From Sulfurimonas sp. HSL-3221 (GTDB lineage Bacteria > Campylobacterota > Campylobacteria > Campylobacterales > Sulfurimonadaceae): a stretch of 64,000 bases of DNA. A program made the translations under genes and the position numbers. The notes below the pieces were generated by a model. It ran no database searches, was not told the DNA's origin, and worked only from the letters and a program-made list of their open reading frames with translations. Positions 1 through 64,000 of the stretch are shown in pieces (the stretch's first letter is position 1; every line of letters begins with the position of its first letter). The DNA lies in contig NZ_CP087998.1 of NCBI RefSeq assembly GCF_021044585.1, positions 992,001-1,056,000 of the forward strand. The letters are read 5' to 3'.

Positions 1-48
1 GAACGCGGGGCATAAAATGAAAGGTAGCTTTTGCATGAAGGAGACGTG

Positions 49-546
49 ATGAAGTGGATTAACAACGGAAGCTATCGGGGTGCGGTCTGCTGCGGTGCTC
101 TGCTGCTGACAGGGCTCTCCCTTGGAGCGGCAGATAAGACCGAAATGCTGGAACAGGGGCGTTACGTCGCGGTGATGATGGGGTGCAACGACTGCCATAC
201 GCCGAATTATCTGATGCGTGAGGGGGACGTCCCCGAGAAACTCTGGCTGACGGGGAGTGCATTTGGGTGGCGCGGCCCCTGGGGGACGACCTACCCGACG
301 AATCTGCGCAACCGGCTGAGCCAGATGACGGAGGACAAATGGGTGGCGTTCGCCAAAAACCTCAAAGCGCGTCCACCCATGCCCTGGTTCAACCTGAACC
401 AGATGAAAGAGAAGGATTTGCGGGCCTTTTACCGCTATGTGCGGCATCTGGGGGCGGCCGGGGAGGAAGCCCCGGCATACGTTCCGCCGAGTGCGGAACC
501 GCAGCCACCCTACGCGACATTCCCGCCGCCGCCTCCCGCACAATAG
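49..546 (+). CDS. Periplasmic monohaem c-type cytochrome
   Basis: Secreted electron carrier of 165 aa. A Sec signal peptide (hydrophobic residues about 12-27) is followed by one haem c motif, CNDCH, at residues 46-50. A Met in the MPWFNLNQM stretch could be the distal ligand. The tail is proline-rich (PPPPPAQ). ATG 49 was chosen over an upstream in-frame TTG (31) because GAAGGAG at 37-43 is spaced for it. The fold resembles small cytochromes that serve periplasmic dehydrogenases, but no partner enzyme is adjacent. The next gene, a small peptide, starts 104 bp downstream, so co-transcription is uncertain. The electron donor and acceptor are unknown. Confidence 0.8.
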   Translation: MKWINNGSYRGAVCCGALLLTGLSLGAADKTEMLEQGRYVAVMMGCNDCHTPNYLMREGDVPEKLWLTGSAFGWRGPWGTTYPTNLRNRLSQMTEDKWVAFAKNLKARPPMPWFNLNQMKEKDLRAFYRYVRHLGAAGEEAPAYVPPSAEPQPPYATFPPPPPAQ

Positions 547-600
547 GAGTGAATAATTTTTGGAAAGAAATATGCATTATCCCTTGCGGAAAATTATCGG

Positions 601-617
601 CGATACACTCTGTATCG
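601..617 (+). promoter_or_regulatory. Small hairpin in the leader of the 63-aa peptide gene
   Basis: CGATAC and GTATCG form a perfect 6-bp stem around a 5-nt loop, 33 nt upstream of the peptide ATG. It may be a leader structure. No T-run follows, so it is not an obvious terminator. Confidence 0.35.
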
Positions 618-650
618 TCGGTTCCGAAATTCATATGCAAGAGGGTCGTA

Positions 651-842
651 ATGTCTCAGAAAGTGCAAGTCAAAATCGAAGGTCTCCCGGAGGGAGCTGT
701 CAGTGCCGAAACAATGCAGAAAAAGATCATGAAGAACATCGTTGCCGAGATCAAATCTGCCAATATGGACGGGCTGAACCCCTTCGACCTCGATATTGAC
801 GCAGGTCTGGATGTCGCCGTTGAGATGACGCCGGGCGCCTGA
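651..842 (+). CDS. 63-aa peptide, candidate RiPP precursor
   Basis: I do not recognise a family. The 63-aa product has a basic/amphipathic N-terminal half rich in Lys, Met, Ile and Val, and an acidic C-terminal part (NPFDLDIDAGLDVAVEMT). It has no Cys or Trp, only one Phe as aromatic, and no signal peptide. ATG 651 is preceded by GAGGG. A strong GC hairpin and then a radical SAM/SPASM enzyme (889) follow at once. Small peptides directly upstream of SPASM maturases are commonly their substrates, and the arrangement suggests that here. It is inference: no recognisable core motif is visible, and the peptide could instead be a binding partner of the enzyme. Confidence 0.6.
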   Translation: MSQKVQVKIEGLPEGAVSAETMQKKIMKNIVAEIKSANMDGLNPFDLDIDAGLDVAVEMTPGA

Positions 843-856
843 CGTTCGTCAATGCT

Positions 857-878
857 GCCGCCGCTCTCCCGCGGCGGC
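857..878 (+). terminator. GC-rich intercistronic hairpin between peptide and radical SAM genes
   Basis: GCCGCCGC and GCGGCGGC form an 8-bp stem around a 6-nt TCTCCC loop, between the peptide stop and the ATG at 889. No strong T-run follows, so it fits partial attenuation or 3'-end stabilisation of the upstream message better than complete termination. Confidence 0.5.
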
Positions 879-888
879 GGATGCTTTT

Positions 889-1977
889 ATGATCGCTTCC
901 GTAATTCTAAAACTGACCGAAACGTGCAATCTCGACTGCACCTACTGTTATATGTTCAATTCCGAAGACAAGACCTACACGCGTGTCCCGAAATTTATGC
1001 CCCTCGAGACAGGCCTGAAGGCGCTTGAGCGTATCGCCGATTATCTTGGGGAACATCCCGAGCGGCGTATACGCCTCGTCCTGCACGGCGGTGAGCCGTC
1101 GCTGTGGCCGGAAGCATCCATGACCCCTTTCCTGGAGGCGGCCGGTGCGCTGCGGCGGGAGACAAAGCGGCTCAGCATCGGTCTGCAGACGAATCTCTAC
1201 GACTACGATGCAGCGCTGCTGCAGCGGGTCGCGGCGGCGGGCGGTTCCATCGGGGTAAGCCTGGACGGACCGGCGGCCTATAACGATCAACGACGCGTCA
1301 CAAAAGGGGGAGGCGGCAGCTACGAGCGGGTCGCGGAGAACCTGAAGCGGCTTGACGCGGACGGGCTGCTCCCCTTTTTCGGCGGAGTCCTGAGCGTGGC
1401 GGACCCCGACATCCCGCCCGAAGACTATCTTGCCTGGATCAAGACGCTGCCGAAAAAGCGTGTCAGCGTGCTCTGGCCCATCCACTACAACTACGATGCG
1501 CCCCCAACGCATGATTACGGGGCGTGGTACGCCGAGCTTTTCCGGCTGTGGGCAGAGGCGGACGACCCCTCGATTGATATCCGCATCTTCCGCGACGCGA
1601 TCAAGCGGATGCTGGGCTCTTCGCACCACGGCGACGGCGTCGGGGGCGAAAGGCTCAACAGCGTCATCGTCAACAGCGACGGGCAGTATGAACGCCATGA
1701 CTACCTGCGCTATTTTGCCGACGGGGCGGTACGGACGGAATTCAACGTCCGCGAGCACGGGCTGGAGACGGCCGCGCAGGACCCGGTCATCCGCCGCTGC
1801 ACCGATCTGCGCGAAACGCTGCCGCCGGAGTGCGTTGCCTGCGGACACTACGAGGTCTGCGGCGGGGGCTTTGTCGCCAATCGGCTCGGCGGGGAAGGGG
1901 TGGATTTTTCGCGCAAATCGGTGATGTGCGGGGATCACCAGCGCTTCTTTGACACGGTCCGTTCCTACATTGGCTGA
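889..1977 (+). CDS. Radical SAM/SPASM maturase
   Basis: Cytosolic 362-aa enzyme expected to cleave S-adenosylmethionine and modify a peptide or protein. The 4Fe-4S motif CNLDCTYC (Cys13, 17, 20) is followed by LHGGEP, a signature of the anSME/PqqE-type branch. The C-terminus has the SPASM-like cysteine set Cys304, 315, 318, 324 and 347 within CVACGHYEVCGGG, which would hold auxiliary Fe-S clusters. The CGGG-then-distant-Cys pattern recalls FxsB-type RiPP maturases. No sulfatase is adjacent, so the 63-aa peptide just upstream is the natural substrate candidate. The family assignment is secure; the substrate is inferred. Confidence 0.85.
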   Translation: MIASVILKLTETCNLDCTYCYMFNSEDKTYTRVPKFMPLETGLKALERIADYLGEHPERRIRLVLHGGEPSLWPEASMTPFLEAAGALRRETKRLSIGLQTNLYDYDAALLQRVAAAGGSIGVSLDGPAAYNDQRRVTKGGGGSYERVAENLKRLDADGLLPFFGGVLSVADPDIPPEDYLAWIKTLPKKRVSVLWPIHYNYDAPPTHDYGAWYAELFRLWAEADDPSIDIRIFRDAIKRMLGSSHHGDGVGGERLNSVIVNSDGQYERHDYLRYFADGAVRTEFNVREHGLETAAQDPVIRRCTDLRETLPPECVACGHYEVCGGGFVANRLGGEGVDFSRKSVMCGDHQRFFDTVRSYIG

Positions 1978-2005
1978 CCGGGGCGGCGGGTCCGTTTCGG
2001 TAGTG

Positions 2006-2011
2006 TATAAT
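2006..2011 (+). promoter_or_regulatory. -10 box (TATAAT) for the PEBP gene
   Basis: A perfect TATAAT lies 34 nt before the ATG at 2046, with AAAGGAG just upstream of that start. No clear -35 is visible, as is usual in Campylobacterota. Confidence 0.55.
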
Positions 2012-2045
2012 GGGTGACGTTCGATTTACGCTCAAAGGAGTCATC

Positions 2046-2582
2046 ATGAAAGCAGTTATGAGTGTTCTGCTGGTTGCCGCCGCATGGCTGCACGCCGGGA
2101 ATTTTACGCTGACGAGCAGCGACCTTCAGGGACAGCTGACCATGAAGGAGGTCTTTAACGGCTTCGGGTGCAGCGGCGAAAATGTTTCGCCGGCGCTGCA
2201 GTGGGCGAATGCGCCCAAGGAGACGAAGAGTTTTGCCGTGACGGTGTATGATCCGGATGCGCCGACGGGCAGCGGCTGGTGGCACTGGGTTGTCTTTAAC
2301 CTGCCCGCAACGGTGACCTCTCTGCCTTCCGGTGCCGGGAACGGTGCCAAAGGTCTGATGCCCAAAACAGCCGTACAGAGCATGACGAGCTTTGGTCAGG
2401 CAGGCTTCGGCGGGGCTTGCCCGCCGGTCGGCGACCGCCCGCACCGCTACGTCTTCACGGTCTACGCCCTCGACGTCGCGGCTCTCGACCTGGACGCCTC
2501 GGCGATGCCGGCGTTGGTGGGGTACATGCTCAACGCCCATGCCATTGCAAAGGCGTCGCTGATGGCGTACTACGGCCGCTAG
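2046..2582 (+). CDS. YbhB/YbcL-family PEBP-like protein, secreted
   Basis: 178-aa member of the phosphatidylethanolamine-binding / Raf-kinase-inhibitor-like family. An N-terminal signal peptide ends near WLHAGNF. The family core is visible: ENVSPALQW, the ligand-pocket stretch YDPDAPTGSGWWHWVVFNLP, and GACPPVGDRPHRYVFTVYAL. The start is fixed by AAAGGAG at 2035-2041. It has its own -10 box and probably heads a unit with the DUF2238 gene, which begins 1 nt after its stop. The biological role of bacterial PEBPs is poorly defined; a periplasmic location is inferred from the signal peptide. Confidence 0.85.
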   Translation: MKAVMSVLLVAAAWLHAGNFTLTSSDLQGQLTMKEVFNGFGCSGENVSPALQWANAPKETKSFAVTVYDPDAPTGSGWWHWVVFNLPATVTSLPSGAGNGAKGLMPKTAVQSMTSFGQAGFGGACPPVGDRPHRYVFTVYALDVAALDLDASAMPALVGYMLNAHAIAKASLMAYYGR

Positions 2583-2583
2583 C

Positions 2584-3198
2584 ATGGGACGCGGCGCGCT
2601 CCTCGCGTGGACCGTGATCTTTGCCACCGTCCTGCTCTGGTCCGGAATCGCACCGAAAGACCGTCTGACCTGGGTACTGGAAGTGGCCCCCGCGGTTATC
2701 GGCTTTGTCGTGCTGGCCGTAACCTACCGCCGTTTTCCCCTGACGCCGCTACTCTACTGGCTGATCCTCGCGCACAGCACTATTTTGATGATCGGCGGCC
2801 ACTACACCTATGCCGAAGTGCCGTTTTTCGACGGCTTGCTTGAGAGCAGCCGCAACAACTACGACAAGGTCGGCCATTTCGCCCAGGGGTTCGTACCGGC
2901 GTTGATCGCGCGGGAAGTGACGATCCGTCTGGATGTGATCCGCGGGGAGGGGTGGCGCTTCTTTTTCATCGTCAGCTTCTGCCTGGGGCTCAGTGCTTTT
3001 TACGAACTCATCGAGTGGTGGGTCGCGCTGCTCAGCGAGGAGGCCGCGGACGCGTTCTTAGGGACGCAGGGGTACGTCTGGGATACGCAGTCGGATATGG
3101 GGTACGCCCTGTTCGGTGCCCTAGCCGCGCTCCTGCTACTGAGACGGATGCACGACCGGCAGTTGCGACAGTACGTCTCAGCCAAAGGGAAGGAGTGA
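2584..3198 (+). CDS. DUF2238 (YjdF-like) inner-membrane protein
   Basis: 204-aa polytopic membrane protein with about five to six hydrophobic segments. It carries the DUF2238 landmarks: GGHYTYAEVPFF, NYDKVGHFAQGFVPALIARE, FYELIEWW and WDTQSDMGYALFGA. The function is unknown in the family; the conserved acidic/His positions facing the membrane suggest ligand or metal binding. It starts 1 nt after the PEBP stop and ends 3 nt before the diguanylate cyclase gene, so the three genes look like one transcriptional unit. Confidence 0.8.
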   Translation: MGRGALLAWTVIFATVLLWSGIAPKDRLTWVLEVAPAVIGFVVLAVTYRRFPLTPLLYWLILAHSTILMIGGHYTYAEVPFFDGLLESSRNNYDKVGHFAQGFVPALIAREVTIRLDVIRGEGWRFFFIVSFCLGLSAFYELIEWWVALLSEEAADAFLGTQGYVWDTQSDMGYALFGALAALLLLRRMHDRQLRQYVSAKGKE

Positions 3199-3201
3199 AG
3201 G

Positions 3202-4137
3202 ATGGTCGGCGCGGCACGTCTGCATACACAAGTTTTCAACTCCATTGATGAGCAGATTGCGGTGATCGACCGCAGCGGAACGATTATCGATGTCAATGCC
3301 GCCTGGAAAGCCTTCGGAGCGGAAAACGGGATCGTTGAAACGTTTGCTTCTGTCGGCAGTAACTATCTTCAGGTCGTGGAGGCGTCGGTTTTTTCCGGCG
3401 ATGCCTTGGCCATGGAGGTCTCGGCAGGTATCTTGGATGTTATCAAGGGAAAGCGGGCCGATTTTAGGTACGAGTACCCTTGCCACAGTCCGGAAAAGAA
3501 ACGCTGGTTCATGATGCATGTCAAGCCGCTGGAGGGAAGCGGAAAAATGCTCTTCGTCATCACACATCACGACATCACACAGCGGCGCCTGGCGGAGGAG
3601 CATGCGGCCTTTCTCTCCCGGCATGACCCCCTGACTGGGTTGGCGAACCGCCGGCGCTTCAATGAATTCGTTCAAGAAGCGCTCCAGCGGGGTGCGCGGA
3701 ACAGCGCTTCCGTGACCCTGCTGGAATTGGATCTGGATAATTTCAAATCGTTCAATGATGCGCTCGGCCATCCCGCGGGGGATGACGGCCTGGTCAAAGT
3801 GGCCGGAGTACTGCATGAACATACCCGCAGGGCGGATGACCTGGCGGCGCGCTTGGGCGGGGACGAATTTGCCGTCGTTTTAGGCGGGAACGACATGAAA
3901 GTACATCAGGAAACCGCCGCGTCGATTCGAAGGGAAATCGAGGCCCTCGGGCTTGCATTCGATGCCGGAAAACGACGAGTGACGACAAGCATCGGCGGTG
4001 TTTCTTTGCTTCCGGGGCACGGAGAAAGGGTTGAGACGCTGCTCGCCGCAGCAGACAGGATGCTTTACCGTGCTAAGGCGCAGGGGCGAAACCGCGTGGT
4101 CTTCGAACCGTTGCCGCAATGGTCTTTAGAGGAGTGA
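3202..4137 (+). CDS. PAS-GGDEF diguanylate cyclase
   Basis: 311-aa cytosolic signalling enzyme making cyclic di-GMP from two GTP. The N-terminal PAS domain (about 5-120) begins around FNSIDEQIAVIDRSG. The GGDEF domain (about 140-305) has the DPLTGLANRR entry motif, an intact GGDEF active site, and an RADD inhibitory I-site five residues before it, so feedback inhibition by product is expected. No transmembrane segment is present; the PAS ligand cannot be told from sequence. It has GGAAGGAG at the start and lies directly behind the DUF2238 gene. Confidence 0.9.
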   Translation: MVGAARLHTQVFNSIDEQIAVIDRSGTIIDVNAAWKAFGAENGIVETFASVGSNYLQVVEASVFSGDALAMEVSAGILDVIKGKRADFRYEYPCHSPEKKRWFMMHVKPLEGSGKMLFVITHHDITQRRLAEEHAAFLSRHDPLTGLANRRRFNEFVQEALQRGARNSASVTLLELDLDNFKSFNDALGHPAGDDGLVKVAGVLHEHTRRADDLAARLGGDEFAVVLGGNDMKVHQETAASIRREIEALGLAFDAGKRRVTTSIGGVSLLPGHGERVETLLAAADRMLYRAKAQGRNRVVFEPLPQWSLEE

Positions 4138-4162
4138 TGCTGCCCGCCATCGATTCGTGCGC

Positions 4163-4168
4163 TATAAT
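4163..4168 (+). promoter_or_regulatory. -10 box (TATAAT) for the 107-aa gene
   Basis: A perfect TATAAT sits 6 nt before an in-frame ATG at 4175 and 39 nt before the preferred ATG at 4208. Confidence 0.55.
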
Positions 4169-4207
4169 TGCACTATGAAAATGCTCCACTACGAAGAGAC
4201 ACGCACC

Positions 4208-4531
4208 ATGTTCAAACCCATCATCGACCGCCTTAATGCCAACGGACTCATCTACAAAAATCTTGATGAAGTTCAGCCGAAGGCACTGGGAATCCGCAAC
4301 CGTATCCGTCTCTTCAGTGCGACGGACCGACAGGGGTATTACACGGCGATTTTCGTGGTCGCCCAGAAGAGCCGGGTCGTGATGAAAGACGTGGAGAAGC
4401 TCGACGTCATCCTGCGCAAGCTGGAACTGTACGCGGACCACGCTTTCAAACACCGCGTCTTGATGATCGACGCGCCGCTCTGCTCCAAGGCTAAAGCCGC
4501 CTTTAAACAGCAAGGCTGGAAGCTTATTTAA
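4208..4531 (+). CDS. Conserved hypothetical protein, 107 aa
   Basis: Not recognised. Basic cytosolic protein without signal peptide or membrane segment. The C-terminal half alternates beta-like and helical stretches (VLMIDAPLCSKAKAAFKQQGWKLI region), which could be an alpha/beta fold. I prefer ATG 4208 because GAAGAG at 4193-4198 precedes it; an in-frame ATG at 4175 would add 11 residues and would coincide with the expected transcription start, giving a leaderless message. It stands alone between the diguanylate cyclase and coaX. Confidence 0.6.
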   Translation: MFKPIIDRLNANGLIYKNLDEVQPKALGIRNRIRLFSATDRQGYYTAIFVVAQKSRVVMKDVEKLDVILRKLELYADHAFKHRVLMIDAPLCSKAKAAFKQQGWKLI

Positions 4532-4690
4532 TGATACGCTGCAGGAGCGAAGCCCCTGCAACTACGTTGACACTGTGTTTGTGTTGTCCTCGGGCTAAAC
4601 GCCCTGCGGAATTGCGCTCGCTACATCGGCGGCGGGCCCTTGCGCCCTTGGCGCTTTATTCGCCCCATTAAGTTAAGGTGGAATTTACTA

Positions 4691-5314
4691 ATGCTTTTAT
4701 GTGATATCGGCAACACCTCTTTCCACTTCTACGACGATAAGCAGGGGCGCGATTACCGGGAGGATGCCGCTGCATTCGATCCCGCCGGCGTGCGGGTTCC
4801 CGTCTACTACATCAACGTCAATGCCGCGCTCCAGTCCCGCCTGGACGGGCTGGAGAACTGGACCGATCTGCGTCCCGCGATCGATTGGCACGACTACTAC
4901 GCGACAATGGGCATCGACAGGGTCGCCGCCTGCGAAGCGGTGGAAGAGGGGGTCATTGTCGATGCCGGCAGCGCCATCACGGTCGACGTCGTGCGCGGAG
5001 GGCGTTTTGAGGGGGGATTCATCTACCCGGGGGTGTCGGCGCTCTTGGAGACCTACCGCCGCATCTCTCCGCGCCTGGACAGCTCATTCAATTTTGATAT
5101 GCAATTGGATAAAATGCCGAAAAATACGCGGGATGCGATCAGTTACGGTGCCCTGGGCCTTTTGGCCAAAGAGGTGTCCGGTTACGGCCTGCCGGTCTAC
5201 CTCACCGGCGGGGACGCATCTCTGCTCATGCCGCTGTTCAGCACGCCGAACTATGCGCCGCTGTTGCTGTTTTCGGGCATGAAAAAGATCATTCAAAAGG
5301 CTGGACTATGTTGA
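4691..5314 (+). CDS. coaX: Type III pantothenate kinase
   Basis: 207-aa ASKHA-fold kinase for the first step of coenzyme A synthesis (pantothenate to 4'-phosphopantothenate). The N-terminal phosphate-binding motif MLLCDIGNTSFHFY and the central DAGSAITVDVV and GGFIYPG motifs are typical of CoaX. Type III enzymes use a monovalent cation and are not feedback-inhibited by CoA; that is family knowledge. ATG 4691 was chosen over an upstream in-frame ATG because the conserved DIGNT motif lies right after it and AAGGTGG precedes it. Its stop overlaps the hisG start by 7 nt. Confidence 0.92.
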   Translation: MLLCDIGNTSFHFYDDKQGRDYREDAAAFDPAGVRVPVYYINVNAALQSRLDGLENWTDLRPAIDWHDYYATMGIDRVAACEAVEEGVIVDAGSAITVDVVRGGRFEGGFIYPGVSALLETYRRISPRLDSSFNFDMQLDKMPKNTRDAISYGALGLLAKEVSGYGLPVYLTGGDASLLMPLFSTPNYAPLLLFSGMKKIIQKAGLC

Positions 5315-5925
5315 CCGTCGCGCTGCCGAAGGGCAGAATCGCCAAAGAGACCCTCGAAATTTTCGAGACGATTTTTGGAGAGACATTTGCTTTCGACGAC
5401 CGCAAGCTGATTCTCGATACGCCGAACTTCCGTTTTCTGCTGGTACGTAACCAGGACGTGGCGACCTATGTCTACCACCAGGCAGCCGACATCGGCGTCG
5501 TGGGGCTTGATACCCTCGAAGAGCAGGGACTCGACGTGATCCGCCTGCTGGACCTCGGCCGCGGCTACTGCCGCGTCGCCATCGGGATGAAGCAGGGCGA
5601 GAAGCTTGACCTCACCAAGCCGGAGATCAAGGTCGCGACGAAGATGGTCAACATCACCAAGCGCTACTTCGCCGAGCGCGCCGTTGCCGCCGATGTCATC
5701 AAGCTCTACGGCTCCATCGAACTCGCCCCGCTGGTCGGGCTGGCAGATATGATCGTCGATATCGTCGAGACCGGAACGACGATGAAACAAAACGGCCTGG
5801 AGGTCGTCGAGGAGATCATGGAGTCGACGACGCACCTGATCGCCAACAAGAACAGCTACTTCGAGAAAAAAGCGGAGATCCTCGACATCTACGAAAAGAT
5901 CAACAAGGTCGTCAGTGAGTCTTGA
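5308..5925 (+). CDS. hisG: ATP phosphoribosyltransferase, short form
   Basis: 205-aa enzyme of the first histidine step, joining ATP and PRPP. VALPKGRIAKE at the N-terminus and the PRPP loop VETGTTMKQNGLEV are clear. The protein lacks the C-terminal regulatory domain of long HisG (about 300 aa), so by family knowledge it should need the HisS-like regulator HisZ, which is not in this window. The ATG overlaps the end of coaX, so translation is likely coupled. Confidence 0.95.
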   Translation: MLTVALPKGRIAKETLEIFETIFGETFAFDDRKLILDTPNFRFLLVRNQDVATYVYHQAADIGVVGLDTLEEQGLDVIRLLDLGRGYCRVAIGMKQGEKLDLTKPEIKVATKMVNITKRYFAERAVAADVIKLYGSIELAPLVGLADMIVDIVETGTTMKQNGLEVVEEIMESTTHLIANKNSYFEKKAEILDIYEKINKVVSES

Positions 5926-6595
5926 CCTCTACGCGAAAGCGGAACACCTGCTCGGCATCGAGGAATCGACCGAACGGCTGCACGATCTTTACCTGAATAC
6001 CCTGCAAAACTACCCGGCAAAATCGCTACTTGATATCGGTTGCGGCCGCGGTGCTTTGATGCAGAAGGCGCAGGAAGCAGGCATGGTCTGTACGGGCATA
6101 GACCAGAGCGAAGTGATGGTAAAGGCCGCCGCGGCCAAAGGGCTTAACGTATCGCGCAAGGGGATCTGCGAAGTCGAAGGGAGCTACGACGCCGCCGTCG
6201 CCGTTTTCGATGTGCTCAATTTCCTCGACAAGGACGGACTCTTCGTCTTTTTGCAGTGCGTGGCGCAACGGCTCAACCCGGGCGGCATCTTCATCGCCGA
6301 CATCAATACCCTTCACGGCTTCACGGATGTGGCGGAAGGGACGATGACGAACGAGGACGAGGAGCACTTCCTGGCCGTCGACGCCTATTTCGAAGCCGAG
6401 GAGCTGCACACGCAGTTCACCCTCTTTACGAAAACGTCGCCGGAGTGCTATGCCAAGGAACAATCGGAGATCGTGCAGTGGTTCCATCCCCTCAACCGGT
6501 TCCGCAACGTCCCGAACCTCAAACTGACCCACTACAAGAATATCTCGCTCTACGATACGAACGACAAGATGCTGCTGGTATTTAAAGCGCTTTAA
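5915..6595 (+). CDS. Class I SAM-dependent methyltransferase
   Basis: 226-aa Rossmann-fold methyltransferase. Motif I is SLLDIGCGRGALMQKA, followed by the acidic residue of motif II in CTGIDQSEVM and a FDVLNFL motif IV-like segment. The substrate is unknown; the fold is that of small-molecule methyltransferases of the UbiE/Methyltransf_25 kind. It starts at GTG 5915 inside the last codons of hisG (11-nt overlap), so it is co-translated with coaX-hisG, though nothing ties it to histidine synthesis. Confidence 0.8.
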   Translation: MSLDLYAKAEHLLGIEESTERLHDLYLNTLQNYPAKSLLDIGCGRGALMQKAQEAGMVCTGIDQSEVMVKAAAAKGLNVSRKGICEVEGSYDAAVAVFDVLNFLDKDGLFVFLQCVAQRLNPGGIFIADINTLHGFTDVAEGTMTNEDEEHFLAVDAYFEAEELHTQFTLFTKTSPECYAKEQSEIVQWFHPLNRFRNVPNLKLTHYKNISLYDTNDKMLLVFKAL

Positions 6596-6627
6596 AACAT
6601 CCGTTCGTGAAAACGGCGCTGTAATGT

Positions 6628-6633
6628 TATACT
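6628..6633 (+). promoter_or_regulatory. -10 box (TATACT) 6 nt before the start codon
   Basis: TATACT ends 6 nt before ATG 6640 and no Shine-Dalgarno sequence is present between them, so transcription would begin at or next to the start codon. Confidence 0.5.
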
Positions 6634-6639
6634 CTGGGC

Positions 6640-7836
6640 ATGAAAAAGCCGGTGCCCGTTTACCTTTTTCTTCTCTTTCTCTTAGCGGCATCCCTGTCGG
6701 CACAGGTGGAACCGCCCGCCTTTCCCTCCGTCTTTGACGGTCCCGTTCCCGAATGCAACTGCAGCGCCCTGGTGAATGAGACCAACGTGCGTCGCGCGAT
6801 CAGTGTGACGGACTGGAAGATGTATCTGCTGGAGGAGCAGGGGTGGTTCGAGAGCAGCATGGAGTACCTCGACGCGTTTCACGCGGACGTGACGCAGAAG
6901 GTGCATGTCTTTTCGGCCAATGCGGATCAGCAGTTGTCCAGCTGGGGCGGGCGCGAATCGAAAAAAAAACGCCGCAGGGTCCCCCGGGACGGCAATGCCA
7001 GCGAAGGGCTCTCAGACTACTTTAACGAGCTCTTCCATGACGATACCTACTTGTACAGCGGTGAGGAGAGCTACCTGATCCTGCGCGGCGGGGCTGAGTA
7101 TAACAAGGAGGAGGGGTGGAAGTTCCTCAACAACATCCGCTTCGCGATGAAACTGCCCCATACCCAGGAACAGCTGCAGATCTTTGTCGGCGACCCGCTG
7201 GTGGACAAAGACAAGGATGTCATCTCCGAAAACGGCCAGATCAACGAAACGACGGGCGTCGGGGCGCGCTACTTCCTGCCGGATTTTCTCAGAGACGTCA
7301 AAGCGAGCGTTTCCGCCGGTTTCCGGGGGTTGACCAACCCTTTCACGCAGGGGCGCATCGAATACCGCATGAACTTCTATGACTGGCTGATCCGGCCGGT
7401 GCAGTATGTGGATTACTCCGTCAAGAGATTGTTCTACGAAGAGACCGACCTCTATTTCGACCGCCGTATCTCCAAAGAGGAGCTGGTGCGTCTGCAGCTG
7501 CAGCGATCAACCGAGACGGAAAGAGAAGGTATGGCGTACATGACGTCGCTCTCCTATTTCAATACGGTGCGCTTTGGCACCGGGTTCAGGACCTTTGTGT
7601 CAGCGTCGGGCCGGACGGTGGTTGACAACCCCCAGAGCGCCGACACGAACGTCACCACAGTCGAAATGACCCCGGGCATCTACCGGTACAGCATCGGTCT
7701 CGGCTGGAAACAGGCGTTCGCGCGTCGATGGATCTTTTACGAGGTCATCCCCCGTATTGACTACGACATGCAGTACAACTGGCGGCCGAATTACGTCTGC
7801 CAGTTCTGGCTGGAGCTCTATTTCGGCGATACCTGA
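6640..7836 (+). CDS. Outer-membrane-type protein of unknown function
   Basis: 398 aa with a clear signal peptide (KK, then a Leu/Phe-rich core ending at SLSAQ). A short Cys pair (CNC) follows near residue 40, and a very basic patch (KKKRRR) lies near 110. The C-terminal two thirds alternates polar and aromatic residues and ends in a strand with WLELYF, which suggests a beta-barrel outer-membrane protein. No family is recognised. The ATG is forced by the signal peptide, and the -10 box only 6 nt upstream suggests a leaderless mRNA. Its 3' end overlaps the convergent ferritin-like gene by 19 bp. Confidence 0.65.
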   Translation: MKKPVPVYLFLLFLLAASLSAQVEPPAFPSVFDGPVPECNCSALVNETNVRRAISVTDWKMYLLEEQGWFESSMEYLDAFHADVTQKVHVFSANADQQLSSWGGRESKKKRRRVPRDGNASEGLSDYFNELFHDDTYLYSGEESYLILRGGAEYNKEEGWKFLNNIRFAMKLPHTQEQLQIFVGDPLVDKDKDVISENGQINETTGVGARYFLPDFLRDVKASVSAGFRGLTNPFTQGRIEYRMNFYDWLIRPVQYVDYSVKRLFYEETDLYFDRRISKEELVRLQLQRSTETEREGMAYMTSLSYFNTVRFGTGFRTFVSASGRTVVDNPQSADTNVTTVEMTPGIYRYSIGLGWKQAFARRWIFYEVIPRIDYDMQYNWRPNYVCQFWLELYFGDT

Positions 7837-8648
7837 GCCAGCAGTTTTTTCATCAGTTCGATGTGGTAGCTCTCCTGGAAGTTGATGAAGTCGAAAAAGG
7901 CGGAGAGCTCCTCATCCCTGACCGCTTCGGCGAGGGAGCGGCACTGCTCTTTGGCATTCTCCTCCTCGGCGATGCCGTTGCGGATAAAGGCATCGAGATC
8001 GTTGATCTTGTAGGTCCGTTCATCCAGGGGACGGGGCAGGGCGAGGATCCCCATCTGCGCCATCATGTTCCCGAAGGACTTCAAGTGGAACTGCGACTCG
8101 TCGATCAGGTCCTGGTAGATGTCTCGCTCGAGCAGGTTGCCGCTTTCGTTCTGCATATAGGCGTAGATGAGGATCAGCTCGTACTCTTTGTAGGACTCCT
8201 CGAACAAAAAGAGGGTCAGCGCGTCGGTCTGGGGTTGGTCGAGGGATTTTCCCGGCAGGGTGCGGTGGCGGTCGAAGGCGGTGACGGGGGCATCGGCTCC
8301 GGGGCGGCAGCGCAGGGCCTCCAGCCTTGCGATGAGGTATTCGTCGTCGGTGATCATCCGCGCCGAGAGCGCCGAATCAGGATAGAAGGCCATGGTGGCC
8401 TTGACGGTGCCGATGAGTGCCTGTAGGGCTTCGGAATTGTTGGCGGGCTGGCCGAGGTCGACGTCGCGGTCATAGGTGTATGCGGTTCCCTTTTCCGCCA
8501 GGGCGCGCGCGATCCAGCGCATATGCCGGAAGGCGATCTGGGCATGGTCGTAGAGCTCGGACTTTACCGCGTCGTCTTCGAGCATGAAGGAGGTGAAGAG
8601 GATGTTCAGCCAGAGGGCGTGTTTATGTTTGAAAACGTCCGGTGTCAC
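7818..8648 (-). CDS. Ferritin-like iron-binding protein
   Basis: 276-aa, mostly helical protein. Two carboxylate-rich helices are visible: EESYKEYELILIYAYMQ and the segment containing EEENAKEQCRSL and FQESYHIELM, which together look like the EExxH-type di-iron pairs of ferritin-like domains. It starts at GTG 8648, overlapping the IscU-like stop by 4 nt, so the two genes are translationally coupled. The pairing suggests iron storage or delivery connected to Fe-S work. The specific activity is not known, and whether all metal ligands are present cannot be settled by eye. Confidence 0.6.
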   Translation of the reverse strand: MTPDVFKHKHALWLNILFTSFMLEDDAVKSELYDHAQIAFRHMRWIARALAEKGTAYTYDRDVDLGQPANNSEALQALIGTVKATMAFYPDSALSARMITDDEYLIARLEALRCRPGADAPVTAFDRHRTLPGKSLDQPQTDALTLFLFEESYKEYELILIYAYMQNESGNLLERDIYQDLIDESQFHLKSFGNMMAQMGILALPRPLDERTYKINDLDAFIRNGIAEEENAKEQCRSLAEAVRDEELSAFFDFINFQESYHIELMKKLLAQVSPK

Positions 8649-9076
8649 TTCGTCTCCTCCGTGGCGCAGCTGCTGGCGATCGGGAGCCGGTGCAGCTCCT
8701 CCTCCCCGCCCTGCGTCCGGTGTGCCAGGTTCTGCAGGGCGGCATTGAAGGCCGTCAGGACGAGCTCCGAGCAGGCCCGCTGCTTTTCGGGGGCGTCGGC
8801 GACCTTCTCCTCCATCTTGTGCATAATAGTCGTGGCTTCGTCGATGCCCGCGCCTTTGACCATTTCGGTAAAGACGGAACCGAGCACGACCGTGTCCTGA
8901 CAGCCGTTGGTCGCAAAGGCGATCTCGTTGACCGCAGCGGTGTCTTTGCCCAGGTAGAGGATGACATACTCGCCGCTTCGCTCGTCGTAGCCTATGCCGA
9001 CCCCGCCCGGGTCATCCAGTTTGCCGTAGTTTTTCGGCGCCATCATATGTTCGATGATCTCGTCGCTCAGTTCCAT
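8645..9076 (-). CDS. IscU/NifU-N-like scaffold lacking the first cluster cysteine
   Basis: 143-aa protein aligned by eye with IscU: MMAPKNYGKLDDP matches the N-terminal helix/turn, NGCQDTVV the second Cys, and ACSEL the third. The position of the first Cys and the catalytic Asp (the PACGD motif) reads as SGE, so Cys becomes Ser and Asp becomes Glu. A lone extra Cys lies near the C-terminus. It may have a non-canonical role, such as iron binding or cluster transfer, rather than being the main scaffold. ATG 9076 is preferred over GTG 9082 because of the GGAGG spacing. It is coupled to the ferritin-like gene. Confidence 0.7.
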   Translation of the reverse strand: MELSDEIIEHMMAPKNYGKLDDPGGVGIGYDERSGEYVILYLGKDTAAVNEIAFATNGCQDTVVLGSVFTEMVKGAGIDEATTIMHKMEEKVADAPEKQRACSELVLTAFNAALQNLAHRTQGGEEELHRLPIASSCATEETK

Positions 9077-9168
9077 TTCCACCCCCTCCGTGTACTTCTT
9101 GTGATATTATTCTAACCTTAATATGCTTGAAGGAGCGCACTGCGCGCTGCTTCTGCGAAGGAGATGCA

Positions 9169-10929
9169 CTGAGTCGCCGCAAACCCGTCAAAGATAACGG
9201 TTTTACCGCCGAAGATTTTCTTGTCACGACCCCCGAAGAGATGCAGCGCCGCGGCTGGGAACAGCTCGACGTCATCCTCGTTAGCGGGGACGCCTATATC
9301 GATTCGCCCTTTATCGGCGTGGCGATGGTGGGGCGCATTCTCGAGCGCGAGGGGTACCGTGTCGGCATCATCGGACAGCCGGACATCGAGAGCGCCGAAG
9401 CGATCAGCCGCCTCGGGGAGCCCCGACTCTTCTGGGGGGTGAGCGGCGGGAGCGTCGACTCGATGGTCTCCAACTACACGGCGACGAAGAAGTTCCGCAA
9501 CAGCGACGACTACACTCCCGGCGGCAAAAACGACCGGCGTCCCGACCGCGCGACCCTGGTCTATACGAACCTGATCCGCCGCCATTTCAAAAACACGGCC
9601 CCGATCGTCCTGGGGGGCATCGAAGCGAGTCTGCGCCGCATCACCCACTACGACTACTGGAGCAACAAGCTGCGCAAACCGATCCTCTTTGACGCCAAGG
9701 CGGACTACCTGATCTACGGGATGGGGGAGATCGCGTTGCTAGACCTGACGCATGCCCTGGAAAAGGGCGAGGACCCGACGACGGTACGCGGGGTCTGTTA
9801 CATCTCCAAAACCCCGGAGCCCGATTACATTCAGCTCCCTTCCCACGCCGAGTGTCTGAAGGAGAAAGAGCGCTACATCGACATGTTCCAGTACTTCTAC
9901 GACAACAACGACCCCATCTCCGCCAAGGGCCTCTGCGAGGAGGTCGACGGCCGCTACCTTATCCAGAACCCGCCCTGCGACTACCTCAGCGAGCCGGAGA
10001 TGGACGGCCTCTCCGCCATGCCCTTTACGCGGGAACTCCACCCCTACCACAGGCAAGCGGGTGAGGTGAAATGCCTGGAGACGATCAAATTCTCCATCAT
10101 GACCCACCAGGGGTGCTGGGGCGAATGCAACTTCTGCGCCATCGGCGTACACCAGGGGCGTACCATCCGTACCCGCTCGGAGGCCTCCATCGTCGGCGAG
10201 GCAAAGGCTTTTACCGAGTACAACGATTTCAAGGGGATCATCTCCGACGTCGGAGGGCCGACGGCGAACATGTACGGCTACGAGTGCAACAAAAAGCTCA
10301 AACTCGGCACCTGCGACCATCAGCGCTGCGTCGATTCGCGCCACCTCTGCTCCTCCATGAAGGTAGACCATTCGCGCAACATCAATCTGCTGCGCCAGGT
10401 GCGGGCGGTGCCGGGGATCAAAAAGGCCTTTGTCGCTTCAGGCATCCGCTACGACCTGATCAACGAGGATAAACAACACGGCTACGACTACCTGAAAGAG
10501 CTGGTACGCCACCATATTTCCGGGCAGATGAAGGTGGCTCCGGAGCACACACAGCAGCACGTTCTCGACCTGATGGGCAAGCCGGGCAAGCAGACGCTGA
10601 TCGATTTTAAAAAGCTTTATGATAAACTAAACGCAGATGAGGGAAAAAAGCAGTTTTTGACGTACTATCTTATTGCAGCACACCCGGGCTGTACGGAAGC
10701 GGACATGCACGAGCTGAAGCGCTTCACGTCCGAAGAGCTCAAGATGAATCCGGAACAGGCGCAGGTATTCACGCCGACGCCGGGGACGTGGTCATCGGTG
10801 ATGTATTACACGGAGATGGATCCGGAGACCCGGAAAAAGATCTTTGTCGAAAAAGATACGCGCCGCAAAGAGAAGCAAAAAGAGATCGTCGTTAAAAAAC
10901 AGCAGTTCAGGAGCGGTTTCGCCAGTTAA
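9169..10929 (+). CDS. YgiQ-family radical SAM protein
   Basis: 586-aa enzyme of the YgiQ/UPF0313 family. An N-terminal cobalamin-binding-like region begins around EQLDVILVSGDAYID; the radical SAM cluster motif GCWGECNFCAIG and the PGTWSSVMYYTEMDP end segment are characteristic. The substrate is unknown for the family. No ATG fits: GAAGGAG at 9157-9163 places the start at CTG 9169, giving MSRRKPVKDNGFTAEDF; a TTG at 9127 is in frame but has no ribosome site. It is divergent from the IscU-like gene and 12 bp upstream of the kinase-like gene. Confidence 0.85.
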   Translation: MSRRKPVKDNGFTAEDFLVTTPEEMQRRGWEQLDVILVSGDAYIDSPFIGVAMVGRILEREGYRVGIIGQPDIESAEAISRLGEPRLFWGVSGGSVDSMVSNYTATKKFRNSDDYTPGGKNDRRPDRATLVYTNLIRRHFKNTAPIVLGGIEASLRRITHYDYWSNKLRKPILFDAKADYLIYGMGEIALLDLTHALEKGEDPTTVRGVCYISKTPEPDYIQLPSHAECLKEKERYIDMFQYFYDNNDPISAKGLCEEVDGRYLIQNPPCDYLSEPEMDGLSAMPFTRELHPYHRQAGEVKCLETIKFSIMTHQGCWGECNFCAIGVHQGRTIRTRSEASIVGEAKAFTEYNDFKGIISDVGGPTANMYGYECNKKLKLGTCDHQRCVDSRHLCSSMKVDHSRNINLLRQVRAVPGIKKAFVASGIRYDLINEDKQHGYDYLKELVRHHISGQMKVAPEHTQQHVLDLMGKPGKQTLIDFKKLYDKLNADEGKKQFLTYYLIAAHPGCTEADMHELKRFTSEELKMNPEQAQVFTPTPGTWSSVMYYTEMDPETRKKIFVEKDTRRKEKQKEIVVKKQQFRSGFAS

Positions 10930-10941
10930 AGGAGCAGACAA

Positions 10942-12468
10942 TTGGCACTGTTTGGAAAGCTATTTAAGAAAAAAGAGCCCTCGAGGCCGGAAGTCGTCCC
11001 GGTCGAAGAGGTCGAATTGCAAGACGCCCCGTTCAACCTCAACGATACGTTGCGCGATGTCGCGAATATTCTCTCTCTTGATGCGCAGGAGAAGCGCATC
11101 TCCATCGTTTACCGGATGAAAAAGAATGTCCCTTCCGCCGTTATCGGAGACCGCTACAAGCTCTCCCGTCTGCTGAGCGACATCATCGGGAATGCGATCG
11201 ATTTCACCGATAAGCGCGAAGACGTCGTTGTCCAGATCAGTCGGAACGAAAGCAATGACGAGGCGCTGGAGCTCCATTTTGAGGTGATCGATTACGGGGT
11301 CGGGATGGACGAGACGGTCGTCGAAGAGATCCTGATGCCGATGCTCACCAGCGACACCCCGGCGGCGGCGTTCGAGATCCGCGGCAGCGGGCTGCAGCGC
11401 GCCCGCGACATTGTGCACGCAATGCAGGGCAGCATCCGTCTGAGCAGCCGGCCGAAGAAAGGGACGCGGGTCAATTTCCATCTGCTCCTTTCCGCCGAAA
11501 ACCTCAAGGAAAAACGCCACTACCGTCTGCCGAACAAAGAAGGCGTCGGGCGCAAGACCCTGGTCGTCGACAACGATATCGGCAGTGCGAAGGCCGTGGT
11601 GCCGATGCTGGAGTACTTCCGTCACGACGTGAGCGTCGGTAACGTGGCAGACCTGGCTTTCATGGAGTCGTACGATATTGTTATGGTCTCCTCCGAATAC
11701 TGGAGCGACGAGCTCTATGCGGATATCCAGAAGCTGGGGGAGGCGTGTCCGAAGATCGTGATGATCGAAAGCATGATCAACCACCAGGAGGTGGAGGAGC
11801 GCGCCCTCGAGTACGTCGACTGGCTCATCTATAAACCCTTCACCCAGCAGTTCGTTTTTGAAATGCTGGTGGCGCTCTATTCCGATGCGCTCAGCACGGC
11901 TCCGGAAGAGTCGGAGGCCGCGGCGCCGGAAGCACCTGCCGTCGAAGAGGCCATTAAGGAAGAAGCGCTCCCCGAGCCGCATATTCCGGAAGAGGTCGCT
12001 CCCGCAGCGGACACGGCAAAAGCGAAAGCCGTTTCGGCGGTGGAGGCCTTCCTCAACGGGACGGTCATGGCCGGCGAGCAGAATGAGCGCAGCGTCTATT
12101 GCAAATCTGCCCACCAGTTCTTCGTGGCGGCGGACGGATTGGCCCACTGCGGCAATGACTATACGGCCTTTGTCGAGAAACTCAAAGAGGCGATCTGGAA
12201 GTATGTCAAGGCCGACCGCGTGATCATGGGGATGATCGGCCAGGGACAGCTTGGGGAGGCGGCGGAGTACTGCGTCAAGATGAAGCAGCCCCTCGCCGAA
12301 CTCGGTGTGTATAAACTCGCCTGCCTTGCGGATCTGCTTGAAACGGCGTGCCGGGAGCGGAATGCGGAGGAGATAGAGGCATTGACGAATGCCATCGGAT
12401 TTATTCTCAAACAGACGATTTCGTCCCTCGATCAGTTCATCGAACAGTCGAAATACAAAATCCGTTAG
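10942..12468 (+). CDS. Histidine-kinase-like protein without phosphotransfer residues
   Basis: 508-aa soluble protein. Residues about 40-180 form a GHKL ATPase: N-box with IIGNAIDF, G1 DYGVGMD, G2 RGSGLQRA. There is no HisKA dimerisation helix or H-box. Residues about 195-315 are receiver-like (LVVDND at the start, YKPF near the end), but the phosphoacceptor Asp position is Ser (IVMVSSEYW). A Pro/Glu/Ala-rich linker leads to a helical C-terminal domain (about 360-508). TTG start at 10942 with AAAGGAG upstream. It shares the EKRHYRLP linker with the next gene and is probably its paralogue and partner. Confidence 0.75.
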   Translation: MALFGKLFKKKEPSRPEVVPVEEVELQDAPFNLNDTLRDVANILSLDAQEKRISIVYRMKKNVPSAVIGDRYKLSRLLSDIIGNAIDFTDKREDVVVQISRNESNDEALELHFEVIDYGVGMDETVVEEILMPMLTSDTPAAAFEIRGSGLQRARDIVHAMQGSIRLSSRPKKGTRVNFHLLLSAENLKEKRHYRLPNKEGVGRKTLVVDNDIGSAKAVVPMLEYFRHDVSVGNVADLAFMESYDIVMVSSEYWSDELYADIQKLGEACPKIVMIESMINHQEVEERALEYVDWLIYKPFTQQFVFEMLVALYSDALSTAPEESEAAAPEAPAVEEAIKEEALPEPHIPEEVAPAADTAKAKAVSAVEAFLNGTVMAGEQNERSVYCKSAHQFFVAADGLAHCGNDYTAFVEKLKEAIWKYVKADRVIMGMIGQGQLGEAAEYCVKMKQPLAELGVYKLACLADLLETACRERNAEEIEALTNAIGFILKQTISSLDQFIEQSKYKIR

Positions 12469-12478
12469 GGGGTGGCGG

Positions 12479-15082
12479 ATGCAAAATTATAAACTGATCA
12501 TAACAGCGCTTGTCGCCGTGGCGTCATTGGCATTGATGGCGGCGGAACCCTACATGAACATTGTCGTTGCCGCGGGTAACAGCAAAGCGGAGATGGATAT
12601 CTATGTCCATACGCTGAAACGGAAATTCGCGGCCGATCCCGCCATTGCCGAAGCACAGGCCAATGAACATTTCGAGGTTGTCAGCCGACGGTCGGGGCGT
12701 CACTACATCACCAGCGTCGAGCCGCTCCGCGACAGCGAGGTCGTCTCCAAGGTGCTGGAAAAGGTACAGCGCTATTTCCCGGACGCCTATGTCTACACCC
12801 ACCGCGGCGATGAAGTGCCTGCAGCCGAACCCGAGCCGAAGGTGGAGGTGAAAACGGTCTATGTTCCCGCCGAACCGGAGATCAAAACCGTCTATATCCC
12901 GGCCGAACCGGAGGTCAAGACCATCTATGTCGACAGGCCTTCGAAGGGGATCCCCTCCGAAAAGATTCTGATCGCGCTGATGATCCTCGGAGCGCTCTTG
13001 CTGCTGCTAATCCTCTTCGCCCTCTATCAGAAACAGAAGCTGTCAAAAATAAGCCGCGTGCTCAAAAAAGAGCATGAAGAGCTCGAGCAGATGCTCGAAC
13101 ACCAAGAAGACATCATGGTCAACGTCGGCGAGAAGATCCGGCAGCCGGCCAAGGAGATCAGCACCAGCAGCGAGAAGATCCTGCAGACGCAGCTCGACCC
13201 GGAACAGAGCCGTGAACTGGAGAAGATCAAGCATTCCGACGAACTGCTCCTGGACATCACGAATGACCTGATCGACTTCCTGAACCTCAAGTCCGACAAG
13301 GTCAAGCTGCGGCATGAACTGTTCAATATCAACAACGTCCTCGACGAGATGGCGGGGACGGTCAGTAGCCGAGCACGGGGCCGCGGGGTCGAATTCATCT
13401 TCGACATCGAGAAGGGCGTACCGGCCAAGTTTATCGGGGATTCGCTGCGCCTGGGGCAGGTGCTCACCAACCTGATGAGCAATGCCATGAAGTTCACCGA
13501 AGCCGGGGAAGTAAAGCTCCATATCCGGCGTCTGCCGGACAAGGGCGGGAAGGTGATGCTGGAGTTTATCATCTCCGACACGGGCATCGGTATTGACCCG
13601 AAACGTTTCAACGATATCTTTGAACCCTTCTCTTCGGCCAACGATCTGAAAGAGACGGGACTGGGGCTCTACATCTCCCGTGCGCTGATCGAGATGATGG
13701 GCGGTGCCATCGAGATCAAAAGCGTCATAAGCAAAGGGAGCGATTTCATTCTGACAATCCCGCTGGAAGTGCCGGACGTCAACGAAAAACGCCACTACCG
13801 TCTCCCGGCCAAGGCCTTCACGGGGCACAGCTTCGTGATCGTCGAGGTGCAGCCGACGGCGGCGGATGCGCTCAAAAAGATGCTGGAGTACTTCAAAAAC
13901 GACGTTAGCGTCCGATCGCTGGGGGCGATCCGCAACAAGAGCGATATCCTCTTCGAAAGCGAGGTCGTCATTATCGCCGAAGATGCCTTTACGCCGGACG
14001 TACAGGCCCTGATAAAGCGGGTCAAGAGCGAAACGGACAACAAGGTCGTCCTGGCGGGGAGCATGATGAACGAGCCCCACGACGTCTCAGCGCTTAAATC
14101 GATGATCGATGCGCGGATCATGAAACCGCTGAACCTGCAGCGTATCTACGACCTGATCGTCGACCTTTTCGAAGACAGTATCAAAGAGGTCGATACCGAG
14201 GGCGTGACGCCGCGGCACACGTCGCCCAAAGCGATCACGGAGCAGCACTATGAGGATGTCCCGGAAACGCCGAACATCACGAAGCAGAGCTTCAGTGCCT
14301 TCGCGGGGGCGTCGGTCCTGATCGTCGAAGACAACCTGATCAACCAGAAGGTACTGCTGAGCCTCTTCAACGGCAGCGGCATCAGGGTGACCATGGCCGG
14401 CGACGGCGTCGAAGCCCTTGAAGCGGTGCAGGACCCGAAAAACCGTTTCGACCTCGTGCTGATGGATATCAACATGCCGGTCATGGACGGCTACGAAGCG
14501 ACGCGCCACATCCGTTCGGACGCGCAGTACGACGATATGCCGATCGTCTCGCTGACCGGTCTGGGGCTGCCCGAGGAGATCGCGAAGATGTACGCGCTCG
14601 GGATGAACGCGCACCTGACCAAACCGGTACAGGTGGGGCGGCTCTATACGGTGTTCAGCCGCTTCGTCAAGACGGCGGCCCCGGCAGCCAAGACGCCGGC
14701 CCGCACGGCAACGTCGCCGCTGAAGGGAACCGCGTTCGCCAATACGGAGGTCCTTGCGGCCAGGGACGGCCTCATGCGCGCCAGCGGCGATGCGGAGCTC
14801 TACGGCGAGATCCTCGAGGAGTATGTCACGCTGTACGCCAGCGCGGACCAGACGCTGGAGGTCTTTATTAAGACGGGGAACTTTGATGCCGCCAAGAAAC
14901 TGGCGCACGACATCAAAGGCGTCAGCGCCAATATCGGCGCGACCCACATGGTACAGGTCTGCGAGGCCCTCAATGTCGGCTTGTCGCGGAACCTGGAGAA
15001 CAGCAAACTGCTCGCGCTCAAAAGCGATTTCGACCGCCACCTGCATGATGTATTGAAAGAGGCGAGAAAGTACCTGCCGTAA
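12479..15082 (+). CDS. Membrane hybrid sensor kinase homologue with Glu in place of the H-box His
   Basis: 867 aa. Signal/TM 1-22; periplasmic domain to about 122, possibly SPOR-like; three 11-aa repeats 124-156; TM about 163-183; coiled coil to 215. The H-box reads VNVGEKIRQP where NMSHEIRTP is usual, so the phosphoacceptor His is Glu218. The ATPase is otherwise intact (NLMSNAMKF, DTGIGI, GLGLYISR). A degenerate receiver (about 458-570) precedes a complete receiver with Asp663 (VLMDINMPVMDG) and an HPt domain with His810 (LAHDIKGVSANIG). It cannot autophosphorylate by the usual route and may act as a phosphatase, scaffold or relay. It lies 10 bp after the related gene. Confidence 0.85.
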   Translation: MQNYKLIITALVAVASLALMAAEPYMNIVVAAGNSKAEMDIYVHTLKRKFAADPAIAEAQANEHFEVVSRRSGRHYITSVEPLRDSEVVSKVLEKVQRYFPDAYVYTHRGDEVPAAEPEPKVEVKTVYVPAEPEIKTVYIPAEPEVKTIYVDRPSKGIPSEKILIALMILGALLLLLILFALYQKQKLSKISRVLKKEHEELEQMLEHQEDIMVNVGEKIRQPAKEISTSSEKILQTQLDPEQSRELEKIKHSDELLLDITNDLIDFLNLKSDKVKLRHELFNINNVLDEMAGTVSSRARGRGVEFIFDIEKGVPAKFIGDSLRLGQVLTNLMSNAMKFTEAGEVKLHIRRLPDKGGKVMLEFIISDTGIGIDPKRFNDIFEPFSSANDLKETGLGLYISRALIEMMGGAIEIKSVISKGSDFILTIPLEVPDVNEKRHYRLPAKAFTGHSFVIVEVQPTAADALKKMLEYFKNDVSVRSLGAIRNKSDILFESEVVIIAEDAFTPDVQALIKRVKSETDNKVVLAGSMMNEPHDVSALKSMIDARIMKPLNLQRIYDLIVDLFEDSIKEVDTEGVTPRHTSPKAITEQHYEDVPETPNITKQSFSAFAGASVLIVEDNLINQKVLLSLFNGSGIRVTMAGDGVEALEAVQDPKNRFDLVLMDINMPVMDGYEATRHIRSDAQYDDMPIVSLTGLGLPEEIAKMYALGMNAHLTKPVQVGRLYTVFSRFVKTAAPAAKTPARTATSPLKGTAFANTEVLAARDGLMRASGDAELYGEILEEYVTLYASADQTLEVFIKTGNFDAAKKLAHDIKGVSANIGATHMVQVCEALNVGLSRNLENSKLLALKSDFDRHLHDVLKEARKYLP
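12848..12937 (+). repeat. 33-nt in-frame tandem repeat in the kinase gene
   Basis: Two full 33-nt units (12848-12880, 12881-12913) and a partial third encode V/I-K-T-V/I-Y-V/I-P-A-E-P-E. This forms an extended periplasmic stalk before the second membrane helix. Confidence 0.8.
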
Positions 15083-15105
15083 CGGCGGATTTAGTAATCA
15101 TTCCC

Positions 15106-15111
15106 TACAAT
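15106..15111 (+). promoter_or_regulatory. -10 box (TACAAT) 6 nt before the S4 gene
   Basis: TACAAT ends 6 nt before ATG 15118 with no Shine-Dalgarno between them. The start is fixed by the conserved MRIDKFL, so a leaderless message is likely. Confidence 0.5.
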
Positions 15112-15117
15112 TACCGC

Positions 15118-15366
15118 ATGAGAATAGATAAATTTCTGAATGCGGTCAACATCACGAAGCGCCGCACCGTGGCGCAGGATATGCTTGCCAACGGGGTCGT
15201 CAGCATCAACGGCCAGAGCGTCAAGGCGAGCAAGAACGTCGCGGTGGGGGACATTGTTGCCATCGCCTACCTCAAGGGGGAGAAGCGCTACGAAGTGCTG
15301 CAGATCCCGACGACGAAATCCACACCCAAATCGATGCAAAGCGAATACGTAAAGGAACTGAATTGA
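15118..15366 (+). CDS. S4-domain RNA-binding protein
   Basis: 82-aa protein consisting of one S4 domain. MRIDKFLNAVNITKRRTVAQ and GVVSINGQSVKASKNVAVGD are the canonical helix and turn that bind structured RNA. Its size and form match the RqcP/YabO-like and Hsp15-like small S4 proteins that act on ribosomes and stalled 50S subunits; which one cannot be decided here. It overlaps the trpD start by 4 nt, so trpD translation may depend on it. Confidence 0.85.
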   Translation: MRIDKFLNAVNITKRRTVAQDMLANGVVSINGQSVKASKNVAVGDIVAIAYLKGEKRYEVLQIPTTKSTPKSMQSEYVKELN

Positions 15367-16349
15367 CCTACAGCGAAGCCAAAGCCGCGTTTGAACGCCT
15401 TTTCCGGCATGAGATGGACGATGCGCAGATGCGCGACTTCCTGCTCTCGATGAAACTGGATGAAACGATGCCGGTCGAGGCGCTGGCCGCCGCGGCATCC
15501 GTGATGCGCGCCAACGCCATCGCGCTGCCCGTGGACGAAACGCTGCGCCCGGAGTTGATCGACATCGTCGGCACGGGGGGCGACAAGATCGGCAGTTTCA
15601 ATATCTCCTCGACGGTGGCGATCCTCTGCGCCTCGATGGGTTCCTACGTCGCCAAGCACGGCAGCCGCTCCGTCACCTCGAAATCGGGCAGTGCCGATAT
15701 GTTCGAAGCCCTGGGGGTCAGGCTCGATCTTGGCATCGAACAGACCGCGCGCCTGCTCGAGGAGACGGGCTTTACTTTCATGTTCGCCCAGAACCACCAC
15801 CCGGCGATGAAGTTCATCATGCCGGTGCGCAAAAGCATCCCCGAAAAGACGATTTTCAACGTTCTCGGCCCGCTGACCAATCCTGCCGGCGTCGGGAAGA
15901 TCATGCTCGGCGTCTTCGATAGAAGCTTCGTGCCGAAAATTGCGGAAGCACTGAAGATCAACGACGTGACGTCGGCGATCGTCGTCAGTTCGAAGGAGCG
16001 GATGGACGAGATCAGCATCTCCGACATCACCTACGCTGCCCGTGTGGATGAGAAGGGGATCACCGAGTACGAGATCGATCCCGCCCTCTACGGCATTCCG
16101 CGTCAGCCCCTTGAGGCGATCGTCGGCGGTGACGCGGATGCGAATGCCGCGATTTTGAGGAATATCTTTGAAAACCGTGCGACGGACGCACAGCGCGATA
16201 TTGTCCGCATCAACGCGGCCAACGCCTTCATCGTCGACGGGAAGGCGCGGGATATCCAGGAGGGGCTTGAGATGGCCGACGAGGGGCTGCAGAGCGGACG
16301 GGCAAAGGCCAAGCTGGCGCAGATCATCGAGGTCTCCGCAAAACTGTGA
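15363..16349 (+). CDS. trpD: Anthranilate phosphoribosyltransferase
   Basis: 328-aa enzyme of tryptophan synthesis that transfers PRPP ribose phosphate to anthranilate. The PRPP/Mg motif DIVGTGGDKIGSFNISS, the KHGSRSVTSKSGSAD stretch and NVLGPLTNPAG are diagnostic. It starts at TTG 15363 with AAGGAA upstream and overlaps the S4 gene. No other trp gene is adjacent; it sits in a unit S4-trpD-tsaE-lptB joined by short overlaps. Confidence 0.95.
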   Translation: MTYSEAKAAFERLFRHEMDDAQMRDFLLSMKLDETMPVEALAAAASVMRANAIALPVDETLRPELIDIVGTGGDKIGSFNISSTVAILCASMGSYVAKHGSRSVTSKSGSADMFEALGVRLDLGIEQTARLLEETGFTFMFAQNHHPAMKFIMPVRKSIPEKTIFNVLGPLTNPAGVGKIMLGVFDRSFVPKIAEALKINDVTSAIVVSSKERMDEISISDITYAARVDEKGITEYEIDPALYGIPRQPLEAIVGGDADANAAILRNIFENRATDAQRDIVRINAANAFIVDGKARDIQEGLEMADEGLQSGRAKAKLAQIIEVSAKL

Positions 16350-16762
16350 GACAGCTCAAATGCGGCAAGGAGGACCTGGACCGGGTGGTCGGCGCCATGA
16401 TGGACGCGCTGCCGCGGGGCGGCGTCGTGATCTTGCAGGGCGACCTCGCCAGCGGCAAGACGACGCTGACCCAGGCCGCGGCGCGCCATCTCGATATTGA
16501 CGAACCGGTCACCTCGCCGACCTTTTCGCTGCAGCAGTGCTACGGCGACCAGATGTTCCACTACGACATCTACAACCACGGCATCGAGCATTTCCTCGCC
16601 CTGGGGCTCCTTGAAGAGTTGGAAAAACCGGGCTATCATTTCATCGAATGGGGTGACGAAACCCTTATAGAGATGCTGAAGATGGCGGAGATCCCCGCCG
16701 TTGTCATTGAAATCGAAAAGTGCGCTCCCGACGCACGCTGTTACAAGGTCTACCATGCATAA
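16346..16762 (+). CDS. tsaE: tRNA threonylcarbamoyladenosine biosynthesis ATPase TsaE
   Basis: 138-aa P-loop ATPase that works with TsaB, TsaC and TsaD to make t6A at position 37 of ANN-decoding tRNAs. Walker A is GDLASGKTTL; the SPTFSL motif and the HYDIYNHG and FIEWGDE segments are family hallmarks. GTG start overlapping the trpD stop by 4 nt; its own end overlaps lptB by 8 nt. Confidence 0.93.
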   Translation: MRQLKCGKEDLDRVVGAMMDALPRGGVVILQGDLASGKTTLTQAAARHLDIDEPVTSPTFSLQQCYGDQMFHYDIYNHGIEHFLALGLLEELEKPGYHFIEWGDETLIEMLKMAEIPAVVIEIEKCAPDARCYKVYHA

Positions 16763-17477
16763 ACTGAGCGCCCAGGAGTTGGTCAAGACGATCAAACAGA
16801 CCGAAATCGTCCGCGGAGTCTCTTTGGAGGTCAACACCGGAGAGGTCGTCGGCCTGCTCGGGCCCAACGGGGCGGGCAAAACCACGACTTTCTATATGAT
16901 CTGCGGCCTTGTCGAAGCGACGGGCGGCGAAGTCTTTATCGACGAGAAAAACATCTCGAGCTATCCGATGCATGCCCGGGCCCGGTCGGGCATCGGCTAT
17001 CTGCCGCAGGAAGCCTCCATCTTCAAGGACCTCACGGTCGAAGAGAACCTGATGGTCGCGGCGCAGGCGGTGATCAAGAACAAGAAGGAACAGCGCGAGC
17101 GTATCGATGAGATGCTTGATATCTTCAACATCGAACCGATCCGCTACCGCAAGGGGATCAGCCTCTCGGGCGGGGAGCGCCGCCGCGCCGAGATTGCCCG
17201 CGCTCTCGTCGCCCGTCCCCGCTTCTTATTGCTCGACGAACCCTTCGCCGGGGTCGACCCGCTGGCGGTCCTGGATATCCAGAAGGTCGTCGAGCAGCTC
17301 GTCAAACACGACATCGGCGTGCTGATCACCGACCATAACGTCCGCGAGACCCTCGACGTCTGCGACCGTGCCTACGTCATCAAGAGCGGGACGCTCCTCG
17401 CGTCGGGTACAAGCGCCGAGATTATGGTCAACGAAGATGTCCGGCGGCATTACCTTGGCGAGTCATTTAAATTTTAA
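16755..17477 (+). CDS. lptB: LPS export ABC transporter ATPase LptB
   Basis: 240-aa ABC ATPase that powers LptFG extraction of lipopolysaccharide from the inner membrane. Walker A GPNGAGKTTTF, the LptB-type LPQEASIF Q-loop, signature LSGGERRRAEIARAL, Walker B FLLLDEPFAGVDP and the H-loop TDHN are all intact. ATG 16755 lies inside the end of tsaE. LptA/LptC are not in the window. Confidence 0.95.
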   Translation: MHKLSAQELVKTIKQTEIVRGVSLEVNTGEVVGLLGPNGAGKTTTFYMICGLVEATGGEVFIDEKNISSYPMHARARSGIGYLPQEASIFKDLTVEENLMVAAQAVIKNKKEQRERIDEMLDIFNIEPIRYRKGISLSGGERRRAEIARALVARPRFLLLDEPFAGVDPLAVLDIQKVVEQLVKHDIGVLITDHNVRETLDVCDRAYVIKSGTLLASGTSAEIMVNEDVRRHYLGESFKF

Positions 17478-17482
17478 TATCG

Positions 17483-17538
17483 CCGGTGCGCCGGCCCTTC
17501 AGACCACGTTAAGCCCCTGGGGGGACTCCCTTCGGGAG
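17483..17538 (+). terminator. Two short hairpins after lptB
   Basis: GCCGG/CCGGC (loop TGCG) is followed by CTCCC/GGGAG around a TTC loop. These are stable hairpins downstream of the operon but without a T-run, so they may stop or stabilise the 3' end rather than act as a classical terminator. Confidence 0.35.
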
Positions 17539-17572
17539 GCACACGGGTGATGCGCACATCTCTTCCTTCTCC

Positions 17573-18325
17573 ATGAACGAACAGGATTTAAAAACACTTC
17601 TGGATGCAGAGATGCGGCAGCGCAACCATGCGCTGGAGATCTCCTACGAGCGTCCCGATCCCATCCTTGTCGCACGGCGTTACCAGGAGCCCTACAGTGC
17701 ACTCGTATGCGCGCTTTTCGCCTACGGACGTGCCGATCTGATCGTTCGATTCCTCGACCATCTCGATTTCAGTTTGCTGGATGCGGAGGAAGCCGTGATC
17801 CGCCGGGCATTCGAGGGGCAATACTACCGTTTCCAGAACCGTACGGACATCATCGAATTCTTTATCACCCTGCGGCGTCTGAAGCTCGAAGGCGATATCG
17901 AAGCGCTGTTCACGGAGGCGTACCGGCCCAACCGTTCCGTGATTGAGGGCGTGAATGCCGTGATAGCGAAGATGCAGGCGCTCAACGGTTATGAGAGCCG
18001 CGGATACCGATTTCTCATCGGGCGCGAAGTAACGAAGTACAAAGGGGGCGCGCCGATGAAGCGGTGGCTGATGTTCCTGCGCTGGATGGTCCGCAGCGAC
18101 GCCATCGATTTTGGGCTCTGGCAAGGCGTCGGCACATCCGATCTGCTAATGCCCCTCGATACCCATACGTTCAACGTGTCGCACCGACTGGGACTTCTGA
18201 AGCGAAAGAACTACGACCTTCAGGCCGTGGCGGAGCTGACGGAGACCCTCAAACGTTTCGATCCGGATGACCCCGTGAAGTATGACTTCGCCCTCTACCG
18301 CCTCGGCCAGGAGAAACAGTACTGA
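17573..18325 (+). CDS. TIGR02757 (DUF2400) family protein
   Basis: 250-aa protein matching the TIGR02757 family seen in Campylobacterota and Bacteroidetes. Landmarks are SALVCALFAYGRAD near the N-terminus, KRWLMFLRWMVR in the middle and the PLDTHTFNVSHRLGL / DPDDPVKYDFALYRLG pair at the C-terminus. The C-terminal part recalls helix-hairpin-helix DNA glycosylases, but no activity is established. There is no clear ribosome-binding site before ATG 17573. Confidence 0.85.
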   Translation: MNEQDLKTLLDAEMRQRNHALEISYERPDPILVARRYQEPYSALVCALFAYGRADLIVRFLDHLDFSLLDAEEAVIRRAFEGQYYRFQNRTDIIEFFITLRRLKLEGDIEALFTEAYRPNRSVIEGVNAVIAKMQALNGYESRGYRFLIGREVTKYKGGAPMKRWLMFLRWMVRSDAIDFGLWQGVGTSDLLMPLDTHTFNVSHRLGLLKRKNYDLQAVAELTETLKRFDPDDPVKYDFALYRLGQEKQY

Positions 18326-18408
18326 CCTTCCGGCAATTAATTTCTATAGTATGTTTATTTATGTTTTTATAAAATTTATTGTGTTTCATATATTTTAAGC
18401 TCATAAGA

Positions 18409-18414
18409 GTACAA
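18409..18414 (+). promoter_or_regulatory. -10 box (TACAAT) for the YbjN-like gene
   Basis: TACAAT lies 32 nt before ATG 18447, at the end of an AT-rich stretch (18330-18410) that contrasts with the GC-rich genes around it. Confidence 0.45.
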
Positions 18415-18446
18415 TGCTGCGTATCCGGACGACAAAGGGAACGCAT

Positions 18447-18926
18447 ATGAAACGGAACGACACAGTGGCCCTGCCACTCCTTACCGCCTGCGTGTTCATG
18501 CCAAACCTCCCGCTGCTGCACGCCGATGATCTGCTCTGGGCAGAGGGGGCAAAAGCGATCGAAAGCATGGCAAAAGGGTTCGGCAGCGCGACGCTTAAAA
18601 CGAGCAGTAACGGGGCCCCCTACATTATCGGGCGCATTGACGGGACGAAGTATGGCATCTACTTTTACGGGTGCGAGGAGGACGGCTCGGCGTGCAAAAG
18701 TATTCAATTCACAGTAGGGTGGAGCGAAGCGCAGATGACGATGGAAACGATCAACCGGTGGAACCGGGATACACGTTTCGGAAAGGCCTATCTCGACGAA
18801 GAGGGTGACCCGTGTCTGGAGATGGACGTCAACCTGGATTACGGCGTGACGCCACGCAACGTCGAAGACTCTTTTGACCTCTGGACGCGTGCACTCAAAA
18901 GTTTTAAAACGGATTACCTGGACTAG
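18447..18926 (+). CDS. Secreted YbjN-domain protein
   Basis: 159 aa with a signal peptide ending near LLHADD. The rest resembles a YbjN domain (type III secretion chaperone-like fold): YFYGC near 75, a QFTVGWSE strand, INRWNRDTRFGKAYLDEEGD and DYGVTPRNVEDSFDLW. Two Cys (CEEDGSAC) could form a disulfide in the periplasm. AAAGGGA precedes the ATG. The function of periplasmic YbjN proteins is not established; the gene stands alone. Confidence 0.7.
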   Translation: MKRNDTVALPLLTACVFMPNLPLLHADDLLWAEGAKAIESMAKGFGSATLKTSSNGAPYIIGRIDGTKYGIYFYGCEEDGSACKSIQFTVGWSEAQMTMETINRWNRDTRFGKAYLDEEGDPCLEMDVNLDYGVTPRNVEDSFDLWTRALKSFKTDYLD

Positions 18927-19021
18927 GAGAGGTACTTTCGTCGGGAAAAGAGAAGGAGGCCTCTGTCGGCAGAGCGCGAACCGTCTGCGCGCTCCGTGCG
19001 TCGACGGGCCGTTGGCGTGAG

Positions 19022-19043
19022 GCCGCCGCTTTGTTGCGGCGGA
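19022..19043 (-). terminator. GC hairpin downstream of the histone-like gene
   Basis: CCGCCGC and GCGGCGG pair around a 6-nt loop just after the 3' end of the minus-strand basic-protein gene. It has the same stem as the hairpin at 857-878. No T-run follows on the minus strand. Confidence 0.35.
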
Positions 19044-19050
19044 GAGGGGA

Positions 19051-19251
19051 TCAGGCCGCTTTCTTGACCGCTTTTTTAGCCGCTTTCTTGGCGACTTTGA
19101 TCTTTGCCGGTTTATCCTTCAGGACGATCTTTGTCACTTTTTTCGCGACTTTTTTCATTGCCTTTTTCTTCAGCACTTTTTTCGCCACTGCTTTCTTGGC
19201 CGCCTTTTTCGCCACTTTCGCTACCGCTTTTTTCTTCAGGACCTTTGCCAT
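19051..19251 (-). CDS. Histone-H1-like Lys/Ala-rich basic protein
   Basis: 66 aa, of which 29 are Lys and 17 Ala, with a single acidic residue. It is built of repeats such as VAKKAAKKAV, as in chlamydial Hc1/Hc2, the AlgP tail and the H1 C-terminal domain. Such peptides bind DNA by charge and can compact it. ATG 19251 was chosen because AAGGGAG precedes it; upstream codons in the same frame have no ribosome site. It is divergent from a small HTH-like gene that also ends in a Lys-rich tail, across an AT-rich spacer with palindromes. A nucleoid role is inferred from composition only. Confidence 0.75.
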   Translation of the reverse strand: MAKVLKKKAVAKVAKKAAKKAVAKKVLKKKAMKKVAKKVTKIVLKDKPAKIKVAKKAAKKAVKKAA

Positions 19252-19273
19252 TTTTTGCTCCCTTTGGATTGTT

Positions 19274-19297
19274 TTTACTACTAAATTTAGTAATAAA
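19274..19297. promoter_or_regulatory. Palindromic operator-like site in the divergent spacer
   Basis: A perfect 14-bp palindrome TACTAAATTTAGTA (19279-19292) extends to a near-perfect 24-bp inverted repeat with one mismatched pair. It lies upstream of the histone-like gene, where a repressor or a nucleoid protein could bind. Confidence 0.5.
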
Positions 19298-19357
19298 TTA
19301 TTACCATAATACATTTTTTATATTATCATGTCAATAGAGCATAGCGAAAGGAAAGAC

Positions 19358-19363
19358 TATAAT
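19358..19363 (+). promoter_or_regulatory. -10 box (TATAAT) for the HTH-like gene
   Basis: A perfect TATAAT lies 21 nt before ATG 19385, with AAAGGA between. Confidence 0.55.
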
Positions 19364-19384
19364 TCGGGATCGAAAGGACGCAAG

Positions 19385-19675
19385 ATGACGTTTATAGAGT
19401 TCAAAAAACTGCTGCTGGATGCGGAGATCACGCTGCCGAAATTCAGCAAGCTGATCAAAGTGAGCGAAAAGAACCTGCAGTCGTACAAGAAGAAGGGCGA
19501 AGTGCCCAATACGATCGCCGTCATCGCCGCCTGTTTCGCCGAGATGAAAAAAAGCGGGATGGCGTATGTGCCCGTGGTGGAGGCTTTGGAACTGAAGGCC
19601 AAAACAAAGAAGGGGGCGGGGTTCGCCAAGAAGAAAAAATCGGATGCATCGGAAGCGGCGGAAAAGACGGAGTGA
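19385..19675 (+). CDS. Small HTH-like protein with Lys-rich tail
   Basis: 96 aa. Residues 1-50 (FKKLLLDAEITLPKFSKL, then VSEKNLQSYKKKGEVP) look like an XRE/Cro-type helix-turn-helix in which the recognition helix is followed by a Pro turn. The C-terminal 25 residues are Lys/Ala-rich (KAKTKKG, KKKKSDASEAAEKTE), similar in composition to the divergent histone-like protein. It may be a DNA-binding regulator of that locus. The assignment rests on pattern only. Confidence 0.6.
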   Translation: MTFIEFKKLLLDAEITLPKFSKLIKVSEKNLQSYKKKGEVPNTIAVIAACFAEMKKSGMAYVPVVEALELKAKTKKGAGFAKKKKSDASEAAEKTE

Positions 19676-19729
19676 ACCGTGCCGCACGGCGGGGAAGGGG
19701 GCTTTTACCGAAGGGGCAGGAGAAAGTGT

Positions 19730-19735
19730 TATAAT
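19730..19735 (+). promoter_or_regulatory. -10 box (TATAAT) for the CoA-binding protein gene
   Basis: A perfect TATAAT lies 20 nt before ATG 19756, with AAAAGGA as ribosome site. Confidence 0.55.
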
Positions 19736-19755
19736 TCCCGAAAAAAAGGAACGAT

Positions 19756-20187
19756 ATGGAGTGCGAATTCCCGACGGTAAACGCCAACAGCGATGAGATC
19801 AAGGCGATGTTCGAAGCGACCAAGACGATCGCCGTTCTCGGGCTCTCCCCCGATGAGAGCAAGGACAGCCACCGTGTAGCGAAATACCTCAAAGAGGCGG
19901 GCTATAAGATCGTTCCTGTCTACCCCAAAGAGGAGGAGATCCTCGGCGAAAAGGTCTACCGCTCCCTGGCTGAGATCCCATTCGAGGTCGATATGGTCGA
20001 CATCTTTCGCAAGCCGGCGGCCCTGGATGCCGTCGCGGACGCCTGCATCGCGCGCGGCGATGTGAAGTTCTTCTGGGCCCAGAAGGGGATCGTCAATAAC
20101 GCGGCTGCCGAAAAAGCGGAAAAGGCGGGGATGAAAGTCGTTCAGAACCACTGCACGATGGTCGAACACCGCCATCTTTTGGGATAG
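19756..20187 (+). CDS. CoA-binding domain protein (YccU-like)
   Basis: 143-aa Rossmann-fold protein of the CoA-binding domain family. IAVLGLSPDESKDSHRVAKYL is the nucleotide-binding turn; VYPKEEEILGEKVYRSLAEIP and VDIFRKP follow in the family order. Single-domain members bind CoA in vitro, but no reaction is known. It heads a unit with ilvA, whose TTG follows 5 nt after the stop. Confidence 0.85.
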   Translation: MECEFPTVNANSDEIKAMFEATKTIAVLGLSPDESKDSHRVAKYLKEAGYKIVPVYPKEEEILGEKVYRSLAEIPFEVDMVDIFRKPAALDAVADACIARGDVKFFWAQKGIVNNAAAEKAEKAGMKVVQNHCTMVEHRHLLG

Positions 20188-20192
20188 TACCG

Positions 20193-21404
20193 TTGTTCCC
20201 TTTCAGCAAGATCGAACAGGCCGCCGAACGCATCGGCGGCGTCGTGACGAAGACCCCCTACGCCTTTGCGCCCTATCTCAGTGAAATGAGCGGCTGCGAG
20301 GTCTACCTCAAGAAGGAGAACCTCCAGATTACGGGTGCGTTCAAGATCCGGGGTGCCTACAACAAGATCGCGTCGCTCAGCGACGCGGAACGCGCGCGCG
20401 GTGTGGTGGCGGCGAGTGCGGGCAACCATGCCCAGGGAGTGGCGTACTCCGCGTCGCAGTTCGGGATCCGTGCCGTCATCGTGATGCCCGAATCGACGCC
20501 GCTGACCAAGGTGGACGGTGTGCGCCATTTCGGGGCGGAAGTCATCCTGCACGGCAACAACTACGACGAGGCCTACGCCCATGCCGTCGCTTACGGTACG
20601 GAGCACGGGCTGGAGTTCGTCCACCCCTTCGAGGATGACGAAGTCATTGCCGGACAGGGGACGCTGGGGCTGGAACTGCTGGCGGCGGGCGAACGTCCCG
20701 ACGCGGTGGTCGTCCCCGTCGGCGGCGGCGGACTTATCAGCGGCGTTGCCGCCGCGGTGAAGCAGATTGATCCCTCCATCGAGGTGATCGGCGTCAGCGC
20801 GACCGGCGCACCGGCGATGCGCCAATCCTTTGAAGCGAAGCGGCCGATCGACACGACCTCGGTCCGTACCATCGCCGACGGGATCGCGGTGCGCGACACC
20901 TCGCCGAAGACCCTGGCATACATCCTGGAGAGCGTCGACCGTTTTATCGGCGTCGACGACGAAGAGATCGCCAACGCGATCCTCTTTCTGCTGGAAAAGC
21001 AGAAGCTCTCGGTCGAAGGGGCCGGTGCCGTCGGCGTTGCGGCGCTGCTGCACAAAAAACTGCCGCACCTCGTTGGTAAAAGGGTCGCCGTCGTGCTTTC
21101 GGGCGGGAACGTGGACGTCACGCTGCTCTCCGTTATTATCGAGAAGGGTCTGCTCAAATCGTTCCGGAAAATGAAACTGACCGTTACTCTTGTCGACCGC
21201 CCTGGGTCGCTGATGCAGCTGACGGAACTGCTCAAATCCCTCAACGCGAACATCGTGCATATCGCCTACGACCGCACCTCGACGGATCTTGACTACGGGG
21301 ATGCCAACGTAACGATCCACCTGGAGACGAAGGGCGAGGCGCATCAGAACGAGATTCGCGACCTCCTTCACCACCACGGCTATCTCAGCCAGGAAGGGCA
21401 CTGA
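20193..21404 (+). CDS. ilvA: Threonine ammonia-lyase
   Basis: 403-aa PLP enzyme that deaminates threonine to 2-oxobutanoate, feeding isoleucine synthesis. TGAFKIRGAYNKI carries the PLP lysine, ASAGNHAQGVA and VPVGGGGLISG are the substrate and phosphate loops, and a single ACT domain occupies the last about 75 residues, as in the TIGR01127 form. It starts at TTG 20193 with only a weak ribosome site. ilvB-ilvN lie 1.3 kb downstream in the same direction but behind their own promoter. Confidence 0.93.
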   Translation: MFPFSKIEQAAERIGGVVTKTPYAFAPYLSEMSGCEVYLKKENLQITGAFKIRGAYNKIASLSDAERARGVVAASAGNHAQGVAYSASQFGIRAVIVMPESTPLTKVDGVRHFGAEVILHGNNYDEAYAHAVAYGTEHGLEFVHPFEDDEVIAGQGTLGLELLAAGERPDAVVVPVGGGGLISGVAAAVKQIDPSIEVIGVSATGAPAMRQSFEAKRPIDTTSVRTIADGIAVRDTSPKTLAYILESVDRFIGVDDEEIANAILFLLEKQKLSVEGAGAVGVAALLHKKLPHLVGKRVAVVLSGGNVDVTLLSVIIEKGLLKSFRKMKLTVTLVDRPGSLMQLTELLKSLNANIVHIAYDRTSTDLDYGDANVTIHLETKGEAHQNEIRDLLHHHGYLSQEGH

Positions 21405-21409
21405 CCTCT

Positions 21410-22330
21410 ATGGCCAAAGTCGTTGCGATCGATCTGGGGTCGAACACCTGCCGCGCCATCGAATACGATTGTGCGACGGGCACCTTCGGCCGCGAATGCG
21501 AACGGATCGTCAAGACCGCAGACCGAATGCACGAGACAGGCCGTATAGACGAGGGCGCGGTCGAGCGGGTGATCGAAGCGCTCAAAGAGGCGGACGCACT
21601 GTTCGACCTGAAGAAGACACCCTACCACGCCGTCACGACCGCGGCCATGCGCATGGCGCAGAACAGTGACGAAGTACTTGCGCGGATTGCCGGGGAGACG
21701 GGGGTGCGGTTCGAGGTGATCGATGCCGACCGGGAGGCGTTTTACGCCCTGACGGCGGCCCGCGCGCGCCTGGCGGAACTCGGGATGTCGTCGGAATCGC
21801 TCTGCATGATCGACATCGGCGGCGGCTCGACGGAGGTGATCTTCCATCAAAACGGCGAGACGGTCTCAAAGAGTTTTCCCATCGGCATCGTGACGGTGGC
21901 CCAGCAGTGCGAAGACCCCGCGGAGATCAGGACCTTTGTGCAGCTTCAACTGCTGCGTGAGGTGTACATTTTTGTGGATACCTACATCATTACCAAGGGA
22001 CGCCCCCTTACCTTCGTGATGACGGCCGGGACTCCGACGACTATTGCCGCATTCCTGCAGGGAATGACCTACGACAGTTACGACCCCTCCAAGATCAACG
22101 GCTACAGACTCAGCAGGCCCGATTGCGAGAAAGCGCTGCAGGAACTGCTGGCGCTGGACGATATGACACGCACGCTTTATGTCGGTGTGGGACGCGAGGC
22201 GCTGATCGTCGCGGGGATCGTGATCGTCGAGCTCTTCTACGAAGTACTCGACTACAATGACGCAGTCGTGATCGACGACGGAGTGCGCGAAGGGGTGGCA
22301 ATAGACTTTTGCAAGGAGGGGGAACGCTAA
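21410..22330 (+). CDS. Ppx/GppA-family phosphatase
   Basis: 306-aa ASKHA-fold enzyme acting on polyphosphate ends or pppGpp. AIDLGSNTCRA is phosphate loop 1 and MIDIGGGSTEVIF is phosphate loop 2; both are intact. It is the short N-terminal type without the HD-like C-terminal domain of E. coli Ppx, as is common in Campylobacterota. Substrate preference cannot be read from sequence. It begins 5 nt after ilvA. Confidence 0.9.
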   Translation: MAKVVAIDLGSNTCRAIEYDCATGTFGRECERIVKTADRMHETGRIDEGAVERVIEALKEADALFDLKKTPYHAVTTAAMRMAQNSDEVLARIAGETGVRFEVIDADREAFYALTAARARLAELGMSSESLCMIDIGGGSTEVIFHQNGETVSKSFPIGIVTVAQQCEDPAEIRTFVQLQLLREVYIFVDTYIITKGRPLTFVMTAGTPTTIAAFLQGMTYDSYDPSKINGYRLSRPDCEKALQELLALDDMTRTLYVGVGREALIVAGIVIVELFYEVLDYNDAVVIDDGVREGVAIDFCKEGER

Positions 22331-22388
22331 ATCCCTCTTTCCCCCTTATTTAAGCGAAAAACTTACCCCTGTTTAACGATTAATCGAC

Positions 22389-22394
22389 TATAAT
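22389..22394 (+). promoter_or_regulatory. -10 box (TATAAT), probable ilvBN promoter
   Basis: A perfect TATAAT in an AT-rich patch lies 355 nt upstream of ilvB and just before the inverted-repeat element, so the element would be transcribed as part of the ilv leader. Confidence 0.5.
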
Positions 22395-22410
22395 TACCCC
22401 ATTTTTATTT

Positions 22411-22679
22411 ATGGGTATCTTCAGCTTTCTGCGCGTATCTCAGAGCGGTTTTGACGTATGAGATTTTCTTTGTTTCCTGCGAAGGCCTGGCTTGGGCCAA
22501 GTCAAGAAGGGAACGGAGGAGAGATCGTACGTCAAAACCCCTCCCGTAGGGCACTGCAGCGAACAACATACTCTGCGTTGCCGCTTTTTGACTTGGCTCA
22601 AGCCAGGCCATCAAAGCGTCGCCTTGATTATGCCTTTCGCTGCAGTGCTGAGACCGTGAAGAAAGCTGGAGATACCCAT
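22411..22679. mobile_element. Putative 269-bp MITE with 20-bp terminal inverted repeats
   Basis: The ends 22411-22430 and 22660-22679 are inverted repeats with 19 of 20 positions matching, flanked on both sides by TATTT (22406-22410 and 22680-22684), as for a 5-bp target duplication. Inside are three more inverted pairs: 22447-22458 with 22528-22539 (12 of 12), 22484-22505 with 22588-22609 (21 of 22) and 22551-22563 with 22636-22648 (13 of 13). It has no coding capacity. It fills most of the 419-bp gap between the Ppx/GppA gene and ilvB. It could alternatively be a structured leader RNA. Confidence 0.6.
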
Positions 22680-22691
22680 TATTTAGATAGA

Positions 22692-22735
22692 GTCTCGGAA
22701 CCGATAGAACACTGTGCTATCTACGAGACGTTTTT
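22692..22735 (+). terminator. Attenuator-like terminator before ilvB
   Basis: GTCTCG (22692-22697) pairs with CGAGAC (22724-22729), enclosing an inner stem GATAG/CTATC around a 9-nt loop. A TTTTT run follows at 22731-22735. The ilvB ribosome site (GAGGAG) begins only 2-3 nt after the T-run, so premature termination or ribosome-site occlusion could control ilvBN. Confidence 0.55.
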
Positions 22736-22749
22736 ACGAGGAGAAAGCC

Positions 22750-24444
22750 ATGCAGATGAGTGGCGCACAGATGGTCATTGAGGCACTGAAACACGAAGGG
22801 GTCGATACCGTATTCGGTTACCCCGGCGGTGCCATCATGAACGTCTATGACGAAATATACAAACAAGATGATTTCCAACATATCCTGACCCGGCACGAGC
22901 AGGCGGCCGTGCATGCGGCGGAAGGGTATGCGAAGGTAACCGGTAAGGTCGGCGTGGCGATGGTCACGTCCGGTCCGGGCTTTACCAACGCCGTGACGGG
23001 AATCGCCGATGCGTATATGGACTCCATCCCTCTCGTCGTTATCAGCGGGCAGGTCCCGATGTCGCTGATCGGAACGGATGCGTTCCAGGAGATCGACTCC
23101 GTCGGTATCAGCCGTTCGTGTACGAAGCATAACTACCTTGTCACCGATGCGGCGGACCTTCCGCGCGTCCTGAAAGAGGCCTTCTACCTCGCCGCGACCG
23201 GGCGGCCGGGACCGGTCCACGTCGACATTCCCAAAGACGTTACCGCACAGATCGCCGAGTTCGACTACAGCAGACCGGTAGAGATGGAGACCTACAAGCC
23301 GACGACCAAAGGCAATGCCCGCCAGATCAAAAAGGCGATCGAGGCTATTGCCGCGGCCAAGCGCCCGCTGCTCTACCTCGGCGGCGGTATCATCAGCGCC
23401 AATGCGGCGGACGAAGTCCGTGCCTTCGCGAAAATGACGGGCATTCCGGCGGTTGAAACCTTCATGGCCCGCGGGACGATGGGGGCGGACAACCCGCTCG
23501 TGATTTCCATGCTGGGGATGCACGGCTCCTACGCTGCCAACATGGCGATGAGCGAAACGGACCTGGTCATCGGCCTGGGGGCCCGTTTTGACGACCGTGT
23601 TACCGGGAAGCTGAGCGAGTTCGCGAAAAACGCCGACATTATCCATGTCGACATCGACCCCGCGAGCATCTCCAAGCTCGTCAACGCGGAGTACCCGATC
23701 GTCGGGGACGTCAAGTACGTCGTCGAAGAGATGACGACCCTGGCAAAGGGTAAAGTCGATCCGGAACGTTATGCCCCGTGGCTGGAGACGATCGACCACT
23801 TCAACAAACTGCATCCGCTGGGCTACGAAGAGGAAGCGGGTACGATCAAACCGCAGTGGGTCATCGAGCGCATCGGGCAGCTGCTGGGTGAAAAGGCGAA
23901 CATCAGCACCGACGTCGGCCAGCATCAGATGTGGACGGCTCAGTTCTACCCCTTCTCGCGGCCGCGCCAGTTCATCAGTTCCGGCGGTCTGGGCACGATG
24001 GGCTTCGGTTTTCCGGCGGCGATGGGGGTCAAGCGCGGCGATATGGAACGCGTCAGCATCAACGTCACGGGCGACGGCTCGATCCTGATGAACATCCAGG
24101 AGCTGATGACGTCGGTCGAGTACAAACTGCCGGTTATCAACGTCATCCTGAACAATCATTTCCTGGGGATGGTCCGCCAGTGGCAGACGCTCTTTTATGA
24201 CAAGCGCTATTCGGAGACGGACCTCTCCATGCAGCCCAACTGGGTCGGGCTCGTCGAGAGTTTCGGCGGGGTCGGCTACAACGTCGAGACGAAAGAGGAG
24301 TTCGACGCCGCGCTCAAAGATGCGGTCGAGAAGAACGTCGTGGCGATGATCAACGTCAGCGTTTCGCGTTTCGAGAACGTTCTGCCGATGGTCCCGGCCG
24401 GCGGTTCGCTGTTCAATATGATGTTGGAATACAAGGATAAATGA
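22750..24444 (+). CDS. ilvB: Acetolactate synthase, large subunit
   Basis: 564-aa ThDP enzyme condensing two pyruvates (valine/leucine) or pyruvate and 2-oxobutanoate (isoleucine). GYPGGAIMNVYDE with the catalytic Glu in RHEQAAVHAAEGYA, FAD-region ARFDDRVTG, and the ThDP/Mg motif GDGSILMNIQEL ending in NNHFLGMVRQWQ are all present. ATG 22750 was chosen for GAGGAG spacing. It overlaps ilvN by 4 nt, and its long leader holds the inverted-repeat element and the attenuator. Confidence 0.97.
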   Translation: MQMSGAQMVIEALKHEGVDTVFGYPGGAIMNVYDEIYKQDDFQHILTRHEQAAVHAAEGYAKVTGKVGVAMVTSGPGFTNAVTGIADAYMDSIPLVVISGQVPMSLIGTDAFQEIDSVGISRSCTKHNYLVTDAADLPRVLKEAFYLAATGRPGPVHVDIPKDVTAQIAEFDYSRPVEMETYKPTTKGNARQIKKAIEAIAAAKRPLLYLGGGIISANAADEVRAFAKMTGIPAVETFMARGTMGADNPLVISMLGMHGSYAANMAMSETDLVIGLGARFDDRVTGKLSEFAKNADIIHVDIDPASISKLVNAEYPIVGDVKYVVEEMTTLAKGKVDPERYAPWLETIDHFNKLHPLGYEEEAGTIKPQWVIERIGQLLGEKANISTDVGQHQMWTAQFYPFSRPRQFISSGGLGTMGFGFPAAMGVKRGDMERVSINVTGDGSILMNIQELMTSVEYKLPVINVILNNHFLGMVRQWQTLFYDKRYSETDLSMQPNWVGLVESFGGVGYNVETKEEFDAALKDAVEKNVVAMINVSVSRFENVLPMVPAGGSLFNMMLEYKDK

Positions 24445-24914
24445 TGCAGAACGAAAGAAGAGTTGTATCGGTCATTTTACAGAACGAAGCCAGTGCCCTG
24501 TCGCGGATCACGGACCTCTTTTCGGCCCGCGGCTACAACATCGAGTCATTGACCGTCGCCCCGATCCCGGAATCGAAATATTCGCGTCTCACTATCGCGA
24601 CCTCCGGTTCCGTCCGGGTGATCGAACAGATCATTAAGCAGCTGCACAAGCTCATCCCGGTCCTGCGGGTCTATGAACACGCCGATCTCGTCGAGAAGGA
24701 GATGGCGATGGTCAAGTTCCCGATCGGGGAGAACCTCTCCGATATCGAAACGCTGAGCAAAGCCTACAATGGCAAGATCGTCAATGTCGGCAACGACATG
24801 ATCATCGCAATGGTCGCCGACGAGCCCAAACGCGTTTCGCACTACCTCGAAGCCGTGAAACGTTTTAATCCCAAAGAGATCGTCCGCAGCGGTACAGTGG
24901 CCCTGGAGCGCTAG
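24441..24914 (+). CDS. ilvN: Acetolactate synthase, regulatory subunit
   Basis: 157-aa small subunit giving valine feedback control. The N-terminal ACT domain (RRVVSVILQNEASALSRITDLF, then RGYNIESLTV) and the C-terminal domain (VNVGNDMIIAMVADEPKRV) match IlvN/IlvH. ATGATG start overlapping the ilvB stop; lpxD begins directly after its stop. Confidence 0.96.
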   Translation: MMQNERRVVSVILQNEASALSRITDLFSARGYNIESLTVAPIPESKYSRLTIATSGSVRVIEQIIKQLHKLIPVLRVYEHADLVEKEMAMVKFPIGENLSDIETLSKAYNGKIVNVGNDMIIAMVADEPKRVSHYLEAVKRFNPKEIVRSGTVALER

Positions 24915-25910
24915 GTGCGACTCTCTCTTATCGCGGAAACACTCGGTACGCCGCTGCCGGGTGAAGAGCGCGAGATTCGTGCGATGAATACGCTGGCAGA
25001 GGCGTCGGCAGAAGAACTCTCCTACCTTTCCGACAATCGCTACCTCAACTCCCTGGAAACGACAAAAGCCGCGGCCGTGCTGGTCAAAGCGGATGCCGTA
25101 GATGCCGTTCCGGAGCACTGCATCGCACTTGTCTGCGAGGATGTCTCCCTTAGCATGGCAAAGGCAACGGCACTCTTCGCCCCGCCGCTGATCGATCATG
25201 ATGCCTCCGAACCGGTTATCGGAGCGGAGAGCTTCATCGACCCGCGCGCTAATATCGAGAAGGGGACGGTGATCGGCAAGGGCGTCACGGTGATGGCCGG
25301 CGCCTATGTCGGATCAGGCGTCGTGATCGGCGACGATACGGTGATCTTCCCCAATGTGACAATCTACCGCGACTGCCGTATCGGTTCGCGTTGCCGCATC
25401 CATGGCGGCAGTACCATCGGCGCGGACGGCTTCGGCTACGCGCATACGGCCCAGGGCGAACACGTCAAGATCTACCAAAACGGCAACGTCGTCATCGAAG
25501 ATGACGTAGAGATCGGGGCAAACTGCTCGATCGACCGGGCGCTGTTCAATTCGACGATTGTCCGCCGTGGCGCCAAGATCGACAACAACGTGCATATCGG
25601 CCACAACTGCGACATCGGGGAGCACTGTATCTTCGTTGCGCAGGTCGGCGTCGGCGGGTCGACGCATCTGGGCCGCAACTGTGTCGTCAGCGGTCAGACG
25701 GCCTTTTCCGATCACCTCGAGATTGCCCCGTTTACGACCTTCACGGCGCGTTCGGGCGTCACAAAGTCTATCAAGGAGAGCGGTAAAATCTTCAGCGGCT
25801 ACCCACTGATGGAACATCGTCTCTGGACCCGGCTTCAGAGCCGGCTGTCGAAGCTGGCCAAAGAGGGGATCAGCACCAAACGGAGGGCGAAAGCACATGA
25901 AACTGAGTGA
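24915..25910 (+). CDS. lpxD: UDP-3-O-acylglucosamine N-acyltransferase, copy 1
   Basis: 331-aa left-handed beta-helix acyltransferase of lipid A synthesis. The N-terminal uridine-binding domain (to about 95) is followed by hexapeptide repeats and a basic C-terminal helix. The catalytic His region [15 protein letters not shown] is intact, as is the GADGFGYA turn. GTG start immediately after ilvN. It overlaps copy 2 by 14 nt and is 15 residues longer, mostly in the C-terminal Lys/Arg-rich tail. Confidence 0.92.
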
Positions 25911-26847
25911 GTTCTGCCAAAAACTCGCCATTCCCTTCAGCGGGGAGGAGCGGGAGATCAACGGTCTCAACGCCCTGCAGGAAGCGGGGCAGAATGAAGT
26001 GAGCTTTTTGGAAAATCCGAAATACGCTTCACAGCTCTCGGGAACGAATGCCGCGGCCGTGTTAGTCACGGAGGAGATGGCGAAAAACCTGCCCGAACAG
26101 TGCACTCCCCTGATCGTTGACGAACCCTATATCACACTGGCAAAAGCTTCCGCTTTTTTCGCGCCTCTTCGTCTGGAGCATGACCTGCCTGAAACCGCCG
26201 TCGGCGAAGGGACGGTGATCGAAGCGGGTGCCTTTGTCGCCAAGGGGAGCCGTATCGGAAAGCAGTGCCATATCATGCCGGGTGTTTTTGTCGGAAACAA
26301 CGTTACGATAGGCGACAACACGGTCCTCTATCCCAATGTCACGGTCTACCGCGACTGCAAGATCGGCAGCGACTGTATCATCCATGCAGGGACGGTGATC
26401 GGCAGCGACGGCTTCGGCTTCGCAACGACGAAACTGGGCGAGCACATCAAGATCTATCAAAACGGCAACGTCGTCATCGAAGATGATGTCGAGATTGGCT
26501 CCAACACGACGATTGACCGCGCCGTCTTCAAGAGCACCGTGATCAAAAAAGGGGTGCGGATCGACAACCTTGTCCAGGTGGGGCACAACTGCGTCATCGG
26601 CGAATACAGCGTGCTGGTCTCGCAGGTGGGGCTTGCAGGCTCTTCCAGCCTCGGACGCAACGTTGTCATGGGCGGCCAGAGCGCGACGGCGGGCCACCTA
26701 TCCATTGCCCCGTTTACGACGATCGCCGCGCGCGGCGGGGTGACGAAGAGTGTCGATAAAGCCAATGTCTACGGCGGATTCCCGCTAATGGAACACAGAC
26801 TCTGGTTGAAACTCCAGGGCAAACTGGCGCGGCTGCTCAAAGCCTAG
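25897..26847 (+). CDS. lpxD: UDP-3-O-acylglucosamine N-acyltransferase, copy 2
   Basis: 316-aa tandem paralogue of the preceding lpxD, with the same domain order and an intact catalytic His in [12 protein letters not shown]. The two start alike ([17 protein letters not shown] against [16 protein letters not shown]), and a 29-nt stretch is identical (25476-25504 and 26458-26486), suggesting gene conversion. Two LpxD enzymes could give acyl chains of different length or serve different sugar nucleotides. It is the last gene of the ilvBN-lpxD-lpxD unit. Confidence 0.92.
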
Positions 26848-26872
26848 GACGCCATCGGCTTCTGCAAATGCG

Positions 26873-26894
26873 GGAGAGGCACTCTCTTCTTTTT
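26873..26894 (+). terminator. Intrinsic terminator of the ilvBN-lpxD unit
   Basis: GGAGAG and CTCTCT pair around a 3-nt loop and run into a T-rich tail (TTCTTTTTT), 26 nt after the lpxD copy 2 stop. Confidence 0.6.
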
Positions 26895-26931
26895 TAAATC
26901 TCTAAGTGAATTGTTGTTGGACGTAGTACGA

Positions 26932-26950
26932 GACGGCGTGTTCCGCCGTC
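26932..26950 (-). terminator. Hairpin after aspC
   Basis: GACGGCG and CGCCGTC form a 7-bp stem around a 5-nt loop, 13 nt past the aspC stop on the minus strand. The T-run is poor, so termination strength is uncertain. Confidence 0.4.
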
Positions 26951-26962
26951 CCGGAAGGCAGA

Positions 26963-28129
26963 TCAGTAGGTTTTGACGAAGTCGGCGATCCGTGCGATCC
27001 CTTCGCGGATGTTCTCGATGTCGGTGGCAAAACTGAAGCGGAAGTAGCCGTCCATACCGAAACCGAGTCCCGGGACGACGGCGACCTCTTTCTCTTCGAG
27101 CAGGCGCTTGCAGAAAGTGAGGGAGTCTTCCGTGATCTCTTTGATATTGACAAAGAGGTAGAAGGCGCCGTCCGGTGAGAGGACGGAGAGGCCGTCGACA
27201 GCGTTGAAGCGTTCGACCGCTTCGTCGCGGCGGGCCATAAAGGCCTGGCGCATCATCTCGATCTCCTCATCCGCAGAACCGTCAAGCCCTTTGAGGGCAG
27301 CGTACTGAGTGATGGAGTTGATGTTGGAAGTGCTCTGGCTCTGCAGTTTCTTCGTCGCTTTGATCATCTCCGCATCCGCAGAGGCCATATAGCCGAAGCG
27401 CCACCCTGTCATCGCGACGGATTTACTCAGCCCGTTGATGGTGACGGTACGCTGGAACATATCGTTGCTGATCGCCGCGGCGGAGGTGAACTCCCCTTTG
27501 TAGATGAGCTTTTCGTACATCTCGTCGCTGGCGACGATGATGTCGGTACCCTTGAGGACTTCTGCCAGACCTTCAAGCTCTGTTTTGGAGTAGACGGCGC
27601 CCGTCGGGTTGGACGGCGTCGTGAGGATCAGCATCTTCGTTTTCGGCGTGATGGCATTGCGCAGCTGCTGCGGTGTGATCTTGAAGCCGCTGGCATCGTC
27701 GGTCAAGATCTCGACCGGAGTGCCGCCGCAGTATTTGACCAGCTCGGGGTAGGTGACCCAGTAGGGTGCGGGGATAATCACCTCGTCGCCTTCCTGGATC
27801 GTTGCCGAAAAGAGGTTGAAGAGCGAATGCTTGGCACCGTTGTTGACGATGACCTGGTTCATTTCGTAGTGCAGGCCGTTGTCGCGTTTCAGTTTCTCGA
27901 TAACCGCCTTTTTCAGTTCCGGGATGCCGTCGACGGCCGTATAGCGGGTCTTGTCGCTTTCGATGGCGGCGATAGCGGCATCTTTGATGACGCGGGGCGT
28001 ACCGAAGTCTGGTTCGCCGGCGGAGAAACTCAGCACGTCCTTGCCCTGGGCACGCAGCTCTTGCGCGAGGGCCGTGACGGCGATCGTGATCGATTCGGAG
28101 AGGACATTTACTCTATCGGTCAGTTGCAT
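26963..28129 (-). CDS. aspC: Class I pyridoxal-phosphate aminotransferase (aspartate aminotransferase)
   Basis: 388-aa fold-type I enzyme of the subgroup Ib aspartate aminotransferases. SAGEPDFGTP near residue 40, the TPSNPTGAVYS loop, the PLP lysine in NGLSKSVAMTGWRFGY and the C-terminal FRFSFAT with the substrate Arg are visible. It moves amino groups between aspartate/glutamate and 2-oxo acids; some relatives also act on aromatic acids or prephenate. A TATAAT lies 45-50 nt upstream on its strand. Confidence 0.92.
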   Translation of the reverse strand: MQLTDRVNVLSESITIAVTALAQELRAQGKDVLSFSAGEPDFGTPRVIKDAAIAAIESDKTRYTAVDGIPELKKAVIEKLKRDNGLHYEMNQVIVNNGAKHSLFNLFSATIQEGDEVIIPAPYWVTYPELVKYCGGTPVEILTDDASGFKITPQQLRNAITPKTKMLILTTPSNPTGAVYSKTELEGLAEVLKGTDIIVASDEMYEKLIYKGEFTSAAAISNDMFQRTVTINGLSKSVAMTGWRFGYMASADAEMIKATKKLQSQSTSNINSITQYAALKGLDGSADEEIEMMRQAFMARRDEAVERFNAVDGLSVLSPDGAFYLFVNIKEITEDSLTFCKRLLEEKEVAVVPGLGFGMDGYFRFSFATDIENIREGIARIADFVKTY

Positions 28130-28173
28130 TCTATGCCTTTTGGCGGGAAAAATCCCTAGTGTTAAATCCTGAA

Positions 28174-28179
28174 ATTATA
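28174..28179 (-). promoter_or_regulatory. -10 box (TATAAT) for aspC
   Basis: A perfect TATAAT on the minus strand, 44 nt before the aspC ATG at 28129. Confidence 0.55.
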
Positions 28180-28228
28180 CCACTATAAGCATAAGGGCAG
28201 TGTTGAAAAAGGTCTGTCGGAGCGAAAT

Positions 28229-28576
28229 TTAAGCGCGGCGCGCTCTGAGGCGGTAAACGAGGAGGTGAAGCAGCATCGCGGCCGTCAGGGCGGCGGCGTC
28301 GACGGCGACATCGGACAACGAAGCGTAGCGATTCGGTAGAAAGGCCTGCACGGCTTCGATCATGACGCCGTAGCCGAGCAAGAGCGCACCGCGCCAGCGC
28401 CATGAAAATGCGGGGTAGGCAAAGAGATGGAGCAGATAGAGGGTAAAAAATGCGGCAAAGTGGTTGAGAATATCGCTAAAGGAAACGATCTCCGGCAGCG
28501 GCTCGTACGTCGGGATGAAGGCGAGAAGGGTGACGGTAAGCAGTGTTACGGCGAAGAGGAACTTCGCGGCGTTCAT
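28229..28576 (-). CDS. VanZ-family membrane protein
   Basis: 115-aa protein with four predicted membrane helices. The family signatures [15 protein letters not shown] and [29 protein letters not shown] are present. VanZ-like proteins have no settled function outside teicoplanin resistance. The ATG overlaps the cysE stop by 4 nt. Confidence 0.85.
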
Positions 28577-29271
28577 TTCATCGCTTTGAGGAAGGAGTCG
28601 TAGATATGCTCCAGCTCGAGGTCCTGTTCGAGGATTTCGGCGTTGTCCTGCATCAGGATATGCTCGAGGACGGCGACCCGCTTGAGCAGGTACTCGAAGA
28701 GCTCCTTGTCGATGTCGGGAAGTTTGTTGTGGCTGAGCGGGTCTTTGTCACGCCCCTTTTCGATGATGCGCGCCGGGATGCCGACGGCGGTGGAGTTGTC
28801 GGGAACCGGTTTGACAACAACGGAGTTCGAACCGATCTTGGCGTTTTCACCGATAATGATGTCGCCGAGCACCTTCGCACCGGCGCCGATGACGGCGTTG
28901 CTTTTGATCGTCGGGTGGCGTTTGCCCGGGGTAAGGCTGACCCCGCCCAGGGTCACGCCCTGGTAGACGAGGACGTCATCTTCGATAATACAGGTCTCCC
29001 CGATGACGACGCCGATGCCGTGGTCAATGAAGAAGCGACGGCCGATCGTCGCGCCCGGGTGGATGTCAATGTTGGTCAATACCTGGTTGATGGCCATGAT
29101 GAAACGGGCGGTCCGGCGAAACCCTTTCCGGTAGAACCGGTTGGCGATACGGTACCAGGTGACGGCCCAGATACCGGGGTAGTTAAAGAAGAGTTCGAAG
29201 CGGCTGCTGATCGCGGGGTCGTTGCGGTAGACGTTCGAAAAATCTTCTCTGATCTCAGCAAACAGTCCCAA
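28573..29271 (-). CDS. cysE: Serine O-acetyltransferase
   Basis: 232-aa hexapeptide acyltransferase making O-acetylserine for cysteine synthesis. The N-terminal helical part is short, as in EpsC/SrpH-type CysE. The hexapeptide core [25 protein letters not shown] holds the catalytic Asp-His pair, and [11 protein letters not shown] is conserved. A charged C-terminal helix follows. It lies downstream of speA with an 11-bp gap and is coupled to the VanZ gene. Confidence 0.93.
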
Positions 29272-29282
29272 TGCGAACCCCT

Positions 29283-31115
29283 TTATTTCGTTGTACGCAA
29301 GTAGCCGTTTTGCGCCAGAAAGTGTTTAAGTGTGGAAAGTGTATCACGGTTTTCTTCCTTTGTCATAAATTCGGATTCGGCGATACGTGTTTCAAGTTGT
29401 TTTAATACGGTGGCCGGGTCGTACTCGAGATTATCAAGGATCTCGAGGATATCTTCGGCCTCGTCGAGGTTGGTGAAGCGGTAGCCGTCGTCGTCGATCA
29501 GTACCGTCGCTTCGCTGGGATGGCTGAAGAGGTTGTGGTGCATCCCGAGGGTCTCCTGGTAGGCGCCGACGTTGAAGAAGCCGAGGAAATACTCCTCGAC
29601 GTCCAGGTCGACGTCGTGCAGGTAGAGCGGCGCCGTGGGATCGAAGCCGATCTCCCCGTCACTGTCGCAGGTGATGTCCCACAGCGACGCGGCACGGATG
29701 GCCGGCTGTTCGAGCCGGTCCAGCGGCATGACGGGAAAGTGCTGTTTCAGCCCCCAATAATCGGGCATGCTCTGGAAGAATGAGCTGTTGACGAGGTAGC
29801 GCTCCTGCAGCCGCTCCTGCAGCCGTTCGATCTCGGGCAGCTGGTTGCTCTGCTTGAGGTAGAGCGCTCTTTTGATAATCAGGTGCACCAGGGTTTCCGC
29901 GTTCGAGCGGTCCTGAAGGTCGATGTAGCCCAGCTCGAAAAGCTTGAGCAGGGATTCGAGGTGGTCAAGCGCGTCGTGGAGGTACTCAATACTGTTGCCC
30001 GAGGTGAGCATGTTGTTCAGTTCGAGCAGCTCCTCGATCAGCGGCGGGTTAACCTCCTTGAGTTTGAGGGAACGCTCCTGGTAGTCGTGGGAGAAGAGCT
30101 CCAGGACCGGCGTGACGAGGACGGCGTGCGACGCGGAGATGAAACGGCCCGACTCGGTGACGATGTTGGGGTGTTCGACCCCTTTGGCCTTCATAATACC
30201 GCCGAGCAGGAAGACAACGTCGTTGGCAAACTCTTTAAGGCTATAGTTGCGCACCCGCTGCGCCGGGTGCTGGGCATATTCGACGGAGAGGCCGCCGCCG
30301 ATATTGATGGCGCGCAGGGCATCCGCCCCCATCCGTTTGAGCTCGGCGTAGATGTTCCCCGCTTCGCGCAGGGCGCGCTTGAGCGGGGCGATCTCATCCA
30401 TCTGCGACCCGATATGGAAGTGGAGCATCGTAAATCGGTCAAGCAGGTTGTGGCGTTTGAGCAGGTCGAAAGCTTCGAGCAGCTCGGTCGAGGTGAGGCC
30501 GAATTTGGCCTGCATCCCGCCGCTTTTGGCCCAGATGCCGCTGCCGCCGCTGTGCAGACGAATACGGATACCGATATTCGGGACGCGGAAAGAGGTGTTC
30601 TCGGCGACTTCGATGATTGATTCGAGTTCGCCGATCCCCTCGATGGTGAGGGTAATATTGTGCCCCATCTGTGCCGCGAGGAAGCCCATGGTAATCATCT
30701 CGACGTCTTTGAAGCCGTTGACGGTAATCGGTGAGCCTGTCGGGGTGTTGGCCATGGCCAGGATCAGCTCCGCCTTGGAACCGGCCTCGAGGCCGTACTT
30801 GTGATCCTTGCCCGCTTCCACGATGGACTTGACAACCTCCGGGTACTGGTTGACTTTCAGCGGATAGACGGCTTTGAAGCGCCCCTGGTAGTGGTTTTCC
30901 TCGATGGCCCGGTTGAAGTGGCCGTAGAGGGCATCGATCTGTTTGGAAATGAGGTGGGGGAACCGGAGAATAACGGGACCGGTAATCCCCTCAGAACGGA
31001 TCTGCGCGGCAATATCGATGAGCGCGGGAGAGCTTTTGTAGTTGATGTGGGCTTTCCCGTCGCGAATGATGAAGTTTTGGTCACCCCAGATATCGAGTCC
31101 GTAGGGCTGTTGCAT
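29283..31115 (-). CDS. speA: Biosynthetic arginine decarboxylase
   Basis: 610-aa PLP enzyme of fold type III making agmatine, the first step of the polyamine route used by Campylobacterota. [14 protein letters not shown] carries the PLP lysine; [10 protein letters not shown] and the [11 protein letters not shown] phosphate loop follow. [11 protein letters not shown] near residue 490 is typical for the active site completed by the second subunit. AGGAAG precedes the start. It lies 17 nt after the hisS stop in a long minus-strand run. Confidence 0.95.
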
Positions 31116-31132
31116 GTGTGTGCTTCCTGAAG

Positions 31133-32344
31133 TTAGAGTTGATCGGCCGGAATAACCGATTCGGTTTTGGTTTCGAGGTCTTTGATCCAGACCTTCCCCT
31201 TGTTGCGTTCGTTCTCACCGATCACGACACAGTAGCGTGCGCTGATGCGGTCGGCCCCTTTGAGGTGGGCCTTGAGGCCTTTGGGCGCGTATTCGACGAC
31301 GACGGTGTCACCGGCGCGTTTGTCGCGGGCGAGCTGCATGATCTGGGGCAGGGACTCGGCGTCCATCGCCCCCATGTAGTAGCCGTTACGGACGGCTTCG
31401 GGCATTTTGATCAGTTCGAGCAGACGCTCGATCCCGATGGCGAAGCCGACGGCCGGAGTGGCGCGGCCGTCCAGAAACTCGACGAGGCGGTCGTAGCGTC
31501 CCCCGCCGGCCACGGCACTCTGCGCACCGATCTCGTCGCTGACGAACTCGAACGCCGTCTTGGAGTAGTAGTCCAGACCGCGGACCAGGTGGGTGTCGAC
31601 TTCGTAGGCGATCCCGCCCTCGTCGAGCAGCTGCTTCAGCGTCGCAAAGTCGCTCTCGCAAGCTTCGCAGAGGTTGTCCATCAGTTTCGGTGCCTCTTTG
31701 TAGAGGATCTGGCACTTGTCGTTCTTGCAGTCAAGCACGCGGATGGGGTTGGTCGCTTTGCGGCGCGCACAATCCTCACAGATATGCTCTTCATGCTTGT
31801 CGAGAAAACCGACAAGCATCTCGCGGTACTGCGGCATGCAGTGCTGGTCGCCGAGGGAGTTGATCTTGAGGCGGTAAGAGATCCCCAGGGCCGTGAGGAT
31901 ATCGGCGATCATGGTGATGATCGTGACGTCCTCATAGACGGAATCGACACCGAAGCTTTCGCACCCGAACTGGTGGAATTCGCGCAGGCGCCCCTTCTGC
32001 GGGCGCTCGTAGCGGAACATCGCCCCGTGGTAGAAATAGCGGTGGATCCCCCCGGCACGGTCGAGCTTGTTCTGGACGAAAGCGCGTACGACGCCGGCGG
32101 TCCCTTCGGGGCGGAGACAGACGTCGTTCTCGCCCTTGTCGATAAACTGGTACATCTCTTTGCCGACAATGTCGCTGGACTCGCCGACGGAGCGTTTGAA
32201 CAGCGCCGTCTCCTCGAGCAGCGGCGTTTCGACGTAGCTGAAGCCGTAACGCCTGGCGATGGCCGTGGCCGTTTCCAAAAAGTATTCAAACCGCACGTTG
32301 TCCGGCGGCAGTATGTCATTCATACCACGCAGGGAACGAATCAT
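31133..32344 (-). CDS. hisS: Histidyl-tRNA synthetase
   Basis: 403-aa class II synthetase. RGMNDILPPD at the N-terminus, LRPEGTAGVVRAF (motif 2 side), RYERPQKGRLREFHQFG, LVRGLDYYSKTAFEF and AVAGGGRYDRL are diagnostic for HisRS rather than HisZ. The insertion domain has three CxxC-like pairs (CEDC, a CKNDKC loop, CEAC), a possible metal site. The ATG overlaps the tmk stop by 4 nt. Confidence 0.96.
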   Translation of the reverse strand: MIRSLRGMNDILPPDNVRFEYFLETATAIARRYGFSYVETPLLEETALFKRSVGESSDIVGKEMYQFIDKGENDVCLRPEGTAGVVRAFVQNKLDRAGGIHRYFYHGAMFRYERPQKGRLREFHQFGCESFGVDSVYEDVTIITMIADILTALGISYRLKINSLGDQHCMPQYREMLVGFLDKHEEHICEDCARRKATNPIRVLDCKNDKCQILYKEAPKLMDNLCEACESDFATLKQLLDEGGIAYEVDTHLVRGLDYYSKTAFEFVSDEIGAQSAVAGGGRYDRLVEFLDGRATPAVGFAIGIERLLELIKMPEAVRNGYYMGAMDAESLPQIMQLARDKRAGDTVVVEYAPKGLKAHLKGADRISARYCVVIGENERNKGKVWIKDLETKTESVIPADQL

Positions 32345-32928
32345 GACTCTCCTTTGGTGATGATAATTTCTTCGATCTGTTCAGTGATCGTATCGACGTC
32401 CAGCGCGGCATCGATGACGAGGGTCGGGATCCCCAGCAGCCGGGCGGCCCGCTCCAACTCATCCTGAATCGCCAGCAGGTACTCGGTGCCCCGGGACTCG
32501 ATGGCATCCTGCTCTTTGCCGGCGAGACGGCGTCTGAGCTCGGGCTCTTCCAGCTTCAATACGACGGCGAAGTCGGGCAGTACCCCTCCCGTGGCAAAGC
32601 GGTTGAGGTGGAGCAGTTCGTCGGGTTCGAACGCCTGCTTGACCATGGCGTAGGCCATCCCCGAAATCACCGAACGGTCCGAGACGATCAGCTCGGAGCG
32701 GTGGGGAAGGACGACCTCCTCGATATGCTCGCTGCGGTCGGCCAGGAAGAGCAGCATCTCCGCGCGCTCGGACCGGACCCCCGTCTCCAGGAGCAGGGAA
32801 CGGATCCGCTCCCCGGCCGGCGTGCCGCCGGGTTCCTTGGTGAAACAGGCATCGGGGAAACGCTCCCTCAGGGCCGCCATCTGGGTCGACTTCCCGGCGG
32901 TATCGATCCCCTCTAGGACAAGGTACAT
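32341..32928 (-). CDS. tmk: Thymidylate kinase
   Basis: 195-aa P-loop kinase phosphorylating dTMP to dTDP. The P-loop is LEGIDTAGKSTQ, the DR(Y/S) motif is SDRSVISGMAYA, and KEPGGTPAGERIR matches the lid/substrate region. Its start overlaps the end of coaD by 16 nt, and it ends in hisS. Confidence 0.95.
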   Translation of the reverse strand: MYLVLEGIDTAGKSTQMAALRERFPDACFTKEPGGTPAGERIRSLLLETGVRSERAEMLLFLADRSEHIEEVVLPHRSELIVSDRSVISGMAYAMVKQAFEPDELLHLNRFATGGVLPDFAVVLKLEEPELRRRLAGKEQDAIESRGTEYLLAIQDELERAARLLGIPTLVIDAALDVDTITEQIEEIIITKGES

Positions 32929-33404
32929 GAGTCCATTCCCCGGATGATGGCTTCCACCTCGGCGGGCAGCAGGTGCTCCGTTTTGCCGTTGAAGGTGAGC
33001 AGATTGCGCACGATGGAGGAGCTGACAAAGGCGTTTCTCAGACTGGGCATCAGGTAGACCGTTTCGACGTTCGCATCGAGCGAATGGTTCAAATAGCCCA
33101 GCTGCAATTCGTATTCGAAATCGCTGACGGCGCGCAGACCGCGGATCAGGATGTCGGCGCCGTATTCGCGCGCCAGGTCTATGGTGAGATTGTCAAAGCC
33201 GATCACCTCGACATGCTCGAGTCCCCCGACGGCGGCATGGGCCATGCTGACACGCTCGTCGAGGGTGAACATCGGCTTTTTGGTGTGCGACTCGGCGACG
33301 GCGACGATGACGCGGTCGAAGAGTTTGAGCGCCCGTGCGATGATGTCGTAATGCCCGTTGGTGATGGGGTCGAAGGTCCCCGGATAGAGTGCTGTTTTAA
33401 TCAT
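32913..33404 (-). CDS. coaD: Phosphopantetheine adenylyltransferase
   Basis: 163-aa nucleotidyltransferase of the fourth CoA step. ALYPGTFDPITNGHYDII contains the TxGH motif; ILIRGLRAVSDFEYELQ and the FVSSSIVR motif follow. With coaX this window encodes two CoA steps in separate places. The ATG overlaps the ubiX end by 8 nt. Confidence 0.96.
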   Translation of the reverse strand: MIKTALYPGTFDPITNGHYDIIARALKLFDRVIVAVAESHTKKPMFTLDERVSMAHAAVGGLEHVEVIGFDNLTIDLAREYGADILIRGLRAVSDFEYELQLGYLNHSLDANVETVYLMPSLRNAFVSSSIVRNLLTFNGKTEHLLPAEVEAIIRGMDSCTLS

Positions 33405-33924
33405 CGCTCCCCCAGCGTGTGTAAAGATCGTTTTCGATACCGATCAGGTCGAACCATTTGCCGATCATGAAGTTCTCCATGGCATCGAGGCTCTCCTGTT
33501 GCGAATAGTATGCCAGGACCGGCGGGGCGATAAAGACGCCCAGGGTTGCCAGTTTGTGCATGTTCTCCAGGGCAATGACCGAAAAGGGCATCTCCCGGGG
33601 TGCGAGCAGCAGGGTCTTATGTTCCTTGATCATCACACTCGCCGCCCGCGTGGTCAGGTTGTCCGCGATGCCGACGGCCACCTTGGCCAGCGTGTTCATA
33701 CTGCAGGGGATGATCAGCATCGCATCCGCGCCGAAGGAGCCGGAGGCCAGCGGCGCGGCGATGTCATCCTCATCGTGCAGCATGACATCCTGCTCGTGGC
33801 GGAAAACCGTCTTGGCGTTTTCGGAGACGATGAGGTGCTTTTGGACATGATCCGGCAGGGCCCGGAGGGTTTTGAGTCCCAGGGAGGCTCCGCTTGCACC
33901 GCTGATGGCTATGATGATCTTCAT
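33397..33924 (-). CDS. ubiX: UbiX-family flavin prenyltransferase
   Basis: 175-aa flavoprotein that prenylates FMN to make the cofactor of UbiD-type decarboxylases. AISGASGASLGL binds FMN phosphate; IPCSMNTLAKVAVGIADNL and the LLLAPREMPFS stretch are family hallmarks. In a menaquinone organism using the futalosine route it would serve MqnP/MqnL-type decarboxylation; that link is inferred. ATG 33924 was chosen over an upstream TTG because the conserved MKIIIAISG begins there. Confidence 0.92.
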   Translation of the reverse strand: MKIIIAISGASGASLGLKTLRALPDHVQKHLIVSENAKTVFRHEQDVMLHDEDDIAAPLASGSFGADAMLIIPCSMNTLAKVAVGIADNLTTRAASVMIKEHKTLLLAPREMPFSVIALENMHKLATLGVFIAPPVLAYYSQQESLDAMENFMIGKWFDLIGIENDLYTRWGSDD

Positions 33925-34238
33925 GCACGCTCGCAAATTGAAATGGGTGCTATTTTACCACGTGGGGACTTAGGTTGCGTATGGGCTGGTAACGGAAGGG
34001 TTGGAAAGGGGCGAGAAAAGAGGGAAGAAGTACGGATGCCTCTTCCTCACTTTGAACGAAACTTGAACATGCGGACCATCGTGATCCGCAACGGGGTTAA
34101 AACCAAGGTAAAGAGCTTTACCCTGACTTCACTCTAGCAGAGCAAACTTGGCGTTATCCTTAAATCGCCCCTGAAACGGGGGGAAGCGGGGGCGGTGTTC
34201 CGGCCCGATCCATAACGTTTGTTAGTGAATCACCAAAA
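33925..34238. other. Intergenic region with hairpins, no supported gene
   Basis: 314 bp between ubiX and the PAS gene. It holds a short hairpin GGTAAA/TTTACC at about 34109-34124 and a GC-rich inverted repeat CGCCCC/GGGGCG at about 34167-34193 that could end the PAS transcript. An in-frame micro-ORF (34070-34138) lacks a ribosome site and is not called. Confidence 0.5.
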
Positions 34239-34655
34239 CTATTTTTCTTTGGCGATGAGATCCTGGTACTGTTTGATGACGGTTTTGAGCTTGTCGCGAT
34301 CCGGCATCTTACGCGAAGCGATATAGCCGATGATGTTGCCGGCTTCATCTTTTTTCGGCACGATCGTGACGACGACCCAGTAGTACTTCCCGTCCTTGCG
34401 GAGGTTTTTGACGTACCCTTCCCAGGTCTTTCCCTCTTTGATCAGCTTCCACATCCCCTCGAAGGCCGCTTTGGGCATGTCGGGATGGCGCAGAATGCTG
34501 TGGGGCTCTCCGAGGGCTTCCTCTTTGGAGTAGCCCGTCATCTCCACGAACTTGCGGTTGACAAAGGTAATGACCCCTTTGAGGTCGGTTTCGGAGATCA
34601 GGCTTCTGCCGTCGAAAAGAACTTCTTCATCGATAGGTTTCGGTCGTTTGATCAT
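34239..34655 (-). CDS. Single-PAS-domain (Aer-like) signalling protein
   Basis: 138-aa soluble protein made of one PAS domain. DLKGVITFVNRKFVEMTGYS, GEPHSILRHPDMPKAAFEGMW and KNLRKDGKYYWV are the Aer-type PAS landmarks, a subgroup that often binds FAD in aerotaxis receptors. It lacks an output domain, so it probably passes a redox or oxygen signal to another protein by contact. FAD binding is inferred from the family. It has its own TATAAT on the minus strand. Confidence 0.85.
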   Translation of the reverse strand: MIKRPKPIDEEVLFDGRSLISETDLKGVITFVNRKFVEMTGYSKEEALGEPHSILRHPDMPKAAFEGMWKLIKEGKTWEGYVKNLRKDGKYYWVVVTIVPKKDEAGNIIGYIASRKMPDRDKLKTVIKQYQDLIAKEK

Positions 34656-34712
34656 ATATTATCTCTTTCTTTACTAGTGCGGATGACAGTGTGCTGTACA
34701 TCAGTTTTTCAC

Positions 34713-34718
34713 ATTATA
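34713..34718 (-). promoter_or_regulatory. -10 box (TATAAT) for the PAS gene
   Basis: A perfect TATAAT on the minus strand, 57 nt before the PAS ATG at 34655. Confidence 0.5.
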
Positions 34719-34727
34719 GCGTGCTCT

Positions 34728-35597
34728 TTATTTGAGAACCATATGCGGGAAATAAAGTTGCAACATGCTCGATCCTTCCACGCCGAGGGCGCGGAAAAAA
34801 CGTTCCATATCGCTCTCTTCGCTCCAGACGGGGTCGGAGACGCCGCTGCGCGCTTCGAGTCGCTGCCGCGCATCGTATTCGACGCCGACGCTGTCAATAA
34901 GGCCCACGGCCTTTGCCTGGCGTGCCGTAAAGATGTGCGCGTCGGCATAGACGCTGCTTTTGTCGGGATCAAGGCCGCGCGCATCGGCAACATCGTGAAC
35001 GAACATCGCATAGGTGTCTTTAATGACTTTTTCGATCTCGGCCCGCTCATAGGGGGTCCAGGTGCGGTCCGGCGTGCCGGCCTGTTTGTATTTGCCGGCC
35101 TTGACGACCTGGGTGCCGATACCGACTTTTTCCATCAGACCCTCCAGGTTCGCGCCCTGCATAATGACACCGATGGAACCGACCATGCCGCCGGGGTTGG
35201 CGATGATCTCATCGGCCCAGATGGAGGCGTAGTAGCTGCCGCTCGCGAGCATTCCTTTGGCATAGACGACCACGGGTTTGGTCGCCTGAAGGCGTTTGAC
35301 GGCATAGGCTACTTCGACAGAGGGCGCCACGGCGCCGCCGGGGGAATCGGCGACGAGCAGTACCCCTTGGATCTGCGGATTGGCCCGGGCCTCGTCCAGG
35401 GAACGGACGACCTCGGTCGTATCGATAATAGGGCCGTTCAGTTCGATGCGCTGGAGGTTGACCGTCTCGAAGCCGTCGTCGGGCATCGGGAAGAAGATGA
35501 CGAAAAGAAGCAGCACGAACAGCAGTGCCTTGAAGTGGTTCTGAATATAGTCGATTATCGCGCCCAGGGGGGCAAACAGCATTTTCAAAAAGTGCAT
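34728..35597 (-). CDS. sppA: Signal peptide peptidase SppA, single-domain type
   Basis: 289-aa inner-membrane protease with one N-terminal membrane anchor (about 24-42), active site in the periplasm. The nucleophile Ser is in GMLASGSYYAS and the general-base Lys in KAGKYKQAG, as in archaeal/Bacillus SppA; GGMVGSIGVIMQG is the conserved middle motif. It degrades signal peptides left in the membrane. It begins 2 nt after the deaminase gene stop. Confidence 0.93.
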   Translation of the reverse strand: MHFLKMLFAPLGAIIDYIQNHFKALLFVLLLFVIFFPMPDDGFETVNLQRIELNGPIIDTTEVVRSLDEARANPQIQGVLLVADSPGGAVAPSVEVAYAVKRLQATKPVVVYAKGMLASGSYYASIWADEIIANPGGMVGSIGVIMQGANLEGLMEKVGIGTQVVKAGKYKQAGTPDRTWTPYERAEIEKVIKDTYAMFVHDVADARGLDPDKSSVYADAHIFTARQAKAVGLIDSVGVEYDARQRLEARSGVSDPVWSEESDMERFFRALGVEGSSMLQLYFPHMVLK

Positions 35598-35599
35598 GG

Positions 35600-36817
35600 T
35601 TATCCTTTGGGGGAGATCCCGTCGATAAAGATACGGCGGAAAGGGTAGCGCTGCAGCAGCAGATGCAGCGGTGTGTCGTCGCTGGGGGTATGGTCCAGTT
35701 CAAGCCAGAGCATGTCGGCGGCTTTCCCTTCGGCGATTTCACCGCAGTTGAGGCGCAGGGCCTTCGCCGCATCGACGGTGACGCTGTTGAGCAGGCGGCG
35801 GGCCAGGGGGAGCAGCGGGGTCTCCGAATGCATGAAGAGCGCTATTTTCATCTCCTCGAAGAGGTCGAGGGCATAGTTGGAGCTGAGTCCGTCGGTCCCT
35901 GTCAGCCAGGGAAGCTCATGGGCTTCGAGGGCGTCAAGGTCGATGGCGCCGTTGCCCAGAAGCCGGTTGGAAATGGGACAGTGGATGACGGTATGGCCTG
36001 CCTTGGAGAGCGCTTCGAGCTCTTTGGGCTGTGCCTGGACGACATGGGTCATCAGGGTCGGCGTGTCGGCAAAGAGTTCGAGGAAGCCCGCGGCATCGTT
36101 GACGGCATACTCCTGCTGGAGCAGTTCGTGGAAAAAGGGTTTGAACTCTCCTTCGTTCCGGTCGAGCCACTCCCGTTCGGCCGGGCTTTCAAGGTAGTGG
36201 GCCGTCGTGACGAGCCCTTCGTCCCGCGCGACCCGCAGGGCGCGCTTGATGAGGGCGGGGTGGACGGAGTAGGGGGAGTGGACGGCGACGGCGGGGAAAA
36301 AACCGGGGCGTTCGACGCTTTTCGAGGCATCGAGGCGCTGCAGGAAATCCCCGTACAGGGCGTCGGCCATCGCCGCCTGCGAGCCGATGACCTCGTTGAA
36401 AAAGACGACCTTCTGCGGCGCGGCGGCGGCGGCTTCAAGGTCCAGGCCGTGCGAGCTGATGGCCCCGAAGGCCGTAATACCGTTACTCAGCATCATAGCG
36501 ATCGTGCGATCGAGGCACTCCCGGCCGCAGGCATTGACGAGCGCCTCGCGCTCCTCGATCACGCTGTAGAGCCAGGTGAGGAAATTGCCGTATTTCAGGG
36601 TCGTTTTGTTGGCGCTGAATTCGAGGTGGACATGGGGATTGACCAGGCCGGGCATCAGCAGCGTCGGCCCCTCCGCTTCGAGGATATCGGCGTTGGGAAA
36701 ACGCGCTTTGAGCGCTTCGAAAGGCGCGACGGCGACGATGGTCTCCTCGAAGGCGACGGCGTGTTCGGTCATGATGCCGGTCGGTGTCAGAATCGCGGAG
36801 GGAATGAGAATCGTCAT
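35600..36817 (-). CDS. mqnX: Aminofutalosine deaminase, futalosine menaquinone pathway
   Basis: 405-aa amidohydrolase resembling the Helicobacter/Campylobacter 6-amino-6-deoxyfutalosine deaminase. Metal ligands are visible in LVNPHVHLEFS, TTAHYLESPAEREW and LTGTDGLSSN; HCPISNRLLGNG is conserved in the cytosine-deaminase-like branch. It produces futalosine for menaquinone synthesis, the quinone used by NrfD- and NDH-2-type enzymes in this window. The family includes other deaminases, so substrate is inferred from homology to this phylum's enzyme. It is divergent from aroQ. Confidence 0.85.
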   Translation of the reverse strand: MTILIPSAILTPTGIMTEHAVAFEETIVAVAPFEALKARFPNADILEAEGPTLLMPGLVNPHVHLEFSANKTTLKYGNFLTWLYSVIEEREALVNACGRECLDRTIAMMLSNGITAFGAISSHGLDLEAAAAAPQKVVFFNEVIGSQAAMADALYGDFLQRLDASKSVERPGFFPAVAVHSPYSVHPALIKRALRVARDEGLVTTAHYLESPAEREWLDRNEGEFKPFFHELLQQEYAVNDAAGFLELFADTPTLMTHVVQAQPKELEALSKAGHTVIHCPISNRLLGNGAIDLDALEAHELPWLTGTDGLSSNYALDLFEEMKIALFMHSETPLLPLARRLLNSVTVDAAKALRLNCGEIAEGKAADMLWLELDHTPSDDTPLHLLLQRYPFRRIFIDGISPKG

Positions 36818-36855
36818 CGGCTGCCCTTAGAAGAACGCTTTAATATAGTCAAGCG

Positions 36856-36861
36856 TATAAT
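36856..36861 (+). promoter_or_regulatory. -10 box (TATAAT) for aroQ
   Basis: A perfect TATAAT lies 35 nt before ATG 36897; AAGGAAG is the ribosome site. Confidence 0.55.
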
Positions 36862-36896
36862 ACCCACTCGATTTTAAAACGAGATAAGGAAGATTA

Positions 36897-37376
36897 ATGA
36901 AAATTGCAGTCATTCAGGGACCGAACCTCAATATGCTCGGCGTCCGTGAACAGCAGATTTACGGGCCGATGAAGCTTGAACAGATCCACCAGCAGATGAA
37001 AGAGTTCGCTGATCAGAACGGCGTGGAAGTCGAGTTTTTCCAGAGCAACCTTGAGGGCGAGATCGTTGACCGCATCCAGGAGTGTTACGGCGACGCGGAC
37101 GGCATCATCCTCAACGCCGCGGCCTACACCCATACTTCCGTCGCGATCCGCGATGCGATCACGGCTGTCAACCTGCCGACGCTCGAGGTCCATATCAGCA
37201 ACATCGCACGCCGCGAAGAGTTCAGACAGAAGAACATGATCGCACCGGTGTGCACCTCCTCCATCGTCGGTTTCGGCCCATTCGGTTACCACCTCGCCAT
37301 GGTCGGTATGCTGCAGATCTTCAACGAAATCCGTGTGGCAAAACAGGCGGCGCAGCAGGCGGCGCAGCAGGCCTGA
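36897..37376 (+). CDS. aroQ: 3-Dehydroquinate dehydratase, type II
   Basis: 159-aa dodecameric enzyme of the shikimate pathway. [18 protein letters not shown] contains the Asn/Arg/Tyr active-site loop; [18 protein letters not shown] and [15 protein letters not shown] hold the catalytic His and substrate contacts. The C-terminal [11 protein letters not shown] repeat is unusual and likely a solvent-exposed helix. It is followed after 5 nt by folK; aroK lies 2.2 kb downstream. Confidence 0.96.
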
Positions 37377-37381
37377 CGTAA

Positions 37382-37873
37382 ATGATCGAGCGGCGGCTCC
37401 CCTCCGGCCTGGCCCTGATCCGCACAGGTCAGTTTCCCGGCCTCTTCCCCGTTCACGGTCTGCCGCACAGGGCGGTCATCGGGATCGGGGGCAACCTGGG
37501 AGACGTCGTCAGACGCTTCGAGCGGTTACTCGTCTACCTTCGCCGCGACCCCCAGCTTAATGTCCTTTCCGCTTCGCCGCTGTTGCAGAACCCCCCGTTC
37601 GGCTATGCGGACCAACCCGATTTTATCAACGGGGTGCTTCTCATCGAGACGACGCTGCCGCCGCGCGCGCTGATGCGCCACCTCCTGCGCATCGAGCGCC
37701 GCTTCCGGCGGGTACGCACCTTTGCCAACGCGCCGCGGACCCTGGACCTCGATATCCTCTTTTATGACCGAAGACAGCTGGATTATCCGGATCTGACCGT
37801 TCCGCACCCGCATTGGCGTGAGCGCGAAAGCGTCGTGATCCCGCTTTCGCTGCTGCCGGGGAGGACGCGATGA
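37382..37873 (+). CDS. folK: 2-Amino-4-hydroxy-6-hydroxymethyldihydropteridine pyrophosphokinase
   Basis: 163-aa folate enzyme transferring pyrophosphate from ATP to the pterin. The core begins late: AVIGIGGNLGDVVRRFERLL at about 33-52; RTFANAPRTLDLDILFYD and VPHPHWRERESVVIPL are diagnostic. The extra about 30 residues at the N-terminus are also seen in Campylobacterota FolK. In relatives folK is followed by flhF-flhG; here it is followed directly by flhG. Confidence 0.93.
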   Translation: MIERRLPSGLALIRTGQFPGLFPVHGLPHRAVIGIGGNLGDVVRRFERLLVYLRRDPQLNVLSASPLLQNPPFGYADQPDFINGVLLIETTLPPRALMRHLLRIERRFRRVRTFANAPRTLDLDILFYDRRQLDYPDLTVPHPHWRERESVVIPLSLLPGRTR

Positions 37874-38697
37874 GCCGCCCGGCCAAGCGTACCCGCTTTA
37901 TCGCCGTGACCAGCGGTAAGGGCGGGGTCGGCAAAAGCACGATTACCTCCAACCTGGCGCTGCTGCTCTCCATCAGCGGTCTGAAGGTGGCGGTCTTCGA
38001 CGCCGATATCGGTCTGGCGAACCTGGACGTCATGTTCAATGTGACGGCAAAGAACAACATTCTGCACGTCCTCAAGGGGGAGGCGGCGCTTAAGGATGTC
38101 GTCATCCCCATCCAGAAAAACCTGTTGCTGATCCCCGGCGAGAGCGGGGAGGAGATCTTCCGCTACTGCGATGCGGAGATGTTCGAGCGGCTTATCGGCG
38201 ATGCGGGGGTGCTTGACGACATCGACATCATGTTGATCGACACCGGTGCGGGGATAGGCGAGCACACGCAGCTTTTCCTGCAATCCGCTGATGACGTGAT
38301 CGTCGTCACGGTGCCGGACCCCGCGGCCATTACGGACGCTTATGCCACGATCAAGGTGACGGCGCGCCGTCGCAAGGATATCAAGATGGTCCTCAACCAG
38401 GTCCACAGCCCCAAAGAGGCGCACAACATCTTCGCGAAGATCAGCAGCGTCGCCAAGACGCACATCGGCCCGGACCTTCGCCTCGAGCTGCTCGGAGAGA
38501 TGACCCGGGATGACAAAGTCGCCTATGCCGTCAAGCGGCGATCGAGTTTTGTGCGGGAGTTCCCCACCGCCCGGCCGACCCGCGAGCTGCAGGCGATCGC
38601 GCAGAACATTATGGCCGATATCGACCGCAGCGTCACGGTGCAGGCGAGCGAAAGCGGCATCGCCGGACTCTTCAAACGCCTGCTGGAGCAGTTCTGA
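37870..38697 (+). CDS. flhG: FlhG/MinD-like ATPase
   Basis: 275-aa deviant-Walker ATPase. TSGKGGVGKSTITSNLA is the P-loop; FDADIGLANLDVMF and LIDTGAGIGEHTQLF are switch motifs of the FlhG/YlxH branch. The C-terminal amphipathic helix IAGLFKRLLEQF is the membrane-targeting type. The N-terminal DQAxxLR activator motif for FlhF seems absent (MSRPAKRTR precedes the P-loop strand), and flhF is missing from its usual place. FlhG controls flagellar number; here the role is uncertain. Confidence 0.88.
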   Translation: MSRPAKRTRFIAVTSGKGGVGKSTITSNLALLLSISGLKVAVFDADIGLANLDVMFNVTAKNNILHVLKGEAALKDVVIPIQKNLLLIPGESGEEIFRYCDAEMFERLIGDAGVLDDIDIMLIDTGAGIGEHTQLFLQSADDVIVVTVPDPAAITDAYATIKVTARRRKDIKMVLNQVHSPKEAHNIFAKISSVAKTHIGPDLRLELLGEMTRDDKVAYAVKRRSSFVREFPTARPTRELQAIAQNIMADIDRSVTVQASESGIAGLFKRLLEQF

Positions 38698-39245
38698 TGG
38701 CGCGGGGCGTACTGAACCAGGCGGAGGTCGATGCGCTGATGGAGCTGTTCGGGACGGCGCCGAAAAGCGATCGGCAGCCAAAGCCTGCGGAGAAACCGTC
38801 ACCGGAAGTCGGGGCGCTGCGCAGCGAATTGGACGCCACGGCCCGGCGCTGGGAAGCCGCGCTGGCTGCGCTGACGGGGGCAGCGGTGTCAGTGACGCTG
38901 CAGAGCATCGTCCGCCGGGGCCGGGCCGCCGAGGAAGCGGACGCAATACTGCTGAAGTGCGCGGAACGGGGACGCTATTTGATCATTCCCGAACCCCTCG
39001 TCAATCTGGTCAATGAAAAAAGCCTGGGCGCCCTGGAGCCCGATCCGCTGCTGGGGCATCCGCTCAGTACGATCGATCGGGCGCTTTTCGAATCGACGGG
39101 CGCCCTGTTTGCCGAAGGGAAGGGATTGGCTGAGGTTGATCGTCTCCCGGAGGGCGAAAAGGTGCTCGAAGCGCGTTTCAATATCGCCGTCGGAGCGCTG
39201 CTGAAAACGACGGTGCGTCTGCTGCTGGATGAAGAATCTTTTTGA
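38697..39245 (+). CDS. FliM-tip-like protein of unknown function
   Basis: 182-aa soluble protein. The N-terminus, VLNQAEVDALMELFG, resembles the EIDALL segment by which FliM or FliY tails bind CheY-P. The remaining sequence, with LIIPEPLVNLVNEKSLGAL and GKGLAEVDRLPEGEK, shows no clear FliM middle or SpoA domain and is far shorter than FliM. It may be a reduced FliM/FliY-like switch protein or a CheY-binding adaptor. It overlaps the flhG stop by 1 nt. Confidence 0.6.
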   Translation: MARGVLNQAEVDALMELFGTAPKSDRQPKPAEKPSPEVGALRSELDATARRWEAALAALTGAAVSVTLQSIVRRGRAAEEADAILLKCAERGRYLIIPEPLVNLVNEKSLGALEPDPLLGHPLSTIDRALFESTGALFAEGKGLAEVDRLPEGEKVLEARFNIAVGALLKTTVRLLLDEESF

Positions 39246-39540
39246 GTATACCTCTCCGGCGGAGGGGGAAGAGACGCTTGAGCTGCTGCGCCGCGGCGCG
39301 GTCCGGATCGAACGGATCGCCTCGAACCGGGCGCGGACGGAGTGGTTTGATCAGGATGAGGATGAGTGGGTCGTTCTGCTTGAGGGGACGGCGGAGCTCG
39401 AGATCGAGGCACGGCAGGTCACGCTGAAGCGCGGTGACATGCTGCATCTGCCGGCCCACTGCCGCCACCGGGTGCTTTCGACCTCGGATGACGCCCTATG
39501 GCTGGCGGTTTTTATGAGAGATATATCAGCGGTTGGTTAG
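39229..39540 (+). CDS. Small cupin-domain protein
   Basis: 103-aa single-domain cupin. DEWVVLLEGTAELEIEARQVTLKRGDMLHLPAHCRHRVL contains the two cupin motifs, although the first lacks the usual two His. The ATG lies 17 nt inside the end of the previous gene, so they are co-translated. No substrate can be assigned. Confidence 0.8.
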   Translation: MKNLFEYTSPAEGEETLELLRRGAVRIERIASNRARTEWFDQDEDEWVVLLEGTAELEIEARQVTLKRGDMLHLPAHCRHRVLSTSDDALWLAVFMRDISAVG

Positions 39541-39560
39541 GATAACCGGAAGGAACTTAG

Positions 39561-40076
39561 ATGGCAAAGAACATTATTTTGATCGGATTCATGGGCGTCG
39601 GCAAGGGCAGCATCGCCCGGGAGATAGTGAAACAGCACCCCATGGTTGCCCTCGATACGGACGACGTGATCGAAAGCATGGAAAACCGGAAGATCAAGAA
39701 GATCTTCGAAGAGGAGGGTGAAGCGTATTTCCGCGCCATCGAACAGCATGTCGCCGAGTGGCTCGAATCGGATGTGCGCAATACGCTCATCTCGACGGGC
39801 GGTGGTTTTTTCAAAGTCAAGAACCTGAGAAAGATTGGTACCGTCGTCCTGCTGCATGCGGATTTCGACACGATACACCGCCGTATCCTCGCCCACCCCA
39901 ATGCGGATAAAAAGCTCAAAAAGCGCCCGCTTTTCCAGGATGAAGCCCGTGCCAGGGCCCTGTATGACGAGCGGGAAAAACACTATATGAAAGCAGCCGA
40001 CATCGTTATCGATGTCGAAGGCAAGAGCCCCGAAAAGATTGCGAAAGAGATCATCAAGAAGGTGATCAGGAAATGA
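39561..40076 (+). CDS. aroK: Shikimate kinase
   Basis: 171-aa kinase of the shikimate pathway. The P-loop GFMGVGKGS has Gly where Ser/Thr normally follows the Lys; DTDDVIES binds shikimate, STGGGFF is conserved and KKRPLF is the lid Arg. Length is normal. It overlaps the thioredoxin-like gene by 4 nt. Confidence 0.92.
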   Translation: MAKNIILIGFMGVGKGSIAREIVKQHPMVALDTDDVIESMENRKIKKIFEEEGEAYFRAIEQHVAEWLESDVRNTLISTGGGFFKVKNLRKIGTVVLLHADFDTIHRRILAHPNADKKLKKRPLFQDEARARALYDEREKHYMKAADIVIDVEGKSPEKIAKEIIKKVIRK

Positions 40077-40513
40077 AAAAGCTCCTTTCCCTCCTGATGC
40101 TGACGGCCGTGTTGATGGCAGAACAGGGCATCCGGTGGGAAACGGATTATGATGCCGCTCTCGCGAAAGCGAAGACGCTGGACAGACCGATCTTCTTCGT
40201 CTTCTCCCGCCACAGCTGCAAATGGTGCCGCCACCTGGAGGAGACGACGTTCAAAAACCCCGAGGTGATCGCCCGCCTCAACGGTGCGTTCGTCAATGTT
40301 GTCGCCTATACGGATGACGGCGATTTCGTTCCCGGAGCGCTCTGGAGCCCCGGGACGCCGGCCCTCTGGTTCCTCGACAGCCGCGGCGAAACGATGTTCC
40401 CTGCGATCCCGGGCGCCGTCGGCGCCGCCGATTTTCTGCACGCGACGGATATCGTCTTGGAGGAGTACAAGGCGCGCCGCGTGCCGCGGCGCTCACTGAG
40501 GGGGACGCCGTGA
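40073..40513 (+). CDS. Periplasmic thioredoxin-like protein with CKWC
   Basis: 146 aa with a short signal peptide (LLSLLMLTAVLMAEQ). The thioredoxin fold active site is FSRHSCKWCRHLEETTF, and the cis-Pro is in GTPALWFLDSRG, as in DUF255/thioredoxin_7 domains. It is a candidate thiol-disulfide reductase or cytochrome/cofactor helper. The start overlaps aroK and the end overlaps the NDH-2 gene by 4 nt. Confidence 0.8.
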   Translation: MKKLLSLLMLTAVLMAEQGIRWETDYDAALAKAKTLDRPIFFVFSRHSCKWCRHLEETTFKNPEVIARLNGAFVNVVAYTDDGDFVPGALWSPGTPALWFLDSRGETMFPAIPGAVGAADFLHATDIVLEEYKARRVPRRSLRGTP

Positions 40514-41709
40514 CGAAACGCGTCATCATCGTCGGCGGAGGGTATGCCGGCGTCCGCGCGATGCAGCATCTGAGCGCACGCCCCTATATCCAGGTGACCC
40601 TGATCGACAAAAACCCTTTCCACTATCTTCAGACCGAAGCCTACGCGCTGATTGCCCAGCAGGCGACGTTGGTCGACGTCACTGTTGATCTGCCGGCCCT
40701 CTGCGAGAGCTATGCCTACGCCGCCTTTGTCAAAGCCGAAGTGACCGGCATCGACTTCGAGGCGAAGAAGGTCGCGACCGAGACGCGCGACTACTACTAT
40801 GACTACATTATCCTGGCGATGGGGAGCAGAACCTTCTTCCCCGATACGATCCCGGGCCTGCACGACTACGCCCACGGGGTCAAAAGCCTCAAAAACGCCT
40901 TCCGCTTCCGGCAGCAGTTCGAACAGCAGCTCTTTGCGCGCATGAACAGCGAGGGGGACGAAGAGTGCCGCCGGTTCAACATCGTCATCGCCGGGGCCGG
41001 GCTCAGCGGCGTCGAAATCGCCGCCGAACTGGCGGATTACACCGGCTGGTTCATGCAGAAAAACCGGATGCTCTGCGATAGTATCGACGTCCACCTGATC
41101 GCCTCGCGCGATGAAGTGCTGGCGGGCATGCATCCCTATTTGCAGGCCAAGGCGAAGGCACGGCTGCAGAAACTCGGTGTGAACGTTATTTTCGGCAGCC
41201 GCGTCGCCGCGGTGGAGCCCAACGAAGCCGTGCTCGATAGCGGCAAGAGGGTCGCTTTCGATTTCATGATCTATGCCGGCGGCATCATCGCGCCTAAACT
41301 GGTGCATACGCTGGACGTCGAACGAAACAAAAAGGGGCAGATCGCCGTGCACCGAACGTTGGCCGTCGTCGGGAAAGAGGATGCGTTCGCGATCGGCGAC
41401 GTGGCGGATATGCGTGCCGAAGACGGCCGTCCGCTGCCGGCGACGGCCAACGGTGCGGAGAAGAGCGCCGCGCTCGCGGTCCTCAATCTGCTGCGCTGCA
41501 ACCGCAGCGAACCGATGCTGGAACGGTCGATCCGCCTGGAGGGGTACATGGTCGCCCTGGGGCGGTTCAACGCGGCCGTCGTCATCTTCGACAAAATCAA
41601 GTTCTCCGGCTTCCTGGGCTACGTGATGAAACGGCTCATCACCGACCGCTACAAGTTCCTGCTCGACAGCACGGCCTACAAGGCGTTCCGCCGCCGCCCC
41701 AAAGGCTGA
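40510..41709 (+). CDS. NDH-2-like NAD(P)/FAD-dependent oxidoreductase
   Basis: 399-aa flavoprotein of the two-dinucleotide-binding-domain family. FAD site RVIIVGGGYAGVRAMQHL, NAD site IVIAGAGLSGVEIAAEL, and the FAIGDVADM motif are intact. The pattern fits non-proton-pumping NADH:quinone dehydrogenase with a C-terminal membrane-associating helix. No conserved redox Cys is seen, which argues against sulfide:quinone reductase. GTG start. Confidence 0.85.
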   Translation: MTKRVIIVGGGYAGVRAMQHLSARPYIQVTLIDKNPFHYLQTEAYALIAQQATLVDVTVDLPALCESYAYAAFVKAEVTGIDFEAKKVATETRDYYYDYIILAMGSRTFFPDTIPGLHDYAHGVKSLKNAFRFRQQFEQQLFARMNSEGDEECRRFNIVIAGAGLSGVEIAAELADYTGWFMQKNRMLCDSIDVHLIASRDEVLAGMHPYLQAKAKARLQKLGVNVIFGSRVAAVEPNEAVLDSGKRVAFDFMIYAGGIIAPKLVHTLDVERNKKGQIAVHRTLAVVGKEDAFAIGDVADMRAEDGRPLPATANGAEKSAALAVLNLLRCNRSEPMLERSIRLEGYMVALGRFNAAVVIFDKIKFSGFLGYVMKRLITDRYKFLLDSTAYKAFRRRPKG

Positions 41710-41779
41710 CAGGCCCGTATATTCCTCCCCTGCGTCCACGGCGGATACCCGCCGGGTGACATTCAAGAAACAAACAGGC

Positions 41780-41785
41780 TATAAT
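41780..41785 (+). promoter_or_regulatory. -10 box (TATAAT) for hisD
   Basis: A perfect TATAAT lies 32 nt before ATG 41818. A GGCGG/CCGCC hairpin about 35 nt upstream of it may end the preceding transcript. Confidence 0.55.
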
Positions 41786-41817
41786 TGCGCCAAAGAAGTA
41801 TAGAAAAGAGACACATT

Positions 41818-43116
41818 ATGGTATTTACATCGACGACCGCCGCCGACTTCGACACGATTTTCTCGAACCTGCTCGAACGCGGGAAAATGGATATCGAGCA
41901 TGTCACCGCTATCGTCGGCGGGATCATCAAAGAGATCCGCAGCGAGCAGAACACAGCCCTGAAGCGCCACATCGCGAAGTTCGACCAGTGGGCGCCCGAA
42001 AAAGATGAAGAGCTGAAAATCGATGCGGAGGCGATGGCGCAGGCCTACACCCTGCTTGAGCCCGAACTGAAATCAGCACTGCACCTCGCCTATGACCGCA
42101 TCAAGTCCTACCATGAAAAGCAACTGCCAAAATCCTGGTTCGATACCGAGAGCAACGGCACCATCCTGGGGCAGAAGGTGACGCCGGTCGACCGCGCGGG
42201 CCTCTACATCCCCGGCGGAAAAGCGGCCTATCCCAGTTCGCTGCTGATGAACGTTATCCCGGCACAGGTCGCGGGTGTCGAGGAGATCGTCGTCTGTACG
42301 CCGACGCCGGAGAACGAACCCAACGCCCTGCTGCTGGCAGCCTGCCACCTCTGCGGGGTGACGGAGGTCTACAAGGTCGGCGGCGCCTCCGCGATCGCGG
42401 CGATGGCCTACGGTACCGAGACGATCCCGAAGGTGGACGTCATCACGGGCCCGGGCAACATCTTCGTCGCTACGGCGAAGAAGCTTGTTTTCGGCGACGT
42501 CAACATCGACATGATCGCGGGCCCCAGCGAGATCGGAGTCCTGGCCGACGCGAGCGCGAACGCCAACCATATCGCGATCGACCTGCTGTCGCAGGCGGAG
42601 CATGACGAGATGGCGAGTTCCATCCTGATCACCCCCTCGGCCGAACTGGCGGAGCAGGTGAACCTCGAGATCGAAGCCTGGCTGCAAAAACTGCCCCGCG
42701 AGCAGATCGCCCGCAAGTCCATCGTCGAACGGGGCGCCATTATCGTGGCCCGCGATATGGAAGAGGCCGTCGCGCTGATGAACGAGGTCGCCCCGGAGCA
42801 CCTGGAAGTGTCGACGGACAACCCCTTTGAACTGCTCGCTTCCATCAAGCACGCCGGTGCCATCTTCCTGGGGCACTATACGCCCGAAGCGATCGGGGAT
42901 TACGTCGCCGGGCCGAACCATACACTACCGACCGGCGGCACGGCCCGTTTCTACTCGCCGCTGGGGGTCGAGAACTTCCTGAAGAAGTCCTCGGTGATCG
43001 CCTTTTCCCGGGCAGCCATCAACGAGATCGGCGAAGCGTGCGCCCTGATCGCGCATACGGAGGGGCTGACGGCGCACGAGCAGTCGGTCCGCGTCCGTAT
43101 GGGGAACGCCGAGTAA
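41818..43116 (+). CDS. hisD: Histidinol dehydrogenase
   Basis: 432-aa zinc enzyme oxidising L-histidinol to histidine in two steps. TPVDRAGLYIPGGKAAYPSSLLM, GTETIPKVDVITGPGN, DMIAGPSEIGVLAD and the catalytic segment AEHDEMASSILIT are conserved. The gene stands alone with its own promoter, away from hisG. ATG 41818 starts a normal-length protein; an upstream in-frame ATG would lie in the promoter. Confidence 0.96.
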   Translation: MVFTSTTAADFDTIFSNLLERGKMDIEHVTAIVGGIIKEIRSEQNTALKRHIAKFDQWAPEKDEELKIDAEAMAQAYTLLEPELKSALHLAYDRIKSYHEKQLPKSWFDTESNGTILGQKVTPVDRAGLYIPGGKAAYPSSLLMNVIPAQVAGVEEIVVCTPTPENEPNALLLAACHLCGVTEVYKVGGASAIAAMAYGTETIPKVDVITGPGNIFVATAKKLVFGDVNIDMIAGPSEIGVLADASANANHIAIDLLSQAEHDEMASSILITPSAELAEQVNLEIEAWLQKLPREQIARKSIVERGAIIVARDMEEAVALMNEVAPEHLEVSTDNPFELLASIKHAGAIFLGHYTPEAIGDYVAGPNHTLPTGGTARFYSPLGVENFLKKSSVIAFSRAAINEIGEACALIAHTEGLTAHEQSVRVRMGNAE

Positions 43117-43441
43117 GATAACTGCTGCTTATCCGAAGAAGATGTCAATTTAAATTGAATATCTTCTTCAATCCTTTTTTATATTATTAAAAATAATTTT
43201 ACCAACTCCGCTTTTTTTACACAAACAGCCCACTATTTGACAATAATGTGCCACTGATTTAGTTTCAGTTAAAGTTAAATCCGATAGCATCCAGATAGCG
43301 TAAATGCCTTATAATGCCCTTATTTGCGGGGGTTTTAAATATTATAAGACATGATAATCGTACCGACGCTTTTGCATTTTCCGTTCGAAACGGAGGATAC
43401 AAAAGCGTCTGTGCCGCTTAAAACTGGTGTAAGGAGAACAC
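43117..43441. promoter_or_regulatory. AT-rich promoter/leader region of the molybdoenzyme operon
   Basis: 325 bp without a gene, much more AT-rich than its surroundings. A TATAAT lies at 43310-43315. Several TTA/TAA-rich inverted half-sites lie upstream (43190-43290) where a redox regulator could bind. The transcribed leader of about 120 nt holds a two-tier hairpin (43365-43409) before the ribosome site TAAGGAG. Confidence 0.55.
43365..43409 (+). promoter_or_regulatory. Two-tier leader hairpin
   Basis: GACGCTTTTG and CAAAAGCGTC form a perfect 10-bp outer stem; TCCGTT and AACGGA form an inner stem. It lies 32 nt upstream of the Fe-S subunit ATG and has no T-run, so it is a leader structure rather than a terminator. 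Confidence 0.6.
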
Positions 43442-44083
43442 ATGCAATTAGGCTTCCTGGTTGATCTGCATCTGTGTATGGGATGTAAGGGTTGTGAGAT
43501 CGCCTGTAAAGTGGAAAACCAAGTTCCGCTTTCCACATGGCGTCTTCGTGTTAAATATGTGGACGTGGGAACGTTCCCGGAGACAAAACGGACGTTTACC
43601 CCGCTGCGCTGTAACCACTGTCACAATGCGCCGTGTGAGCGTATCTGTCCGGTCAGCGCGCTGCACTACATTGACAACGGCATCGTGAACATCGACAAAG
43701 AGCGTTGTATCGGTTGTGCGGGCTGTGTCATGGCGTGTCCGTACGGCGCGATCTACATCGACCCCGAAACGCAGACGGCAGACAAATGTACGTACTGTGC
43801 CCACCGTATCGCTTCAAGCCTTATGCCGGCTTGTGTCGTCGCATGTCCGGTCGAAGCGAACATCTTCGGTGACCTGGACGATCCGACATCGAATATCAGC
43901 AAGTACATTCAGAACCATCAGGGCGACGTTCAGGTCCGTAAACCGGAAAAAGGAACGGATCCGCACCACTACTACGTCGGCGGCGGCAACGTTCAGCTCA
44001 ATCCTCTGGCATCGTTCAGAGTCGAAGGTCACCAGCTCTTTAACAAGCTGACGACACATATGCCGGTAGGAGGACACCACTAA
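43442..44083 (+). CDS. Four-cluster ferredoxin subunit of the molybdoenzyme
   Basis: 213-aa DmsB/PsrB-type subunit. Four cysteine groups are visible: CMGCKGCEIAC, CNHCHNAPCERICP, CIGCAGCVMACP and CTYC with CVVACP, enough for four 4Fe-4S clusters passing electrons between the catalytic and membrane subunits. No signal peptide, so it should be exported with the Tat-bearing catalytic partner. It is the first gene of the operon. Confidence 0.92.
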   Translation: MQLGFLVDLHLCMGCKGCEIACKVENQVPLSTWRLRVKYVDVGTFPETKRTFTPLRCNHCHNAPCERICPVSALHYIDNGIVNIDKERCIGCAGCVMACPYGAIYIDPETQTADKCTYCAHRIASSLMPACVVACPVEANIFGDLDDPTSNISKYIQNHQGDVQVRKPEKGTDPHHYYVGGGNVQLNPLASFRVEGHQLFNKLTTHMPVGGHH

Positions 44084-44982
44084 TGGTACATGAAGCTGTA
44101 GCTGCGACAAATGCCGTCGTCACACTCGACGTCGGGCTCCCGGGTATCGTCTGGGGATGGATCATTACAATGAATATGTGGGCGAAAAGCATCGGTACCG
44201 GTGTCATTTTCATGCTCTTCTACCTGATGAAGCGTTATCCGGAAGCGGCTGGAAGCCTGCGTTTCCCGGTGACAGTGGTCTCCATCGTCTTCATCCATAT
44301 TTTCCTGCTGTTCACGGTCATCGACCTGCACCAGATGTTCCGTTTCTGGCACATCTTCTTTACACCGCACTGGACATCGGCGATCACCGTCGGTGCATGG
44401 ATCGTTACGGTCCTCGTCCTGGTGCTTTTCGGCATGGCGTTCGCGACCTTCATCAAGAAGGACAACGCGCTCTTTGACAAGCTGCTTGTCTGGGCGGTGA
44501 TCCTGGCGATCCCGGTTACCCTCTATACGGCGGCGATCATGGCGGAAGCGACGGCGCGCGAACTGTGGCAGATGCCGACGGAAGCGGCACAAATGATCCT
44601 GGCGGCAACCCTCACGGGTTCCGCGACGGTCCTGCTGATGGGCGGCAACCTGCCGTACGAAGCGAAGCGTGACCTCGCAGTCATCCTCGGACTCTCCGCA
44701 CTGGCTGCGTTCATCCTCTATATGTCAGAGCTGGTCTTCGGCCCGATCAAAGCAGAGGAAGTGGCGGCAACACTCGAAGCGGTCAAAGGCCACGGCGAGT
44801 ACACGACGATGTTCTGGGTCGGACAGGTCCTGGCGTTTATCGCGCCGTTCGTCCTGGTCATCCTGAGCGTGACAAACCGCTCTGCCGGCCTGCTGAAGGT
44901 CGCGGCCCTCTCCGCGATCGTCGGACTCTGGATCGTCAAGCACGTCTGGCTTGTCATTCCACAACTCTTGCCAATGAGCTAA
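44083..44982 (+). CDS. NrfD/PsrC-type quinone-reactive membrane subunit
   Basis: 299-aa integral membrane protein with about eight hydrophobic segments and the NrfD/PsrC character (WGWIITMNMWAKSIGTGVIF at the first helices). It would exchange electrons with menaquinone/menaquinol. The ATG overlaps the previous stop by 1 nt. It probably anchors the Fe-S and molybdopterin subunits on the periplasmic side. Confidence 0.9.
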   Translation: MVHEAVAATNAVVTLDVGLPGIVWGWIITMNMWAKSIGTGVIFMLFYLMKRYPEAAGSLRFPVTVVSIVFIHIFLLFTVIDLHQMFRFWHIFFTPHWTSAITVGAWIVTVLVLVLFGMAFATFIKKDNALFDKLLVWAVILAIPVTLYTAAIMAEATARELWQMPTEAAQMILAATLTGSATVLLMGGNLPYEAKRDLAVILGLSALAAFILYMSELVFGPIKAEEVAATLEAVKGHGEYTTMFWVGQVLAFIAPFVLVILSVTNRSAGLLKVAALSAIVGLWIVKHVWLVIPQLLPMS

Positions 44983-44996
44983 AAAGGAATTGAAGA

Positions 44997-47900
44997 ATGT
45001 ATAAAGAAAGCAGAAGAACATTTCTTAAAGGCGCGGCATTTACGGTTGCCGGCGCCGCCGTCGCGAAGGGCGTCTTTACGACAGACGCCATCGCCGACTC
45101 GGTAGAAGAAAGCAAATTTACCAACACACCGGACTCCCTCTCCTTCTACCCACCGCTCGAGCAGTGGGACGATTTCAAAGAACTCGACGGGGACGACTGG
45201 AAACGCGGCGGTATCGACCGCAAAGGCGTCCAGAGCGCCGAGAACCCGGAGGGTATCTACGTCAATGATTTCGCCATCGTCCCGACGGCGTGTTCCAACT
45301 GTGAGGCCTCCTGCGGTCTGACGGCATGGATCGACAAAAAAAGCTTCACGGTCAAGAAATACATGGGTAACCCGCTGCACCCGGGTTCCCGCGGCCGTAA
45401 CTGTGCGAAAGGTTACGCGACACAGTCACAGATGTACGATCCGGACCGTCTGGCATTCCCGATCAAACGTGCACCGGGCTCCAAGCGCGGTGAAGGTAAA
45501 TGGGTCCGTACGACCTGGGACGAAGCGATGAGCACCATCGGTAAGAAGATGAACGATACGCTCAAAACAGGCGACGAGCTCTCCCGCAAATCCCTGATGT
45601 TCCACGTCGGCCGTCCGAACGAAAACGGCTTCACGGGCCAGGTCTGGACGACGTTCAAGCAAGACGCGTTCAACTCCCACACCAACATCTGTTCTTCCGG
45701 CGGGCGTACACCGACGATCCAGTGGGCAAACGACGACCGTACAAGTCCGGACTGGGCGAACGCGAAGCTCGTCTTCTTGAACTCTTCGCATGCAGCGGAC
45801 GCCGGTCACTACTTCCAGCAGTCTGCGGGCTTTATCGCCGATGCGCGTAAAAAAGGCGCACGCCTGGTCGTTATGGACCCGCGTCTCTCCAACTCCGCCG
45901 GTATGGCGGACCTCTGGATCGCGGCATGGCCTGGTACAGAGCCGGTCATCTACCTCTACCTCGCCAACCGTATCCTCCAGGAGGGTCAGGTTGACAAGCG
46001 CTTCGTGAAGAAGTGGTTCAACTGGGAAGTCATGATGAAGAACCGCAACTACCTGCAGTTCATGGTCGACAAGGGCTACATCTCCAAGATGCCGGCGGAC
46101 AAAAGCTTCGACAGCTTTATCGAGATGCTCAAAGAGCTCTACGCGCCGTATACACTTGAATACGCCGTCAAAGAGACCCGTGTTCCGGCATACAAGCTCG
46201 AGAAACTCTACGAGATGTTCATCTGGGCCGGCGACGCGATCGCCTCTTACTTCTGGCGTGCGACGGCTGCGGGTAACCGCGGCGGCTGGATGTCCGGCCG
46301 TACGGGTTACCTCGCCATCGCGCTGCGCGGTGCAATCGGTACCGTCGGCGGTACGTTCTTCCACCATTGGCACGTTATCTCCGTCGCCGGCAAGGGCGGT
46401 TCCGCAACCGTCGGCCAGGGCCGCAGCGGTTCAAACGTCCCGAAAGTCGATGTCTGGAACGAACTGACGTGGCCGCCGGAGTGGCCGCTCTCTACCTATG
46501 AGATGTCCTACCTCCTGCCGCACCTCCTCACCGACGTCGAGTGGCAGGAAAAATGGAAGAAACGCGGCCTGAACGTCCCGCAGAAACTTGCTGTCTGGAT
46601 CCCGCGTATGTACAACCCGGTCTGGATCAACCCGGACGGTTTCCGCTGGCTGGAAGTCCTGAAGGACGAAAGCAAGATGGAACTGACGTTCAACCTGTCA
46701 CCGACATGGTCCGAGACGAACTGGCATGTCGACTACGTCCTGCCGGTCGGTCTAGCGGGTGAACGCCACGACCAGCACTCCGAAGCGACGATGCCGGCGC
46801 GCTGGACGTCGTTCCGCCAGCCGGTCATGCGCGTTGCGCTTGAAAAAGCGGGCTGGAAACCGAAGAACCCGAACCGTGCGACGCTTGAAGCGCACATCAA
46901 AGCGGGCCTCGGCGAGGTCTGGGAAGAGAACGAATTCTGGTTCGAGATGGGCTTCAAGCACGTCGACCCGGACGGCAGCCTCGGCATCAAGAAGATGTGG
47001 GAATCCAAGCGCAACCCGGGCCAGGCGGTTACGATCTCCGAGTGGTACGATGCCGCCTTCGGTGACAACCTGCCGAACCTCTACAGCACGGCGACTTCCG
47101 ACCCGCGCTACAAGAACAGCGAGTTCCCGGTCTACGAATTCATGCGTGACCACGGTGCTTGGCTCGAAGAGAGCAACATCTACAGCGCGCAAGAGCGTGA
47201 GATCAAAGAGGACGGCGACGATCTGATCGCGCACGGCCACCGTTACAACAAGCACCACGTCGAGAAAGACGAAGAGACGGGTGTCCTGTACGCAGAAGCT
47301 CACGGCGACGCGTGGAAGTACAAAGACGGCAAAAAGCCGATCGGTATCGAGATCGACGGCAAGCGCATGGACGGTTTCGAAACCCTGGACAAAAAGCTCG
47401 ACTTCTTCTCAGAGTGGATGGCGGACGAGTGGAAATGGCCGGAGTACGCGATTCCGTTCTATCCGCGTAACGACGAAGAGAAGAAGGCAATGCCGCATAT
47501 CGTGTCCCATGTCAACCACATGTACATGAATGCGGACAACGAGTTTGCGCTCAACACCGTCTTCCGTCTGCCGTACAACATCCATACGCGTTCTGCGAAC
47601 TCCAAACACCTGATGGAGATCTCCCAGAACCACGACCCGATCTGGATCAGTACCGAAGATGCGAAACGCCTCGGCTTCAAACGCGGCGACGCGATCCGCG
47701 TCCGCATCACCGACACCGTTTCCAACCTGGAAAGCGGTTACTTCGTCGCGATGGCGATCCCGACCGAGGGTCAGCGCCCCGGTACACTGTCGTGTTCACA
47801 CCACGGCGGCCGCTGGAAACTGAAAAACGCCATTACGATCCCGAACGGTGTCAGCGACGGTAAAGTCGAGGACATGCCTGCGGGTACAGGCGACCTGAAC

Positions 47901-48416
47901 GATCCGGCATTCCTGCAGTCCTCTCCGGACGCTGCGGGTACCGCAGCCGGCGCGATCAAGATCGCCGATTACGACGGTACGACCGGCATGAACAGCTTCG
48001 GTGTTCCGACGGCAGAGATGCAGATGGACGGTAAAACGGGTAAACTCAAGTATGTCGAGGGGATCCATCCGTTCCACGCCAAGCGTTTCGCGGCATACAA
48101 CAAAGACAGCGACAACATCTGGTGGGACGGTCTTTCCGGCTCCTGGCAGAATGCCGTCGCTCCGACACACCCGGACCCGATTTCCGGTATGCACTGCTGG
48201 CACCAGAAAGTTATCCTGGAAGCTGCGCAGCCGGGTGATAAGATCGGTGATATCGTTGTCAACTACGAGAACAACTTTAAAACCTATCAGGCATGGCGTG
48301 ACGAGCTCACGCGCGGTCTGGACGCCGACTCGACGTTCCGCCGCCCGCCGCAGATCAAGCGTCCGTGGGTACCGCTTACCGAAAAAGCGTACCGCGTCGA
48401 TATCAAAGACGTTTGA
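44997..48416 (+). CDS. Molybdopterin oxidoreductase catalytic subunit, Psr/Soe/Ttr-like
   Basis: 1139-aa DMSO-reductase-superfamily enzyme. A Tat signal (SRRTFLKGAAFTVAGAA) directs export. The FS0 cluster motif is CSNCEASC with a distant Cys in GRNCAKGYATQ. The Cys in HTNICSSGGRT is a likely Mo ligand, as in polysulfide/thiosulfate reductases. HVDYVLPVGLAGERHDQHSE and the C-terminal FKRGDAIRVRITD belong to the molybdopterin-binding domains. It is longer than typical PsrA/PhsA (about 750 aa) and nearer to TtrA/SoeA in size. The substrate, probably a sulfur compound, is not resolved. Confidence 0.85.
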   Translation: MYKESRRTFLKGAAFTVAGAAVAKGVFTTDAIADSVEESKFTNTPDSLSFYPPLEQWDDFKELDGDDWKRGGIDRKGVQSAENPEGIYVNDFAIVPTACSNCEASCGLTAWIDKKSFTVKKYMGNPLHPGSRGRNCAKGYATQSQMYDPDRLAFPIKRAPGSKRGEGKWVRTTWDEAMSTIGKKMNDTLKTGDELSRKSLMFHVGRPNENGFTGQVWTTFKQDAFNSHTNICSSGGRTPTIQWANDDRTSPDWANAKLVFLNSSHAADAGHYFQQSAGFIADARKKGARLVVMDPRLSNSAGMADLWIAAWPGTEPVIYLYLANRILQEGQVDKRFVKKWFNWEVMMKNRNYLQFMVDKGYISKMPADKSFDSFIEMLKELYAPYTLEYAVKETRVPAYKLEKLYEMFIWAGDAIASYFWRATAAGNRGGWMSGRTGYLAIALRGAIGTVGGTFFHHWHVISVAGKGGSATVGQGRSGSNVPKVDVWNELTWPPEWPLSTYEMSYLLPHLLTDVEWQEKWKKRGLNVPQKLAVWIPRMYNPVWINPDGFRWLEVLKDESKMELTFNLSPTWSETNWHVDYVLPVGLAGERHDQHSEATMPARWTSFRQPVMRVALEKAGWKPKNPNRATLEAHIKAGLGEVWEENEFWFEMGFKHVDPDGSLGIKKMWESKRNPGQAVTISEWYDAAFGDNLPNLYSTATSDPRYKNSEFPVYEFMRDHGAWLEESNIYSAQEREIKEDGDDLIAHGHRYNKHHVEKDEETGVLYAEAHGDAWKYKDGKKPIGIEIDGKRMDGFETLDKKLDFFSEWMADEWKWPEYAIPFYPRNDEEKKAMPHIVSHVNHMYMNADNEFALNTVFRLPYNIHTRSANSKHLMEISQNHDPIWISTEDAKRLGFKRGDAIRVRITDTVSNLESGYFVAMAIPTEGQRPGTLSCSHHGGRWKLKNAITIPNGVSDGKVEDMPAGTGDLNDPAFLQSSPDAAGTAAGAIKIADYDGTTGMNSFGVPTAEMQMDGKTGKLKYVEGIHPFHAKRFAAYNKDSDNIWWDGLSGSWQNAVAPTHPDPISGMHCWHQKVILEAAQPGDKIGDIVVNYENNFKTYQAWRDELTRGLDADSTFRRPPQIKRPWVPLTEKAYRVDIKDV

Positions 48417-48436
48417 GTTTAATCCCTCCCACCAAG

Positions 48437-48451
48437 CAGGCTTTCAGCCTG
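48437..48451 (+). terminator. Intercistronic hairpin after the catalytic gene
   Basis: CAGGCT and AGCCTG pair around a 3-nt loop, between the catalytic subunit and the chaperone gene. No T-run; it may reduce downstream expression relative to the structural genes. Confidence 0.4.
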
Positions 48452-48494
48452 TGCGGTTACAATCTCACCACATCAAAATACAATTAGGTCATAA

Positions 48495-49112
48495 ATGGAA
48501 CAGACACAAGCACGCAGCAATATCTATGCACTTCTTTCAAGAGTGTTGATGCAGGAAGCCGACACGGAACTTATCGACATTATCAACAACGATGACGCCA
48601 TCTTGGAGATGATGCCGAACTACAAGGTCTGGGACGCGCGCACGACTCTTCAAAGCAGTGAACTGATCGAGAAGCACCTCAGTCCGGACTTTACGAATAT
48701 CTCTTTGCTGCACCTGATCCCCTACGAGACCTTCTACACCCGCGAGGACCAGATGATCGAGACCGGCGGTGCCAACCCGGTGACCGATATGTATTCCGCT
48801 TACGACTTTATGGTCGACTTCGCCGAAGCGCGTGTCGTCTCCGCCGATCATATCGGGGTCGAGATGGAGTTCATGCACCACCTTTGCGAAGCGCAGATCA
48901 AGGCGATGAACGACAATGACAGCGAAGCGGTCGAGGAACTGATGAACGTCGAGCGGGAGTTCCTGGACAAACACCTTGTCCGTTGGGCGCCGCTCTACCT
49001 GCTCAATATGAAGCACGAGTCCCGCTCGCCGCTCTATTATGATGCGGCGGACATGGCGCTGGAGTTCATTCTCAGCGACTACCAGTATCTCAGTGAGACA
49101 GCGGGAGCCTGA
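48495..49112 (+). CDS. TorD-family molybdoenzyme chaperone
   Basis: 205-aa all-helical protein. RSNIYALLSRVLMQEAD at the N-terminus and LIPYETFYTRE and EFLDKHLVRWAPLYL match the TorD/DmsD fold (the E-F-x-x-x-H-L-x-x-W helix). Such chaperones bind the Tat signal of the catalytic subunit and help insert the Mo cofactor. It directly follows that gene and is overlapped by the ferredoxin gene (1 nt). Confidence 0.85.
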   Translation: MEQTQARSNIYALLSRVLMQEADTELIDIINNDDAILEMMPNYKVWDARTTLQSSELIEKHLSPDFTNISLLHLIPYETFYTREDQMIETGGANPVTDMYSAYDFMVDFAEARVVSADHIGVEMEFMHHLCEAQIKAMNDNDSEAVEELMNVEREFLDKHLVRWAPLYLLNMKHESRSPLYYDAADMALEFILSDYQYLSETAGA

Positions 49113-50215
49113 TGGCCGGTATTACGTTAAATCCGGGGCGCTGCGTACGGCAGCTCAGCACGCTGAGCACCTGCGACAGCTGTATTACGGCATGCCCGAC
49201 CGCGGCGCTCGTTGCGACGGAGAACGTTCCCGCCGTCAACCAGGCGGCCTGTGTGGGCTGCGGCGGCTGTGCCGGGGCGTGCCCGACAGAGGCGATCAGT
49301 GTCGACGATTTCAGCGCTACGGAGTTTTTCTTTGCCTTTGCCGGGGATGCGGATAACCTCGTCTCCTGCCGGAAAAACGTCCCCTGCATCGCGGCGCTCA
49401 GCGTCGACCATCTCTTTTCGCTTGCCTCCTTGAAAGGGGAGATCCGTCTCGATACGGGCCACTGCGAAGGGTGCGAGATCGCCTCAACCTGCCGCCCGCA
49501 GTTCGAGGCGCGTGCCGAAGAGGCCTCCTACCTGCTCGATGCAATGATGAGCAGTTCCGGGATCGTTTTCGAGGATGTCGCTTATGAAGAGGAAGCGGAT
49601 GCGGAAGAGAGCGACCGCCGCGGCTTTCTGCGTGCGTTCAACCTCAAAACGCTGGCGGAGGGGAAGGCAAAGTTCGAACGCGAGGTGGAGACGGCGACGG
49701 ATGAACTGATCCGCCACCAGCTCGATTCGACGGCGATCGCCCAGCTGCGAGCGAAGAGCCTGCCGGATAAGCGCAAACTGCTCTTTACCGCGCTCAAACG
49801 GGCCGACCGTCCGTCGGAATACCACGTTGTCGATGCCTCGGAGTTGACGCTGGCGTCCCAGAAACTGATGGACGGTGACAAATGTACGGCGTGTCAGATG
49901 TGCTACCGCGTCTGCCCGACGGGGGCGCTCACAAGCGATATCAAGGGTGCGAAGATCGACTTTGACGCCATGATGTGCGTGCGCTGCCATCTCTGCCATG
50001 ATGTCTGCGAACCGGATGCGCTGACGCTGTCAACGTCGTTCAATATGAAAGAGCTCTTCGAGCCGACGCAGCAGCGCCTCGTGACCTTCACGGTCCGCAA
50101 CTGCGATGAGTGCGGAAACCCCTTCACCTCCCTCGCAGGGGAGCGGGTCTGCCACCGCTGCCGGATAGAGGAAGAGGAAGCGCGCACCCTCTGGGGCATA
50201 GGAGAGGATCAGTGA
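49112..50215 (+). CDS. Multi-cluster ferredoxin with C-terminal zinc-ribbon-like motif
   Basis: 367-aa cytosolic protein. N-terminal 4Fe-4S pairs CDSCITACP and CVGCGGCAGACP; further Cys at CRKNVPC and CEGCEIASTC; a second ferredoxin pair CTACQMCYRVCP and CVRCHLCHDVC at about 265-310; and a terminal CDECGNPF with CHRCRIEEEE, a zinc-ribbon-like pair. A helical acidic linker separates the halves. Placed after TorD in the operon, it may supply electrons for enzyme assembly or serve as a cytosolic redox partner. The role is inferred. Confidence 0.8.
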   Translation: MAGITLNPGRCVRQLSTLSTCDSCITACPTAALVATENVPAVNQAACVGCGGCAGACPTEAISVDDFSATEFFFAFAGDADNLVSCRKNVPCIAALSVDHLFSLASLKGEIRLDTGHCEGCEIASTCRPQFEARAEEASYLLDAMMSSSGIVFEDVAYEEEADAEESDRRGFLRAFNLKTLAEGKAKFEREVETATDELIRHQLDSTAIAQLRAKSLPDKRKLLFTALKRADRPSEYHVVDASELTLASQKLMDGDKCTACQMCYRVCPTGALTSDIKGAKIDFDAMMCVRCHLCHDVCEPDALTLSTSFNMKELFEPTQQRLVTFTVRNCDECGNPFTSLAGERVCHRCRIEEEEARTLWGIGEDQ

Positions 50216-50973
50216 ACGAAGCCAATCAGATAACACAGGTAACGAAGCTTTATGGCTTCATTGCAGAAGAGGCGCAGCAGAACCGCTTTGCAGTCACCCT
50301 GAACAAGCAGTTCAAAAGTGCCGGGGATGATGCGATGATGATCCCGATGAATATCCGGCCTGATGACTTCTATTTTACGCTTTCGAACATGAAGCAGTCG
50401 CACGTCAATGGGGCGGTCATCGGAACAGAGTATCAGGATCAGGCGCTCGAAATCGTCGATGAGGCTTCGGAACTGTGCGAACGTACCGGGCTGTGCGATA
50501 CCGTTGTCGTCGGGAACGGGCAGATGCGCGGGGAACTGCTCCTGCCGCTCGCACTGAAGCAGATGGCGCAGAAGAGCGGTGTGAAACGTCTCGCCTTGAT
50601 CGGTGCCACGCCGCTCGCGGGGGCGGTGGCGCTGAGTTTTGCACCCGGCACAGTCGCGATGTTCGATCCGTGGATCGAAGATCTGATGGCGCTGCAGCAG
50701 CGCCTCGGTACCGAGCTTGACATCAACCGTCTCGCAGAAGGGATGGCGGTGGATCTTTCGGGCTTCGACATGGTGATCGACCTGTCGCAAACGGATGATC
50801 TTTCGATGGTCAGTGTCCTGCCGCCGCTGAACGTCGACCTGAAACTGCCGCGGCACCCCTCGGCGCTGCGCCAGCGCTGCATCGAACTTGACGGTGCCTA
50901 CAGCGGCTACGAGAGTCTGCTGGACATCATGACCGAGACGGTCTATAATTATTTGACAAAGGAAAAGAGATGA
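50212..50973 (+). CDS. Shikimate-dehydrogenase-fold-like protein without catalytic residues
   Basis: 253 aa. The N-terminus (ITQVTKLYGFIAEEAQQNRFAVTLNKQF) and the order of strands resemble the AroE substrate domain, followed by a Rossmann-like half (KRLALIGATPLAGAVALSF). Where AroE has NVTVPFK, this reads NGAVIGT, and the NTDG motif is missing, so the catalytic Lys and Asp seem lost. GTG 50212 overlaps the ferredoxin stop by 4 nt. Its place inside the molybdoenzyme operon suggests an assembly or cofactor-binding task, but this is not known. Confidence 0.55.
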   Translation: MNEANQITQVTKLYGFIAEEAQQNRFAVTLNKQFKSAGDDAMMIPMNIRPDDFYFTLSNMKQSHVNGAVIGTEYQDQALEIVDEASELCERTGLCDTVVVGNGQMRGELLLPLALKQMAQKSGVKRLALIGATPLAGAVALSFAPGTVAMFDPWIEDLMALQQRLGTELDINRLAEGMAVDLSGFDMVIDLSQTDDLSMVSVLPPLNVDLKLPRHPSALRQRCIELDGAYSGYESLLDIMTETVYNYLTKEKR

Positions 50974-51479
50974 ATCATCATGATCTGGATGACCTGAAAG
51001 CGGAATTCGATAAGTTCGTCCGCGAAAAATGTACGACCGACGAGAAAGGCAATCCCGTCGAAAATGAATACGATGCCGGGGACGCCGTCGACGATGAGCC
51101 CGTTCCGGCATTCGTTGACGAGCTGGAGAACAAGCTGCTCGCACCGGTACTCAGCGGCGTCTACCTCTCGCGTATCGATATCAAGCGCATCTCCCAGGCC
51201 CTTGACGAATCGCTGCCGATTAAAGAGCGCAAGAAGATGATCAAGGCGCTTTTCCGCCATACGACCTCCAAAGAGTGGCTGCGCAGCGCATTCGACGAGA
51301 TCACCAACCACATTGACGGACGTATTCTCATCTACCGTCAGCTCGGTGAAGCCTTCCCGGCAACAAAAGCGATCTTTGACGAGCATATCGCCAAGGCGGA
51401 GAAGACGAAGAGGATGTTCGACCAGATCGTTGAGGATTTCGAAGAGATCGAACCGACTGACGAGCCGATGATGGTCTAG
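50970..51479 (+). CDS. Conserved protein of the molybdoenzyme operon, 169 aa
   Basis: Not recognised. Highly charged, helical and cytosolic, with an acidic N-terminal third (DDLKAEFDKFV, EYDAGDAVDDEPVPAF) and a basic middle (DESLPIKERKKMIKALFRHT). It ends acidic (VEDFEEIEPTDEPMMV). The ATG overlaps the AroE-like gene by 4 nt, making it the last gene of the operon. The position suggests a maturation factor. Confidence 0.7.
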   Translation: MNHHDLDDLKAEFDKFVREKCTTDEKGNPVENEYDAGDAVDDEPVPAFVDELENKLLAPVLSGVYLSRIDIKRISQALDESLPIKERKKMIKALFRHTTSKEWLRSAFDEITNHIDGRILIYRQLGEAFPATKAIFDEHIAKAEKTKRMFDQIVEDFEEIEPTDEPMMV

Positions 51480-51519
51480 GGCGCGCGTTACGCCTGTAAG
51501 AGATACGATAAGGTTATGG

Positions 51520-51525
51520 TATAGT
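51520..51525 (+). promoter_or_regulatory. -10 box (TATAGT) for the CigR-like gene
   Basis: TATAGT lies 40 nt before ATG 51566, in a short AT-rich patch after the operon end. Confidence 0.45.
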
Positions 51526-51537
51526 ATATGCCTATAA

Positions 51538-51554
51538 ACGGTGCCTTGCACCGT
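51538..51554 (+). promoter_or_regulatory. Hairpin abutting the ribosome-binding site
   Basis: ACGGTGC and GCACCGT form a perfect 7-bp stem with a 3-nt loop that ends exactly where AAGGAG (51555-51560) begins. It could influence ribosome loading or protect the 5' end. Confidence 0.5.
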
Positions 51555-51565
51555 AAGGAGTTATT

Positions 51566-51877
51566 ATGAACACAAAAGGTCTTCTTGCCCTTGCATGTAT
51601 CGGTGCACTCTGTGTCTTTCCGGTCCAGGCGAAAAACGACAAACACGGTGATCTCCCACCGGGGCTGCAGAAAAAAGCCCGCAGCGGCAAGCCCTTGCCT
51701 CCGGGCTGGCAGAAAAAGCTCCAAAGAGGGCAACGGATCGATCGTGCTGTCTTTGAACAGGAAGCCGTGATTATCGCTCCCCGTGACCGTGACGGTCTCC
51801 TGACCGTCCGTATCGATGGCAAAGTGGCCCGGGTCGCTGAAAAAACGCTGGAAATCGTCGATATTCTCCAGCGGTAG
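51566..51877 (+). CDS. CigR/RcnB-like small periplasmic protein
   Basis: 103 aa with a signal peptide ending at VQAKN. The mature part has the repeat LPPGLQKKARSGKPLPPGWQ, characteristic of RcnB/CigR-like proteins, then a short beta region (DRDGLLTVRIDGKVARV). Family members are linked to envelope stress or metal efflux, but no activity is known. It stands alone before the bat operon. Confidence 0.75.
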   Translation: MNTKGLLALACIGALCVFPVQAKNDKHGDLPPGLQKKARSGKPLPPGWQKKLQRGQRIDRAVFEQEAVIIAPRDRDGLLTVRIDGKVARVAEKTLEIVDILQR

Positions 51878-51956
51878 TCATGCGCGGCCTACGCTTTGCC
51901 GTGCCGCTCCCGGCGTGTCGGACGGCGCCGATCCCCTTTTCCTGTCCGAGTAACCC

Positions 51957-52853
51957 ATGAGTTTTGAATTCCCCTGGCTGTTTTTACTGTTGCCTCCGCT
52001 GTGGTACTGCCTCTACCGCTGCCGCGAACGTCTGAGCCCGCGCTATTTCGTCCATCTTGAACTTTTTGCCGTACGGCGGGGATGGTTCAAATGGCTCTGG
52101 CTGCTGCGTTACCTTGTGGTCTTGCTGGTGGTTACCGCCATCGCCTCTCCCGTGACCATCGACAAAGACGATCCACTTAACCGCCAGGGGGTCGATGTCG
52201 TCCTGGCGCTTGATGCCAGCGGCTCGATGGGCGCCTCTGGGTTCGACCCGCAGAGCCGAGAGAGCCGCTTCGATATCGCCAGAAAGATCGCGAAGCATTT
52301 TATCGTTGACCGGATCGGCGATAACGCGGGGGTCGTCATCTTCGGCGATTTTGCTTTTATCGCCTCGCCGGTGACGTACGAAAAAACCGTGGTCGCGGAG
52401 ATGATGGATTACCTCGTCTACGGCATGGCGGGGCAGAACACGGCCATCGGGGAGGGGATCGCCATGGGCGTCAGGGCTTTTGTGGATTCACAGGCGACCT
52501 CCAAGGTACTTATCCTTCTGACCGACGGCGAGCACAACAGCGGGCGGGTATCGCCCAAGGAGGCGACAGCCCTGGCCGTCAAACACGGCATCCGCATCTA
52601 TACCGTCGGGATGGGCCGGGATGGGGAGTTCGACGAAGCGATGCTCCGCCGCATCGCCGATGAGAGCGGCGGTGCTTTCTTCGCCGCCTATGATCCGGAG
52701 GCCCTGGCGGCGGTCTATGACGCGATTGACGGCCTGGAACGCTCCCGGATAAAATCGGAACGGTTCCTGCGCAAGGAGTACTACTACGCATGGCCATTGG
52801 GAGCGGGGATATTTTTACTCTTCTATCTCTGGCGAAGGGAGGCATTGCTATGA
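51957..52853 (+). CDS. batA: BatA-like VWA membrane protein
   Basis: 298-aa inner-membrane protein of the Bacteroides aerotolerance family. N-terminal hydrophobic segments (about 6-20 and 48-65), a VWA domain with an intact MIDAS motif ALDASGSMGASGF and LLTDGEHNSG, and a C-terminal membrane helix. VWA domains bind ligands through a metal ion. It is the first of four overlapping genes. No MoxR ATPase or DUF58 gene lies upstream, unlike many bat loci. Confidence 0.85.
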   Translation: MSFEFPWLFLLLPPLWYCLYRCRERLSPRYFVHLELFAVRRGWFKWLWLLRYLVVLLVVTAIASPVTIDKDDPLNRQGVDVVLALDASGSMGASGFDPQSRESRFDIARKIAKHFIVDRIGDNAGVVIFGDFAFIASPVTYEKTVVAEMMDYLVYGMAGQNTAIGEGIAMGVRAFVDSQATSKVLILLTDGEHNSGRVSPKEATALAVKHGIRIYTVGMGRDGEFDEAMLRRIADESGGAFFAAYDPEALAAVYDAIDGLERSRIKSERFLRKEYYYAWPLGAGIFLLFYLWRREALL

Positions 52854-53755
52854 CGTTTCTGACCCCGCTGTGGCTCTGGACACTGCTCTTCTTGGCCCTC
52901 TATTTTGTCTCCCTCCGTCAAAGGGGACGCGGTGTCGTCTGGAACCTGCGGAGCGTTATGCTGATGACGGCGATCGGGCTTGGTATTGTGGCGCTGGCCT
53001 GTCCGGTGTCGCTGCAGGAGCCGGTCTCGATCGAGCAGCGCGGCAGCGACGTTATCTTTGCCGTCGACATCTCCCGCTCCATGCAGGCAGGAGACATCGC
53101 CCCGAGCCGGCTGGCGGCGGCGAAAAGCGTGCTCGCTTCGGTGGTGGAATCCGATGACACGAACCGTTTCGGCGTGCTGGCCTTTACGACGAACCCGGTG
53201 ATCCTGTCGCCGCTGACGCGCGACGACGAACTGCTGCTGCACCTTTTTGCGGGGCTGGATACCTCGATGGTGATGACACGCGGGACGGAGATCGGCGGAG
53301 CGTTGAAACTGGCGCGGAAGCTTTCGCGCTCCGAGCATCCCATTGTCGTCCTTCTGACGGACGGAGGCGATAGTCTGGGCTACTCCCAGGAAGCGGCGCA
53401 GGCCCGTGCAGCGGGACTTATTGTCAATGTCGTGATGCTGGCGACGCCGTCGGGGGGAACGCTGAAGGCCGAAGACGGCAAACTGCTGCGCGACGAAGAG
53501 GGCGGTATTGTTGTGACGGCGCGCAACAGCGCGATCGGCGCCATCGCCGATGCGACCGGTGGTGTCGCGATCGACGGGGCCGACGCCGGGGCGTTGGCGT
53601 CGGCCATCAGAGCCCAGGGGATGCAGGATGTCCGGGAGAAACGGAAGATCATCCTCTACCGGGAGTACTTCTACTATCCGCTTGCCCTGGCACTGCTGCT
53701 GGCCATGCTGGGAATGACGGATCTCCTTTCACGGTTAGGAGGGCGTCGTGCGTAG
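52850..53755 (+). CDS. batB: BatB-like VWA membrane protein
   Basis: 301-aa paralogue of BatA with the same order: two N-terminal hydrophobic segments, VWA domain with MIDAS motif FAVDISRSMQAGD and LLTDGGDSLGYS, and a C-terminal membrane helix (YYPLALALLLAMLGM). ATG 52850 overlaps the batA stop by 4 nt and was preferred because an upstream in-frame start lies deep within batA. It probably forms a complex with BatA. Confidence 0.85.
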   Translation: MTFLTPLWLWTLLFLALYFVSLRQRGRGVVWNLRSVMLMTAIGLGIVALACPVSLQEPVSIEQRGSDVIFAVDISRSMQAGDIAPSRLAAAKSVLASVVESDDTNRFGVLAFTTNPVILSPLTRDDELLLHLFAGLDTSMVMTRGTEIGGALKLARKLSRSEHPIVVLLTDGGDSLGYSQEAAQARAAGLIVNVVMLATPSGGTLKAEDGKLLRDEEGGIVVTARNSAIGAIADATGGVAIDGADAGALASAIRAQGMQDVREKRKIILYREYFYYPLALALLLAMLGMTDLLSRLGGRRA

Positions 53756-54515
53756 CCGGTTCAGCCATATCGTCTCCACACCCGCCGTCATGGCATCGCT
53801 CCTGGTGCAGGGATGGCGCGGCATGTCGCGATACAGAGGGCACCCGGCGCTTCTTCCGGTGCTGCTCGGATTCTTCGCGGCCGTGCTGTTGCTGCTTCTG
53901 CTGCTGCTGTGGAATGCGACACTGCCGTACCGGGCAGAGCAGGCATACCGTGTGGCCGACTACAACCGCAGTGCCGCGCTTTTTGTGCGTATGGAGGGGG
54001 CGGCGGCACAGTATGATGCGGGCAACGCCTGGTACCGTTCGGGTGAGTACGAACGGGCATTGCAGTATTACAGTGCGCTGGAGAAGCTTGAAGGCGCCTT
54101 CGGCGCGTCGGTCTGGTTCAACCGTGGCAATACCCTTGTCCGTCTCAAGGAGTTCGCGAAAGCCCGGGAGGCCTTTGCCCGCTCCCTGGCGCTGCGGTAT
54201 GACGAGGAGGCCCTTGCGAATATGATGCACATTCTGGCGGCGGAGGAGCAGGACCATATGCTTACCGGGCGGCAGGAAGGCAAGAAGCGCGCCCAGGACC
54301 AGGCGGCCGAACGCAGCGAAGGCGGTCCCAAGAAAGAGGGCGGGGGGAGCAACCAGCAAAGCAGTGCCGAACGACGCTCCGGGGCCGGCAGCCAGGGCAA
54401 AAAAGTGGAGCGTGAGGAGCAGCTTGAGTTCTCGAACAAAGGCAACAGCCGTCTGAGCTCGAAACAGTATGAACTGATCAATCAAAGGAATGTACATGAA
54501 ACGAAGCCCTGGTAG
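53748..54515 (+). CDS. batC: BatC-like TPR membrane protein
   Basis: 255 aa. One membrane helix near 36-60 (very Leu-rich), then about three TPR units (AAAQYDAGNAWYRSGEYERAL, VWFNRGNTLVRLKEFAKAREAF), then a low-complexity Glu/Gln/Gly/Lys/Ser tail from about 170. TPRs would bind the VWA partners. GTG start overlapping batB; its end overlaps batD by 20 nt. Confidence 0.78.
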   Translation: MRSRFSHIVSTPAVMASLLVQGWRGMSRYRGHPALLPVLLGFFAAVLLLLLLLLWNATLPYRAEQAYRVADYNRSAALFVRMEGAAAQYDAGNAWYRSGEYERALQYYSALEKLEGAFGASVWFNRGNTLVRLKEFAKAREAFARSLALRYDEEALANMMHILAAEEQDHMLTGRQEGKKRAQDQAAERSEGGPKKEGGGSNQQSSAERRSGAGSQGKKVEREEQLEFSNKGNSRLSSKQYELINQRNVHETKPW

Positions 54516-55614
54516 CGGAGTGTTGTGGGCGTTGCTGCTGTTGCCGCTGCTCTCCTGGGCGGCGGAGACAGCCTATACCTGGAGCGCCGCGGCGACGAAA
54601 AAGAGCGTCGCGCAGCATGAAGCCTTCGCCGTTGAATATACCTGCCGTTTCGATACGGAGGCCTATGCCTATATTATCGCCTTTGATCCGGCGCAGGAGA
54701 CCGAGGCGTACCGTATCGAACCGCAGAGCACCGATGAGCAGATTGTCGACGGGCGGCGGGTCAACCGCTACCGCTTCACCGTCTTCCCAAAAAAAGCCGG
54801 GAGGCTCACCCTGTCATTCAGCGCGACGATGGAGCATACGACGAAGGCCTCCATTGAAAATGCCGTCATCGGCCGGGACAACGTTGAAAAGCTCGATTAT
54901 ACGTCGCGAACCGTTTCGCTGCCTCCGCTTAGCGTGGAGGTCAGGCCACAGGAGACGGCCTATGCCGGACATCTGGAGCTGACGCTTGCGGTCGACAGCG
55001 AAAAGGTAGACGCCTTTACGCCCGTCCAGGTGGCCGTCAGACTGGAGGGGGCCGGCAATCTCGACGTCATGGCGCCCTTTGCCCTTACGATACCGAATGC
55101 CCGCCAGTTCACCGACGGGGAGCAAAAGCAGCTTCGTCTGGGCGATAACGGCTATGAAGGAAGTATCAGCCAGCAGTTTGCCATTGTGGCCGAGCACAAT
55201 TTTACGGTACCCGCCCTGCAGCTCTCCTATTATGATACGGAGCGGAAGCGGACGGTAACGCTGTCGACACAGGCGCATGCGGTGACGGTGAAGCCTGCCG
55301 CCGCAGCCGGGGAGCACAAAGCGACGTCATCGCCGACCGCCGAAGTGCCGGTGCCGTGGAGCGCGTCGTGGCTGCACCTGCTGTTGGCGCTGATCGCCGG
55401 GATCGTCATCGGGCGTTTTATGTTGCCTGTTCGTGTCGAATCGGAGGCGCTGTCGCTGCCGGAAAAGCTGCAGCGCTGCAGGGACCCGAAACGTTTCGTC
55501 GCCTACCTGGCCATGGCGGATGCCGAGAAGTACCGCACGATGATCGATGCGATCGAGGCGAAAATGAAGGCGGGGGAGAAGGTCGACCTCTCCTCTTACA
55601 AACGGCAGCTTTAA
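54496..55614 (+). CDS. batD: BatD-like oxygen-tolerance protein
   Basis: 372-aa envelope protein with a signal peptide (VLWALLLLPLLSWAAET), a large beta-rich periplasmic part with Ig-like repeats (EAFAVEYTCRF, LSFSATMEHTTKASIENAVI, LELTLAVDSEKVDAFTPV) and a C-terminal membrane helix (LHLLLALIAGIVIGRFML) plus a cytosolic tail. ATG 54496 is spaced 6 nt from AAAGGA; another ATG lies two codons earlier. Last gene of batABCD. Confidence 0.8.
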   Translation: MKRSPGSGVLWALLLLPLLSWAAETAYTWSAAATKKSVAQHEAFAVEYTCRFDTEAYAYIIAFDPAQETEAYRIEPQSTDEQIVDGRRVNRYRFTVFPKKAGRLTLSFSATMEHTTKASIENAVIGRDNVEKLDYTSRTVSLPPLSVEVRPQETAYAGHLELTLAVDSEKVDAFTPVQVAVRLEGAGNLDVMAPFALTIPNARQFTDGEQKQLRLGDNGYEGSISQQFAIVAEHNFTVPALQLSYYDTERKRTVTLSTQAHAVTVKPAAAAGEHKATSSPTAEVPVPWSASWLHLLLALIAGIVIGRFMLPVRVESEALSLPEKLQRCRDPKRFVAYLAMADAEKYRTMIDAIEAKMKAGEKVDLSSYKRQL

Positions 55615-55657
55615 CAGCGCCTCTGGCGATGAGGATAGAATAAGGGTTGCATCTGGC

Positions 55658-55921
55658 ATGGAAAAACAGAGAGTGCATTTGACAAAAATACTCCGTTTCA
55701 AAACTGCAGCTGGCATCTTCCATGTGGCCCGCGACGGCGGCGGGCGTTACCATATCCTTTTCAACGACGAGAGCATGGGCGACTACGGCGATATGATCGA
55801 TGCGATCGAGGGGTTTGTTCACGAGAGCGGGTTTTACATCATCCACCCGGAGATGGCCTATCCCCTTGACACCTTCGATCTCGGCATTCCTGACGATATC
55901 AGCGGCTGGGAACCCTGCTGA
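55658..55921 (+). CDS. Small conserved hypothetical protein, 87 aa
   Basis: Not recognised. Soluble, with a beta-rich start (ILRFKTAAGIFHVARDGGG), then an acidic helix (DYGDMIDAIEGFVHES). It ends in GWEPC. AAGGG lies 11 nt before the ATG. It abuts the convergent CHAD gene by 1 bp. I see no domain motif or partner. Confidence 0.65.
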   Translation: MEKQRVHLTKILRFKTAAGIFHVARDGGGRYHILFNDESMGDYGDMIDAIEGFVHESGFYIIHPEMAYPLDTFDLGIPDDISGWEPC

Positions 55922-55922
55922 T

Positions 55923-56666
55923 TCAGAGTTCGAAAGCCTTTTTGAGTTTTCGGAGAGCTTTTTTCCGTGCTTCGTAGAGCGCAGCGCACTCTTGGGAGGG
56001 GTGTTTGTCGCAGAAACGGTGCAGCCATGCCAGCTGGTTGGCCGCATCCTGGATGGCGCCGAAGTGTTCCAGGTGCTTCTTGGCGTTTTTGATCTTGCGT
56101 TTGGCATCGACGAGACCGGCTTCGTCCAGGAACTCCAGGACGTAGCGCGCCTGTTTGTAACGCAGACGGATCTCATGGATCTCTTCCTCTTTTGAATCCT
56201 CGCCAAGGGCTCGCCGCGCTGTTTTCGCTTTTTCGTAAATGGCTTCGCCCCGGCGAATCAGCCTCCCTTTCCGCTGGTCCAGTTTTAGGGCGTGGACGTC
56301 GGCGATCAGCAGATCGATCGTTTGGGCGAAACGCCGCGGCGTTTCGGGGGGCCAGCGCTTTTTGTACTGTTTTTCCCGGTAGCGGGTCAGGGCCGCATGC
56401 AGGTTCGGGTAGGATTCAGAAGAGAGCGCGTCCAGAAAGACATCGGTCTCGCGCAGGGGATTGGTGACTTTGAGCATCGATTTGGCAATAGCGTCCGGGG
56501 CGTAAAGATGATGGGTGTAAGCCGCAAGGACGGAGCGGAACCGCCGCAGGGCGACCCGGAAGCGGTGCAGGGCCTCGATATCGGCGGCGGGACCGACAAG
56601 GGGGAGCTGCTCGCTGGCGGTTTGGAGCTGCCGGATCAGGTATGATTTTAAAAGCGCGCTTTCCAT
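55923..56666 (-). CDS. CHAD-domain protein
   Basis: 247-aa basic helical protein. The two CHAD half-repeats show the conserved His/Arg faces: EALHRFRVALRRFRSVL near residue 33 and IHEIRLRYKQARYVLEF near 165. CHAD domains bind inorganic polyphosphate. No CYTH domain is fused, but a separate CYTH gene lies 4.3 kb away. A TATAAT on its strand (56675-56680) ends 8 nt before the ATG without a ribosome site. Confidence 0.88.
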   Translation of the reverse strand: MESALLKSYLIRQLQTASEQLPLVGPAADIEALHRFRVALRRFRSVLAAYTHHLYAPDAIAKSMLKVTNPLRETDVFLDALSSESYPNLHAALTRYREKQYKKRWPPETPRRFAQTIDLLIADVHALKLDQRKGRLIRRGEAIYEKAKTARRALGEDSKEEEIHEIRLRYKQARYVLEFLDEAGLVDAKRKIKNAKKHLEHFGAIQDAANQLAWLHRFCDKHPSQECAALYEARKKALRKLKKAFEL

Positions 56667-56674
56667 GGTGGATT

Positions 56675-56680
56675 ATTATA
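56675..56680 (-). promoter_or_regulatory. -10 box (TATAAT) 8 nt before the CHAD start codon
   Basis: A perfect TATAAT, with no Shine-Dalgarno sequence between it and the ATG at 56666. Confidence 0.5.
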
Positions 56681-56699
56681 GTGCAATTTTGTTACAGAC

Positions 56700-57710
56700 T
56701 CACTTCAAAATGAAATCGGCGTAGATGGGAAGGTGGTCGGAGTAGCCCTTCCCGATGTGGTGTTTGGGGTACGTTCGGCTGCGCTGCCAGCGGTTGGGTG
56801 CCCCTTTTTTCGTCACAAGGTACTCCGGCTTGAAGCGCGCGAAACTTCCCCTGACATACTCGTTCCCATTATGGTCGGCGAGGGCGGGGGAGATGATGAT
56901 ATGGTCCAGGGCCTCTTTCTGGCCGTAGAAGCTGTGGCTCCAGCGCTGCAGTGCCGGCAGTTCGTACCAGAGGTCGTAGGCGCAGGAGGGGCAGCGGGCC
57001 AGTTCGTCCAGGGTGACCCCTTTCTCGTCGCGCATCGTCATCAGCACGTCGTTGATCCCCGTGACCCCGTCGGTGTCATTATGTTTGCGTTTGCGGGCAA
57101 ACAGATGCTTCTCGTCGTAGTCGGCGTTGAAGTCCCCCAGCAGGACGTATGAAACGCTTCCCAGCGCATCGAGCCGCGCTTTCAGGGCTTTGGCCGAGAG
57201 TATGCGCAGGCTTTCGGGGCCCGATTTGCTTTTCCAGTGGTTGACGAAGACGTAGAGCGGTTCGCCGCCAGTTTCAAGGCGGACCTCGAGGATGTTGCGG
57301 ATCCGGTTGCCGTTGGCGACGGCGATTTCACGCTTGACTTTGACGGGGAGGCGCGAGAGCAGCGCCGTTTTGACGACGCTCGGTTTGGCGTCGGCAATGG
57401 CGCGGTAGGGGAGGTACCACCCGGCGCGTTTGACCGCCACCTGCAGATCGCGCAGGGCCCGGTCCGATTCGATCTCCTGCAGGCCGATGACGTCGGGTTT
57501 TATCTCGGCGATGACGCGGGCGATATTGTTCAGTTTTTTGCGGTAGTTCTTTTCGTTCCACTGCCACGGGGTATTGGGTATGTACTCGGCGTACTCGTTC
57601 CCGCTGCGTTCGAGGTCAAAGAGGTTTTCGACGTTATAAGTTGCGATGCGCATGGTCTCTCCTGCAAACAGCAGCAGCGGCAGCAGCAGCGCCGCGAGAA
57701 ATTTGGTCAC
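56700..57710 (-). CDS. Secreted endonuclease/exonuclease/phosphatase-family enzyme
   Basis: 336 aa with a signal peptide (FLAALLLPLLLFAGE). EEP catalytic motifs in order: TYNVENLFD, GLQEIES, VNHWKSKSG, LLGDFNAD and the terminal GYSDHLPIY. These fit a DNase I-like nuclease or phosphodiesterase acting outside the cytoplasm. A CPSCAYD motif near 240 may form a disulfide. GTG start overlapping the M3 peptidase stop by 4 nt. Confidence 0.85.
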   Translation of the reverse strand: MTKFLAALLLPLLLFAGETMRIATYNVENLFDLERSGNEYAEYIPNTPWQWNEKNYRKKLNNIARVIAEIKPDVIGLQEIESDRALRDLQVAVKRAGWYLPYRAIADAKPSVVKTALLSRLPVKVKREIAVANGNRIRNILEVRLETGGEPLYVFVNHWKSKSGPESLRILSAKALKARLDALGSVSYVLLGDFNADYDEKHLFARKRKHNDTDGVTGINDVLMTMRDEKGVTLDELARCPSCAYDLWYELPALQRWSHSFYGQKEALDHIIISPALADHNGNEYVRGSFARFKPEYLVTKKGAPNRWQRSRTYPKHHIGKGYSDHLPIYADFILK

Positions 57711-59668
57711 GCCTCAATGCCGCTCAGGCGCAGGAGGCTTTGCGTTTCGGGCTCGCGTTCCATCAGCTTGTAGAAAAGCACCCGCATGCTTTCGGAACCG
57801 CCGCGTCCCAGAACGATGTCGAGGTAGCTGCGCCCCAGGGCGGTATCGAAGACCCCCTGGTCGACGATGGCGAAGAAGGCGTCGGCACTGAGGACCTCCG
57901 CCCACTTGTAGCTGTAGTAGCCCGCGGCGTAGCCGCCGGCGAAGATATGCGAAAAGCCGTTTTGAAACTTGTTGTACGACGGCGGTGTGAGCAGGGCGGT
58001 ACGTTCGCGCACGGCGTCGAGGACCGCCTGGACGTCCGGGGTCTCCTCCATGTGGAGGGTGAAGTCGAAAATGGCGAACTCGAGCTGGCGAAGCATGCTC
58101 ATTGCCGACTGGAAGTTCTTGGCACGGACCAGTTTGTCGATCATCAGGTCACTGATGACGTCGCCGCTTTCGTGGTGTTTGGCGAAGAGTTTGAGCACCT
58201 GCGGCTCGTAGGCGAAGTTCTCCAGGAACTGCGACGGGAACTCGACCGCATCCCACTCGACCCCGTTAACCCCGCTGACCCCGTTTTCGTTGACGGTGCT
58301 GAGGAGGTGATGGATAGCGTGTCCCGTCTCGTGGAAGAGGGTGACGACGTCGTCGTGGCGCAGCAGGGAAGGGGTCGACGCGCTTGAGGGCGGGAAGTTG
58401 CAGACGATGAAGGCGGAGGCGAGCTGCTCGTTGCCCTCTTCGTCGAGGCAGTGGCTCTGCCAGTTGTGCATCCATGCCCCGCCGCGTTTGCTCGAGCGCG
58501 CCTCGAGATCGAGGTAGAGGCGGGCGCGAAGCTGGCCGTCGACGTAGAGGTCATGGGCCGTCGCGGTCTCGTGCCAAAGCGCAACCCCTTCGGCAGGGCG
58601 GATGCTGACGCCAAAGAGGCGGTGGAGGAATTCGAAAAGCCCTTCGACGACGGAGTTCTGCTCGAAGTAGGGGCGGTACTCCTCCTCGTCGATGTCGTAG
58701 CGGTTCTTTTTGAGCTGTTCGCCGTAGAAGGCGCTGTCATAGCTCTGCAGCTCCGCCGCTCCGGCAAATTCGCGCAGTTCGGCGAGTTCGCGCTGCCCCT
58801 GGGCCATGGAGGCGTCGGCCAGTTCGTTCAGGAAGGCCAGGACGGTGTCGGGGTCCTTGGCCATCTTTGTCGCCAGGGAACGTTCGGCGTAGGTCTCGAA
58901 GCCGATTAGGCGGGAAGCCTCTTTGCGCAGGGCGAGGGTCTCCTCGATGATCTCGGCATTCTCGGGAGCGCGGGTCGTATAGCCCTTGTAGAGCGCTTCG
59001 CGGATCTCACGGTTGGGACCGTAGGTCATGTAGGCGATGTAGGAGGGCATCTGCAGGGTGAACTTCCATGCCGTCTCTCCCGCTTCGGTTTCAAACGCGG
59101 CGCTCTCGATATCGCTTTTGGGCATCCCCTCGACGTCGGCGGGGTCGGTGATGACGTACTCGAAGGCGTTGGTGGCGTCGAGCAGGTTCTGGGTAAAGGT
59201 GTTGGAGAGTTCGCTTCGGCGCAGGCTGATCTCGGCCAGGCGTTTTTTGCTCGCCTCGTCCAGGTGGGCGCCGCTCAGCTCGAACCCCTGAATGTTGAGG
59301 TCGATGACGCGCTGCTGTTCGGGCGAGAGCAGGTCGTATGCATTGGCTTTGATCGCTTTGAACGCCGTATAGATCTCGAGATTCTGCCCGATCTCGGTGC
59401 CGTACTCCGTCAGCAGCGGCAGGGCGGCGGTGTAGACCTCCTGGGTCTTGTCGCTGTTGTTGACGGAGTGCAGGTGCGACATCGGCGTGAAGAAGTGCTC
59501 AAGCCGCTCGTCGAGCATCTCGAAGGGCTTGACAAAGTTGGCATAGCTCTTTTCCTCGATGGCGAGCAGGGCTGCGATCTGGCTGCGTCCTTCGTCCAGG
59601 GTGCGTTGCAGATCGTCGATGAAAGTCTCCAGGTTGACCTCAAAGGGTAAAAAAGGTGCTTTGCTCAT
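57707..59668 (-). CDS. prlC: M3-family oligopeptidase (oligopeptidase A-like)
   Basis: 653-aa cytosolic zinc peptidase degrading short peptides, including cleaved signal peptides. The zinc motif is TLFHETGHAIHHLL with the third ligand Glu further on in WDAVEFPSQFLENF; GAWMHNWQSH and AGGYAAGYYSYKWAEVL are also conserved in the OpdA/PrlC group. Length is normal. GAAGGATATC precedes the ATG. Confidence 0.93.
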   Translation of the reverse strand: MSKAPFLPFEVNLETFIDDLQRTLDEGRSQIAALLAIEEKSYANFVKPFEMLDERLEHFFTPMSHLHSVNNSDKTQEVYTAALPLLTEYGTEIGQNLEIYTAFKAIKANAYDLLSPEQQRVIDLNIQGFELSGAHLDEASKKRLAEISLRRSELSNTFTQNLLDATNAFEYVITDPADVEGMPKSDIESAAFETEAGETAWKFTLQMPSYIAYMTYGPNREIREALYKGYTTRAPENAEIIEETLALRKEASRLIGFETYAERSLATKMAKDPDTVLAFLNELADASMAQGQRELAELREFAGAAELQSYDSAFYGEQLKKNRYDIDEEEYRPYFEQNSVVEGLFEFLHRLFGVSIRPAEGVALWHETATAHDLYVDGQLRARLYLDLEARSSKRGGAWMHNWQSHCLDEEGNEQLASAFIVCNFPPSSASTPSLLRHDDVVTLFHETGHAIHHLLSTVNENGVSGVNGVEWDAVEFPSQFLENFAYEPQVLKLFAKHHESGDVISDLMIDKLVRAKNFQSAMSMLRQLEFAIFDFTLHMEETPDVQAVLDAVRERTALLTPPSYNKFQNGFSHIFAGGYAAGYYSYKWAEVLSADAFFAIVDQGVFDTALGRSYLDIVLGRGGSESMRVLFYKLMEREPETQSLLRLSGIEA

Positions 59669-59735
59669 TGATATCCTTCCTATCTTTGTTGAAATATTAC
59701 CTCAAGATGCTGATACGTGATTAAACAATGGCAGT

Positions 59736-59741
59736 TATAAT
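59736..59741 (+). promoter_or_regulatory. -10 box (TATAAT) for the YceI-like gene
   Basis: A perfect TATAAT lies 34 nt before ATG 59776. Confidence 0.55.
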
Positions 59742-59775
59742 AGCCGGAAAACTTTGGTTCACCAGGAGAGTAATG

Positions 59776-60342
59776 ATGAAAAAGATTGCATTATCGGTTC
59801 TCGTTGCCGCCACCGTCGCGATGGCCGACTGCAGCTACAGCAAGAGCGGCGACGTCAGTGTCAACTGGACGGCATTCAAGACGCCGATGAAAAAAGGGGT
59901 GGGCGGCACCTTCCGTTCCATCGTCTACAAAGGCACCGAGAAAGGCGCGTCGCTGACGCAGCTGCTCAAAGGCGCCAAGGTGATGATCCAGACGAACAAC
60001 GTCGATTCGGGCAATACCGGCCGCGATGCGAAGCTGGTGCAGTTCTTTTTCAACCAGATGGACGGACAGATGCTCGAAGCGCAGATCCTCGATATGGACG
60101 AAGAAGCCAAAGTGGTCCTCGTCGAAGTCATCATGAACGGCAAGGGGCTCAACGTGCCGATGGCCTACAGCTATGAGAAGGGCGTCTTCACTGCCGGCGG
60201 CGTGATCGACCTCGGCGACTTCAAAGCCCTCGACGCGCTGACCTCGATCAACCGCGCCTGCTATGACCTGCATGCCGGCAAAACCTGGCAGGACGTTAAT
60301 ATCGGCTTCAGTATGAACGTAGAGGAGAGCTGTACGAAATGA
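59776..60342 (+). CDS. YceI-like periplasmic protein
   Basis: 188 aa with a signal peptide (ALSVLVAATVAMADC). The mature chain resembles the YceI lipocalin-like barrel: VSVNWTAFKTPMKKGVGGTF, then VMIQTNNVDSGNTGRDAKLVQFFF. Two Cys sit near the mature ends (DCSYSK and EESCTK) and could bridge. YceI barrels bind isoprenoid or amide lipids; the ligand here is unknown. AGGAGAG spaced for ATG 59776. It overlaps the DUF502 gene by 4 nt. Confidence 0.8.
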   Translation: MKKIALSVLVAATVAMADCSYSKSGDVSVNWTAFKTPMKKGVGGTFRSIVYKGTEKGASLTQLLKGAKVMIQTNNVDSGNTGRDAKLVQFFFNQMDGQMLEAQILDMDEEAKVVLVEVIMNGKGLNVPMAYSYEKGVFTAGGVIDLGDFKALDALTSINRACYDLHAGKTWQDVNIGFSMNVEESCTK

Positions 60343-60959
60343 TCGCCGCCGCCGTCAAGAAAATGATCCGTTTCCTCTTCGTGGGGGCGCTCTCATTCTT
60401 TCCGCTGGTGGTGGTGCTCCTCGTTGTCAATTTCCTTAAAAACATCGGGCTCAGCGCCTATTTCCGCCTCAATACCCTGACCGATTCGACCGGCGCGACG
60501 GTCCTGCTGATGCTCGGGGTGCTGTCGGCACTGATCCTGCTGGGATGGACCATCGAACGCTACGGCCGCTCCGTTCTGCTCTCGGCGATCGACCGGATGT
60601 TCGAGAAGATCCCCGCGGTCAATACGATCTACTCTGTTTCCCGGAAGATCTCCAATATGCTCACCGGCAAGGATGATTCGGGGAAGAAAGAGGTCGTCCT
60701 CGTCGAATACCCCAAAGACGGCGTCTGGGTGCCGGCCTATGTCCTCAACCGCCATAACGGCATCTGCGTCCTCTTCGTGCCGACGTCGCCGAACCCCACC
60801 AGCGGCTACACGGTCCTGGTCAAGGATGAGCTCACCGTCCCGGTATCGCTGACGCTGGAGGAGGCCTCCTCCTTCATTATCAGTATGGGGGCGGACTTCG
60901 TCAAACGCGACGAAGTGACGGACAAGATTCACGGGGCGGGCGTTACGCCTCGTTCCTGA
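60339..60959 (+). CDS. DUF502 inner-membrane protein
   Basis: 206 aa with two N-terminal membrane helices (about 10-32 and 52-70) and a cytosolic domain with IPAVNTIYSVSRKISNML, VVLVEYPKDGVWVPAYV and FVPTSPNPTSGY, all DUF502 markers. No activity is known. It overlaps the end of the convergent CYTH gene by 17 bp. Confidence 0.85.
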   Translation: MIAAAVKKMIRFLFVGALSFFPLVVVLLVVNFLKNIGLSAYFRLNTLTDSTGATVLLMLGVLSALILLGWTIERYGRSVLLSAIDRMFEKIPAVNTIYSVSRKISNMLTGKDDSGKKEVVLVEYPKDGVWVPAYVLNRHNGICVLFVPTSPNPTSGYTVLVKDELTVPVSLTLEEASSFIISMGADFVKRDEVTDKIHGAGVTPRS

Positions 60960-61416
60960 AGCGCGCGTAGGGGAGGGTGCGCAGGTTGGAGTTGTAGTAG
61001 CGCCTGTCGTCGGTGACCTCGCGGGTCACCCAGGGTGGCAGGGCGAAGGTTTCGTCTGCGCTTTGCAGTTCGATCTCTGCCAGGTAGAGCCCCTCGTTTT
61101 CCCCCTCGAAGATATCGACTTCCCACAGATGCCCCTCGTAGAGGAGCTCGTAGCGTTTTTTTTCGATCAGCGGCGCGGCGCAGAGTTCTTGCAGCATCGC
61201 GACGGCATCATCAGCGGGGATCTCGTATTCGAATTCGCTCCGAACGATGCCCGCTCTTTTGCCTTTGAGGGTCAGGAACGCTTTCGCGTTCTTTGTGCGG
61301 ACCCTGACGGTCACGCCTTCGGCGGGGATGTATCCCTGCGTGATGACAAGGGGGGCGGGCAGCTCGGGAAGCAGCGCGGGGTCAATGAGAAATTTGCGTT
61401 CGATTTCGATGGCCAT
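60943..61416 (-). CDS. CYTH-domain protein (triphosphate tunnel type)
   Basis: 157-aa beta-barrel protein. The ExExK motif EIERKFLID is at residues 4-8, followed by VTVRVRTKNAKAFLTLKGKRAG and WEVDIFEGENEGLYLAEIEL, the charged tunnel strands. Members are inorganic triphosphatases or adenylate/thiamine-triphosphate enzymes; small ones are most often tripolyphosphatases. A TACAAT (61422-61427) ends 5 nt before the ATG without a ribosome site. Confidence 0.9.
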   Translation of the reverse strand: MAIEIERKFLIDPALLPELPAPLVITQGYIPAEGVTVRVRTKNAKAFLTLKGKRAGIVRSEFEYEIPADDAVAMLQELCAAPLIEKKRYELLYEGHLWEVDIFEGENEGLYLAEIELQSADETFALPPWVTREVTDDRRYYNSNLRTLPYARFRNEA

Positions 61417-61421
61417 GGGGT

Positions 61422-61427
61422 ATTGTA
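61422..61427 (-). promoter_or_regulatory. -10 box (TACAAT) 5 nt before the CYTH start codon
   Basis: TACAAT on the minus strand; only ACCCC separates it from the ATG at 61416. Confidence 0.45.
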
Positions 61428-61432
61428 GCGCA

Positions 61433-61467
61433 GAAAAAAGAGGAAAGGGCGCCGGGAGCTTCCCGGC
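61433..61467 (-). terminator. Intrinsic terminator of the 30-aa gene
   Basis: On the minus strand GCCGGGA and TCCCGGC form a 7-bp stem around a 3-nt loop, followed by a T-rich tail containing TTTTTT, 11 nt past the microprotein stop. Confidence 0.6.
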
Positions 61468-61477
61468 AGGAAAGCTG

Positions 61478-61570
61478 TTAGTGCTTGCGATCGCCGGTGT
61501 TGTGATAGAAATACATGCTGTATCCGATCACTGCGACGCTCGGATAAAAGATGCCAAGCAGTTCGATCAT
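61478..61570 (-). CDS. 30-aa single-helix membrane microprotein
   Basis: Read from the sequence: 30 codons, ATG at 61570, TAA at 61478-61480. The product begins MIELLGIFYPSVAVIGYSM and ends HNTGDRKH, one hydrophobic helix of about 20 residues with a polar, basic C-terminus. AAGGAG is placed 6 nt before the ATG, and an intrinsic terminator follows, both strong support for a real gene. Its size and layout recall CydX/CcoQ-like or other respiratory small subunits, but no homology is recognised. Confidence 0.65.
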   Translation of the reverse strand: MIELLGIFYPSVAVIGYSMYFYHNTGDRKH

Positions 61571-61578
61571 TGTTCACT

Positions 61579-61592
61579 CCTTATTAATAAGG
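61579..61592. promoter_or_regulatory. Perfect 14-bp palindrome over the microprotein ribosome site
   Basis: CCTTATTAATAAGG is perfectly self-complementary and includes the AAGG of the minus-strand Shine-Dalgarno sequence. It could be an operator or an RNA hairpin that hides the ribosome site. Confidence 0.5.
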
Positions 61593-61684
61593 GGCGTATG
61601 CTAGCGAAAAAAGTAGCTCTTTTTCCATTCAAAAGAATTGAATAAAAAGAGCAGTTTTTTTCATGATTGTCGGCACCCCGCCGG

Positions 61685-62233
61685 TCAGGGCGCTTTACGC
61701 TTTTGGGGGAACGTTTTGAGGCTCTCGTCGACGACCTCGTTGATGTAGGCCGTCCGCTCTTCGGGGGTGTCGAAGCTCTTGAGACGGTCGGTCGTGGCGG
61801 CCCGCCAGAAGATCTTGTTCCCGTCGGGGTTGAGGGCGTCGATGATGATCTGGGCCTCGTCATATTCGTACTCGCGCTGGATCGGCACCGTCATGGACGC
61901 CCCGTACCCGTAACCGTAATAGGGGAAGAAGCCGACCATCTGGAAATCGGTCGTGACCTCTCTTCTGGTGGTTACGTCGGTATGGAAGATGAGGATGAAA
62001 TCCGCCTCATCCTTGGCGACGGCTGTGTAGCCTTTGCGGGTCATACCGGCGGTGATCGCCTCGGCGATGCGGCTCTGTGTGAGGGTCGTCACCCCCTCTT
62101 TACGGGGATAGACGACGGCAAAGCGTTCCAGGGGCGTGAAATCGAACTTGGGATCGTAATCGCTTTGAATCTGCAGGCTGGAGCACCCCGAAAGCAGCAA
62201 TAGCAGTGCGATAGAGAGTATACGGATGAACAT
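61685..62233 (-). CDS. DUF4136 lipoprotein
   Basis: 182 aa with a lipobox LLLLLSGC; Cys18 would be lipidated. SDYDPKFDFTPLERFAVVYP, the AITAGMTRKGYTAV helix and DFILIFHTDV are DUF4136 markers; a YYGYGYGA segment is typical of this group. ATG 62233 was chosen since GAAGGAG precedes it and the lipobox needs it; upstream in-frame codons are not part of the protein. Function unknown. Confidence 0.85.
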   Translation of the reverse strand: MFIRILSIALLLLLSGCSSLQIQSDYDPKFDFTPLERFAVVYPRKEGVTTLTQSRIAEAITAGMTRKGYTAVAKDEADFILIFHTDVTTRREVTTDFQMVGFFPYYGYGYGASMTVPIQREYEYDEAQIIIDALNPDGNKIFWRAATTDRLKSFDTPEERTAYINEVVDESLKTFPQKRKAP

Positions 62234-62306
62234 GACAGCTCCTTCGAGATCATGGTTGACGTTGTATATGCATATATTGTAGCAGGGCTCCGGTAACAGA
62301 ATACGG

Positions 62307-62312
62307 TACACT
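62307..62312 (+). promoter_or_regulatory. Possible -10 box (TACACT) before the isomerase gene
   Basis: TACACT ends 8 nt before ATG 62321, and no ribosome site is visible between them. A second TACACT overlaps the spacer, so the true -10 is uncertain. Confidence 0.35.
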
Positions 62313-62320
62313 TACACTCA

Positions 62321-64000
62321 ATGAAACCGATACTCTACACTTCGATCATCCTGCTGCTCATGGCGCTGGGCGGCTGTGCGCCGAAACCCGTTCCCCCTGT
62401 TGCCGTTGCCGTTTCGGAGCGTACCATCGACTATACCAAAGAGGTTCGCCCCATTCTAGACCGCCGCTGCGTGGTCTGCCATTCGTGCTACAACGCCCCC
62501 TGCCAGCTGAAACTGAGCGCTTTCGAAGGGCTTGAACGCGGAGCGACGAAGATGGCCGTTTACGACGCCGAAAGGCTCGGCGCCGCCCATCCGACCCGCC
62601 TCTTCGTCGATGCGGACACTGCCGATCAGTGGCACGACAGGTACGACTTCTACTCGGTGACGGCCAACACCGCTTCGGGCCGTTTCAATGACTCAACACT
62701 GGTCAGCCTGCTCGAGGCCAAGCGGCAACTGCCTCATAGCGCCGGGGAGTACCGGCCGGAATCCGACGAACTCACCTGCCCGCGAGACCACGACGAACTC
62801 GAAGAGTACCTGGATGAATACCCGGAGCGCGGGATGCCCTACGGCTTCCCGCCACTGACGAATACAGAGATGACGACGCTGGCCCAGTGGGCGCAGCAGG
62901 GGGCCAGGGGGCCGGGCAGCGAGGAGCAGCGGCGGATGAACGCCCCCGCGGAAGCCGACAGGAGTGCGCTGGAAACCTGGGAAGCTTTCTTGAACATGCC
63001 GGATGCCAAACACGCCATGACGGCCCGTTACCTCTATGAACACCTCTACCTGGCCCATATCCGTTTCGCGACCCCGGACGGCGCTTTTTATGAACTGGTG
63101 CGCTCCGAAACGGCTGCGCCGTCTGCGATCAAGATCATCCCTACGATAAGGCCCTACGACGATCCGGGCAAGGACGCGTTTTATTACCGGTTCCGCCGGA
63201 TCACATCGACGCTGGTGCACAAGACGCACATGGTGTTTACGCTCGATGCGGCCCAGCTGGCGCGCGTTGAAAAGGACTTCATCGAGGCCCCCTGGAACGA
63301 GACGCCGCATCTGATGGGGTACGGTGCGAAACAGTCGGCCAACCCCTTCGCGACCTTCGCCCAGATCCCAGCCGCGGCGCGGTACGCCTTTTTGCTTGAC
63401 AACAGCGAATACATCGTCCGCACCTTTATCCGCGGCCCGGTCTGCAAAGGGCAGGTGGCGCTGAACGTGATCAACGATCATTTCTGGGTCATGTTCCTCG
63501 ACCCCAAATATGATTTGAGCCTGCACTACCCGAACCTGCTGCGCTTCAACGAGAAACAGCTCTCCGTGCCGGACGAACAGGGGAGCGATTTCCCGGCTTA
63601 CCACTCCCTCAGCGACAAATATATCGAGCATGCGATCGACTACTATAAAGCCCGGGCGGATTTCTATTCGCTCATCTATACGGAGGGGCTGGGGTATGAC
63701 GCGATCTGGAAGGGAGAAGAGGCCGATGACGCGCCGCTGCTCACGGTCTACCGCCACTTCGACAGCGCCTCGGTCCATAAAGGAGCCCTCGGCGATCTGC
63801 CCAAAACCCTCTGGGTCATCGACTATCCGCTTTTCGAACGCATCTACTACGCCCTGGTCGCGGGATTTGACGTCTTCGGTAATGTCGGGCACCAGACCAA
63901 CGTCCGCCGCTATATGGACCGGCTGCGCGTGGAGGGGGAGAGCAACTACATCGACTTTATGCCTGCGGATGTCCGGAACAAGCTTTTCGACGCGTGGAAC
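62321..64000 (+). CDS. cti: Fatty acid cis/trans isomerase, 3' end outside the window
   Basis: 560 codons are present with no stop before the window ends; family length is about 750-800 aa. A lipobox-like start (LMALGGC) is followed by haem c motif RCVVCHSC near residue 50 and the signature APCQLKLSAFEGLERGATK. RLGAAHPTRLFVDADTADQW and the later LWVIDYPLFERIYYALVAGFDVFG are also typical of Cti. The enzyme converts cis- to trans-unsaturated phospholipid acyl chains in the periplasm, stiffening the membrane under solvent, heat or other stress. It is known mainly from Pseudomonas, Vibrio and methylotrophs. Confidence 0.88.
   Translation, partial: MKPILYTSIILLLMALGGCAPKPVPPVAVAVSERTIDYTKEVRPILDRRCVVCHSCYNAPCQLKLSAFEGLERGATKMAVYDAERLGAAHPTRLFVDADTADQWHDRYDFYSVTANTASGRFNDSTLVSLLEAKRQLPHSAGEYRPESDELTCPRDHDELEEYLDEYPERGMPYGFPPLTNTEMTTLAQWAQQGARGPGSEEQRRMNAPAEADRSALETWEAFLNMPDAKHAMTARYLYEHLYLAHIRFATPDGAFYELVRSETAAPSAIKIIPTIRPYDDPGKDAFYYRFRRITSTLVHKTHMVFTLDAAQLARVEKDFIEAPWNETPHLMGYGAKQSANPFATFAQIPAAARYAFLLDNSEYIVRTFIRGPVCKGQVALNVINDHFWVMFLDPKYDLSLHYPNLLRFNEKQLSVPDEQGSDFPAYHSLSDKYIEHAIDYYKARADFYSLIYTEGLGYDAIWKGEEADDAPLLTVYRHFDSASVHKGALGDLPKTLWVIDYPLFERIYYALVAGFDVFGNVGHQTNVRRYMDRLRVEGESNYIDFMPADVRNKLFDAWN

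Follow-up and report, generated by a model that had tools for sequence, protein, structure and literature searches.

Organization of the P1/P2 locus

The window analyzed here, a stretch of DNA of 64,000 nt within which all positions are numbered on the forward strand, contains two adjacent genes, P1 and P2, that encode histidine kinase homologues (Table 1). P1 begins with a TTG start codon and P2 with an ATG at position 12479, leaving an intergenic gap of 10 bases. Open reading frames, Pfam matches and residue positions bear out an earlier sequence-only reading of this DNA, which described tandem kinase homologues that lack the phosphoacceptor His and have in common the linker EKRHYRLP and a degenerate receiver, the phospho-Asp of the latter being replaced by Ser in P1 and by Ala in P2. 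P1 and P2 are both absent from the 23 genes of the whole genome that match HisKA at E ≤ 0.001.

The gene order ygiQ-P1-P2-S4-trpD-tsaE-lptB is conserved, the names tsaE, lptB and S4 being putative assignments. P2 lies immediately 3' of P1 in six genomes (G000, G001, G006, G007, G018 and G033). This pairing is the sole basis for the earlier suggestion that the two proteins form a complex; an obligate complex is doubtful, because no P2 orthologue was detected in G003 and G004, though both carry P1. A neighborhood search found no response regulator or further kinase gene adjoining P1 or P2 in the window.

Table 1. Features of P1 and P2, given as positions within the 64,000-nt window.
Feature	Position	Strand	Remarks
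P1	10942..12468	+	508-aa soluble pseudokinase: ATPase domain, pseudo-receiver, pseudo-HPt; without DHp
P1 HATPase domain	11146..11490	+	Pfam match, aa 69-183
P1 pseudo-receiver	11551..11895	+	Ser in place of phospho-Asp
P1 C-terminal pseudo-HPt	12127..12447	+	His to Val; helical in model
P2	12479..15082	+	867-aa membrane pseudo-hybrid kinase: SPOR-TM-DHp(E218)-CA-pseudoREC-REC-HPt
P2 periplasmic SPOR-fold domain (predicted)	12548..12814	+	aa 24-112
P2 second transmembrane helix	12965..13027	+	about aa 163-183; by eye from sequence
P2 pseudo-DHp domain	13064..13324	+	aa 196-282
Glu218 codon GAG	13130-13132	+	phosphoacceptor His position of P2 pseudo-DHp
P2 ATPase domain	13325..13792	+	canonical residues in the N, G1, F and G2 boxes
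P2 pseudo-receiver	13841..14188	+	Ala at phospho-Asp position
P2 true receiver	14291..14668	+	Asp663 codon 14465-14467
P2 HPt	14747..15064	+	His810 codon CAC 14906-14908

Domain structure of P2 and P1

The domain order of P2, DHp-CA-REC-HPt, is that of the BarA/GacS-type tripartite kinases. In Pfam it matches HATPase_c (90.2 bits), receiver (87.0 bits) and Hpt (29.1 bits, above the cut-off); the HisKA score of 14.5 bits falls short of the 26.9 required. The numbering of Glu218, Asp663 and His810 in the sequence-only reading is correct, and the ATPase, receiver and HPt of P2 are intact as it held. The HisKA phosphatase motif ExxT/N has Lys and Gln at its two positions in P2.

P1, the N-terminus of which reads MALFGKLFKKK, matches HATPase_c alone in Pfam (60.1 bits). 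Its HATPase domain retains the D/N of the N box, the DxGxG of G1 and the Gly of G2, and has lost the F box. An ATPase domain, no H-box and a receiver with Ser for Asp had already been recognized in P1, correctly. Its degenerate HPt scores 36 bits against a profile derived from P2-family sequences. An AlphaFold model of P1 from seven sequences was weak (mean pLDDT 68, pTM 0.38) and serves for domain folds only; the CA fold matches the RetS and GacS structures. The pseudo-HPt of P1 and the SPOR fold of P2 are features that the sequence-only reading did not include.

The model of the periplasmic domain of P2 has a pLDDT of 88, and SPOR structures occupy the first three ranks of its structural matches (Z 9.4 to the SPOR domain of RlpA, 8.5 to CwlC). 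A Pfam search with the periplasmic part of P2 gave no family above cut-off, SPOR included, and the homologue L065 reached 14.7 bits for SPOR against a cut-off of 21. A model (A1) of the P2 periplasmic domain matches G000:C1:1542339-1542653 with an E-value of 6.5e-21, and that segment scores above the Pfam SPOR cut-off. The modeled structure thus indicates that this domain has the septal peptidoglycan-binding SPOR fold, and it putatively binds the septal wall.

Phylogeny of the His-less proteins

Open reading frames with the domains in order, at most 30% gaps, and scores of at least 80 (CA), 44 (pseudo-REC) and 100 bits (REC) were placed in a tree of 135 rows. The His-less proteins form one clade of 64 rows, mostly from Campylobacterota, and the His/non-His character changes once on the tree. 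Because near-copies were retained, row numbers do not translate into numbers of events. A potential concern is that this tree is a quick one that carried a long-branch warning. A more careful tree of 68 rows concurs on the clade (support 100/97) and nests a P1 clade (100/99) within it; it retained 68 of 87 rows, with most N-box-degenerate rows thinned out, and seven rows that were either long or broken (L110, L200, L091, L099, L175, L176 and L102) had been omitted ahead of the 87-row set. The clade count excludes L193, which falls with the His rows and is a fragment from the edge of a contig, and some of the rows without a DHp (L158, L102) come from fragments or disrupted frames. The trees indicate that loss of the DHp His was ancient and of single origin, and that P1 and P2 arose by duplication within the His-less clade. 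Both would accordingly be classed as pseudo-histidine kinases, having a kinase fold and a lost phosphorylation site, with the loss fixed by descent.

Conserved and lost residues

The sequence-only reading had named orthologues with His at the phosphoacceptor site as evidence that would count against it; His occurs in 0 of 54 readable clade rows. Glu is found in 35 of the 54, with G, D, Q, N, K, A or V in the others and Tyr in none. Four clade rows are gapped at this site in the model alignment, in two of which (L107, L109) BLAST aligned a Glu. The invariance of Glu218, raised earlier as a possibility, therefore does not hold, and the idea of an invariant phosphomimic at this site is rejected. 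The non-His residue at every readable clade site, together with the low dN/dS given below, rules out a sequencing error or a recent mutation at Glu218. An alternative His at +3, which some clade members have within SENIH, is no conserved substitute, because only 21 clade rows have His at that column.

The Glu and Thr/Asn of the HisKA phosphatase motif occur together in no clade row, as against 66 of 70 His rows. The ATP-binding residue set is intact in 15/64 clade rows, the window lineage among them, and in 42/64 the N box has another residue, mostly Tyr (27), in place of its Mg-coordinating Asn. Of the 59 clade rows with a readable HPt site, 5 retain the His and 54 have a different residue. 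The position of His810 is Leu in most relatives, including G005 of the same genus as well as G018 and G033; Asp663 and His810 are both intact in G000, G001, G006 and G007. Since the history of the HPt His requires two changes if regain is allowed and seven independent losses if it is not, His810 may be either ancestral or regained. The receiver Asp is retained in 61 of the 64 clade rows. Three rows from one genus (L214-L216) reverse the rule, having lost the receiver Asp and kept most of the ATPase set. With the kinase and phosphatase motifs gone, the HPt His and ATP set mostly lost and the receiver Asp kept, what the clade has conserved is the chemistry of a phosphate acceptor. The sequences indicate an order of loss in which the DHp His disappeared once, at the base of the clade, the HPt His and ATP binding were lost in some of its branches, and the receiver persisted.

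Between G000 and G006, dN/dS for P2 is 0.041 (DHp), 0.108 (CA), 0.070 (REC) and 0.057 (HPt), and for the CA domain of P1 0.037; the control genes ygiQ, trpD and lptB give 0.046, 0.071 and 0.020. In every pair compared, the folded domains have a dN/dS of no more than about 0.15. These ratios indicate that P1 and P2 remain under strong constraint. Chance or decay as the cause of the loss is ruled out by the clade-wide non-His site and the low dN/dS in each folded domain.

Comparison with known systems

RcsD resembles P2 in being a membrane protein in which an HPt follows a pseudo-kinase core; to our knowledge, RetS has no HPt or SPOR domain, and DivL no receiver or HPt. P2 differs from RcsD in having a true receiver of its own and an ATPase that is intact, and its 96.2 bits against the NCBIfam RcsD model fall below the cut-off of 634. 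The best NCBIfam match of P2 is BarA, at 306 bits far below its equivalog cut-off (890). The tripartite hybrid kinases BarA, GacS and TorS share its DHp-CA-REC-HPt order, but P2 lacks the phosphoacceptor His and has a predicted SPOR periplasmic domain. RetS of Pseudomonas aeruginosa, of the GacS/BarA type, is described as a membrane hybrid unable to autophosphorylate, as is predicted for P2, and as having its receiver phosphorylated by another kinase (PMC5992135). According to PMC5992135, RetS has two receivers and keeps the DHp His but lost the G boxes, the reverse of P2. In Caulobacter DivL, as in P2, the phosphoacceptor His is replaced and the other kinase boxes are kept, and the core is reused as a docking sensor (PMC4211667). 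DivL has Tyr at the His position where P2 has Glu and, unlike P2, has PAS domains and senses DivK~P.

Discussion

We propose, with a probability of about 0.5, that P2 is a pseudo-histidine kinase anchored by its SPOR domain, that an active hybrid kinase phosphorylates its receiver in trans, and that its dead core serves as a docking scaffold and P1 as a soluble companion. In this reading the two are an ancient pseudo-histidine kinase pair of the BarA/GacS tripartite type. P2 would lie in the inner membrane with the SPOR-fold domain facing the periplasm. It should be incapable of the usual autophosphorylation because it lacks the phosphoacceptor His, and of standard HisKA phosphatase action because the ExxT motif is gone. 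The phosphoryl group on Asp663 would come from a candidate active hybrid kinase in the same cell; the earlier proposal that another kinase feeds Asp663 fits best, because the receiver Asp, unlike the other sites, is retained almost throughout the clade. The dead DHp-CA core may act as a dimerization or docking platform for that kinase, for P1 or for both, and the pair may tune another kinase or read its activity, as RetS does with GacS and DivL with CckA. In the window genus, His810 could transfer the phosphoryl group onward. The pair probably regulates other signaling proteins rather than itself signaling, given that the phosphate-passing residue was lost long ago, selection is strong, the phosphate-receiving site is kept and a domain of cell-wall-binding type lies outside the membrane.

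RetS Asp858 receives phosphoryl groups from GacS (PMC5992135). A DHp-less clade member and an active His hybrid kinase have overlapping open frames in both L095 and L097, and the kinase of L097 clusters with a 1042-aa kinase of the window genome (SH-aLRT 99). The partner kinase and output in the window genome are putative. A pure acceptor would need neither the complete ATP-binding set nor the His810 that the window lineage keeps, and the absence of the receiver Asp from L214-L216 likewise runs against the model.

ATP binding and closure of the CA domain, rather than phosphorylation, could be the signal in P1 and P2, as the sequence-only reading suggested. The canonical N, G1, F and G2 residues of P2 in the window genus and in lineages g8 and g12 despite the His loss, and the Mg-coordinating Asn, Gly-rich motifs and constrained CA domain of P1, agree with this in some lineages, that of the window included; the replacement of the Asn in most of the clade (Tyr in 27 rows) does not, and because only 15/64 rows keep the ATP-binding set, such gating is not the shared mechanism of the clade. 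We regard it as doubtful. A little more doubtful still is an RcsD-like relay, in which Asp663 would be charged in trans and His810 would pass the phosphoryl group to a response regulator. Four genomes have both residues, the HPt is constrained and its Pfam score is above cut-off, but the Leu of G005, G018 and G033 and the 54/59 non-His rows make this a local feature; the earlier idea that His810 is fed by another kinase fails as a general rule.

RetS is described as acting as a transmitter phosphatase on the receiver of another kinase (its mechanism 2), an activity for which the conserved His is dispensable (PMC12632262). The same action by P2 is very unlikely, the phosphatase motif so regular in the His rows being intact nowhere in the clade. 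That P1 and P2 are decaying, functionless remnants we consider extremely improbable: motifs were lost progressively over the clade and P2 is truncated in G002, but the low dN/dS, the conserved locus and the long intact frames across several genera speak against it.

Signaling could also run inside-out, with the receiver as input and the SPOR domain as output: phosphorylation of Asp663 in the cytoplasm would, through the dead kinase core as a mechanical coupler, alter SPOR engagement of the division-site wall. This reading is suggested by relatives stripped to SPOR-TM-REC-HPt(His to Leu), without any kinase domain, which have a receiver and dead HPt inside, SPOR outside and no other obvious output. 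The receiver Asp is intact in 24 of 24 kinase-domain-free rows, some of which are fragments or second copies of one gene. In genus g8, all 8 loci have a stripped relative directly upstream of the P2-type gene, and the window genome encodes one such relative. We hold this reading to be a tentative possibility.

Pseudo-histidine kinases are known mainly as single cases, such as DivL and RetS, and the His-less clade is a whole old group whose losses can be put in order. Searches of the open-licence PMC literature listed no description of a pseudo-histidine kinase with a SPOR domain and none of the present clade. P2 lies under the Pfam HisKA cut-off and would therefore be missed by HisKA-based surveys; one that started from HisKA matches reported 0.9% without the His (PMC12632262). 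The predicted SPOR domain links P2 to the cell wall or division site, and this tie would make the inside-out idea raised by the DivL authors (PMC4211667) directly testable.

Locus and domain organization of P1 and P2

The soluble pseudokinase P1 and the membrane pseudo-hybrid kinase P2 lie head to tail in the closed 2.52-Mb genome of the window strain (G000; the window is G000:C1:992001-1056000). Among named assemblies this genome is closest to those of Helicobacteraceae, Sulfurovum and Sulfurimonas, all of them Campylobacterota. The pair is bordered by ygiQ on one side and S4-trpD-tsaE-lptB on the other, S4, tsaE and lptB being presumptive names. The N-terminal motif of P1 orthologues is possibly a membrane-attaching peptide.

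Coordinates of P1, P2 and related loci (L, fetched loci; g, genera)
Feature	Position	Strand	Description
P1	10942-12468	+	508 aa; ATPase domain, pseudo-receiver (Asp to Ser), C-terminal HPt-like part (His to Val)
P1 N-terminus	10942-10974		M-x-[LIF]-F-x-K plus basic stretch, common to P1 orthologues
P2	12479-15082	+	867 aa; N-terminal membrane/signal helix, periplasmic domain, transmembrane helix, DHp (Glu218), canonical ATPase, pseudo-receiver (Ala), receiver (Asp663), HPt (His810)
P2 His810 codon	14906-14908		CAC; CTC/CTG (Leu) in relatives
G000 kinase-free relative	G000:C1 about 1338794-1340641 (L202 2795-4642)		SPOR-TM-acidic linker-receiver-HPt (His to Leu), no kinase domain, as upstream of g8 P2-type genes
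G000 1042-aa kinase set	L251 2187-7456		582-aa protein with two HPt matches, 1042-aa hybrid kinase, 125-aa receiver
G000 SPOR-type proteins	L249 3768-4463; 5022-5972		One and two SPOR copies; C-terminal transmembrane helix, no signalling domain seen
Pseudokinase-kinase loci	L095 4824-10117; L097 714-5419		DHp-less clade member, then immediately an active His hybrid kinase
Second, more degraded g8 tandem pair	L187 1079-2356 + 2320-4461; L189 5226-6533 + 3108-5204		426-436 aa ATPase/pseudo-receiver protein, then 699-714 aa pseudokinase also lacking the receiver Asp
G002 P2	L158 5146-6540		465-aa frame lacking N-terminal part and HPt; no P1 alongside

A single ancient loss of the phosphoacceptor His

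We aligned 135 rows across the ATPase domain, pseudo-receiver and receiver. At site 218, the phosphoacceptor position of the DHp domain, 70 rows carry His, 54 another residue, and 11 have no readable DHp site, including a contig-edge fragment (L193) that sits among His rows. One change between His and non-His suffices on this tree, in which P1 and P2 fall within a His-less branch of 64 rows (SH-aLRT 99; 100/97 in a careful 68-row tree). In the 68-row tree, eight P1-type rows (100/99) are sister to all remaining rows of the clade, indicating from tree position that P1 and P2 are an old duplicate pair, predating the split of the window genus from genus g12; the two stand in tandem in both genera (G018 and G033 in g12). 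Because the closest His-bearing sisters, in g6 and g2, share a SPOR-type N-terminus, the clade probably descends from an ordinary tripartite kinase of the SPOR type.

Site 218 in the clade is E in 35 rows, G and D in 5 each, Q and N in 3 each, and K, A and V in one each (10 unread). The HisKA phosphatase motif that follows this site (Glu with Thr or Asn) is found in 0/64 clade rows versus 66/70 His rows. The N-box Asn is retained in 22 of the 64 and replaced by Tyr in 27, the complete ATP-binding set persists in 15, and the receiver Asp in 61. The three exceptions (L214-L216, one genus) show the reverse pattern, Asp to Asn with a nearly intact ATPase set. At the HPt site, Leu occurs in 33 rows, Ile in 7, Val in 6, His in 5 and others in 8 (5 unread).

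Low dN/dS between G000 and G006 rules out P1 and P2 as relics, since even the dead DHp of P2 (0.041) ranks among its most constrained parts (CA 0.108, pseudo-receiver 0.041, receiver 0.070, HPt 0.057, SPOR 0.097). Values for P1 were 0.037 (CA), 0.055 (pseudo-receiver) and 0.083 (pseudo-HPt), and for the controls ygiQ, trpD and lptB 0.046, 0.071 and 0.020.

A P2 match at E <= 1e-60 occurs in 52/151 genomes at family level, a count that includes His-bearing relatives, and a match occurs in 25/347 at class level. G004 has P1 (39% identity) at the locus, where P2 is absent; in G003, P1 is a fragment and no orthologue of P2 was found. This gene content argues against a strict P1-P2 complex; the sequence-only reading had entertained a complex of the two. 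The short P2 frame of G002 reflects either decay or an assembly fault.

The periplasmic domain of P2

The periplasmic domain was modelled from 36 homologous N-termini (AlphaFold, pLDDT 88). Foldseek ranked a designed ferredoxin fold first; the best natural matches came second (CwlC wall-binding domain, probability 1.00) and third (RlpA SPOR domain, 0.98), with no match at E 0.001 or better. In VIA-align, RlpA SPOR (two entries; Z 9.4, 2.1 A over 71 residues) and CwlC (Z 8.5) occupied the first three ranks, ahead of rows at Z 8.2 and 7.5. The Pfam SPOR model found no match in P2; a profile of the domain matched another G000 protein (E 6.5e-21) where Pfam SPOR scores above cut-off. Membership of the SPOR (septal peptidoglycan-binding) family is thus supported by predicted fold and linking sequence rather than by Pfam score, and we infer glycan binding.

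Possible signalling roles

Because P2 lacks both phosphoacceptor and phosphatase motif, the conserved chemistry left to it is that of accepting phosphate. We propose, with a probability of about 0.5, that P2 would accept phosphate in trans and act as a scaffold. In RetS (PMC5992135), Asp858 receives its phosphoryl group from the DHp His of GacS, whose autophosphorylation RetS inhibits, a precedent for a receiver phosphorylated by another kinase; DivL, as described in PMC4211667, is one for a kinase core reused as a docking sensor. The L095 and L097 loci represent, by gene order, natural pseudokinase-kinase pairs, and as the L097 kinase groups with the G000 1042-aa kinase (135-row tree), the latter is a candidate partner. 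Its own gene set is likely a separate relay.

G000, G001, G006 and G007 keep the ATPase set, Asp663 and His810 together. Gating by ATP in the window lineage appears unlikely, and an RcsD-like relay through His810 slightly more so. Residue 810 is Leu, encoded by CTC or CTG, in G005, G018 and G033, and on the tree regain of His810 takes two changes, retention seven losses; a regained HPt phosphoacceptor, if so, would be unusual.

Alongside trans-acceptance and scaffolding by P2 stands a bolder reading. In all eight g8 loci (L056-L063), a receiver-HPt (His to Leu) protein without a kinase domain lies directly upstream of the P2-type gene; three longer ones, when aligned, have a SPOR-type N-terminus, and G000 also encodes such a kinase-free relative. 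As kinase-free SPOR-TM-receiver relatives exist, inside-out control of the SPOR domain is worth testing.

Follow-up and report, generated by a model that had tools for sequence, protein, structure and literature searches.

A probable IS5-type MITE between the promoter and gene of ilvB in Sulfurimonas sp. HSL-3221 and the covarying palindromic family to which it belongs

Results

The ilvB locus and its inverted-repeat element

The analyzed window (the whole 64-kb stretch of Sulfurimonas sp. HSL-3221 DNA) contains at positions 22750–24444 of the + strand (ATG at 22750) an open reading frame that we take from its sequence to be ilvB, the gene of the acetolactate synthase large subunit. The putative −10 element of its promoter (TATAAT, 22389–22394, +) is identical in those relatives whose ilvB leader lacks the insertion described below; a native leader hairpin followed by GTTTTT (22692–22735, +) is present in them as well and lies outside the insertion. 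This hairpin with its GTTTTT adjoins the Shine-Dalgarno region on the 5' side, is kept in four relatives and might represent an attenuator-like element that is independent of the insertion. Downstream, ilvN is followed by two neighboring genes (24915–26847) that are presumably lpxD-like, as judged from sequence reading only.

Between −10 element and gene, two arms (22411–22430 and 22660–22679) are complementary at 19 of 20 positions, and a second arm pair with at least 18/20 matches and an outer length of 229–309 bp was not found in the 64-kb window. TATTT is present on both sides (22406–22410 and 22680–22684), and the interior contains inverted pairs of 12 bp (GGTTTTGACGTA), 13 bp (GCACTGCAGCGAA) and 22 bp (GGCCTGGCTTGGGCCAAGTCAA, one mismatch). 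The calculated folding energy of −146.1 kcal/mol (shuffled mean −84, z −12.4) is far beyond chance. The arms, flanks, TATAAT and internal pairs were thus present as given in the preliminary description; its inverted-repeat element was retained, whereas its extent of 269 bp (22411–22679) was replaced by the limits of the mobile unit as set by family comparison, 22413–22677 (+; GGG...CCC, 265 bp). Counted from GGG..CCC, 18 of 20 arm positions pair: The 5' terminal inverted repeat GGGTATCTTCAGCTTTCT (22413–22430, +) is a private variant of GGGCACCTCTAAAAACCC, and the 3' terminal inverted repeat (22660–22677, −) is the complement of the 5' arm. Enclosed are hairpin A (22443–22543, +) with a long stem, internal loops and an apical self-hairpin, a tiny conserved CCC-nnn-GGG hairpin (22541–22552, +), and hairpin B (22551–22648, +) with the conserved internal loop CATACTCnGCGTT / GCCTTGATTATG and an apical self-hairpin.

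The element has the A-then-B orientation of its family and is co-directional with ilvB; its position, starting 19 nt 3' of the −10 element and 5' of the native leader hairpin, makes transcription as part of the ilvB leader probable. The sole listed open reading frame starting inside it (107 aa) reads through into ilvB; the element contains no transposase gene of its own, for which 265 bp are too short. A search of the ilvB leader found no terminator-like site.

Empty sites and dispersed copies

Four relatives (G003, G004, G005, G007) possess the ilvB leader without insertion, the flanks being otherwise nearly identical: the site reads CATTTTTATCTGATTTAGATAGAG in these relatives (empty site sequence TTTTTATCTGATTTAG) and CATTTTTATTT[AT-GGG...CCC-AT]TATTTAGATAGAG in the window. 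The window sequence is longer by 269 bp net, as expected from an element of 265 bp and a duplication of 4 bp. The empty leader expected for a mobile element was therefore found, whereas TATTT as a 5-bp target duplication had to be abandoned: the family duplicates 4 bp, and the duplication positions read TTAT (left, 22409–22412) and ATTA (right, 22678–22681) as opposed to a single CTGA in the relatives. This strong divergence of the duplication sites, together with that of the terminal repeats of the window copy, counts against the interpretation favored below. Without the insertion, the target site (TATCTGATTTAGATA) forms a small palindrome of its own.

Dispersed copies, proposed as a check in the preliminary description, are present in the own 2.52-Mb genome (G000), generally with 71–83% identity, and copies occur in seven of the eight genomes of the genus (own genome included). 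Related copies sit at unrelated loci, and those of L002, L003 and L004 have empty sites in relatives as well. Owing to the divergence of the arms of the window copy, terminal matches were at first not apparent; the ends typical of the family are GGGCACCTCTAAAAACCC...GGGTTTTTAGAGGTGCCC, and no second paired copy of the private terminal repeat of the window was found elsewhere. Among 46 full-length copies, 18 are flanked by perfect 4-bp target duplications and 28 by duplications matching at three or more of the four positions; four G302 copies, whose ends were not located by the automatic procedure, were left out. In G261, the copies are approximately 99% identical and six of seven have perfect 4-bp duplications, which indicates that the family moved recently in this genome. 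Short derivatives with family ends measure 48, 52, 114, 159–161, 172 and 198 bp.

Several copies deserve mention in their own right. A solo arm of approximately 20 bp (L054:1501–1519, G000) stands opposite a full element in G007 (L032:1480–1747); further solo arms (L049, L050, L053, L055) and short-loop pairs (L051, L056) were seen, and these are remnants of deletion or miniature forms. Directly upstream of a presumably sufB-like gene (name read from the protein start), a copy is present in G000 (L005:1479–1747), G004 (L023) and G007 (L166); it shows 2 differences in approximately 271 positions between G000 and G007, the ilvB DNA of which differs by approximately 7%, and local co-option or recent transfer is possible. 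In L107 (G043:C31), a terminal-repeat-like arm recurs seven times on one strand at intervals of exactly 800 bp, either as a tandem array or as an assembly artefact.

Relationship to IS5-family insertion sequences

The consensus terminal inverted repeat of the family, GGGCACCTCTAAAAACC, from which the window copy has diverged, is found widely across the order and matches the ends of insertion sequences in G043, G044 and L160. In G043, an IS5-family transposase of 347 aa (NCBIfam NF033581, 266.8 bits) is enclosed by this repeat; GGGCACCTCTAAAAA ends are present there and also delimit autonomous IS5_4 elements with the 4-bp duplications TTAA and TTAT (G044, Sulfurospirillum sp. UBA12182). The records with related insertion sequences comprise a Campylobacterota MAG, Sulfurospirillum and Sulfurimonas. 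The MITE resembles the NF033581-type (transpos_IS5_4) elements in the GGGCACCTCTAAAAA.. terminal repeat and in the AT-rich 4-bp duplications; it differs from them in the missing transposase gene, and the similarity is confined to the terminal 18–29 bp. Terminal repeats and 4-bp duplications thus support assignment of the MITE to the IS5 type; given the short shared ends, an origin by internal deletion from a known insertion sequence is regarded as a candidate only. The MITE is probably mobilized in trans by an IS5-family transposase; counting against this, an IS5_4 transposase was not found in the own genome (G000) or in the recently active carriers G261 and G167.

Body plan, covariation and distribution

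Full-length copies nearly all measure 265–269 bp; the exceptions are L003 and L006, in both of which the same 24 nt (GACCAAAGGGAATGCCCTCGGGTG) are inserted near the apex of hairpin B. The copies have a four-helix plan in common (terminal stem, hairpin A, CCC-nnn-GGG hairpin, hairpin B) that is kept across families despite largely different stem sequences. In an alignment of 43 sequences, changes in both partners were seen for 82 of the 99 pairs, and 92.8% of the cells pair; the covariation score of 0.489 is higher than that of every shuffled (0.172) and every slid alignment (at most 0.136), the latter contrast being inflated as the tested structure was derived from the same alignment. Both-side changes were thus found across the family, whereas the structure is absent at ilvB from the four relatives examined.

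The preliminary description had also regarded a kissing-loop structure, formed by the 22-bp pair, as possible. The apical loops of A and B are complementary at 19 of 20 positions in the window copy; over the family, Watson-Crick matches range from 6 to 19 of 20 (lowest in one decayed copy of the genus) and amount to 8–13 in distant lineages, and the self-hairpin of each apical loop is mostly kept, better than the complementarity between A and B. The kissing loop is therefore not supported; that the loops match at all is for the most part explained by their both being small palindromes of similar sequence.

A covariance model built from hairpin B (part of 22551–22648) matched in 40 of 298 genomes of the phylum (approximately one in seven), representing 16 of 58 genera; the sampled related genomes are probably Campylobacterota, as suggested by the named records with related insertion sequences. 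An Rfam scan gave nothing above the gathering score, with only sub-threshold matches to miRNA hairpins. Phage and plasmid collections queried with the window element gave no match, plasmids queried with the G039 element none either, and viral contigs none to the terminal-repeat pattern. A literature search for MITEs in this bacterial group yielded no description, and the review of prokaryotic MITEs PMC10969869 mentions neither Campylobacter nor Sulfurimonas.

Is the pairing maintained in RNA or in DNA?

Selected structural RNA tolerates G·U and not A·C mismatches, whereas a palindrome maintained as double-stranded DNA treats both alike. In the element, G·U (G·T in DNA) was counted 152 times and A·C 136 times (54 versus 53 pair types), with pairs picked by Watson-Crick content only and mismatch cells that are non-independent. 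The SRP RNA control (same genome set and procedure; 15 of 30 fetched sequences, the other 15 having failed the anchor match) gave 25 G·U versus 0 A·C at the most permissive threshold, and 11 versus 0 types. G·U is the more frequent mismatch in hairpin A (82 versus 38), and the balance is tilted the opposite way in hairpin B and in the terminal stem; the covarying stems as a whole do not favor G·U over A·C as selected structural RNA would. Relative to the neighboring genes, the copies occur in all orientations without bias (++ 7, −− 9, −+ 13, +− 7). In consequence of the balanced mismatches and unbiased orientation, the pairing is best read as a property of the DNA: complementarity would be maintained either by template switching or by a hairpin/cruciform constraint.

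According to the first of these readings, the palindrome is a mutational by-product of quasi-palindrome template switching and its fold is not under selection, which would be compatible with the MITE identity and is, in our estimation, a serious minority possibility. It agrees with the missing G·U/A·C asymmetry and with the two arms of the window copy having been altered in concert and privately; moreover, multi-base compensatory changes are reported to arise by template switching between arms (PMC8794818). However, conservation of the length (265–269 bp), the unpaired motifs and the internal-loop positions between genera whose stems have mostly been replaced would not be expected from template switching alone. 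Selection of a hairpin or cruciform is favored by the conserved length and loops. Extended to the phylum, the elements might constitute a mobile DNA cloverleaf family in which the branched hairpin of the approximately 266-bp element is itself the selected DNA structure, for example as an extruded hairpin recognized by a transposase or host protein, with shape and loops kept and stems replaced; this extension is speculative and somewhat doubtful.

That the mobile element encodes a functional structured RNA, with the fold selected in the + strand transcript, appears improbable. Such an RNA would be in line with the conserved branched plan and internal-loop motifs, with helix 10, in which G·U is present and A·C almost missing, and with the near-identical suf-leader copies of G000 and G007; in 41 of 47 copies, the MFE is also lower for the RNA strand as oriented than for its complement, which hints at a strand preference but finds no backing in the mismatch test. 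The overall mismatch balance as opposed to that of the SRP RNA control and the unbiased orientation argue against it, as do the orthologous copies at loci 2 and 3, which differ by changes without evident compensation. A structured leader RNA regulating ilvB (riboswitch- or attenuator-like), the second proposal of the preliminary description, is very improbable and in its ancestral form already refuted by the empty sites: position between −10 element and ilvB, sense orientation and very stable fold would suit it, but the same promoter and leader are empty in all four relatives examined, related copies are scattered over unrelated loci irrespective of orientation, and neither an Rfam match above the gathering score nor a terminator-like site in the leader was obtained.

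Discussion

The dispersed copies, the empty ilvB site in four relatives, and the terminal repeats and 4-bp duplications held in common with the IS5 family bear out the first proposal of the preliminary description. The segment 22413–22677 is best explained as a non-autonomous IS5-type MITE inserted between the promoter and the gene of ilvB, its complementarity being kept at the DNA level; we assign a probability of roughly 0.87 to this explanation as a whole. The MITE would have entered between the ilvB promoter and the Shine-Dalgarno region recently and only in the lineage of the window. A DDE transposase of the IS5 family, acting in trans, would cut at the terminal repeats, and insertion would be directed into AT-rich intergenic DNA. 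Arm complementarity may then be kept by template switching or templated repair between the arms and/or by the need for a hairpin or cruciform during mobility. In the ilvB mRNA, the element probably lengthens the leader by approximately 270 strongly folded nucleotides; an effect of this RNA on ilvB expression is possible and is regarded as a candidate only.

Among known bacterial repeats, the REP/BIME/REPIN sequences are moved by RAYT (Y1) transposases, and REPs are much shorter than the window MITE. They resemble the present family as dispersed imperfect palindromes of intergenic DNA; the latter differs from them in its target duplications and DDE-type terminal repeats. The prokaryotic MITEs (Correia/NEMIS, ERIC, QMITE and others; PMC10969869) are likewise short, non-coding and intergenic, possess terminal inverted repeats and target duplications, and give rise to transcripts predicted to fold stably. 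Compared with these, the window family has other terminal repeats and another host group, and it is distinguished by the fixed four-helix plan of 265–269 bp, the pair-by-pair covariation and the occurrence of hairpin B in 16 genera.

Locally, the window copy is a naturally occurring insertion that separates the gene for branched-chain amino-acid synthesis from its promoter. For the family, textbook RNA-like covariation is combined with failure in a test of strand symmetry, which calls for caution in covariation-based RNA discovery. The copies also provide a natural data set for the question whether template switching or cruciform function preserves long palindromes.
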